Origin: a bacterium
GTDB lineage: Bacteria; Krumholzibacteriota; Krumholzibacteriia; LZORAL124-64-63
Direction: 5' to 3'
Assembly: GCA_014730255.1 (NCBI GenBank)
Contig: WJIQ01000172.1
Location: 1 to 33,567 of the forward strand
DNA: 33,567 nucleotides
A program made the position numbers and the translations under genes. This document shows positions 1 through 33,567 of this stretch, piece after piece. Positions within the stretch are counted from its first letter, which is position 1. Each line of letters starts with the position of its first letter. The notes below the pieces were generated by a model that did no database searches, was not told the DNA's origin, and was given only the letters and a program-made list of their open reading frames with translations.

Positions 1-81
1 CACGCGAGCGTGCCAGCGCTGCTCATGCACACGGGGGCCACCGTGGGCTACGTGGTGGTGTGCTGGCGGATCCTGGCGTGA
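1..81 (+). CDS. C-terminal fragment of a probable membrane protein (5' end outside window)
   Basis: An open frame runs from the window edge to a TGA at 79-81, giving 26 residues. The tail is hydrophobic: a stretch rich in Val, Leu, Gly and Tyr, then CWRILA at the C-terminus, like a last transmembrane helix. The start lies outside the window, so neither family nor length can be stated. It converges on the FKBP gene 15 bases further on. The frame could also be chance in GC-rich DNA. The hydrophobic character and the fit with gene spacing favour a real gene end. Confidence 0.4.
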   Translation, partial: HASVPALLMHTGATVGYVVVCWRILA

Positions 82-96
82 GCGCCACGAACGCCA

Positions 97-525
97 TCAG
101 GCGGTCGGGACGATCTCCAGCAGCTCGATGTCGAACACCAGGGTCTGGCCGGCGAGCGGATGGTTGCCGTCGATCACGGCGTTCTCCTCGCCGAGGTCCT
201 TGACCCAGACCTGGATCTCGCCGTGCTCGGTCTGCGCCCGCAGCGGATCGCCCACGTCCACGCCCTCGGGGAGCGCCTCGCGCGGCACCTCGCGCACCAT
301 CTCCTCGTGGCGGGGGCCGTAGCCGTCCTCCGGCGCCACCGTCACCGTGATCTCCTGGCCGACCTCCATGCCCTCGACACCGTTGCTGAAGCCGGCGATC
401 AGGCCGTCGCTGCCGACCTCGAACTCCAGCGGCTCGCGCTCGCGGCTCGTATCGAACATCGTGCCGTCGGCCAGCCGTCCGGTGTAGTGGACCTTGACCT
501 GGTCACCCTTCTGTGCCTGCGCCAT
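97..525 (-). CDS. SlyD-like FKBP-type peptidyl-prolyl cis-trans isomerase
   Basis: This 142-residue cytoplasmic protein should catalyse cis-trans isomerisation of Xaa-Pro bonds and act as a folding helper. The N-terminal half has the FKBP signature: VKVHYTGRL near residue 10, GTMFDTS near 21, and IAGFSNGVEGMEVGQ near 40. The middle, from about residue 66 to 125, is the insert-in-flap chaperone domain of SlyD-type proteins (VREVPREALPEGV through the NHPLAGQ return motif at about 122). The metal-binding His/Cys-rich tail of E. coli SlyD is absent. The frame stays open further upstream, but the ATG at 525 is chosen because AGGAG lies about 6 bases before it and homologues start there. No signal peptide is seen. 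Its leader contains a hairpin followed by a U-rich run (separate entry). Confidence 0.93.
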   Translation of the reverse strand: MAQAQKGDQVKVHYTGRLADGTMFDTSREREPLEFEVGSDGLIAGFSNGVEGMEVGQEITVTVAPEDGYGPRHEEMVREVPREALPEGVDVGDPLRAQTEHGEIQVWVKDLGEENAVIDGNHPLAGQTLVFDIELLEIVPTA

Positions 526-541
526 CTCACTCTCCTGTCGG

Positions 542-579
542 TAAAACAAAGCGCGGGGCGTGATGTCGATCGCCCCGCG
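542..579 (-). terminator. Hairpin with U-rich tract in the leader of the FKBP gene (possible attenuator)
   Basis: Bases 552-560 and 571-579 form a perfect 9-bp GC-rich stem with a 10-base loop. Read on the minus strand, the stem is followed at once by CTTTGTTTTA (551-542), the architecture of an intrinsic terminator. It lies 17 bases before the FKBP start codon, with the ribosome binding site just after it. No minus-strand gene ends upstream, since the next gene diverges. It is therefore more likely a leader attenuator, or a fold that affects translation, than a normal gene-end terminator. The structure is seen; the function is inferred. Confidence 0.5.
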
Positions 580-643
580 GCTCGGTCCTGCAGGAAACCT
601 AGTCCGCGACCGACGGACCGGCAACCCTCGTTCCGGCGCGATG

Positions 644-652
644 TGCTAGAAT
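644..652 (+). promoter_or_regulatory. Candidate extended -10 promoter for the beta-helix gene
   Basis: TGC followed by TAGAAT (647-652) matches an extended -10 element (TGn plus a 5/6 match to TATAAT). It would place the transcript start near 659, about 37 bases before the ATG at 696. No convincing -35 hexamer is seen at 17 bases. A sigma-70-like factor is assumed. Confidence 0.4.
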
Positions 653-695
653 CCCACCGTACGCGATCCCTCATCGCTCGACGACAGGAGCCGCC

Positions 696-2210
696 ATGAT
701 CCTCCATCTGCGCCTCATCGCGGCCGTTGCCGCCCTCGTGCTCCTGGCCGGAGCGGCGGCCGGCCAGCCGTACGAGACGCCGGGCATCGGCGTCCAGTGG
801 GACCTCGACGCCCTCGTCGCCAACTCCGCCGGCGCGGTCACCGGCGCGGCGGGGCAGTACACGCTGCACCGCACGGTGATCGTCAGCCCGGCCGACGCCA
901 TCACCATCGCTCCCGGCAGCGAGATCACCGTGGTGGCCGACCCGGAGGTCGGCCTGGACGTCGCCGGGACCCTGGTCGCCTCGGGCACGGCCGACCAGCG
1001 GATCGTGTTCCGCGGCGCCGACCCCACCCCCGGAAGCTGGCGCGGGATCGACGCCCTCTCGGGGGCCGAGCGTCTCTACCTCGAGCACGCCGAGATCGCC
1101 CACGCCGTCGACGCGGTCGATGCCTTCGAGGCCGACATCGAGCTCTTCGAGGTCGAGATCCACCACGCCCTGGAGAAGGCCATCGACATCACGGCCGCCG
1201 ATGGCGTGGTCGTCGGATGCCATCTGCATCACAACCAGCAGCGCACCATCAGCCTGACCCTGTCCGCCTCGCCGACCATCGAGTCGTGCCTGTTCGAGCA
1301 CAACAACGAGGAGAACGGCTCGCCGTACCCGTACATCAACATCGGCCTGCAGGGGGTCAACTCGCCGATCATCCGCGGCAACACGATCCGCGGCAGCGGC
1401 AACTTCATGAGCGGGGGGATCGCCATCTGGAACGCCAGCAACGCCCAGATCGAGTCGAACCTGGTCGAGGGCTGCGGCTACGGAATCCTCTGCTACCAGA
1501 CCGGCGCCAGCCCCACGATCCACGACAACGTGATCCGCGACAACACGATCCACCCGGACACCGTCAACTGGGGCTTCGGGGTCGCCTGCAACGGCGACAA
1601 CGCGCCGATCCTCACCGAGAACACCATCTCCGGGCACTGGTACGGGGTGGCCGCCATCAATGGCGGCCGTCCCAACCTCGGCGACCTGGTCAACGACTTC
1701 CCCGGCGACGACGGCGGCAACGTCCTCGTGGACAACGGGCTCGGTGGCAGCTGCTACGCGTTCTTCAACAACACGCCGCTCGACCAGATGGCCCAGGGCA
1801 ACGCCTGGGGCGGCGACACCGCCGACGAGGTCGAGGACTGCATCCAGCACCAGGTCGACGACCCCTCCCTCGGCCTGGTGAACTTCGATGACTGGCTCGC
1901 GGTCTCCGCCGGACCGGGGTCGATGGCGCCGGCGGTCATCACCGACGTGGCCGCCCACCCCAACCCCTTCAACCCCCGCGTGCGCATCGCCTACACGCTC
2001 GTCCGGGCCACCGAGGTCGCCCTGACGATCCACGACGTGCGTGGACGGCTGGTGCGGACGCTGGGCGGCGAGCGCCAGGCGGCCGGGAGCCACGAACGGA
2101 CCTGGGACGGCACCGACCGTGCCGGTCGCGCCGTGCCCAGCGGGACGTACCATTACCGGCTGCTCGCGGGCGGCGAGTCGCGGACCGGCAAGCTGGTGCT
2201 CGTGCGCTGA
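696..2210 (+). CDS. Secreted right-handed beta-helix protein with C-terminal FlgD-like/T9SS-type sorting domain
   Basis: This 504-residue protein has an N-terminal signal peptide (about residues 1-23, cleaved near AAAGQ). Residues ~45-390 are a repetitive Asn/Ile/Gly-rich region (repeats such as NTIRGSG, NLVEGCGYG, NVIRDN, NTISGHWYG) typical of right-handed parallel beta-helix folds of the NosD/pectate-lyase class. The last ~90 residues begin with HPNPFNP and continue with LTIHDVRGRLVRTL, WDGTDRAGR and SGTYHYRL. This is the FlgD-like Ig domain that serves as a sorting or anchoring domain in FCB bacteria. AGGAG lies just upstream of the ATG. The substrate is unknown: beta-helix folds occur in polysaccharide-active enzymes and in adhesins, and no catalytic motif is evident. 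The barrel gene follows 108 bases downstream in the same orientation. Confidence 0.85.
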   Translation: MILHLRLIAAVAALVLLAGAAAGQPYETPGIGVQWDLDALVANSAGAVTGAAGQYTLHRTVIVSPADAITIAPGSEITVVADPEVGLDVAGTLVASGTADQRIVFRGADPTPGSWRGIDALSGAERLYLEHAEIAHAVDAVDAFEADIELFEVEIHHALEKAIDITAADGVVVGCHLHHNQQRTISLTLSASPTIESCLFEHNNEENGSPYPYINIGLQGVNSPIIRGNTIRGSGNFMSGGIAIWNASNAQIESNLVEGCGYGILCYQTGASPTIHDNVIRDNTIHPDTVNWGFGVACNGDNAPILTENTISGHWYGVAAINGGRPNLGDLVNDFPGDDGGNVLVDNGLGGSCYAFFNNTPLDQMAQGNAWGGDTADEVEDCIQHQVDDPSLGLVNFDDWLAVSAGPGSMAPAVITDVAAHPNPFNPRVRIAYTLVRATEVALTIHDVRGRLVRTLGGERQAAGSHERTWDGTDRAGRAVPSGTYHYRLLAGGESRTGKLVLVR

Positions 2211-2318
2211 CCGCCGTGCGAACGGCGCCTGGCCGCGTCGTCGACCGCGTCTTATCGTGAACGCGATACCAGGGCCGGCGTCCGACCCCGCTGGCCCGCG
2301 CCTGGAGGGCTCGCGTCC

Positions 2319-3491
2319 ATGATCCGCCACCCTGCGCCCGGCGCGCGGTCGACCATCGCACCGGTCCGCGCCGCCGCGCTCGCCCTGCTCGTCGTGCTGC
2401 CCGCGAGCGTGGCCGCCCAGTCCGCCGACGACGACCCGGCCTTCCGGCCGCCCGGCGAGGAGGTGGTCCTCGATCCCGGACCGGTGAGCGTGAACGTCGG
2501 CGGCACCGTCCTCGCCCCGGCATGGATCTCCGGCGTCTCGGGGTTCGGGTTCGGCGTCCAGACCCTGGGCGTCTTCCACCTCGGCGAGCCGGGCGCGAAC
2601 CTCGCCTCCACCCACCGCATGCTGGGTCTCTACACGCTCGCCGGCCGCTGGCGGCTGGAGTCCGACACCGACCTCTACTGGGGCGGCAACACCTGGCATG
2701 CGAACCTCGAGCCCCGCTACGACGGCCTGCGCACCGGCTTCTACGGAGTCGGCAACCCGCCGCCCCTGGCCGACGCCGAGGAATACGAGCCGAACGACCT
2801 CGGCATGGTTGCGGGCCTCTACCGCCGCCTCTATCGCAATCTGCAGGTGGGCCTGGTCTACGAGCTCGCCTACCACGAGGTGCACGAGTCGGAGGCGGGC
2901 GGGCTGATCGAGAGCGATCCGGATCTCATCGGGCAGGACGGCTGGATCTCAGGCGTGGGCCTGGCGCTGGCCTTCGACAGCCGCGACCGGATCTTCTCGC
3001 CCCGCCACGGGGTCTACGCCACATACACGGTGACGGGATTCCCCGACCAACTCGGGGGCGAGTACGACTTCACCGAGTACGAGCTCGACCTGCGCACGTA
3101 CCTGCCGCTGGCCCGGCGCCACGTGCTCGCCCTGCAGGCCTACACCCTGATCAGCCGCGGCGCGACACCGTTCTGGCGGTTGCCCTCGGTCGGTGACCTG
3201 CCTCACAGCCGCGCCTACGGCCAGGAGCGGTTCCGCGACAAGACCCTCGGCGGCCTGCAGGTGGAGTGGCGCTGGCAGTGGTCGTCCCGGTTCGGCCTGG
3301 AGGTCTTCGCGGGCGGGGTCACGCTCGACGACGACCGGCGCGACCTGCGCCTGGACGAGATGCGCCCCTCGCTGGGCGCGAGCCTGCGCGTGCGACGGCC
3401 CATGGGTGACGACGCCGTCCCCATGCGGATCGGCGGCGCCTGGGGCGACGATGGCTGGCGGCTCGTCTTCGGGGTCGGCGACGCGTTCTAG
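2319..3491 (+). CDS. Omp85/BamA-type outer-membrane beta-barrel protein without POTRA domains
   Basis: This 390-residue protein has a signal peptide ending near VAAQS (residue ~35) and then almost only amphipathic beta-strand sequence. From about residue 215 it matches the D15/Omp85 barrel: AFDSRDRIFSPRHGVYATY, then SRAYGQERFRDK in the place of the conserved VRGY/F-x-x-x-R-F loop-6 motif near residue 300, then alternating strands ending in a terminal Phe. BamA and TamA carry N-terminal POTRA domains, but there is no room for one here. It therefore resembles short patatin-associated or orphan Omp85 barrels. It sits between two genes for exported proteins with FlgD-like C-terminal domains. A role in their export or surface display is possible but is inference. 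GGAGG lies about 10 bases before the start. Confidence 0.8.
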   Translation: MIRHPAPGARSTIAPVRAAALALLVVLPASVAAQSADDDPAFRPPGEEVVLDPGPVSVNVGGTVLAPAWISGVSGFGFGVQTLGVFHLGEPGANLASTHRMLGLYTLAGRWRLESDTDLYWGGNTWHANLEPRYDGLRTGFYGVGNPPPLADAEEYEPNDLGMVAGLYRRLYRNLQVGLVYELAYHEVHESEAGGLIESDPDLIGQDGWISGVGLALAFDSRDRIFSPRHGVYATYTVTGFPDQLGGEYDFTEYELDLRTYLPLARRHVLALQAYTLISRGATPFWRLPSVGDLPHSRAYGQERFRDKTLGGLQVEWRWQWSSRFGLEVFAGGVTLDDDRRDLRLDEMRPSLGASLRVRRPMGDDAVPMRIGGAWGDDGWRLVFGVGDAF

Positions 3492-3492
3492 C

Positions 3493-3517
3493 CCGGGCTA
3501 GCCCGGTGTGTCACCGG
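3493..3517. terminator. Palindromic sequence between convergent genes, possible bidirectional terminator
   Basis: The gap between the barrel gene and the protease gene is only 19 bases. It contains a perfect 14-bp palindrome at 3493-3506 and an overlapping hairpin at 3503-3517 (6-bp stem, 3-base loop). The second hairpin runs into the protease stop codon. Neither is followed by a clear U-tract. Position and symmetry suggest that it stops transcription from both sides. Confidence 0.4.
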
Positions 3518-5259
3518 ACCTTCACGAGCCTCCCGGTCACCACGTCCCGGCCCGCTGACAGGCGGAACACGTACACGCCACTGCCCACGCTTCGCCCACG
3601 CGCGTCGCGCCCGTCCCACTGCAGCATGCGCGGGCCGGCCGCCGCGGCGTCGAGCGCGACGGTGCGCACGTGCCGGCCGGCGAGATCGAAGACCTCGAGC
3701 CGGGCCGCGGCGGCCCGGGCCTGCCGGAAGCGCAGGACCGTCTCGCCGCTGAACGGGCTGAGCGCCGAGATCAGCTCCAGCCCGGGCGTCGTGATCATCT
3801 CGCGGACCGGCGAGACGTCGACCAGCTCGGCCACGGCCGCGCCCAGATCCGGCCGCGGCCCGATGAGCTGGGATCCCAGCTCGGGGATGCCCGTCTCGTT
3901 CAGCAAGGTCCGCAGCTCGATCGGCGTCAGCGGTGCGCCGAGCGTGGCCTTGGCGATGCCCTGCAGGCAGAGCGCGCTGCCGGTGATCATCGGCGAGGCG
4001 CCCGACGTGCCACCGAAGCCGCTGGTGTACATGGTCTCCGGCGTGCCCTCGGAGTAGAGGTCGCCGTATCCGGTGGTGACGATCTCCGATCCCCAGGCGT
4101 GCACGTCCATGCGCGAGCCGTGGTTGGTGAACCACTCGGCGACGCGGCCGGACGGCGTCCCGGCTCCGACCATGATGGCGCCGGAATCCCGCAGCCCGCG
4201 ATCGAAGACCCCGTCCCAGTAGGAGGCGTCGAGGTCCTGCGAACCGTTCGCGCCCGCCTCGACACAGACCACGTCGAGGCTGTAGCTGCTGGTCCAGATC
4301 ACGTCGTAGTTCACCTGGAGCCACTCCATGGGCGTCGCGTCGCGCCCGGGCGGGTACATCTGCAGCTCGATCAGCCAGACGTCGCCCGGGTCGAGGGCCT
4401 CGGCCGCCTCGAGGAAGTAATGGGGCACGTCGGGCCACTCGTCGACGGTGATGCCGACCGTGCCCCAGCGGGTGTCCGGTGCGAAGCCGGTCACGCCATA
4501 GCCGTTGTCGCGGCCGACCACCTCGCCCATGACGGCCGTGCCGTGATCGATGTAGCCGGGGTCGCCGATGCCGCCCTGGTAGAACTGCTTGAACGGATCG
4601 AAGTCCTCGTGCGTCCAGGTCCAGCCCAGCTCGACGTCGATGTACTTCATGCCCGCGCCACGGCCGCCCTCGAACGCCCAGGCGGCCGGAGCGTCCAGGC
4701 CGACCGGAGGATCGTAGAGGTAGTCCTGCATGTCGGTGAAGTCGGGCGTGCGCTGGTCGGGATCCGCGGGCACGGGCACCGCCTGCGGCTCGTGGATCGC
4801 CGCGACGTCGCAGACCGGCGCGGGGTGGGCGATCTCGACCTCGGGCCGCGCGTTCAGGGCGTTGATGGTCGCTGCCAGGCGAACGCGGTCCCCATCCAGC
4901 TCCACGTCGAACCACAGCGACAGGTCCGGCCCCGTCACCCCGCTCGCCCGCTCGCCGCGGTCCTTCCAGGCGCGGAACTTCGCGCGGTCGCCCGGGAAGG
5001 TCCGGCGGAGCGTGCGCGCGTCGGTCACCAGCTCGTTGACGGCCGCGAGATCGGTCCGATCGGCCGCGAGGAAACGCCCATCGGCGAGGGTCACGTCCGA
5101 CCCCTCGACGAACTTCACGTGGACCCAGGCGGGATCGAAGCGATCCAGGTCGCCCGCCGACCAGTCGTGGACCGGTCCGACCGGCCGGGTGGAGATGTCG
5201 AGCGCGGCCGCCGGGCCGAGCAGGGAGACGACGATGGCGAGGGCCAGGATCGTACGCAT
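3511..5259 (-). CDS. Secreted subtilisin-like (S8) serine protease with C-terminal FlgD-like sorting domain
   Basis: This 582-residue protein has a signal peptide (about 1-19, LLGPAAA then LDIS), a ~170-residue region that may be a propeptide, and a subtilase catalytic domain at ~185-480. Candidate triad residues are Asp208 (KYIDVELGW), His239 (DHGTAVMGEVVG) and Ser419 (GGTSGASPMITG, the GTSxAxP signature). The loop that normally reads AGNxG is AGANG at 335-339, so the oxyanion Asn is shifted by one residue. Residues ~500-582 form the FlgD-like domain (EVFDLAGRHVRTV, QWDGRDARGRSVGSG) but lack the NPFNP lead-in seen in the beta-helix protein. The frame is open upstream to 5334. The ATG at 5259 is chosen because GGAGG lies 6 bases before it and a signal peptide starts there. 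A consensus extended -10 element lies 44 bases upstream. Confidence 0.88.
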   Translation of the reverse strand: MRTILALAIVVSLLGPAAALDISTRPVGPVHDWSAGDLDRFDPAWVHVKFVEGSDVTLADGRFLAADRTDLAAVNELVTDARTLRRTFPGDRAKFRAWKDRGERASGVTGPDLSLWFDVELDGDRVRLAATINALNARPEVEIAHPAPVCDVAAIHEPQAVPVPADPDQRTPDFTDMQDYLYDPPVGLDAPAAWAFEGGRGAGMKYIDVELGWTWTHEDFDPFKQFYQGGIGDPGYIDHGTAVMGEVVGRDNGYGVTGFAPDTRWGTVGITVDEWPDVPHYFLEAAEALDPGDVWLIELQMYPPGRDATPMEWLQVNYDVIWTSSYSLDVVCVEAGANGSQDLDASYWDGVFDRGLRDSGAIMVGAGTPSGRVAEWFTNHGSRMDVHAWGSEIVTTGYGDLYSEGTPETMYTSGFGGTSGASPMITGSALCLQGIAKATLGAPLTPIELRTLLNETGIPELGSQLIGPRPDLGAAVAELVDVSPVREMITTPGLELISALSPFSGETVLRFRQARAAAARLEVFDLAGRHVRTVALDAAAAGPRMLQWDGRDARGRSVGSGVYVFRLSAGRDVVTGRLVKVR

Positions 5260-5302
5260 GCGAGCCTCCGCGATGGGGGATCGGGGTTCCTCGGAAGGGC
5301 TG

Positions 5303-5311
5303 ATTATATCA
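5303..5311 (-). promoter_or_regulatory. Consensus extended -10 promoter for the S8 protease
   Basis: On the minus strand this reads TGATATAAT: a perfect TATAAT with the TGn extension directly before it. That is rare by chance in DNA this GC-rich. It predicts a transcript start near 5296 and a leader of about 37 bases carrying GGAGG. No good -35 hexamer is present, as expected for extended -10 promoters. Confidence 0.65.
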
Positions 5312-5347
5312 CACGAAGACGCATGAGGCCGCATGATGGCGCACGAT

Positions 5348-5359
5348 ATTTTCGAAAAT
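5348..5359. promoter_or_regulatory. Perfect 12-bp AT-rich palindrome upstream of the protease promoter
   Basis: ATTTTCGAAAAT is fully self-complementary. It sits in an AT-rich patch about 50-60 bases upstream of the predicted protease transcript start, a usual place for an activator site. No regulator family can be assigned from the sequence alone. Confidence 0.35.
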
Positions 5360-5425
5360 CCAGGTTCATGCGGGCGGTCCGCGCGTCCGTCGCGGTCCGC
5401 GCCGTCCCGAACGATCTCCGAACAG

Positions 5426-8400
5426 CTACGGCGAGCTGGCCTCCGGATCGGAGAGCTCGGGATCGGCCGGCACCCCCGAGGGCACGAGCATGTAGGCCGC
5501 CGGCACCACCACCAGCGTCAGCAACGTCGAGAGCAGCAGGCCGCCGGCCACGGTGATCGCCAGGGGCGCGCGCAGCTCGCTGCCCTGACCGAAGCCGATC
5601 GCCATGGGCAGCAGACCGAGCACCGTCGTCGCCGTCGTCATCAGGATCGGACGCAGCCGCGCGTGCCCGGCGCGCAGGACCGCCTCGTGCTTGGCGAGCC
5701 CGGAGCGGCGGTACCGGTTGACCGTATCGATCAGGACGATCGCGTTGTTGACGACGATGCCCACGAGCATCACCGCGCCGATGAGCACGATCACCGTCAC
5801 GGTCGTGCCAGTGGCCATCAGCGCCAGGACCACGCCGACCAGCGCGAGCGGGATGGTGAACAGCACGATGAACGGGTGCACGAAGCTCTCGAAGGTCGCG
5901 GCCATCACCAGGTAGACCAGGAAGACCGCCAGGAGCATGGCGAAGCGCAGGCTCTGGAAGCTGACGTCCAGCTCGTCGCTCTGCCCGCCCAGCTCGGCGA
6001 TCACGCCCGCGGGCGGAGGCACGTCGGCCAGCACCCGTTCGACGTCGGCGATGGCCGCGCCGAGGCTGCGGTCGGCCAGCCCGGCGGAGATCACCGCGGC
6101 CCGCTGCTGCTGCAGCCGGTGGACCTCGGCCGGGCCGCGGTCGATGCGCACGTCGGCCACGCTCACCAGGCGCAGCGGCTCGCCCTCCGGACCGGGCACG
6201 ACCAGCGAACGCACGTCGGCCAGGCTCCGACGGTCGGCCTCGCGGTTGCGCACCCGGATGTCGATCTGGCGATCCTGCTCCCGGAACCGTGTCGGCACCG
6301 CGCCCTGCACCCGGTCCTGCAGCACCTGCGACAGCGTCGCCATGTCCAGGCCCAGCGCCGCGAGCCGCTCACGGTCGAAGACCACCTGCAGCTCGGGGTT
6401 GCCCGCCTCGAGGCTGCTGCGCACGTCCACCAGACCGGGCACGGCCTCGAGCTCGCGCGCGAGGGTCAGCGAGTAGTCGCGCAGCAGGTCGAGGTCCTCG
6501 CCGAAGAGCTGCACCTCGACCGGCGTCTCGAGCGTGAAGTAGGCCGGTCGGCCGAAGCGGGTCTCGAGCTCGGGGATGCGCGCGAAGTCCTCGCGCAGAC
6601 GCTCGGCCACGCGCAGCTCGAGGGCCTCGTCGGTGCGGTCGGCGAGCACGACGTTGAGCTGGCCCAGGTTCTCCGCGCGCGTGTTGACGGTCACGCCGCC
6701 GGCCGCCGACCGGCTGCCCACGGTGGCGTAGTGCAGGTCGATGGCGTCGACCTCGTCGGCCGCGGCCTCCATGCGCTGCACCACGCGGTCGGTGGCAGCG
6801 AGGCTGGTCCCCTCGGGCATCTCGACCACGAAGAAGAACTCGCCCTCGCTCAGCTCGGGGATCAGCTCGACGCCCAGGCGCCTGGCGCCCAGCAGGCTCG
6901 CCACGAGCAGCGTGAAGGCCACCAGGAGCGTGACTGCGCGCCGGGCGGTCGCCCCCGCCAGTAGGCGGTCGTACAGGCGGCTGAAGCGGCCGAGGGTGAA
7001 CATGGCCTCGCGGGACTCGGCCCGCGTGGCGAGGTCGTCCGCCGAGGTGGCGGCGGCCTGGCCGCGCGTCGATCCGCCGCCGAGCGCGCTCAGCATCGGG
7101 ATCAGGGAGACGGCGACCACCAGCGAGGCCAGCAGGGAGACGGTCACCGTCAGCGCCTGATCGCGGAAGAGCTGGCCGGCGATGCCCTCGACGAAGACGA
7201 TGGGCAGGAAGACCGCGACCGTGGTGAGCGTGCTGGCGGTGACCGCGGCGCCCACCTCGCTCGCCCCCTCGACCGCCGCGCGCGCCAGCCTCGTGCCCTG
7301 TTGCCGCCGGCGCGCGATGGCCTCGAGCACGACGATCGAGTTGTCCACGAGCATGCCGATGCCGAGGGTCAGGCCGCCGAGCGACATCAGGTTCAGCGAG
7401 ACGTCGAGCTCGTACAGAGCGATGAAGGTGGCGATCACCGAGAGGGGGATCGAGAGGGCGATGATCAGGGTCGAGCGTGCGTGGCGCAGGAAGGCGAAGA
7501 GGACGATCACCGCGAGCACGCCACCGATGAGCGCGGCGTCGCGGACCTCGCGCAGCGCCTGGGCGATGAAGACCGACTGGTCGAACAGGACGTCGATCTC
7601 CGTGCCCGGCGGGAGCTTGCGGTCGCGCCATTCGGCGAGCCGCGCGTGCAGATCGCGGGCGACGGTCACGGTGTTCGCGTCACCCTCGCGGTAGATGGCG
7701 ATCTCCACCGACTCGCGACCATTGGTGCGGGTGATCTCCTCGCGTTCGCGGGCGCCACGGACGACCTCGGCCACGTCGCCGACGCGGACCGCGCGGCCCT
7801 CGCGCCGGGTGACCACCAGCTTCGCGATCTCCTCGGGCGATTGGTACTCGTTGACCGTGCGGACGAGGAACTGCTGATCGCGCCCGCGGAGCGCGCCGCC
7901 CGGCAGGTTCAGGTTCCCCGCGCCGACCACGTCGCGCACCATCTGGAGCGGGACGTCGAGGGCAGCGAGCCGCTCCTGGTCCACCGAGACCTGGATCTCC
8001 TCCTCGAGCCCGCCCTTGACCTGGGCCGAGGCGATGCCGGGCACGGTCTCCAGGTCGGGCTTGAGGCGTCGATCGGCGATCCGGCGCAGGATCGTCAGGT
8101 CCTCCTCGCCGGAGAACGCGAGGCGCACGATGGGATCGAGGCTCGGATCGTAGCGTAGCACCAGGGGATCGAGCGTCCCCTCGGGCAGGATCAGGCGGTC
8201 GAGCTTCTCGCGCAGCTCGAGCGAGAGCATGCCCATGTCGCTGCCCCAGGCGAACTCCAGCGTGACCTCGGAGATCCCGGCGCGGCTGACCGAGTGGATC
8301 GTGTCCAGGCCCCGCAGGACGCCCACTGCCTCCTCGATGGGGCGGGTGACGAGGTTCTCGACCTCCTGGGGCGCGGTGTCGGGGAACTCGGTCTGGATCA

Positions 8401-8539
8401 CCAGCGATGGGTAGCTGATGTCGGGCAGCAATTCCAGCGGCAACCGCTGCAGCGCCACCCATCCGAAGGCGACGACCGCGATGGCCGCCATGATCACCGT
8501 CACCGGACGGCGCACCGACAGACCGATGATGCCCCGCAT
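5426..8539 (-). CDS. RND-family efflux permease (HAE1/AcrB type)
   Basis: This 1037-residue inner-membrane protein would be the proton-driven pump of a tripartite efflux system. It shows the RND layout: TM1 at the N-terminus (RRPVTVIMAAIAVVAFGWV), a large periplasmic porter domain with LPDISYPSLVIQTEFPDTAPQ, a first TM bundle with GGLTLGIGMLVDNSIVVLEAI (TM4 Asp, proton path), a second periplasmic loop, and a second bundle with IVLIGAVMLVGIVVNNAIVLID. Length fits the family. Its ATG at 8537-8539 overlaps the TGA of the adaptor gene by one base, indicating translational coupling. The frame extends to 9865, but that part is a shadow of the adaptor gene. Substrate is not predictable. No TolC-like channel gene is in the window. 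Confidence 0.96.
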   Translation of the reverse strand: MRGIIGLSVRRPVTVIMAAIAVVAFGWVALQRLPLELLPDISYPSLVIQTEFPDTAPQEVENLVTRPIEEAVGVLRGLDTIHSVSRAGISEVTLEFAWGSDMGMLSLELREKLDRLILPEGTLDPLVLRYDPSLDPIVRLAFSGEEDLTILRRIADRRLKPDLETVPGIASAQVKGGLEEEIQVSVDQERLAALDVPLQMVRDVVGAGNLNLPGGALRGRDQQFLVRTVNEYQSPEEIAKLVVTRREGRAVRVGDVAEVVRGAREREEITRTNGRESVEIAIYREGDANTVTVARDLHARLAEWRDRKLPPGTEIDVLFDQSVFIAQALREVRDAALIGGVLAVIVLFAFLRHARSTLIIALSIPLSVIATFIALYELDVSLNLMSLGGLTLGIGMLVDNSIVVLEAIARRRQQGTRLARAAVEGASEVGAAVTASTLTTVAVFLPIVFVEGIAGQLFRDQALTVTVSLLASLVVAVSLIPMLSALGGGSTRGQAAATSADDLATRAESREAMFTLGRFSRLYDRLLAGATARRAVTLLVAFTLLVASLLGARRLGVELIPELSEGEFFFVVEMPEGTSLAATDRVVQRMEAAADEVDAIDLHYATVGSRSAAGGVTVNTRAENLGQLNVVLADRTDEALELRVAERLREDFARIPELETRFGRPAYFTLETPVEVQLFGEDLDLLRDYSLTLARELEAVPGLVDVRSSLEAGNPELQVVFDRERLAALGLDMATLSQVLQDRVQGAVPTRFREQDRQIDIRVRNREADRRSLADVRSLVVPGPEGEPLRLVSVADVRIDRGPAEVHRLQQQRAAVISAGLADRSLGAAIADVERVLADVPPPAGVIAELGGQSDELDVSFQSLRFAMLLAVFLVYLVMAATFESFVHPFIVLFTIPLALVGVVLALMATGTTVTVIVLIGAVMLVGIVVNNAIVLIDTVNRYRRSGLAKHEAVLRAGHARLRPILMTTATTVLGLLPMAIGFGQGSELRAPLAITVAGGLLLSTLLTLVVVPAAYMLVPSGVPADPELSDPEASSP

Positions 8540-9708
8540 CAGGTGGTCCCTGCCGCGCGTCCGGCGTCGTCGGTCCCGGCGCTCCCGGCACCCGGTCCCT
8601 CGAGCACCCTGAGGGGCTGGCCCGGCGCGAGCGACCGCTGCCCCTTGACCACCACGTGCTCGCCCGGCTCGCCGCCGGACAGCAGCTGGGCGTGGTCGTC
8701 GTCGGTGAATCCGACCTCGACCAGCCGGCGCGTGGCCACGGGCCCGGCGCCGTCCTCGCCCGGCGTGGCGACGTAGATGAACGACTCGCCCTTCTCGGTG
8801 ACCACCGCCGTGCGCGGCACCAGCACGGCCCGGTCGCGCATCTCGGTCACGATGCGCACCTCGGCGAAGTCGCCCGGCCGCGTGCCGACCGGATACTCGG
8901 GCAACTCGACGGTCACCTTGATCGTGCCGCTGGTCGCGTCGATGATCGGGCTGATGAGGGTGATGGTGCCGATCAGGACGGTGCCGTCGCTGTCGAGCAC
9001 CAGCTCGACGCTCTGGTCGATCGCGAGCTCGCGGAACTGACGGCTGGGAACGTGCACGCGCGCACGCAGGGGCGTGACGTCGGCCAGCTCGAAGAGGGCC
9101 TGCCCCACGGTCAGCGTCTGGCCGACGTCGACCAGTCGCCGGGTGACCACGCCGTCGAAGGGCGCCGCGACCCGGGTGTACTCCACGTCCAGCCGGGCCA
9201 GGCCCTCCGTCGCCGCCGCGTCGTCGTAGGCCGCGCGGGCGACCTCCAGCTCCTCGGCGCTGGCCAGGTCCTCGGCGTGCATCTGTTCCAGCCGTTCGTA
9301 CGCCGAGCGGAGCTGCGCGGTCTGCGCCGCGGCCTGCTCGAGGCGATACGTGAGGGCCGGGTTGTCGATCACCAGCAGGGTCTGACCGGCGGTGACCCGG
9401 TCGCCCTCCTCGGCCAGCAGCTCGCCCACGAGCCCCTCGACCCGCGCGGCGACCTCGACCGTCTTCTCGGCCTCGAGGCTCGCGGTCGCACGGTAGTAGC
9501 TGGCGATGGGGCCCCGGGAGATCTCGGCCAGCGCCACCGGCGCCGGGGGTAGATCCGGCCGCCCGCCGGGGCCGCGGCCGGCTCCGGGGCCGCCCGCCTT
9601 GCCACCGGCCGTCTGCGCATCTTCCCCGCAACCGGCCGCCAGGAGGCCGGCGAGCAGGAAGGTCAGGGCGACCAGCGGGCGAGCGATCCGCGTGTGACGG
9701 TGGAACAT
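8539..9708 (-). CDS. RND efflux periplasmic adaptor (membrane fusion) lipoprotein
   Basis: This 389-residue protein has a lipoprotein signal (FLLAGLLAAGC, lipidated Cys27), so it is probably anchored to the periplasmic face of the inner membrane. After a Gly/Pro-rich linker comes the adaptor fold. There is a biotinyl/lipoyl-like half motif (VEVAARVEGLVGELLAEEGDRVTAGQTLLVID), a short coiled-coil hairpin (~125-170, AAAQTAQLRSAYERLEQ), the return half (YTRVAAPFDGVVTRRLVDVGQ), then beta-barrel and membrane-proximal domains (GDFAEVRIVTE, VPRTAVV). It precedes the permease in a two-gene operon with a 1-base overlap. GAGG lies 9 bases before the ATG. Confidence 0.94.
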   Translation of the reverse strand: MFHRHTRIARPLVALTFLLAGLLAAGCGEDAQTAGGKAGGPGAGRGPGGRPDLPPAPVALAEISRGPIASYYRATASLEAEKTVEVAARVEGLVGELLAEEGDRVTAGQTLLVIDNPALTYRLEQAAAQTAQLRSAYERLEQMHAEDLASAEELEVARAAYDDAAATEGLARLDVEYTRVAAPFDGVVTRRLVDVGQTLTVGQALFELADVTPLRARVHVPSRQFRELAIDQSVELVLDSDGTVLIGTITLISPIIDATSGTIKVTVELPEYPVGTRPGDFAEVRIVTEMRDRAVLVPRTAVVTEKGESFIYVATPGEDGAGPVATRRLVEVGFTDDDHAQLLSGGEPGEHVVVKGQRSLAPGQPLRVLEGPGAGSAGTDDAGRAAGTT

Positions 9709-9771
9709 CGATGAATCCTCGATCCAGGGTTCGAAACGCGCCGGGCGAACGAGAGCCGACGCCGACCACAG

Positions 9772-9856
9772 AATATCGTCGCAACGATCGCGTTCGCAAA
9801 GTCGGGAAGGTCGCGCAGATCCGACCCTTCACGCGTGGCCGGGCCTGCGTTACGAT
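9772..9856. promoter_or_regulatory. Divergent promoter region between efflux operon and S9 hydrolase
   Basis: Plus strand: TTCACG (9828-9833) and TACGAT (9851-9856), each 4/6 to consensus, with a 17-base spacer. They would start a transcript about 30 bases before the hydrolase ATG. Minus strand: TTGCGA (complement of 9794-9799) and GATATT (complement of 9772-9777) with a 16-base spacer. They would serve the adaptor-permease operon. Both are partial matches. Confidence 0.35.
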
Positions 9857-9894
9857 CCGGTCCACCCCGTTCGACCCCGACCAGGAGGCCCACG

Positions 9895-10980
9895 ATGCGC
9901 CACGCCCTGATGCTCCTCGTCCCGATCGCCATCCTCGCCTCGAACCCGGCCGTCGCCGACGAGACCGGCACCGAGGATCTCGCCGAGCAGATCGCCGGGT
10001 TGCAGCGCACGATCGAGGGCCGGCGCCATACGCTCGACATCCTGCACAAGAAGATCGACGATGTCCTGTGGTTCGAGCGCGTGGGCGACGTGGCCGAGAT
10101 CGACAAGGTCCGCCTCTGGGGCCCGCCCCGCTGGAAGGAGGAGAGCCCGACCGCCATCGGCGCGGGCCAGCCGCTGAAGTTCTGGGCCTACATCTTCGTC
10201 CCCCGCGACCTCGACCGTTCGGGCGAGGTCCCGCTCCTGGTCTTTCCCCACGGTGGCGTGCACGGCGATTTCACGACCTACTACACGCACATCGTGCGCG
10301 AGATGCTCGCCCAGGGGTACGTGATCGTCGCGCCGGAGTACCGCGGCTCGACCGGCTACGGCCGCCGGGTCTACGAGAACATCGACTACGGCGGTCTCGA
10401 GACCGAGGATGCCCACGCCTGCCGCCGGTACATGCTGGAGAACTACCCGTACATCGACGAGGACCGCGTCGGCATGGTCGGCTGGTCTCACGGCGGCCTG
10501 ATCTCGCTGATGAACTGCTTCCGCCATCCCGACGACTACGCCTGCCTGTACGCGGGCGTGCCGGTGAGCGACCTCATCGCCCGGCTCGGCTATCTCGGCG
10601 AGGACTACGCGGCGTATTACAGCGCCGACTACCACATCGGCCAGACGGTCGAGGAGAACATCGCCGAGTACCGGCGTCGCTCGCCGGCCTGGAACGCCGA
10701 GAAGCTCGAGACCCCGGCCCTGATCTTCACCAACCGGGGCGACGAGGACGTCAACGTGCTCGAGGTCGAGCACCTGATCAAGTCGCTGAAGGCCGCCGAC
10801 AAGGAGTTCGAGTACGAGATCTTCGACACGGCGGGCGGCCACAGCTTCGACCGGCTGGACACCCGGGAGGCGCAGACGATCCGGCTGCGGATCTACCGCT
10901 TCCTCGCCCGTCATCTGGATCCGCCCCGGCCGTTCGATGACGTCGACGCGCTCCACGCGGCGGGCTATCGCGGACATTAA
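9895..10980 (+). CDS. Secreted alpha/beta hydrolase, prolyl oligopeptidase (S9)-like peptidase or esterase
   Basis: This 361-residue protein has a signal peptide (1-21, SNPAVADE). A short coiled region (~25-55) is followed by an alpha/beta-hydrolase domain. Visible motifs are the oxyanion strand LLVFPHGGVHG (~114-124), GYVIVAPEYRGSTGYG (~141-155, typical of S9 and acylaminoacyl-peptidases), the nucleophile elbow GWSHGG with Ser198, the acid loop NRGDEDVNV (Asp283 or Asp285) and the His loop GGHSF (His316). No beta-propeller precedes the catalytic domain, so it is a stand-alone catalytic unit. AGGAGG upstream supports the ATG at 9895; the frame is open 60 bases further up without a ribosome binding site. 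The stop codon abuts the nested inverted repeat. Peptidase versus esterase activity cannot be decided. Confidence 0.87.
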   Translation: MRHALMLLVPIAILASNPAVADETGTEDLAEQIAGLQRTIEGRRHTLDILHKKIDDVLWFERVGDVAEIDKVRLWGPPRWKEESPTAIGAGQPLKFWAYIFVPRDLDRSGEVPLLVFPHGGVHGDFTTYYTHIVREMLAQGYVIVAPEYRGSTGYGRRVYENIDYGGLETEDAHACRRYMLENYPYIDEDRVGMVGWSHGGLISLMNCFRHPDDYACLYAGVPVSDLIARLGYLGEDYAAYYSADYHIGQTVEENIAEYRRRSPAWNAEKLETPALIFTNRGDEDVNVLEVEHLIKSLKAADKEFEYEIFDTAGGHSFDRLDTREAQTIRLRIYRFLARHLDPPRPFDDVDALHAAGYRGH

Positions 10981-11158
10981 CCCGGATCATTCACGAAGGG
11001 CCGTCGCGAGGCCGAGGAAAACGGCTGCCAGAACACGACCTCGCAAGGGCTGGCGAGGGAGACGTACCCGATGCGGTACGTTGACCGAGCCAGACCGAGA
11101 AGGCGTGTTCTGGCAGCCGTTTGGCCGGCCGCAGCAGGCCCTTCGTGAATGATCCGGG
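10981..11158. repeat. 178-bp nested inverted-repeat element between convergent genes
   Basis: Outer arms 10981-11002 and 11137-11158 are perfectly complementary over 22 bases. Inner arms 11019-11037 and 11104-11122 are perfectly complementary over 19 bases. Between the two arm pairs (11003-11018 and 11123-11136) complementarity is only partial. The 66-base centre holds two further hairpins: 11040-11057 (5-bp stem) and 11063-11080 (CGTACC/GGTACG with a 6-base loop). The element fills the whole gap between the stop of the hydrolase (TAA, 10978-10980) and that of the next gene (complement of 11159-11161), and TA dinucleotides flank it. No transposase is encoded. Candidate natures are a MITE, a REP/BIME-like repeat, a structured RNA, or a bidirectional terminator. 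I do not recognise it as a named family. Confidence 0.9.
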
Positions 11159-11644
11159 CTAGAGATCGAAACCGATGGCGGCCCCGCCCATGGGCACGAA
11201 CCCTTCCCCGTTGAGCAGCGGCGTGAACGCCAGGCGCATGAACAGCCCGTTGCCCCCGTGGTAGCGGTAGCCGAGGATCGCCGTGCCGGCGACGTGGCTG
11301 TCGGGCTCGTCGTAGAGGAGGTCGTCCGGATCGGGATCGTCGCCGACGCCCACGAACGCCATGCCCGCGCCGATCTCCAGGAAGCTCTCCCGATCGCCGA
11401 GCAGGTAGCTGACCGTCGCGGGCGCGACGAGGTACTCCTCGAAGACGGCGAAGGTGCTGCCGGCGCCGATGCGCAGGGCGACGTTCGGCTCGACGCGGTG
11501 GTCGAAGTTGACCGAGGCGATGCCACCGGCCCCCATGGCCTCGACGAACAGGGTCGAGCTCTTGACCCAGTACTGCTGGGACACGGCCGGCCGGGCGAGG
11601 ACCACGACGAGCAGGGCGGCGACGATCACGGGCAACGAACGCAT
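11159..11644 (-). CDS. Small exported protein, probably an outer-membrane beta-barrel
   Basis: This 161-residue protein has a signal peptide (1-22, VVVLARPAVSQQ). The rest is glycine-rich alternating hydrophobic/polar sequence (LFVEAMGAGGIASVNFDHRV, ALRIGAGSTFAVFEEYLVAPATVSYLLG, FLEIGAGMAFVGVGD) ending in AAIGFDL. This resembles small OmpW/outer-membrane beta-barrel families of about 8 strands, but no named family is recognised. GGAGG lies 7 bases before the ATG at 11644; the frame is open further up but the signal peptide begins here. It converges on the S9 hydrolase across the inverted-repeat element and diverges from the exonuclease gene. Confidence 0.75.
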   Translation of the reverse strand: MRSLPVIVAALLVVVLARPAVSQQYWVKSSTLFVEAMGAGGIASVNFDHRVEPNVALRIGAGSTFAVFEEYLVAPATVSYLLGDRESFLEIGAGMAFVGVGDDPDPDDLLYDEPDSHVAGTAILGYRYHGGNGLFMRLAFTPLLNGEGFVPMGGAAIGFDL

Positions 11645-11763
11645 CTCGAATCCTCCGGAAAGCGAATCCTGCGGGGTCGACGCCGCGCAATGTAGCACAT
11701 GCCTGGCGCGGACGGGACCGAATTCGCCTGGCGCGGCGTCCCCGGCGCCCCCATACTCGGAGC

Positions 11764-12351
11764 ATGCGCTACTCGGTCGACATCGTCGTGATCGATCTCG
11801 AGGCCTCCTGTCCGCCGGAGGACGAGGGCAACAACTCGGTCGAGCGCAGCAGCATCATCGAGGTCGGCGCCGTGCGCCTGGATCGGCGCAGCCTCGAGGT
11901 GAAGACCGAGTTCAGCGAGCTGGTGCGGCCGGTCGACTACCCGGTCACCCCGTTCATCGCCGAGCTGACGGGCATCACCGCCGAGATGGTCGCCGGCCGG
12001 GACGACTTCGCCGCGGTCGGCCGCCGTTTCCTCGACTGGTACGGGCCGCGCAACAAGGCGATCCTGGCCGCCTGGGGCGCCTACTACGACGTTCCGCTGC
12101 TGCGCAAGGAGTGCCTCCGGTTCGACCTTCCATTCCGCGAGCACATCGTGGGGGGCGCGTTCGACATCCGCGCCATCGGAGTGGCCTGGCTCGCCAGCCA
12201 GGACCTGCGCACCAGCGGCGCCACCCTCGACTCGGTGACGGGCAAGATGGGCCTGGAGGGTCGCTTCACGAGCCACCGCGCGGTCGAGGACGCCCGCGCC
12301 ACGGCGGCCGTCCTGCAGGTCCACCACCTCGGCCGGGCGCTCCTGGATTGA
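11764..12351 (+). CDS. DEDDh-family 3'-5' exonuclease (DnaQ/ERI1-like)
   Basis: This 195-residue cytoplasmic protein is predicted to remove nucleotides from 3' ends of DNA or RNA using two metal ions. All five catalytic positions are visible: Asp11 and Glu13 (VVIDLEAS), Asp109 (WGAYYDVPLL), His171 and Asp176 (SHRAVEDARATA). The His five residues before the last Asp assigns it to DEDDh. Single-domain size and the DLEASCPPED start resemble the KapD/ERI1-like branch rather than the DNA polymerase III epsilon subunit. The start codon follows a short purine-rich stretch (CGGAGC) closely. It lies 111 bases before the transketolase-like gene and may share its transcript. The substrate, DNA or RNA, is not known. 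Confidence 0.9.
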   Translation: MRYSVDIVVIDLEASCPPEDEGNNSVERSSIIEVGAVRLDRRSLEVKTEFSELVRPVDYPVTPFIAELTGITAEMVAGRDDFAAVGRRFLDWYGPRNKAILAAWGAYYDVPLLRKECLRFDLPFREHIVGGAFDIRAIGVAWLASQDLRTSGATLDSVTGKMGLEGRFTSHRAVEDARATAAVLQVHHLGRALLD

Positions 12352-12462
12352 CGATTTCGTAACACGCTTGAATCCGCGCGGCCGGTCTGCGAGATTACTC
12401 GCGCGCGCCGGCGACCGCCCACGCCGGATACCCCCACGACCGCCCCCCGCAAGGAGTCCCCC

Positions 12463-14817
12463 GTGACCGATCCCCGCCAGCTGTTCGCGGCTCAGGAGCC
12501 GAACTTCAAGCACTGGGAACTCATCAAGGACGTCACCGACCAGCTCATCGACCTGATGCTCGACACGCGGCAGAGCGGGCATCCCGGCGGCAGCCGCTCC
12601 AAGGCGCACATGCTGATCAGCCTGATGCTCTCGGGCGCCATGCGCTGGGACGTGCGGCGTCCGGAGAAGCGCTTCGCCGACCGGTTCGTGCTGGTGGCCG
12701 GTCACTGCTCGCCGCTGATCTACGGCGTGCTCGCGGTCTGCCACGAGGCGCTGCGCTGGGCCCACGCGCAGTCCGGCGACGACCGTTATCTCGCGCCCGG
12801 CGGCCCCGAGCGCGTGCTCACGTGGGAGGACCTGAAGACCCTGCGCCACCGTCGCGGCCTTCCCGGCCACGTCGAGATGGCGGGCAAGAACCTCTTCTGC
12901 AAGTGGAACACCGGACCGAGCGGTCACGGCGCCCCGGCGGCCGTGGGGCAGGCCCTGGCGCTGAAGAAGGCCCGGGCGGCGGGCGTCAAGGTGTTCGCCC
13001 TCGAGGGCGAGGGCGGCCACACCGCCGGCTGCTGGCACGAGTCCAAGAACAGCGCCCACGGCCTGGGCCTGGACAATCTGCACGTGATCCTCGACTGGAA
13101 CGACTTCGGCATCGACCCGCGCCCGTACTCGGCGGTCGTGCCCGGCACGCCGCGCGACTGGTTCGAGCCGTACGGCTTCCACGTGCACGAGGCCGCGGAC
13201 GGCAGCGACTGGTCCCAGGTGCTCGAGGCCATGTTCGCGATGACCGGCCACGAGGACGACCTGCGGCCGCGCATGATGTTTGGCAAGACGCGCAAGGGCC
13301 GCGGCTACCACACGTTCGACGAGGCGAGCCACGGCGCGGCGCACAAGTATCACAGCGAGAAGTACTGGGCGGGCCGGCGCGACTTCGCCGCGAAGTACGG
13401 CGTGACCTGGACCGGCGAGGGCGAGCCCGCCCCGTCGACCGAGGCCGAGAAGATCGCCCGGCTCGACGATCACCTCCGGACCGCGGTCGGCGTCCTGCGC
13501 GACCACGAGGAGACCATGGGCTACCTCGCCGACCGGCTCGTGGAGCTGGGCGACTCGGTGCCCGAGGAGATCCCGACCTTCGTGATGCCCGGGGCGAGGA
13601 GTCCGCTGGACGACCCCGACCTGTTCGACGTCTCGCGCTATCCCGACGACCTCTGGGCCAGGCCGGGCGACAAGAAGCCCAACCGGGCGGGGTTCGCGCG
13701 GTGGGGCAGCTGGGTCAACAGCCTCTGCCTCGAGCGCTACGGCCGCCCCCTCTTCCTGGTCACGTCGGCCGACCTCGCCGGCAGCACCAACATCTCCGGC
13801 TTCGGCAAGGACTACTCGGACGCGCTGCCCAATACCGGCTGGTACCAGCGGGAGGAGAACCCCGACGGCGTCGTCCTGCCCCAGCCCATCACCGAGTTCA
13901 CGAACGCCGGCATCGTGGCCGGCTGCGCCTCGGTCAATCTCTCGGCCGACCCCGAGCGCAGTTTCAACGGCTGGTACACCGCCTGCTCGACCTACGGCAG
14001 CTTCAGCTACCTGAAGTACGGCCTCATGCGCCTGTACAGCCAGCTCGCCCAGGACTGCGAGCTCCAGGTGGGCAAGGTCCTCTGGGTGGCCGGCCACAGC
14101 GGCCCGGAGACGGCCGAGGACAGCCGCACCCACTTCGGCATCTTCGCGCCGGGGGTCACGCAGCTGTTCCCCGACGGCCAGGTGCTCAACCTGGTCCCGT
14201 ACGAGTACAACGAGGTCCCGCCCATGCTCGCGGCGGCCATGCGGTGCCCGCAGCCCATCGTGGTGCTGCACCTGACCCGCCCGGGCGTGGAGATCCCCGA
14301 CCGCGAGGCGATGGGCTACGGCTCGCATCTGGACGCCGCCCGCGGCGCCTACATCCTGCGCGACTACCGCGAGGGCGAGCCGCAGCACGGCTGCATCTTC
14401 GTGCAGGGCACCATGAGCACGGCGAACCTCCTCGAGGCCCTGCCCGAGGTCGACCGGGCCGGCGTGAACCTGAAGATCGTGGCCGTGCCGAGCCGCGACC
14501 TGTTCCTGATGCAGGACCAGGAGTACCAGGACACCGTGGTCAGCAAGGCCGACCGCTTCAACAGCACCTACGTGACCAACACCTCGCGCCGGCTCATGCG
14601 CGACTGGGCGCTCAACCCCCTGGCCGACGACTGGGCCCTGTCCAGCGACCGGGACAACCAGTGGCGCGACGGTGGTTCGGTGGACGAGGTCTGCCTCGAT
14701 GCGCAGATCGATCCGGCGAGCATCGCGCACGGCCTGGTCGAGTTCGGCGAGGCCTACGAGCAGCGCATGCTCACGCTGGGCCACCTGGTCTCCCACGCGA
14801 AGGGTGAGAGCCACTAG
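12463..14817 (+). CDS. Transketolase-like thiamine-diphosphate enzyme with altered cofactor motif
   Basis: This 784-residue protein is longer than typical transketolase (~660). Co-linear features include GHPGGSRSKA (39-48), AGHCSPLIYG (79-88), NTGPSGHG (149-156), and the cofactor region from residue 181, EGEGGHTAGCWHES, through DWNDFGID (211-218). It also has the pyrimidine-domain ITEFTNAGIVAG with candidate catalytic Glu478. The usual metal-binding GDG is GEG (182-184), and the Glu of the following QEG motif is Ala188. Transfer of C2 units between sugar phosphates is the family reaction. These changes and the extra length make the exact substrate uncertain. The start is GTG with AAGGAG about 6 bases before it. 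It converges on the SLC13 gene with only 6 bases between. Confidence 0.88.
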   Translation: MTDPRQLFAAQEPNFKHWELIKDVTDQLIDLMLDTRQSGHPGGSRSKAHMLISLMLSGAMRWDVRRPEKRFADRFVLVAGHCSPLIYGVLAVCHEALRWAHAQSGDDRYLAPGGPERVLTWEDLKTLRHRRGLPGHVEMAGKNLFCKWNTGPSGHGAPAAVGQALALKKARAAGVKVFALEGEGGHTAGCWHESKNSAHGLGLDNLHVILDWNDFGIDPRPYSAVVPGTPRDWFEPYGFHVHEAADGSDWSQVLEAMFAMTGHEDDLRPRMMFGKTRKGRGYHTFDEASHGAAHKYHSEKYWAGRRDFAAKYGVTWTGEGEPAPSTEAEKIARLDDHLRTAVGVLRDHEETMGYLADRLVELGDSVPEEIPTFVMPGARSPLDDPDLFDVSRYPDDLWARPGDKKPNRAGFARWGSWVNSLCLERYGRPLFLVTSADLAGSTNISGFGKDYSDALPNTGWYQREENPDGVVLPQPITEFTNAGIVAGCASVNLSADPERSFNGWYTACSTYGSFSYLKYGLMRLYSQLAQDCELQVGKVLWVAGHSGPETAEDSRTHFGIFAPGVTQLFPDGQVLNLVPYEYNEVPPMLAAAMRCPQPIVVLHLTRPGVEIPDREAMGYGSHLDAARGAYILRDYREGEPQHGCIFVQGTMSTANLLEALPEVDRAGVNLKIVAVPSRDLFLMQDQEYQDTVVSKADRFNSTYVTNTSRRLMRDWALNPLADDWALSSDRDNQWRDGGSVDEVCLDAQIDPASIAHGLVEFGEAYEQRMLTLGHLVSHAKGESH

Positions 14818-14823
14818 CGAGGA

Positions 14824-16599
14824 TCAGAACGGCCAGAGCCGGGGCACGAAGATCGACGCGCCGAACCAGACCAGCACGTTGAGCACCATGCCGAGCCGGG
14901 TGAAGTCACCGAAGCGGTAGCCCCCCGGCCCGTAGACCAGCAGGTTGGTCTGGTAGCCGATCGGGGTGGCGAAGCACGCCGACGCCCCGAAGCACACGCC
15001 GACCACGAACGGACGCGGATCCACACCGAGCGAGGCGGCCGTGGCCAGGGCGATCGGGGCCATGAGGACCGCGGTCGAGTTGTTGGACAGGAAGTGCGAG
15101 AGCACGCTGGTCATCACGATCACGCCGGCGAGGACCGCGTGCGGACCGGCCGTCGCGGTCGCGGCCACGAGGCCACTCGCGTAGAGGTCGGCCGCGCCGG
15201 TGCGCGCCAGCGCATCGCCGAGGGCGAGGGTGCCGACGATCAGGATCAGCACCGGCAGGTCGAGCGCGTCGTAGGCCTCGCGCGGCTTGAGGCAGCCGCT
15301 GAGCAGCATCAGGAACGCCGCGCTCAGGGCGGCGGTCAAGATGTCCAGCCAGCCGAGCGCCGCCGCGGCGACCATCGCCCCGAAGATCACCCCGGCCAGC
15401 GGCCCCTTGCGACGGTTCTCGAGGGTGCGCACGACGTCCTCGGCCACCACGAGCCCCGTCTCGGCCCGCAGCCGGGCCAGCTGCCGCGTGCCGCACTGGA
15501 TGAGCAGGATGTCGCCGACATCGAGGCGCAGGCGGCTGAGCTGCCGTTCGGAGTAGTGGGTCCGGCGCCGCTGCATGCCGATCACGTGCAGGTTGTCCCA
15601 GGCCGCCAGGGGCGTGTTCCTCAGACGACGACCGATCATGCGCGACTCGGGCGCGATCACCACCTCGACGATCTGCGCGTTGCGGTCGTAGGGATTCTCC
15701 AGGGGCTCGCCGTCGACCGTCGGCAGGGTCACGTCCTTGCCGCCGATCAGATCGACCAGGTCGGTGGCCGTCGCCCCGACGAGCACGAGGTCGTCGGCCT
15801 CGAGCGTGCAGTCGTCGGTCTCGGGGTAGAGCACGAGATCGCCCCGCACGACCTCGAAGATCTCGATGTCCTCGGAGCGGCCGCCCAGGGCCTCGGCCAC
15901 GTCCTGGCCGATCAGCGCACTCTCCTCGGTCACCTGCAGCTCGGAGATGTAGCGCGTGCGCTCGTCCTGGCCGTGGTGGTAGATGGGCGTGTGGGTCTGC
16001 GGCAACAGGCGGCGCGAGAGCAGCATCAGCAGCAGTCCGCCGATCAGCGCCAGGGGCACGCCCAGCCGGGCGAGCTCGAACATGCCCAGCGGCGCGAGCC
16101 CGGCGCCGACGGCGAGGTCGCTGATGATGATGTTGGTCGAGGTGCCGATCAGCGTGGTGGTTCCGGCGAGGATCGAGATGAACGAGACCGGGATCAGGAA
16201 CTGGGCCGGCGACAGGCCGAAGCGGCCGCTGACCGCCAGCAGCACCGACAGCAGGAGCACGACCACCGGCGTGTTGTTGACGAAGGCCGAGAGCAGGCCC
16301 GCCAGCAGGAGCGCCAGGGCTAGGATGCGACGCGGACGGCCGCCGGTCGAGTGGACGATCAATCGGTTGAGCAGCCCGAGCGAACCGGTGCGGGTCAGGG
16401 CCTTGGAGACCACGAAGAGCGCACCGACGGTGAGCGGAGCCGGGTTCGCGAAGCCGGCCACCGCCTGCCGTGGGGTGAGCACGCCGGTGACCATCAGGGC
16501 GACCATGATGCCGATGGCCGTCAGGTCGACGGGCAGCTTCTCGCCGGCGAGCAGCGCGATGGCGGCGATCAGGATGATCGTGACCAGGACGATGTCCAC
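14824..16599 (-). CDS. SLC13/DASS-type anion symporter with two central RCK_C (TrkA_C) domains
   Basis: This 591-residue inner-membrane protein is likely a sodium- or proton-coupled carrier of sulfate, di-/tricarboxylate or similar anions. Residues ~1-200 hold the first membrane half, including FVNNTPVVVLLLSVLL and GTTTLIGTSTNIIISDLAVG. Residues ~215-390 are soluble and contain two RCK_C-like domains (ISELQVTEESALIGQDVAEAL..., then VEVVIAPESRMIGRRLRNT...GDILLIQCG), which bind regulatory ligands. Residues ~400-591 are the second half with the repeat motif HFLSNNSTAVLMAPIA and TPIGYQTNLLVYGPGGY. This matches the YfbS-like branch. The start is a GTG before MDIVLVT, with a purine-rich GGAG stretch upstream. 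The substrate is not predictable from sequence. Confidence 0.92.
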   Translation of the reverse strand: MDIVLVTIILIAAIALLAGEKLPVDLTAIGIMVALMVTGVLTPRQAVAGFANPAPLTVGALFVVSKALTRTGSLGLLNRLIVHSTGGRPRRILALALLLAGLLSAFVNNTPVVVLLLSVLLAVSGRFGLSPAQFLIPVSFISILAGTTTLIGTSTNIIISDLAVGAGLAPLGMFELARLGVPLALIGGLLLMLLSRRLLPQTHTPIYHHGQDERTRYISELQVTEESALIGQDVAEALGGRSEDIEIFEVVRGDLVLYPETDDCTLEADDLVLVGATATDLVDLIGGKDVTLPTVDGEPLENPYDRNAQIVEVVIAPESRMIGRRLRNTPLAAWDNLHVIGMQRRRTHYSERQLSRLRLDVGDILLIQCGTRQLARLRAETGLVVAEDVVRTLENRRKGPLAGVIFGAMVAAAALGWLDILTAALSAAFLMLLSGCLKPREAYDALDLPVLILIVGTLALGDALARTGAADLYASGLVAATATAGPHAVLAGVIVMTSVLSHFLSNNSTAVLMAPIALATAASLGVDPRPFVVGVCFGASACFATPIGYQTNLLVYGPGGYRFGDFTRLGMVLNVLVWFGASIFVPRLWPF

Positions 16600-16786
16600 G
16601 CGGAGCGGCTCCCTCCGTCTCGAGGCGTCGGATCGGGTCGTCCGTTCGCGGTCGAACGCACCGCGGACATGATCCGCTCAACCCGGGAGATCCGCGAGGG
16701 GGGAGTCGACTCGTGGCGAGGCTCCGCCGCCCCACCGGCTCGAGGAGGGACCGTGGCGATCGCGACCTCTCACCTCGGCCGATCGG
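16600..16786. other. Intergenic region upstream of the SLC13 gene
   Basis: These 187 bases separate the end of the cupin gene from the start of the SLC13 gene, both on the minus strand. Only weak short hairpins are seen (for example GTTCG/CGAAC near 16642-16655), with no convincing promoter hexamers. It should hold the SLC13 promoter and the end of the cupin transcript. Confidence 0.4.
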
Positions 16787-17116
16787 CTACCACGTCACCA
16801 GGATGACGGCGCCGGACCTCGTGGTGAAGGGGCCGTGATCGGCGTGCGCCGGGATCAACCGGTACGTCCCCGCCGGGTAGTGGGTGCCCGACGACACGTA
16901 GTCGCCCTCGAGCACGTAGTGCTGCTCGACGCCCACGTGCGAGTGCCGGTCCACCTCGAATCCCGGCGGCAGGTTCAGCAGCACGGTGAGCGGCTGCCCG
17001 CCCTCGTCGCGCCGCAGGACCTTCCAGCGCGTGCCCTCGGGGTAGCCCGTGGCCGGCTCCCAGGGGCGGTCCAGGGTGTCGATGTTGATCTCGGCCGGAG
17101 CCCGCATCTCCTTCAT
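16787..17116 (-). CDS. Small single-domain cupin (ChrR-like)
   Basis: This 109-residue protein contains both cupin motifs. The first, RHSHVGVEQHYVLEG, has His58, His60 and Glu64. The second, YPAGTYRLIPAHADHG, has His91 or His94 as fourth ligand. It most resembles the ChrR-type cupin used to sense or hold a metal; no N-terminal anti-sigma part is present. Its ATG overlaps the TGA of the radical SAM gene by 4 bases (ATGA), and AGGAGG lies 8 bases upstream, so the two are co-translated. A catalytic (dioxygenase, isomerase) or sensing role cannot be separated. Confidence 0.85.
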   Translation of the reverse strand: MKEMRAPAEINIDTLDRPWEPATGYPEGTRWKVLRRDEGGQPLTVLLNLPPGFEVDRHSHVGVEQHYVLEGDYVSSGTHYPAGTYRLIPAHADHGPFTTRSGAVILVTW

Positions 17117-18114
17117 GACCGGTTCCTCCTCGTGTCGGGGGATCGGGGTTCACGGCGCGCGCGGCGCAGGTAGTACGTCTCGCCGCCGTGGTCGACCGCC
17201 ACCAGGTCACCCGCGGCGAGCAGGGGGTCGACCACCGACCAGTCGGCACCATCACGGGCGAGCAGATCGGCGACGGCGCTCGTCCGCATGGGATGCACGG
17301 CGGTGATGCTCAGCAGGTCGGTGGCCGCATCGCCGGTCGCTCCGAACGCGTCGCCCTCGTAGCCGAGCAGCAGTTCGACCCGGTCGAGCGCCGCGGAGAA
17401 GACCTGGAAGGCGCGGTTGAGGCGCCCGGCCGGCGGCGGCACGACGTCCGCGCGGGCCGGTGGCCGCGTCGGAACCGAGACGTAGGCCACGTCCGGGCCC
17501 AGCTCGGCGAGGAACGCGGCGACCGTACGGAGGGTCTCGTCGTCGTCGTTGAGGCCACGGACCAGCATGGTCTCCGTGCCGAGGGTGCCGTCGTACTGCC
17601 GGGCGAACTCGCGCAGCCCGTCCAGGATCTCGTCCAGGACGAGTCCGCCGTGCGGACGGTTGATGCGGCGCCAGGTACGGGCATCGACGGCGTCGACCTT
17701 CACGGAGACCCAGTCGGCCGCCCCCAGCTCCGCGCGCACGTCCGGACGCTGGACCAGCGACCCGTTGGTGATGACGGCGATGAGAAGGCCGAGGACGGCG
17801 AGCTCGCGGATCTCGCGCCCGAGGTGCACGTCGAGGGTGGGTTCGCCGGTGGGGACGAAGGTGAGGTAGTCGACGGTCTCGCCCAGCTCCCGCAGCTGCC
17901 CCACGCGGCCGCTGACCGCCTCGACGACCGCCCACGGCGGGTACAGCGTGGTGCGTTCGGCCTGCATCACGCGCGTGGTCCCGACCTGGCAGTACACGCA
18001 CCCGTAATCGCAGGTCTTCGCCGGGACGTTGTCGATCCCCAGGCTCCGGCCCAGCCTCCGCGAGGGTACCGGGCCGAACACCGATGGTCCACCTGCTGGA
18101 CCGGAGGCAGCCAT
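17113..18114 (-). CDS. Radical SAM protein of the COG0731 (Fe-S oxidoreductase) type
   Basis: This 333-residue protein has the cluster motif CDYGCVYC (Cys35, Cys39, Cys42), which binds a [4Fe-4S] cluster and S-adenosylmethionine to make the 5'-deoxyadenosyl radical. The start VFGPVPSRRLGRSLGID and the later FVPTGEPTLDVHLG, VITNGSLV and SVKVDAVDARTWRRINRP are typical of the COG0731 group, distantly related to the wyosine enzyme TYW1. The reaction of bacterial members is not established. The C-terminal ~80 residues (THPMRTSAVADLLARDG-like region) look like a winged-helix domain. The start at 18114 fits the conserved N-terminus but has only a weak AAAGG site 11 bases away; the frame is open to 18168. 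It is coupled to the cupin and preceded by a Fur-box-like site. Confidence 0.88.
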   Translation of the reverse strand: MAASGPAGGPSVFGPVPSRRLGRSLGIDNVPAKTCDYGCVYCQVGTTRVMQAERTTLYPPWAVVEAVSGRVGQLRELGETVDYLTFVPTGEPTLDVHLGREIRELAVLGLLIAVITNGSLVQRPDVRAELGAADWVSVKVDAVDARTWRRINRPHGGLVLDEILDGLREFARQYDGTLGTETMLVRGLNDDDETLRTVAAFLAELGPDVAYVSVPTRPPARADVVPPPAGRLNRAFQVFSAALDRVELLLGYEGDAFGATGDAATDLLSITAVHPMRTSAVADLLARDGADWSVVDPLLAAGDLVAVDHGGETYYLRRARREPRSPDTRRNRS

Positions 18115-18197
18115 GGCGCGACGACCTTTCGCCGACGTCGTCGTCGGTCGGCGTCGCGAGCCTACCACGGCCCCGGTGCGCTGTCACGACCGTATTG

Positions 18198-18216
18198 AAT
18201 AATGATTTTCATGAAT
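18198..18216 (-). promoter_or_regulatory. Fur-box-like operator in AT-rich promoter of the radical SAM-cupin operon
   Basis: The plus-strand 19-mer AATAATGATTTTCATGAAT matches 13 of 19 positions of the Fur consensus GATAATGATAATCATTATC. The minus-strand TGAAAATCATTATTC matches 11 of 14 defined positions of the 7-1-7 form. It lies 84 bases upstream of the radical SAM start, in the only strongly AT-rich patch of the intergenic region. Iron- or other metal-responsive repression is inferred. Confidence 0.5.
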
Positions 18217-18247
18217 GCGGATCCCCGTCCGGCGCCGCATCGCCGCG

Positions 18248-19006
18248 TCACCTCACGAACAGCCACTCCCCCTGCTCGGGCACGTCCTCGGCCGCCTCCC
18301 AACCCGCATCGTGAAAGGCCAGCAGCTTCCCCGGCGACGTCACCCGTTTCTCGAGGACGAAGCGCGCCATCAGCCCCCGCGCCTCCTTGGCGTGCACGGT
18401 CACGACCCGCAGCGATCCGTCCTCGCGCCGCTCCTTGAACACCGGCCAGATCACCGGGCCGCGGAGCCGCTTGCGGTCGACGGCCTTGAGGTACTCGCCG
18501 GCCGCGAGGTTGATCACCGGCTCGCCGTCGTCCAGGCGCTCGTTCAGCGCGTCGGTGACGCGCGGCTTCCAGAACGCGGTCAAGTTGCGTGCGCTGTCGG
18601 GAACGAACTTGCAGCCCATCTCGAGGCGGTAGGCCTCGATGCGGTCGAGGGCGCCCAGCAGGCCGTAGAGGCCGCTGAGGATCAGCAGGTGCTCGCCCGC
18701 CCAGCGCCAGGCCGGCGCGCGCAGGCTCGCCGGGTCCAGGTGCTTGAAGACTAGGCCCGTGAACGCCGCGAGCGCCGGTGCGGAGGGCCGGCCGGGCTCG
18801 CCCCACTGGCCGAGATCGGCGCGGGTGCCGGCAGCCAGCGCATCGCTGAGGTCCATGACGCGCGACAGCTCGCCCTGATCGAGGTCGCGCAGCTGCGCGA
18901 CGAGGTCGGCCGCCTCGGCCCGGAACGCGGGTTCGCCGACCGCGATCCCGCGCGGGACCGGCGTGTCGAAGGCCATGGTCTTGGTGGTGTTCAGCAGGAC
19001 TTTCAC
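18248..19006 (-). CDS. yaaA: YaaA family protein (DUF328; peroxide-stress, iron-limiting)
   Basis: This 252-residue cytoplasmic protein is recognised by its VLLNTTKTMAF start, LSGLYGLLGALDRIEAYRLEMG (~130-152), FWKPRVTDALNE and INLAAGEYLKAV. All are conserved in the YaaA/DUF328 family. In E. coli YaaA is induced by OxyR and lowers free intracellular iron during peroxide stress; members can bind DNA. The start is a GTG at 19004-19006 that overlaps the TGA of the LAB_N gene (GTGA), so it is coupled to that membrane protein. The frame runs far upstream to 20878, but that part is antisense to the GT39 gene and is not real. Its stop is 32 bases from the Fur-like site. Confidence 0.93.
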   Translation of the reverse strand: MKVLLNTTKTMAFDTPVPRGIAVGEPAFRAEAADLVAQLRDLDQGELSRVMDLSDALAAGTRADLGQWGEPGRPSAPALAAFTGLVFKHLDPASLRAPAWRWAGEHLLILSGLYGLLGALDRIEAYRLEMGCKFVPDSARNLTAFWKPRVTDALNERLDDGEPVINLAAGEYLKAVDRKRLRGPVIWPVFKERREDGSLRVVTVHAKEARGLMARFVLEKRVTSPGKLLAFHDAGWEAAEDVPEQGEWLFVR

Positions 19007-19326
19007 GGTCGCTCCTCGGCGGTTGGTCCGGTGCGCGCGCGCCGCTTCTCGTCGTGGATCAGCACGATGTTGCGCACGTAGATGACCGCCCCCATGCTCT
19101 GGCCCAGGATGAAGACGGGATCGCGGCGATGGATCGCGTACGAGAGCAGGATCAGCCCGCCCGCCAGGCTCAGGTACCAGAAGGCCTCGGGCACGTGGCT
19201 GCGGCGCTTCAGCTCCGACGAGATCCACTGCACGACGAACCGCGAGGCGAAGCACAGCTGGCCGAAGAGGCCCACGCCGAGCCAGATCTTCTCGTGCAAC
19301 GGCAGGCCGGCCAGGGAATCGAGCAT
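19003..19326 (-). CDS. Lipid A biosynthesis N-terminal (LAB_N) domain membrane protein
   Basis: This 107-residue integral membrane protein has about three helices and matches LAB_N (PF07578): GVGLFGQLCFASRFVVQWISSELKRRSHVPEAFWYLSLAGGLILL, then RRDPVFILGQSMGAVIYVRNIVLI. The domain occurs at the N-terminus of some lipid-A-disaccharide synthases and as stand-alone proteins next to GT39/ArnT-like or GT2 genes. It is thought to act with them in lipid A or lipid-linked sugar modification. The ATG at 19326 has AAGGA 9 bases before it. It diverges from the ArnT-like gene (112-base gap), which supports a joint role. Confidence 0.9.
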   Translation of the reverse strand: MLDSLAGLPLHEKIWLGVGLFGQLCFASRFVVQWISSELKRRSHVPEAFWYLSLAGGLILLSYAIHRRDPVFILGQSMGAVIYVRNIVLIHDEKRRARTGPTAEERP

Positions 19327-19438
19327 CGCGATCGTCCTTCCTCGCGCTGGACACGGCCGGTGTCCGTGCCATCTTGAGACGCGGGCCGCGACGGTGCGGC
19401 CGGCAGCGGGGTTCGTCGCAAGCCTGGAGAATATGCCC

Positions 19439-21121
19439 ATGCCCGAGCGCTTGGCAACTCGCGGGGCGGCCGTCGCCACGCTCACCGCCATCACGCTGCT
19501 CTTGATGCTCGTCGGCCTGGACGGGACCGCGTTCCGGGGTCTGTACGACGACGTCGACCGCGCGCTCATCGCCCGCAACATGACCGACAGCGGGGACTGG
19601 CTCGTCGCCGACTACCTGGGCGAGCCGCTGCACACCAAGCCGCCGCTGATGTACTGGGTGGCCGGCCTGCTCCACGAGGCGACCGGCCGGCGCGACGAGC
19701 TGCCCGCGCGCCTGGCCTCGGTGCTCGGGATGCTCGTGCTCGTGCTCGGCACCGCGCACCTGGGCTGGCGCATGCGCGATCTCGCCACGGGCGTCCGCGC
19801 CGGCCTGCTCCTGGTGACGATGCACCTCTTCCTGGCGATGGCGCGCCAGCCGCTCATCGACACGGTCATGCTCGCGGGGCTCGGCGTCGCGCTCGTGGCC
19901 CTGGCCGAGCTGCTCGCCGGGCCACCGGGCCGGCGACGCTGGTGGTGGCTCGTGCTCGCGGCCGCCGTCGGCTGGGGCCTGATGGCCAAGGGGCCGGTGA
20001 TCCTGCCGGTCCTGGCGCTGGTCTTCGGGCCGGTGGTTCTCGGTCGCGACGCCGTCCGCCCCTCGCCGGCGACCCTGGCCGGCATGGTCGGCGTGGTGAT
20101 GGCGCTGGTCCTGCCCTGGCACGTGGCGATGGTCCTGAACGCGCCCGAGTACCTCGACGTCTGGCGCACGGAGATCCTCGGGCGCGTCTCCGGTAGCGAC
20201 GCCTACCATGCGTGGACGCAGAAGCCGTGGTGGTTCTATGGGCCGGACCTCGTGAACACGCTGCCGTGGCTCGCCCTCTGGCTCGTGGGGCTCGTGTGGG
20301 CCTGGCGACGCCGGCGCGAGGACCGCTGGCGACGCATCCTGCTCTGGTGGGCGGTCGGCGGCCTGGCGTTCTACACCGTCGCCTCGGCGACCAAGCGGAG
20401 CTACTACCTGCTGCCCATGTACCCGGCGTTCGCCCTGCTCGCGGCCGACCTCTGGCACGGCCACCTGACGGCATCGGACGCGGCGGGGTTTCCGCGGCGG
20501 GCGTTCCGCGTCGCGCGCGCGATCACCGTGGCGATCGTCGTCGCCCTCGCGGTCGCCGTGGTGGCGACCTCGGCCCTGGGTCTGGTGCCGTGGGGCTGGG
20601 CCGCCGGCAGCGTGGCCGCGGTGCTCGCAGCGGGATCGTGGTGGTGGCGCGGGCCTGATCGCTGGCGGGGCCTCGACGCCCTGCTGACCGTCGCGGCCGT
20701 CGCGCTGATGGCCTATCACGCGGCCGTCGTTCCGCCCCTGCACGCCCACATCTCGGGCAAGCCGTTCTACCTCGAGGCGCGCGAACGGATCGCGGCCGCC
20801 CCCGACGCGCCCCTGGCCGTCAGCCGGGTGCACCTGACGATCACCGCCTTCTACCTCGAGACCCAGGACTTCCACCACCTGCAGCCGCAGGAGCTGTCCG
20901 GGACGCTGCCCGAGCTCGGCGGCGGCTGGCTCCTCACCCGGCCGGACGTGGCCGAGGGGCTCGACGGCCTCGTGCCCGTGCTGGTCCGCTCGTGGCGATC
21001 GCCGTTCGGACGCGACGAGCGCAGCCTCGGCCTCTACCGCATCGGGAACGGGGCTGCGGCCGACCGCGCATCGATGCTACCTTCTCCGCACCGACCGGAG
21101 GACGTGACCGATGACCACTGA
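19439..21121 (+). CDS. ArnT-like glycosyltransferase family 39 membrane protein
   Basis: This 560-residue polytopic inner-membrane protein should move a sugar from an undecaprenyl- or dolichyl-type lipid phosphate carrier to an acceptor such as lipid A or protein. The N-terminal catalytic loop reads LYDDVDRALIARNMTDSGDWLVADYLGEPLHTKPPLMYWV, the acidic motif and TKPPL signature of GT39/PMT and ArnT. About 10-12 hydrophobic segments follow, then a soluble C-terminal domain (~455-560). Two in-frame ATGs lie at 19433 and 19439. The second is chosen because GGAG sits 9 bases before it but only 3 before the first. Its end overlaps the phospholipase-D-like gene by 11 bases. The sugar and acceptor are unknown. 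Confidence 0.9.
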   Translation: MPERLATRGAAVATLTAITLLLMLVGLDGTAFRGLYDDVDRALIARNMTDSGDWLVADYLGEPLHTKPPLMYWVAGLLHEATGRRDELPARLASVLGMLVLVLGTAHLGWRMRDLATGVRAGLLLVTMHLFLAMARQPLIDTVMLAGLGVALVALAELLAGPPGRRRWWWLVLAAAVGWGLMAKGPVILPVLALVFGPVVLGRDAVRPSPATLAGMVGVVMALVLPWHVAMVLNAPEYLDVWRTEILGRVSGSDAYHAWTQKPWWFYGPDLVNTLPWLALWLVGLVWAWRRRREDRWRRILLWWAVGGLAFYTVASATKRSYYLLPMYPAFALLAADLWHGHLTASDAAGFPRRAFRVARAITVAIVVALAVAVVATSALGLVPWGWAAGSVAAVLAAGSWWWRGPDRWRGLDALLTVAAVALMAYHAAVVPPLHAHISGKPFYLEARERIAAAPDAPLAVSRVHLTITAFYLETQDFHHLQPQELSGTLPELGGGWLLTRPDVAEGLDGLVPVLVRSWRSPFGRDERSLGLYRIGNGAAADRASMLPSPHRPEDVTDDH

Positions 21122-22355
21122 CCGACGCGACCGCGCCATGCGCACCCTGCTCGTCCTCGTGCTGATCCCGCTGGCGGCCAGCCTCGCGGCCGCAGAGCCG
21201 GGCACCATCACGTTCGTCGAGACCGTTCCCACGGAGACCGAACTCGACCTGCCCCAGCTGCCCGAGGCGGCCCCGGTCTGGCGGGACCTGGTCGCCACGG
21301 CCCGGCACAGCCTCGACATCTTCGCCTTCTACGTCTCGCCCGCCCCCGACGGGGACGGTCGGCTCACCGCGATCCTCGACCTGGTACAGGCGCGCGCCGC
21401 CGACGGCCTCGCGGTCCGCCTGCTGTCCGACCGCAGGTTCCACGCGACCTACCCGCGGACGCACGACCGGTTCTCCACCGCGGGGATTCCCGCCCGACTC
21501 TTCGATGGCACGTCCGCCTGGGGTGGCGGCGTCCAGCACGCCAAGGGGATGATCGTCGACGGCGAGCGGTTCTTCCTCGGCAGCCAGAACTGGGACTGGC
21601 GGGCGCTCGAGCACATCCACGAGCTCGGCGTCGTGGTCGAGCACGCCGGGCTCGCCCGCGACCTCGCCCGCATCTTCGCGGTCGACTGGGCGCTGGCCGG
21701 CGGCGAGGATCCGCCCGCGCTGGCGCCCGTCACCCCGCACGCACCGGTGGTGGCGTCCCCCGCGCGCCTCGCGCTGCCCGACGGTCGCGTCTGCGACGCC
21801 GTGCTGGCCGCCAGCCCGCCACGGGCCCTGCCCGTCGGCGTGACCTGGGACTGGCCCCTTCTGCGCGACCAGATCGACCGGGCCGAGCGCCGCGTGCGCC
21901 TGCAGATGCTCAGCTACAACCCCGGTGATCGCGACGGCGGCTACTGGCACGAGCTGGACGCGGCCCTGCGGCGCGCGGCGGCCCGCGGCTGCGAGGTCCA
22001 GATCATCCTCGCCGACTGGGCCAAGCGCGACTACATGCTGCCGCACGTCAAGAGCCTGGCCGTCCTGCCCCGCGTCGAGGTCCGCTTCACCAGCATCCCG
22101 GAGTGGTCGGGCGGGTTCATCCCGTTCGCGCGCGTCGACCACGCCAAGTTCGTCACCTGCGACGGCCACGCCCTGTGGCTGGGCACGGCCAATGGCTCAC
22201 GCGACTACTTCCACCAGTCGCGCAACATCAGCCTCTTCCTGCGCGGCGACGGTTCGACGGCCGCCGCCGACGCCTTCTTCACCATCGGCTGGCACGGCCC
22301 GTACGCCGAGACCGTCGATCCGGGCCGGGAGTACACGCCCCCGCGCCGCCAGTGA
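21111..22355 (+). CDS. Exported phospholipase D-like protein with two HKD motifs
   Basis: This 414-residue protein carries a signal peptide (about 10-28, LVLIPLAASLAAAEP) and two PLD domains. The first HKD is His143-x-Lys145-x4-Asp150 (VQHAKGMIVDGERFFLGSQNWDW). The second is His344-x-Lys346-x4-Asp351 (DHAKFVTCDGHALWLGTANGS). Both are complete, so the enzyme should be active. The family covers phospholipases, cardiolipin synthases and nucleases working through a phospho-His intermediate. Export to the periplasm and coupling to a lipid-sugar transferase (11-base overlap) favour a phospholipid or lipid A substrate, which is inference. GGAGG precedes the first ATG. The Met at residue 10 would give a more usual signal peptide and is an alternative start. 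Confidence 0.88.
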   Translation: MTTDRRDRAMRTLLVLVLIPLAASLAAAEPGTITFVETVPTETELDLPQLPEAAPVWRDLVATARHSLDIFAFYVSPAPDGDGRLTAILDLVQARAADGLAVRLLSDRRFHATYPRTHDRFSTAGIPARLFDGTSAWGGGVQHAKGMIVDGERFFLGSQNWDWRALEHIHELGVVVEHAGLARDLARIFAVDWALAGGEDPPALAPVTPHAPVVASPARLALPDGRVCDAVLAASPPRALPVGVTWDWPLLRDQIDRAERRVRLQMLSYNPGDRDGGYWHELDAALRRAAARGCEVQIILADWAKRDYMLPHVKSLAVLPRVEVRFTSIPEWSGGFIPFARVDHAKFVTCDGHALWLGTANGSRDYFHQSRNISLFLRGDGSTAAADAFFTIGWHGPYAETVDPGREYTPPRRQ

Positions 22356-22379
22356 TCCGCCCCCGACCGAGGAGCTCGC

Positions 22380-22952
22380 ATGATCCCGTTCCACGCCGTC
22401 CCCGATCGCCTCGAGAAGCACCGCGTCGCCCTGGTCGTGATCGACATCCAGGAGCGGTTCCGCGACATGATCCACGGACAGGACCAGCTCCTGCACGGCA
22501 CCAGCCGCCTGATCCGCGCCTTCCGCGAGCTGGACATGCCGGTCGTGGTCACCGAGCACTACTCGCGTGGCCTGGGCGTGACGATGCCCGAGATCCGCTC
22601 GCACCTGTCGGGCATCCAGCCCATCGAGAAGATCACCTTCTCCTGCGACGGCGACGCCGGCTTCCGCAAGGCCATCGACGGCCTGAACCGCGACCAGATC
22701 GTGCTCTGCGGCATCGAGGCCCACGTGTGCGTCTACCAGACCGCGCGCGACCTCATGGACCGCGGCAAGCAGGTGGCCATCGCCGCCGACGCGGTCAGCG
22801 GCCGCAACGCCGGCGAGCGCGAGGTGGCCCTGCGGCACATGCAGCGCATCGGCGTGCAGGTGATGAACGTGGAGATGATCCTCTTCGAGATCCTGCGCGA
22901 GGCGAAGACGCCCGACTTCAAGGCGATCCAGCCGATCCTCAAGGGCGACTAG
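22380..22952 (+). CDS. Isochorismatase-family hydrolase
   Basis: This 190-residue cytoplasmic protein of the cysteine-hydrolase superfamily has a complete candidate triad: Asp22 (LVVIDIQERF), Lys84 (IEKITFSC) and Cys117 (GIEAHVCVYQTA). Other family motifs are VVVTEHYSRGLG and AADAVSGRNAGEREVALRHM. Family members hydrolyse amides or vinyl ethers (nicotinamide, isochorismate, biuret and others). The GIEAHVCVYQTARDL pattern fits the YcaC-like branch, for which substrates are mostly unknown. It starts 24 bases after the PLD-like gene with GAGGAG upstream, so it is probably the last gene of the GT39-PLD operon. No functional link to those genes is evident. Confidence 0.92.
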   Translation: MIPFHAVPDRLEKHRVALVVIDIQERFRDMIHGQDQLLHGTSRLIRAFRELDMPVVVTEHYSRGLGVTMPEIRSHLSGIQPIEKITFSCDGDAGFRKAIDGLNRDQIVLCGIEAHVCVYQTARDLMDRGKQVAIAADAVSGRNAGEREVALRHMQRIGVQVMNVEMILFEILREAKTPDFKAIQPILKGD

Positions 22953-22958
22953 CCGTCG

Positions 22959-22978
22959 GGCGGGGCCCTGGGCCCGCC
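22959..22978. terminator. GC-rich hairpin between convergent genes
   Basis: Arms 22959-22968 and 22970-22978 pair over 9 bp with one bulged G; a few central bases must stay open as the loop. A second short palindrome, CAGGCGCCTG, follows at 22978-22987. It lies between the stops of the isochorismatase-like and OmpA-like genes, so it could end both transcripts. No U-tract is present. Confidence 0.45.
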
Positions 22979-22992
22979 AGGCGCCTGCCGGG

Positions 22993-24099
22993 CTAGGGAT
23001 CGATCACGATGTCGATGCGGCGGTTGCGCGCGCGACCCTCGGCCGTGCTGTTGGGCGCGACGGGACGGTCTGGACCGTGACCGACCACGGCGATCGTACC
23101 CTCGGGCAGGTCGAGCCGACGCTCGACACCCCCGGCCACGGTCGCGGCGCGGCGCCGGGAGAGCTCGAGGTTGGACGCCCGGCTCCCGGTGTCGTCGGTG
23201 TGGCCCTCGATGCGCACCGTCGCCTCGGGAAAGCGCCCGACGATGTCGGCGATCAGGTTCATCAGGTCGGCCTGCCCCGGCGCGAGGTGCGCCTCGCCGA
23301 CCTGGAACTCGAGCCCCGGCACCTGCACGACGATCCGGCCCGCGGCCGTCACCAGGACCTCGCCCGCCTCCTCGCCCAGGTCGGCCCGGATCTGCGCGAG
23401 CATCTGCTCGCGCTGCTGGCGGCGCGTCAGCGCGCTCTCGGCCGCGGAGCGGTCGGCCTCCGCGACGCCGGCGCGCAGCTCGGTCTCCCAGAGCTTCTTG
23501 CGGAGCGCGCTCAGCTCGACCCGCAGCTGGGTGATGATCGAGTCCTGCGCCGCCACCTGGCCGCCGACCATCTCCTGCAGCCGCCGGTTGGCCACGCGCA
23601 GGCTGTCCAGCTCGACCTGCCGCTCGAGCCGCTGGCGCTCCAGCAGCACGAGCAGGCGATCGGCAGCCCGGTCGCCGGTCAGCGCGGGGTCGAGCTCGAT
23701 GTCGGTCAACCGGGCGATCCGGTCCAGCGCCCGGTCGTACCGCTGCAGCAGCTCGGCCAGGGGCTGGCGGGCCTCCTCGACCTCCCGCAGGAACGACGCG
23801 CGCGCGACGAGACGGCGTCCCTCGGCCTCGAGGTCGGCGATCTCCGCCGCCGTCGGCGGCACCTCCTCGGCATCGTCCAGACGCTTGTCGAAGGCGTTCC
23901 AGGCCGCCGGGAGGTTGCCCCGGGCGTCGAGCTTGCGCGCCCGCTCGTGGTACATGCGGACGGTCGCCAGGGGATCGGCCGGCTCGGCCTCCGTGGCCGC
24001 GTCCTGCGCGTCGTCCTGCGCCAGGATCGGTGCCACCCAGCCTGCGACCAGCAGCACGATCAACCAGCCCTGCACGATCCGGCGCGTCCACAATCTCAT
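22993..24099 (-). CDS. OmpA-family peptidoglycan-binding protein with long coiled coil
   Basis: This 368-residue exported protein has a signal peptide (1-27, VAGWVAPILAQ). Residues ~45-240 are charged and helical (many Arg, Glu, Leu), a predicted coiled-coil region. The OmpA C-terminal domain spans ~250-368: GLEFQVGEAHLAPGQADLM, ATVRIEGHTDDTGSRASNLELSRRRAATV and RARNRRIDIVI. The Asp and Arg that hold diaminopimelate are present. It probably ties the envelope to peptidoglycan. Its ATG overlaps the GT9 stop by 4 bases, so it is the last gene of the glycosyltransferase operon. There is no N-terminal beta-barrel; attachment to a membrane would need another partner or the uncleaved signal. Confidence 0.9.
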   Translation of the reverse strand: MRLWTRRIVQGWLIVLLVAGWVAPILAQDDAQDAATEAEPADPLATVRMYHERARKLDARGNLPAAWNAFDKRLDDAEEVPPTAAEIADLEAEGRRLVARASFLREVEEARQPLAELLQRYDRALDRIARLTDIELDPALTGDRAADRLLVLLERQRLERQVELDSLRVANRRLQEMVGGQVAAQDSIITQLRVELSALRKKLWETELRAGVAEADRSAAESALTRRQQREQMLAQIRADLGEEAGEVLVTAAGRIVVQVPGLEFQVGEAHLAPGQADLMNLIADIVGRFPEATVRIEGHTDDTGSRASNLELSRRRAATVAGGVERRLDLPEGTIAVVGHGPDRPVAPNSTAEGRARNRRIDIVIDP

Positions 24100-25169
24100 G
24101 ACCGTTCATCCTTCGAGGTCTGGAGCGTCCGCTCGGCCTGGCGCTCGTTCCGCCGCCGGTCCGCCAGCGCCACCGTGGCGTCGACGACCCCGGAGACCAT
24201 GATCCCATCGAGGCAGTTGTAGAGCAGGCAATGCTCGAACAGGCAGTAGCGCCTGGCCGGGCAGTCCACCGGCGGCATGAGCGTCTCGACCCAGCGGCCT
24301 CGCGCGCCCCACCGCCGGGGGCTCATCGTCGGGGCCGGCGGGTAGAGACCGATCGCCGCCAGATCCAGCGCCGCCGCCAGGTGCAACGGACCGGTGCTCG
24401 GCGCCAGCATGACGTCCCCGGCCGCCAGCACCCCCAGAAAGTCGCGCAGCGGGTAGCGTTCGGCAACCACGGAGACCTGGGGCTCGAGCGACGACGCCAT
24501 CTGATCGATGACCAGCCGATCATGGTGGCTGCCGGTGACGAACACGCGCCATCCCCTGCGACGGCTCAGCGCATTAGCGACCGCGGCGAAGCGATCCGGC
24601 GGCCAGTCCAGCGCCGACCCTCCCGATCCGGGATGCACGAACGCGACGGTCTCCGCGTCGTCGGCCTCCTCCTGCCGGAACCTCGCGGCCAGTTCGTCCT
24701 GGGCCGGGCCGAGGTGCACCCGCGGCGTCGGGACCGGCCCGCGCGCACCACGGCCAGCCAGGCGACGCATCAGGTCGACGTTGAGGTCGGCCTCGTGGCG
24801 GGCCACCCGCGACCGGCGCTGGAACGTGCCCCGGTTCAGATACAGCAGGCTCGATGGCTTCGACAGCGGGCCGAAGCGCCGACGGATGCCCGCCTCGCGT
24901 AGCAACCGGGCCAGCGACGCCTGGTACTGCAGCAGCACGGCGCCGTCGTAGCGCTCGGCCGCCAGCTGGGGTCGGCGCTGATCGGTGAGGGTCAGATCCC
25001 AGGTGTAGAAGGCGTCGACGGCAGGGTCGTGTTCGACGAGCGCCGCGGCCGCCGGCGAGACGAGCGCGTGGATCTCCCAGTCCGGCCGGACCCGGCGCAG
25101 CCAGGCGATCGCCGGCAGCGAGAGCACGAGATCGCCCAGGCGGTCACAGCGTGCCACGAGGACCTTCAT
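24096..25169 (-). CDS. Glycosyltransferase family 9 (heptosyltransferase-like)
   Basis: This 357-residue cytoplasmic GT-B enzyme probably adds a heptose or related sugar to the LPS inner core. MKVLVARCDRLGDLVLSLPAIAWLRRVRPDWEI is the GT9 N-terminal signature. AFVHPGSGGSALDWPPDRFAAVANAL is the linker and start of the donor domain, and LAAGDVMLAPSTGPLHLAAALD is the nucleotide-sugar site (STGxxHxAAAL). The Cys-rich CLFEHCLLYNCLDGI near the C-terminus matches the CxxxxCLxxI region of the family. ATG at 25169 overlaps the preceding GT2 stop by 4 bases; the longer frame to 25280 has no support. Confidence 0.93.
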   Translation of the reverse strand: MKVLVARCDRLGDLVLSLPAIAWLRRVRPDWEIHALVSPAAAALVEHDPAVDAFYTWDLTLTDQRRPQLAAERYDGAVLLQYQASLARLLREAGIRRRFGPLSKPSSLLYLNRGTFQRRSRVARHEADLNVDLMRRLAGRGARGPVPTPRVHLGPAQDELAARFRQEEADDAETVAFVHPGSGGSALDWPPDRFAAVANALSRRRGWRVFVTGSHHDRLVIDQMASSLEPQVSVVAERYPLRDFLGVLAAGDVMLAPSTGPLHLAAALDLAAIGLYPPAPTMSPRRWGARGRWVETLMPPVDCPARRYCLFEHCLLYNCLDGIMVSGVVDATVALADRRRNERQAERTLQTSKDERS

Positions 25170-25906
25170 GATCGCCCGAGCCGCCAGAGCTTGACGTACT
25201 TGCTCAGCACGTAGAACGACGAGGCCTGGCAGAGCACCGTCCCCGCCCAGCCGTCGAGGACACCGCCCTGCAGGAGCCACATGCGCCAGAACGCCGCCTG
25301 GCTACGCACGACGGCCGCGGCCAGGCTCCCGCGCCGACCCTCGGCGTGCAGGTCGGCCGCCGCGGCGGTGGTGTAGCGGTCGAGCTTGGCGATGTACTGC
25401 TCCATGGATTCGTACGGGTAGTGGTGCAGCAGGCCCGGCAGGCGGGCGACCTCGCCCTGGACCCGCACCGACTCGTGCACCGGCCTGTCGTCGAAGCCGC
25501 CCCGCTCGCGATCGAACAGGCGGACCACGCGGTCCGGGTACCAGCCGCAGTGGCGCACCCAGTGGCCGAGGAACCGGCTCAGGCGGTTCACGGAGTAGGC
25601 CGCCGGTCCGGGCGCCGCCTCCAGGTCGGTGATGGCCGCGGCCAGCTCGGTGGTGACCACCTCGTCGGTGTCGATGCTCAGGACCCAGCGCTCGGTGCAG
25701 AGGTCGACCGCCCGCTGCTTGGTGGGGCCGAAGCCGAGCCACTCGGTCTGCTCCAGCCGGGCTCCGTGCCGTGCGCACACCGCCGCGGTCTCGTCGGTGC
25801 TGCCCTGGTCGAGCACCACGATCTCGGCGCAGAAGCCGAGCGAGCCGAGGCAGCGGTCGAGCGCGGCGGCCTGCTGCCGGGTGATGATGGCCGCGGACAC
25901 CCTCAC
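25166..25906 (-). CDS. Glycosyltransferase family 2 (WaaE/KdtX-like, LPS core)
   Basis: This 246-residue GT-A transferase has an N-terminal SAAIITRQQAAALDRCLGSL, then EIVVLDQGSTDETAAVC (UDP-binding), WVLSIDTDEVVT (the metal-binding DxD site) and DDRPVHESVRVQG. This layout is that of WaaE-like LPS inner-core beta-1,4-glucosyltransferases. The C-terminal part has a hydrophobic stretch (MWLLQGGVLDGWAGTVLCQASSFYVLSKYVK) that may lie on the membrane. The start is GTG at 25904-25906, overlapping the quinone-reductase-like stop by 4 bases. The next gene overlaps its own stop by 4 bases, so translation is coupled across the whole block. Confidence 0.92.
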   Translation of the reverse strand: MRVSAAIITRQQAAALDRCLGSLGFCAEIVVLDQGSTDETAAVCARHGARLEQTEWLGFGPTKQRAVDLCTERWVLSIDTDEVVTTELAAAITDLEAAPGPAAYSVNRLSRFLGHWVRHCGWYPDRVVRLFDRERGGFDDRPVHESVRVQGEVARLPGLLHHYPYESMEQYIAKLDRYTTAAAADLHAEGRRGSLAAAVVRSQAAFWRMWLLQGGVLDGWAGTVLCQASSFYVLSKYVKLWRLGRS

Positions 25907-26940
25907 GACCCGGCCCCCTCGCGGAAATCGAGCAGGACCTTGCCGACGTTGGCGCGGCGCTCCAGCCGCGACTGCGCCTCACCGGCCTGGTCGGCGGGGT
26001 AGATGCGATCGATGCGCGGGGCGATCCGACCCTCGGCGAGCCAGCTCAGGAGCTGCTGCATCCAGCCGGCGAACCGGTCGCGCTCTCCCCACAGGCGGCC
26101 CAGGTTCACGCCGCCGACCGATCGGTTGTCGTTCATCAGGCGCACGGGGTTGAGCTGCAGCCAGGGCACGCGGGCGAGCGTCCGCAGCGCCCCGAGGGTG
26201 CCGCCACCGCCCTCGGCCGCGCTCGAGAACCCGTGCAGGACGAGCCGCCCGCCGGGCGCCAGGCTCCGGTAGCTCTCCATGATCCAGCGGCCGTGCCGCG
26301 GCTCGAGGGCGATGTCGCATCCGCGCCCGCCGGTGGCCGCGCGCACCTGGTCGGCGAACCGGCGCTGCCGGCTGTCGACGACCAGGAGGCAGCCCTGCTC
26401 CCGCAGCAGATCGTGCTTGCCCGGCGACCCGGAGGCCACGACCTCGCCGCCGGCCAGCCGCACGAGCTGGCTCGCCGCCTGTCCCACCCCGCCGGCGGCC
26501 GAGTGCACGAGCACGTGATCGCCCGGCTGGACCCGCGTCAGGATCCACAGCATGAGGTAGGCGGTCAGGTAATTGACCGGCAGCGCCGCGGCCGCCTCGA
26601 GCGAGACCCCGTCCGGCAGTGGGTACGCCTGGATCGCCGGCACGCAGACCTCGTCGCGATACCCGCCGAAGTCGCAGACCGCGGCCACGCGTTCGCCGAT
26701 CCGCGCGTCCGGCACGCCGTCGCCGACGGCGTCGATGGTGCCGGAGACCTCGTAGCCGACCACGGCCGGCAGGTCCGGTCCGTCGGGGTACAGGCCGAGA
26801 CGGACCATGACGTCGGCGAAGTTCACACCGGCCAGGGCCGTACGGATGCGGACCTCGCCCGCGTCCGGCACCGGCGTCGCCGCCGCGCGCACGCTGAGCA
26901 CGTCCGGCCCCCCGCGACCGGTGGTGACGACTTCTCTCAT
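25903..26940 (-). CDS. Zinc-less MDR oxidoreductase, quinone reductase/VAT1-like
   Basis: This 345-residue cytoplasmic protein of the medium-chain dehydrogenase/reductase superfamily probably uses NADPH. It has a GroES-like N-terminal domain (GEVRIRTALAGVNFADVMVRLGLYP, PAVVGYEVSGTIDAVG) and a Rossmann domain starting at LVHSAAGGVGQAASQLVRLAGGEVVASGSPGKHDLLREQG. LALEPRHGRWIMESYRSLAPGGRLVLHGF follows. The zinc-binding Cys pattern of alcohol dehydrogenases is absent. VMVRLGLYP with LNPVRLMNDNRSVGGVNLG resembles the VAT1/QOR branch. It starts 4 bases after the YchJ-like stop, with no strong ribosome binding site, and its stop overlaps the GT2 gene. Why a quinone-reductase-like enzyme sits in an LPS operon is not clear. 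Confidence 0.9.
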   Translation of the reverse strand: MREVVTTGRGGPDVLSVRAAATPVPDAGEVRIRTALAGVNFADVMVRLGLYPDGPDLPAVVGYEVSGTIDAVGDGVPDARIGERVAAVCDFGGYRDEVCVPAIQAYPLPDGVSLEAAAALPVNYLTAYLMLWILTRVQPGDHVLVHSAAGGVGQAASQLVRLAGGEVVASGSPGKHDLLREQGCLLVVDSRQRRFADQVRAATGGRGCDIALEPRHGRWIMESYRSLAPGGRLVLHGFSSAAEGGGGTLGALRTLARVPWLQLNPVRLMNDNRSVGGVNLGRLWGERDRFAGWMQQLLSWLAEGRIAPRIDRIYPADQAGEAQSRLERRANVGKVLLDFREGAGS

Positions 26941-26944
26941 GGAC

Positions 26945-27427
26945 TCAACCACAGCATTTCTTGAACTTCCGCCCGCTCCCGCAGGGGCAAGGGTCGTTGC
27001 GCCCGACCTTGGGCGCCTCGCGGACGAACGGCTTCGGCCGGACCGGCTCGCCCTCGGTGAAGTACCACGCCCCGTCATGGCGTGCGAAGCTCGCCAGCTC
27101 GTGATGCCGGCGATGCTCGTCGTCGTACGTGTACTCGCAGGCGAACTCGACGGTTCCGGTCGCGTCGCCCTCGTCGCCCCCATCGGTGGCGAGGATCTCG
27201 AGCCCATGCCACTCGCTGTTCTCGGCCCACTCGCGCACCGAGTCGGCATCGTGCTCGTCGCGGAAGTCCGGATGCAGCGACGCGAGCAGGAAATCGACGG
27301 ATGCCTCGGTGTAGGCCGTGTAACGCGCGCGCATGAGCGCCTCGGCCGTCGGCGCCGCCACGTCGCCGGCGATGATCGGCCCGCAGCAGTCGGTCAGGCC
27401 GCGGCCCGAACCACAGGGACAGTTCAT
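26945..27427 (-). CDS. YchJ family protein (UPF0225) with SEC-C motifs at both ends
   Basis: This 160-residue protein carries two SEC-C type zinc motifs, [14 protein letters not shown] at residues 3-16 and [14 protein letters not shown] at the very C-terminus, enclosing a YchJ middle domain ([28 protein letters not shown], an NTF2/SnoaL-like fold). Each motif can hold one Zn. The molecular role of YchJ is not established; SEC-C motifs in SecA bind SecB and ribosomes. GAGGAG precedes the ATG at 27427; the open frame upstream is not supported. It is the first gene of the five-gene run ending in the OmpA-like gene. Confidence 0.92.
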
Positions 27428-27597
27428 GTCGCTCCTCGTCGGATGGGCGGCCGGGTCGGCCGCCGGATGGATGCCCGAAGGATAGGCGGCGGTCGCGGCC
27501 GGTTCAACCACGGGTCACGGTCGTCGTCCCGGACAGCACGGAGCGACGCCCGGAGCCGTGCGGCCCCGGGCGCACCCTGGACGGTTCGAGGACGTCG
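27428..27597. other. Intergenic region upstream of the YchJ-GT-OmpA operon
   Basis: These 170 bases hold a hairpin at 27446-27464 (7-bp GGCGGCC/GGCCGCC stem, 5-base loop) 18 bases before the YchJ-like start, and a second at 27558-27575 (GTGCG/CGCAC ends) 22 bases after the lipoprotein stop. The latter may be a terminator without U-tract. No convincing promoter hexamers are seen, although an operon promoter is expected here. Confidence 0.4.
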
Positions 27598-28713
27598 CTA
27601 GCGCGTGAAGAGTCCAGCGAACGGATTCGGGATCTCGTCGAGGGGACTGTCGTCGCGCTGGTACATCACCGTCGCGTCGACGTAATCCTCGATCGTACCC
27701 GACCGCTCCGCTTCCTCGATGAACGCGAAGTCTTCGTCACCCACCGGACCGAAGATCTGCTCGGAGACGTACCAGGGATCGATCTCGTCCCAGCCCGAGG
27801 TGTCGGTGTACTGGTGGTAGCGCAGGCCGAACTCGGAGTCCTTGTCGCCGCTGCCCTGCACGCAGCCGAACAGCTGGAACTCGGGCGACTCGGAGTACCA
27901 GCCCATGTTGTAGGTGAACTCCATGTCCGCGTTGCCGGTCAGGTGATAGACCCAGTTGCAGCGATCCTCGTCGCCGGGGCCGTCGGGCTTGAAGTAGGCG
28001 CCGGCGATCTCGATCTCATCGGTCAGCGTGTCCTTGACGGCGTAGAAGAGCTGGCTGCCATCAGGCTGGCCGTCGTCGTCGTAGCCGACCGACCAGTAGT
28101 ACACGACCTCGGTCTGCCCACCGGTGGTGAAGCCGAAATACGGCGACTCGAAGCCCTCGCCACCGTCGTACTGGATGCTGACCTGCATCACGTAATCGAC
28201 GGCGACCTCGGTCCTGCCGAAGACGGTCTGGCACACGGCCGGCACCGCGATGGGCGTGGTCGGCTCGGCGAGGTTGAAGGTCAGCGTGCCGTCGCCGAAC
28301 TCGCCGCCCTGGAAGTCGATCGGACCGTCGGGCAGCTCGCCGTGCTCGGCCTCGTACTCGGAGACCTGCTGCACGAATTCCTCGATCTGCATCATGGTGA
28401 TGTCGTGCTCGTCGATGTTCCGGTGGATCGACATGGACTCCTCGTCACTGAACACCTTGCCCAGGATGGGGAACTCGCCGTCGTGCCAGAGGCTGTCCGC
28501 CGCTGACTTGGTCCGGCTGTAGACCGGCGGCAATACGCGCCGGGCATCGTCACTGAAGTCGTTGAAGGCCACGCCGGCGAACGTCCCGTCGCCGGGGACG
28601 GTCGGTCCGGTGGGATCGCTCGGATCATCTCCGCCGCCGTCGTCGCTGCTGCAGGCGACGAACGTGAGCATCGCCAGTGTCATCAGCACCAGGATCATCC
28701 AGTTCCGCTTCAT
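27598..28713 (-). CDS. Lipoprotein of unknown function
   Basis: This 371-residue protein starts MKRNWMILVLMTLAMLTFVAC, a lipoprotein signal with lipidated Cys21, followed by an acidic Ser/Asp/Gly/Pro linker (~22-45). The remainder is acidic and aromatic-rich (GQTEVVYYWSVGYDDDGQPDG, CNWVYHLTGNADMEFTYNMGW), probably beta-rich, with four Cys after the signal that may pair. No family is recognised. GAGG lies 6 bases before the ATG at 28713. The frame extends upstream to 29124, but the signal peptide marks the true start. It is preceded by a 269-base intergenic region and probably transcribed on its own. Confidence 0.8.
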   Translation of the reverse strand: MKRNWMILVLMTLAMLTFVACSSDDGGGDDPSDPTGPTVPGDGTFAGVAFNDFSDDARRVLPPVYSRTKSAADSLWHDGEFPILGKVFSDEESMSIHRNIDEHDITMMQIEEFVQQVSEYEAEHGELPDGPIDFQGGEFGDGTLTFNLAEPTTPIAVPAVCQTVFGRTEVAVDYVMQVSIQYDGGEGFESPYFGFTTGGQTEVVYYWSVGYDDDGQPDGSQLFYAVKDTLTDEIEIAGAYFKPDGPGDEDRCNWVYHLTGNADMEFTYNMGWYSESPEFQLFGCVQGSGDKDSEFGLRYHQYTDTSGWDEIDPWYVSEQIFGPVGDEDFAFIEEAERSGTIEDYVDATVMYQRDDSPLDEIPNPFAGLFTR

Positions 28714-28982
28714 GATATGCCTCACCCCAGGGTTCGGTGATCGGTCCGGCGCGGAACGGCTCCGCGCCACGATTCGGTCCCATGGGGCAAACGGCGTACC
28801 ATCCGCCAGTAGCGCGGGCACGTCAGGATGGTCTCCCCCGGTAGGCGCAGCATTGATCAGGATTTTTTTGAAATCGACGCCGGCCTGCTGGGCGCAGCGG
28901 TCGACCGGGGGGGGGCCGTGGGCTCCAGACCGGGGATCTTCTCGACCGGCGACGGGAAGAAACTGACCGGTGGCGCGGCGCT
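28714..28982. other. Intergenic region upstream of the lipoprotein gene, with G9 and T7 runs
   Basis: The region holds a hairpin at 28748-28768 (8-bp stem GGCGCGGA/TCCGCGCC, 5-base loop), a run of 7 T at 28863-28869 and a run of 9 G at 28907-28915. The minus-strand frame through it is open and encodes a stretch with a faint likeness to a glutathione S-transferase N-terminal segment (see findings). No clear promoter is recognised. Confidence 0.5.
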
Positions 28983-29921
28983 TCAGCGGAGTTCGACGTG
29001 GTCGATCTCGACGAACACCGAGTCCACGGGCTGGACCGCGTAGAACTTGAGCGTGATGACGCGCGACGCGTCGAACGCCCGGGAGACCTGGCGCGGCGTC
29101 AAGGAATCGAACGGGACGTCGCACGAGGTCCGGTCGGCGCCGAACGCGAACTGCTGGACGAAATACCCGCCGTCCTCGAGAAAATCCGCGTCCTCGAGGC
29201 GCAGCCCGAGCACGACCGAGTCGGCATCGGCCATGCGGCCCCGTCCCGTCACCTGCAGGCTCGCGTACCCGCTCCAGTCGACCGGCAATGTCGTCGTGGC
29301 CACCCCGGGAAAGCTCCCGGATCCGGCGGCCCGGAATCCCAGGACCCCATCGTGGCGATCGCCGCGAGACGGTTCCGGGCGGTCGTCGATCGTCGCGCCG
29401 AAGAACGGGCTCCAGCGCTCGACGCCGGGAGGCGACTCGAAGTCGTAGATCACCGGAAGACGTTCGAGCAGGGCGTTCCGGGTGCGGTATGCGTCCGGCA
29501 GATCCCGCGATGCGACCAGGGCGACGGCGATCGCGCCGACCAGCAGGAGGACGCCGGCCGGCCGTCGGCCTCGCGCGACGAGGATGATCCCGGATCCGAG
29601 GGCGATCCCGACGATGTCGTGGCCCACGTCCTGCCAGGACGGCGAACGGCCGACCCAGGCCTGGACCAGCTCGCTGGCACCCGCCAGCGCGAGCGCGCCC
29701 ACCACCGCCGTCAGCAACGCACGCCGCTCGCCGGCGAGCGCGGCCAGCGCCAGGACCACCGCCGCGAAGATGGCCGTGTGCAGGCGGTCCCCCAGCGGTC
29801 CCCAGAAGACGTCGAATCGGAGCCGGGCATCGATGGGCACGACGAGCAGGATCAGGACTCCCGCCAGTGCTGCGATCGCCGCGAGACGAACGGCTGCTCG
29901 TGATCCCGATGTCTCGGTCAT
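28983..29921 (-). CDS. VanZ-like membrane protein with an additional C-terminal domain
   Basis: This 312-residue protein has about four or five transmembrane helices in residues 1-135 with the VanZ-like pattern: FDVFWGPLGDRLHTAIFAAVVLALAALAG, ALAGASELVQAWVGRSPSWQDVGHDIVGIALGSGI. After another helix, residues ~155-312 are a beta-rich domain (YDFESPPGVERWSPFFG, GVATTTLPVDWSGYASLQVTGRGRM, VITLKFYAVQPVDSVFVEIDHVELR) like CIA30/galactose-binding sandwich domains, facing the periplasm. VanZ-like proteins are of mostly unknown function (VanZ itself gives teicoplanin resistance). GGGAG lies 8 bases before the ATG. The next upstream gene on the same strand ends 76 bases away with a strong hairpin between. 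Confidence 0.8.
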   Translation of the reverse strand: MTETSGSRAAVRLAAIAALAGVLILLVVPIDARLRFDVFWGPLGDRLHTAIFAAVVLALAALAGERRALLTAVVGALALAGASELVQAWVGRSPSWQDVGHDIVGIALGSGIILVARGRRPAGVLLLVGAIAVALVASRDLPDAYRTRNALLERLPVIYDFESPPGVERWSPFFGATIDDRPEPSRGDRHDGVLGFRAAGSGSFPGVATTTLPVDWSGYASLQVTGRGRMADADSVVLGLRLEDADFLEDGGYFVQQFAFGADRTSCDVPFDSLTPRQVSRAFDASRVITLKFYAVQPVDSVFVEIDHVELR

Positions 29922-29947
29922 GACGTGACTCCCTGGCCCCGATGCGC

Positions 29948-29977
29948 CGACGGGCCGCTCCGGCGAGCGGCCCGTCG
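29948..29977 (-). terminator. Strong GC-rich hairpin after the OPT transporter gene
   Basis: A perfect 12-bp stem (29948-29959 with 29966-29977) encloses a 6-base loop, starting 20 bases after the OPT stop codon. There is no U-tract on the minus strand. It most likely ends or protects the OPT transcript and separates it from the VanZ-like gene. Confidence 0.65.
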
Positions 29978-29997
29978 CGAGTCGACCCGTTCCGCGC

Positions 29998-32007
29998 CTA
30001 GTCCTTCGCCGCGCGCCGCGCGCCCCGGAACAGGTAGTAGCCCAGCAGGCAGAACATGACCAGGGTCAGCACCGCCGAGACGGGGTTCTGCTCCCAGGCA
30101 TGCGTGCCGATGGCGTGCGGGACGCTCCAGCTCGCCTCGCCCGAGGTCTCGGCGCCGACGAAGCGGATGGCCGAGGCGATCACGCCCATGATCGCGCCGC
30201 CGGCCACGAAACCGCTGGCCATCAGCGTGCCGCGCTCCTTGCGCCGGGTCTGGGCCTCGGCGCTGCCGCCCTGGGAGACGAAGTGCGCGATCAGGCCACC
30301 GGCGAGGACCGGCGTGTTGACCGACAGCGGCAGGTACATGCCGAGGGCGAAGGCCAGCGCCGGCAGCTTGGTCCACTCGAGGATCAGGGCCATGAACACG
30401 CCGGCCATGTACAGCAGCCAGGGCGCGCCCGTGTCGGCCATCAGCGGCTCGATCAGGGCGGCCATGGCGTTGGCCTGCGGCGCGGGCAGGGCATCGTCGC
30501 CGGTGAAGCCGGGGGTCTTGGCGAGCATCATGATGACCGCCGTGACCGAGACGGCCGCCACGATGGTGCCCAGGAACTTCCACTTCTGCTGCACCGCCGG
30601 CGTGGTGCCGAGCCAGTAGCCGATCTTCAGGTCGCTGATGAACCCGCCGCTCATCGAGAGCGAGGTGCAGACCACGCCGCCGATCAACAGCGCCGAGACC
30701 ATGCCGTCCGGTCCGCCGAGGCCGGCGGCCTTGAGGATGACCGAGCTGATGATCAGGGTCATCAGCGTCATGCCGGAGACCGGGTTGGCGCCCACGATGG
30801 CGATGGCGCGCGCGGCCACGGTGGTGAACAGGAAGGCGATGCCGCCGACGATGGCCAGGCCCACGAGCGACTGCATGAAGTTCACGTTGGGCACCAGGAA
30901 CCAGAAGAAGGCGAAGCACGCCGCCAGCGTGAAGATCAGCGCGCCGGTGACCAGGTTCATGGGCAGGTCGCGCTGGGTGCGCTCGACGTCCTGCGGGTTG
31001 CTGGTCTTGGCCGCCCCGCCGCCGGTGGCGAGCTTGACGGCCCCGACGATGATGCTGCGGCTCTTCCAGACGCCGATCAGGCCGGCCATGGCGATCGCGC
31101 CGATGCCCACCGGGCGGACGAAGTTGTAGAAGATGTCGCCGGTGTCCATGCCGGCCAGGGCGGGCAGCTGGTAGGTCGTGCCCTGGATCTCGACGCCCTT
31201 GCCCAGCAGTCCGATCATCGGCGTCATCACGTACCAGCTCAGGAACGAGCCGCAGGCGATGATCAGCGCGTAGCGCAGGCCGATGATGTAGCCGAGGCCG
31301 ACGATGGCCGCCTCGGTCATCAGGTGGAACTCCAGGCGCACGTTCTCGCTCAGGCGACGACCCCAGTCGAACGCCGTGGTCGAGAAGACCTCGCGCCAGA
31401 AGCCGAGGGTCTGCGAGAGGAGCTGGTAGGCGGCGGCCACCATGCCGCTCTTGAGCAGCACCGACGCCTGGTCGCCGCCCGCCTCGCCGGCCATCAGCAC
31501 CTCGGTCGACGCCGTGGCCTCGGGGAACGGGAACTCGCCGTGCATGTCCTTGACGAAGTAGCGGCGGAACGGGATCAGGAACAGGATGCCCAGGAAGCCG
31601 CCCAGCAGCGAGGCCAGCATCATCTGCAGGAAGTTGGTCTTCTCCGCGAGGCCGAGGATGTAGATGCCCGGCAGGGTGAAGATCGCGCCGGCGACGACCA
31701 CGCCGGACGCGGCGCCGATGGACTGGATCATCACGTTCTGCTGCAGCGCGTTCTTCTTCTTCGCGCTCAGACCGATGGCCATGATGGTGATCGGGATGGC
31801 CGCCTCGAACACCTGGCCGATCTTCAGGCCCAGGTAGGCGCTGGCGGCCGAGAAGAGCGCGGCGAAGAACAGTCCCCAGGCCAGGGAATAGCCCGTCAGC
31901 TCGGGCACGATCCTGTCGGCCGGAACCACCGGCTGGTACTCCTCGCCGGGGTTCAGCTTGCGATAGGCATTCTCGGGCAAGCTGTGAGTGCTGCCGGTGA
32001 CGTCCAT
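29998..32007 (-). CDS. OPT-family oligopeptide/metal-chelate transporter
   Basis: This 669-residue inner-membrane protein has about 15-16 transmembrane helices. Family motifs include SAASAYLGLKIGQVFEAAIPITIMAIGL, QSIGAASGVVVAGAIFTLP, FPFPEATASTEVL, GANPVSGMTLMTLI and SGGFISDLKIGYWLGTTP. These are characteristic of the prokaryotic OPT branch. OPT proteins import small peptides or metal-siderophore complexes with protons; in bacteria the substrates are largely untested. GGAGG lies 6 bases before the ATG at 32007. It appears to be monocistronic, with a hairpin after its stop. Confidence 0.95.
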   Translation of the reverse strand: MDVTGSTHSLPENAYRKLNPGEEYQPVVPADRIVPELTGYSLAWGLFFAALFSAASAYLGLKIGQVFEAAIPITIMAIGLSAKKKNALQQNVMIQSIGAASGVVVAGAIFTLPGIYILGLAEKTNFLQMMLASLLGGFLGILFLIPFRRYFVKDMHGEFPFPEATASTEVLMAGEAGGDQASVLLKSGMVAAAYQLLSQTLGFWREVFSTTAFDWGRRLSENVRLEFHLMTEAAIVGLGYIIGLRYALIIACGSFLSWYVMTPMIGLLGKGVEIQGTTYQLPALAGMDTGDIFYNFVRPVGIGAIAMAGLIGVWKSRSIIVGAVKLATGGGAAKTSNPQDVERTQRDLPMNLVTGALIFTLAACFAFFWFLVPNVNFMQSLVGLAIVGGIAFLFTTVAARAIAIVGANPVSGMTLMTLIISSVILKAAGLGGPDGMVSALLIGGVVCTSLSMSGGFISDLKIGYWLGTTPAVQQKWKFLGTIVAAVSVTAVIMMLAKTPGFTGDDALPAPQANAMAALIEPLMADTGAPWLLYMAGVFMALILEWTKLPALAFALGMYLPLSVNTPVLAGGLIAHFVSQGGSAEAQTRRKERGTLMASGFVAGGAIMGVIASAIRFVGAETSGEASWSVPHAIGTHAWEQNPVSAVLTLVMFCLLGYYLFRGARRAAKD

Positions 32008-32232
32008 GAAGACCTCCGGAGAGCGGTGCAGGCGATGGACGGTGCGCGACCGTCAGGGCCGCGCGCGGACCGGCGAAACGTATCAAACGGATCGTGCGCA
32101 AACAAGCGCCAGATGGCGGGTTCCGGGGCGATACCGGGCCTTTTCGACCGGTTTCCCGGTCTGCGAGACGTCGCCGGATGCGCGACGGCCGCCTCGCGGC
32201 GGCCGTCTCTGCAGCTCCCGATGGTCCGGCGA
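32008..32232. other. Intergenic region between chemoreceptor and OPT gene
   Basis: These 225 bases hold the expected OPT promoter. An AT-richer patch near 32075-32106 reads on the minus strand as TTGTTT, 17 bases, TACGTT, a poor match to -35/-10. A short hairpin lies at 32146-32161 (GACCGG/CCGGTC), and the chemoreceptor terminator is at 32184-32207. Confidence 0.35.
32184..32207 (-). terminator. Hairpin terminator candidate after the chemoreceptor gene
   Basis: A perfect 10-bp stem (32184-32193 with 32198-32207) with a TCGC loop starts 25 bases after the chemoreceptor stop codon. No U-tract follows on the minus strand. Confidence 0.55.
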
Positions 32233-33567
32233 TCAGCGGCCGCGGACCAGGACGGCGAGATCGTCGACGGCGGTGGTCACGAGCTGGGCCTGGGCGTCCA
32301 GCTCGGTCGCGTTGCGGGCGCTCTCGTCGGCGGTGCGGGCGTTGCCCTGGGTCACCTGGTCCATGAGCGTGACGGCGCTGTTGAGCTGGCTGATGCCCTC
32401 GTTCTGCTCGGAGCTGGCCCGGGCGATGCTCTCCATGACCCGCCGGACCTCGTCGGTGCGCGTGTCGATGGTCGCCAGATCCTCGGTCACCTTGCGGCTG
32501 ATGGCCGCGCCCTCGCGTCCCCGCTCGATGGACTGCTGGATGCGCCCCTCGGTATCCTTGGCCGCCTCGGCCGAGCGCTGGGCGAGGTTGCGGACCTCCT
32601 CGGCCACGACCGCGAACCCCTTGCCCGCCTCGCCCGCGCGCGCGGCCTCCACCGCCGCGTTCAGCGCCAGCAGGTTGGTCTGGAAGGCGATCTCGTCGAT
32701 GGTCTGGATGATGGCGGCGATGCTGTCGCTGGCCTCCTGGATGCCGTCCATGGCGCCGTTCATCTGCGTGACGGCCTCGGTCCCGGCGTTGGCCGCGCTA
32801 CGGGTGGCCTCGGCCAGTTCCCTGGCCGAGCGCGCATGCTCGGCGTTGGCCTCGGTCTGGCTCGCGATCTCCTCGAGGGAGGCGCTGGTCTCCTGCAGGG
32901 CGGCGGCCTGCTGGTTCGCCCCCTCGGCCAGCGTGTTGCTGGCCTGCGAGACCGCGGTGCTCGTCGACCGCGCCGACGACGAGGCCGTCGTCAGCCGCTC
33001 GATGGCACTGGAGAGCGGCCGCTCGATGTACCGACGGTTCATCCAGGCGAAGCCGCCGAAGATGATCGCGCCGATGATCGCCGAGACGAGCAGCATCTTC
33101 TGCATGGTCGACGCGATCACGGGGTCGCCGCTCATGGGCGCCCGCAGCACGAACAGGCCGACCGTCTCGCCCAGCTTCATGTCCTCCATGGGGAAGCCGA
33201 GCACGTCGCGGCCATCGCCGGTCGGGCTGGTGGCGGGATCGCCATGGCAGCCCAGGCAGCTCGGCTTGACCGTGACCGGCCGCGCGAGCACCAGCTCGGA
33301 CCCCTCCCTGGCGAAGTGGACCTCGGCACCGGACTCGATCGCCTCGAAGGCGGGCATGTACGCGTCCGCCCGATCGTTCTCGGGATTGCGGGCCTGGTGG
33401 TCCGGAGCGGCGACGATCTCGAACTGGTAGTCCAGCTCGTCGGCCGTCTGCCGGACCGCCTCCCAGGACGCGACGACCGGCACGGTGTGGTAGAGGTCGG
33501 TCTCCTCGTACGTTTCCCGCAGGGGCTCGCCGCCGGATTGCCGGCGTGCCTGCGCGATCAGGTGCTC
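32233..33567 (-). CDS. Methyl-accepting chemotaxis protein with Tll0287-like (DUF3365) haem sensor domain, 5' end outside window
   Basis: The frame is open to the window edge, giving 444 residues without the start. The N-terminal part continues upstream through [47 protein letters not shown] and [18 protein letters not shown]. This is the Tll0287-like/DUF3365 sensor fold with a CxxCH motif at 33244-33258 for covalent c-type haem, so the domain faces the periplasm. A transmembrane helix follows ([17 protein letters not shown]), then RRYIERPL and the long cytoplasmic coiled coil. Its hairpin tip ([32 protein letters not shown]) binds CheA and CheW. A clear HAMP domain is not seen. It probably signals redox state or a gaseous ligand to chemotaxis or another Che-type pathway. 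No che genes are in the window. Confidence 0.92.

Follow-up and report, generated by a model that had tools for sequence, protein, structure and literature searches.

The window (the whole stretch of 33,567 nucleotides analysed here) carries a 178-bp element between two convergent genes, built of nested inverted repeats in which a 22-bp outer and a 19-bp inner pair of perfect arms enclose a 66-base centre. This nesting is real, and the arms lie exactly where the preliminary description had placed them. The features of the locus are as follows.

9835–10980, + strand: prolyl oligopeptidase (S9) family gene (Pfam PF00326, E=3.5e-32)
10977–10980, + strand: left flank TTAA, of the YTAR class; TAA at 10978–10980 is the stop of the + strand gene
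10981–11158, + strand (the strand bearing the GAGGGAG...GTTGACC core): 178-bp gene-less copy of the element, detected by blastn of its own genome and matched by the covariance model at 202 bits
10981–11002, no strand: left terminal inverted repeat CCCGGATCATTCACGAAGGGCC, 22 bp, the terminal 17–18 bp of which match the IS1380 element of genome G003
11003–11020, + strand: outer conserved box, 5' side, with GCGAG invariant in alignment A2
11019–11037, no strand: left inner arm, 19 bp, perfect; sequence swapped between genomes, pairing retained
Between the inner arms: centre of 66 bases
11055–11088, + strand: conserved core GAGGGAGACGTACCCGATGCGGTACGTTGACCGA, a GTACC/GGTAC hairpin plus two tandem GA/GA mismatches (alignment A2)
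11104–11122, no strand: right inner arm, 19 bp, perfect; sequence swapped between genomes, pairing retained
11121–11135, + strand: outer conserved box, 3' side, consensus CCGCAGYAGC
11137–11158, no strand: right terminal inverted repeat, 22 bp, in perfect pairing with the left arm
11159–11162, - strand: right flank CTAG; CTA at 11159–11161 in reverse complement gives TAG, the stop codon of the - strand gene
11159–11698, - strand: convergent gene, 179 aa, without a Pfam match

The folding energy calculated for positions 10981–11158 was -134.3 kcal/mol for the + strand and -127.6 for the - strand, compared to means of about -68 and -67 for shuffled sequences (z = -14.4 and -15.1, respectively), with none of 200 shuffles equally low, which upholds the earlier claim that the element can fold from either strand. 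The element was also confirmed to fill the convergent gap, as it is the sole DNA between the stop codons of the two genes. Two points had been overlooked: the element is repeated throughout the genome, and the TTAA and CTAG flanks hold both of the convergent stops. Because these flanks supply the stops, neither convergent protein is damaged. The C-terminus of the S9 protein is retained (LHAAGYR-GH in the window, compared to LHAAGYR or LHAAGYRS in orthologues), and that of the 179-aa protein is intact, given that the orthologue in genome G001 aligns up to residue 177 of 179.

The window copy has unequal flanks, left TTAA and right CTAG. Either one or both of them must have altered after the element inserted, or the copy has recombined. 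On the coding side, the two tetranucleotides differ at a wobble base and at a synonymous stop base. Later mutation under a constraint to keep the stops would be a simple account of the mismatch, and recombination between copies would be another. An empty site for the window copy was sought through orthologues of the S9 gene and its neighbour, and none was found, the neighbours of these orthologues being different.

A repeat family in the genome of the window and its relatives

The genome to which the window belongs (G000) is, judged by kinship, a Candidatus Krumholzibacteriia MAG of 4.18 Mb in 407 contigs, estimated to be 94% complete. Six near-complete copies were detected in it by blastn, five of which, including the window copy, are intact at 98–100% (the four other full copies are 98–99% identical to the window copy), while the sixth, L020, is truncated and diverged. 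A further 17 half copies lie at contig ends (nine five-prime and eight three-prime), and sorting these halves by the end that they carry gives a total of 15–23 insertions. The preliminary description had proposed that a single copy, with arms diverging freely, would speak against a repeat family; the element is instead multi-copy with its pairing retained, and the repeat family stands.

At least 17 contig ends of G000 fall inside the element (e.g., C10, C11, C12, C37, C73, C166 and C401). The repeat accounts for many contig breaks in these MAGs, and the contig ends inside it could help to scaffold that of G000.

Homologues of 175–180 bp with 72–79% identity were detected by blastn in G002, G009, G026, G032 and G049, and a covariance model (R1, built from 28 copies, with the phylum search covering the same 80 genomes) added G007, G010, G019 and G078; weak matches were seen in G006 and G076. 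About 13–29 matches each were found in G002, G026 and G032, all Candidatus Krumholzibacteriia MAGs, the first of which is of the same genus as the window's genome, and G049 represents another family. A modular relative is abundant in a genome labelled Nitrospirota, as deposited (G080, 2.2 Mb), which holds dozens of matches (loci L174-L204). On contig L091 of this MAG, a 239-bp element with the ends CCCGCAGTATTCATGA and CTAG on both sides contains the same core, and the Nitrospirota copies that were inspected are modular, 90–295 bp long, and have YTAR flanks with the same ends and core. Searches of plasmid, phage and viral collections for the element gave no match, nor did a search of genome contigs for the exact 22-bp end pattern.

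Two further observations concern these relatives. When the copies in G080 are read in element orientation, the flank pair CTAG..CTAA occurs seven times and CTAA..CTAG not at all, a skew that plain target duplication does not predict. The contig that holds L090 comes from a record labelled Kiritimatiellae, shares its site with Krumholzibacteriia STD1_131 and is the sole contig of that MAG with a G002-like element; it is probably a misbinned Krumholzibacteriia contig.

Ends, target site and probable mobiliser

An intact IS1380-family element in G003, a genome of the same genus, has ends that match the ends of the family (CCCGGATYATTCAYGAA). This element (L110:1261-2938, 1678 bp) has the ends CCCGGACTATTCATGAAT and CCCGGATTATTCATGAAT, is flanked by CTAG on both sides, and is inserted precisely at the TAG that ends a gene for a 390-aa multihaem-cytochrome-like protein (ORF end L110:1260). 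Its transposase scored 367 bits against the NCBIfam IS1380 model (cut-off 180) and 7e-126 against Pfam PF13701; IS701, which had been considered as the mobiliser, was dropped once this transposase, whose element has the matching ends, had been classed as IS1380. Of the 17–18 terminal bases, 17 are common to the G003 IS1380 end and the majority end of the family, with the window copy differing at two, and in G010 and G019 the common end extends to CCCGGATTATTCATGAATC. These terminal 17–19 bp are the only part in common with IS1380; a search for the element core in IS1380 interiors found nothing, indicating that the interior is not IS1380-derived.

YTAR tetranucleotides (CTAG, TTAA or TTAG) account for 80 of 110 flanks. 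Among the 44 copies for which both flanks are available, 30 have YTAR on both sides, and the two tetranucleotides are identical in 25 and non-identical in 19. An empty site was recovered for copy L002, the flanks of which, joined at a single CTAG, match G003 over 857 of 900 bases across the junction. At this site G003 carries GACTAGGGATCAG and no element, reading GACTAGGGATCAGCCCTCGGC compared to GACTAG-(element)-CTAGGCCTCGGC at L002.

Given that the family is multi-copy, that its ends match those of an intact IS1380 element, that its flanks are mostly YTAR, and that a relative holds an empty site with a single CTAG, we conclude that the element is a MITE, and its length of less than 500 bp, lack of a transposase gene, terminal inverted repeats and target-site duplications are in keeping with this. 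Judged from its ends, it is most likely mobilised by an IS1380-type transposase. The earlier suggestion of a MITE mobilised in trans is thus well supported by copy number, ends, flank duplications and empty site. In G009, G032 and G076 an IS1380 transposase gene co-occurs with the elements. No such gene was found in G000, G002, G026, G010 or G019 among the 80 genomes searched, nor in the Nitrospirota genome G080. Multi-copy IS are often missing from MAGs, and since MAG gaps at repeats limit the search, the missing gene in G000 is a gap and not a contradiction.

We propose that an IS1380-family DDE transposase, encoded elsewhere, would recognise the ends of the element and paste it into a 4-bp YTAR target, duplicating the target in the process. 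This target would often coincide with the stop of a single gene, or with the stops of a convergent pair where these overlap, and insertion there would regenerate a stop on each side. Such insertions may persist because both proteins are left unharmed, which would constitute a simple route to a harmless transposon, the target tetranucleotide itself being the stop codon of both genes.

To place this preference for stops against a background, 275 YTAR sites lying outside elements within 405 kb of element loci were taken as controls. Elements adjoined the stop of a coding-scored ORF in 23 of 41 cases, compared to 97 of the 275 control sites (35%; p=0.015), and double stops in 4 of 41 compared to 7 of 275 (p=0.04), with 18 of the 41 copies adjoining no scored stop. 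YTAR is largely stop-codon sequence in this GC-rich genome, and the stop preference follows for the most part from the choice of target; the modest excess beyond this may reflect the loss of harmful insertions. Elements showed no preferred orientation with respect to genes reading into them (11 of 19 sense).

Several known systems resemble the family in part. IS1380 (NCBIfam NF033539, Pfam PF13701) has the same terminal 17–18 bp CCCGGATTATTCATGAA, CTAG-type 4-bp flanks and insertion at a stop codon (L110, G003), but the MITE is without a transposase gene, has an unrelated interior, and measures 178 bp compared to about 1.7 kb. Correia/NEMIS and ERIC are palindromic, MITE-like repeats of 100–180 bp that fold over their whole length; they have a TA target and ends different from those of the MITE, and we presume that the MITE ends and core are dissimilar to their consensus sequences. 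The BOX, RUP and SPRITE repeats of Streptococcus pneumoniae are likewise shorter than 200 bp, highly folded, bounded by terminal repeats like those of a resident IS, flanked by target-site duplications and scattered between genes, but they have another mobiliser (IS630-type for RUP), are AT-rich and are unrelated in sequence (PMC3049150), whereas the target of the MITE is a stop-codon tetranucleotide. A REP/BIME-like repeat, as the preliminary description had also suggested, is not supported. Such repeats are arranged in pairs and go with a RAYT transposase, and PMC3733652 defines them as 20–40-bp palindromes with a GTAG/CGTC tag; the unit here is 178 bp with terminal inverted repeats and target-site duplications. 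No paper on IS1380 MITEs with CTAG was found, and as far as the literature searched can tell, the family has apparently not been described before. The element is ordinary in kind, but its folded interior is unusual and conserved, and its choice of target renders it almost harmless. It represents an apparently new MITE family for a little-studied uncultured phylum, with an abundant relative in Nitrospirota.

Pairing, the conserved core and competing explanations

In alignment A1, 33 of 69 predicted pairs show two-sided changes, compared to 19 +/- 1.8 in shuffles and 7–14 for slid structures, and 97.8% of cells are paired, compared to 31–43% in slid controls. Two-sided changes alone are no proof of selection, and these repeats serve as a warning that covariation by itself does not prove a functional RNA. 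In L164 (G002) the right arm complements the left without a mismatch all the way through core and loop, so that the whole centre is a perfect palindrome. Homogenisation in L090 and L025 covers the second internal loop, and in L165 (G032) the centre has been inverted with respect to the outer boxes. Template switching between inverted repeats has two described outcomes, arm homogenisation and spacer inversion (PMC8604942), and can maintain hairpins (PMC8794818). Given that copies with homogenised arms and with an inverted centre exist, template switching contributes to the pairing; during replication, one arm would be copied onto the other (as in L164) or the centre inverted (as in L165), keeping the palindrome partly paired. 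The family thereby resembles template-switched quasipalindromes in its arm homogenisation, spacer inversion and multibase compensatory changes (PMC8604942, PMC8794818), but these are the product of a mutational process and not a family, and here the process acts on a mobile element. The preliminary description had attributed the perfect arms to recent origin or to selection on pairing. The arms have indeed remained paired over long divergence, but this is at least partly the result of template-switch homogenisation.

The core GAGGGAGGCGTACCC...GCGGTACGTTGACCGAG and the boxes GCGAG and CCGCAGYAGC are non-complementary at key places and are retained in most copies. Homogenisation by template switching would erase them, and their persistence is not explained by switching. 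Alignment A2, of 11 divergent copies, shows little or no variation in the GCGAG box, in the CGTACC and GGTACG arms or at the inner GA/GA. L152 keeps both GA/GA motifs but has CC/GG in place of the two GG/CC pairs that separate them. Mean column identity in A1 is 96% for the core versus 75% for the inner arms, a value inflated by the many A1 copies from G002, G026 and G032 that were gathered by the exact core pattern; core conservation inside these three genomes was left out, and between-genome conservation rests on copies found by BLAST and the model. Differences between genome consensuses amount to 0–5% in the second loop, ends and core versus about 40% in the arms (p=2e-33), while within G000 mutations are spread evenly over the regions of the element (26 mutations, p=0.83). 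Because mutations within G000 are uniform and yet the core is conserved between lineages, these results suggest selection on mobility, that is, on what multiplies, and not on each resident copy. The core and outer boxes might have been retained since copies without them multiply less well. The copies thus provide a natural series that separates template-switch homogenisation from selection on structure, as paired arms vary freely and the non-complementary motifs do not.

Taken as a whole, it is highly probable that the element is a folded MITE, mobilised in trans by IS1380 and targeted to YTAR and stop codons, the pairing of which is partly template-switched and the core of which is kept. A strong hairpin on both strands between convergent genes would also be expected of an element selected, where convergent genes end, as a bidirectional terminator or as a stabiliser of mRNA 3' ends, and in pneumococcus SPRITE repeats show enrichment close to convergent 3' ends (PMC3049150). 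The element is far oversized for such a role, however, and is multi-copy with target-site duplications; inspection of the sequence reveals no U-tract, as the outer arm ends in GGG followed by CTAG or TTAA on either strand. Moreover, many copies adjoin no scored stop (18 of 41) and only 4 of 41 adjoin both, YTAR is itself stop-enriched so that the position needs no terminator role, the evenly spread mutations in G000 do not spare the stems, and orthologous S9 genes end without the element. We consider selection as a terminator or stabiliser very unlikely.

It is less improbable, if still unlikely, that a structured RNA or folded single-stranded DNA came first, functioning through the conserved core, with the IS1380-like ends as its means of spread. 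The non-Watson-Crick core is kept across genera, in another family (G049) and in a Nitrospirota MAG while the arms change completely, the flip in L152 spares the GA motifs, and it is only on one strand that the GA/GA mismatches are favourable. The same strand has 26 G.U compared to 12 A.C mismatches, but this excess is weak (p=0.03, or p=0.26 with the terminal inverted repeats excluded), and RNA energies had been used in choosing the structure. No Rfam family matched at or above its gathering score and permissive thresholds gave nothing credible, orientation relative to genes reading in is without preference, the core is not extra protected among G000 copies, and collection of many A1 members by exact core inflates its conservation. 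The earlier idea of a structured RNA formed by readthrough has no positive support, in that no Rfam family or orientation preference accompanies the element, but a conserved folded core does exist. Equally unlikely is the proposal that spread depends on a conserved folded strand, as RNA or extruded single-stranded DNA, with the G.A motifs and the GTACC/GGTAC hairpin acting in transposition or in the attraction of a partner; if true, a DDE-type miniature transposon would bear an internal structural signal common to different phyla.

The homogenised copies L164, L090 and L025, the inverted L165, and the occurrence of changes in blocks could also imply that homogenisation by template switching alone produced the compensatory changes, and that the interior is neutral filler under no internal selection. 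This seems unlikely to us, given that the core and boxes have survived in separate lineages in which the arms beside them were replaced. Core-less copies of 73–91 bp with good YTAR flanks are compatible with mobile short forms as well as with deletion after insertion.

Among these short forms, four of 73–89 bp are without the centre but have both ends: two of 73–74 bp in G000 (L039:770-843 and L042:1790-1862), and one each in G009 (L166:1043-1124) and G002 (L167:1054-1142). Several have matching YTAR flanks, and they may be mobile short forms or else products of deletion within the palindrome. Four loci considered as autonomous elements (L040, L041, L043 and L044) were rejected, as they carry one end only and are without a transposase, and are thus remnants. 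At L044:2004-2089, a lone element end has become part of the C-terminus of an ORF running in the opposite direction, which ends EAEATALRE; this is a remnant turned coding.
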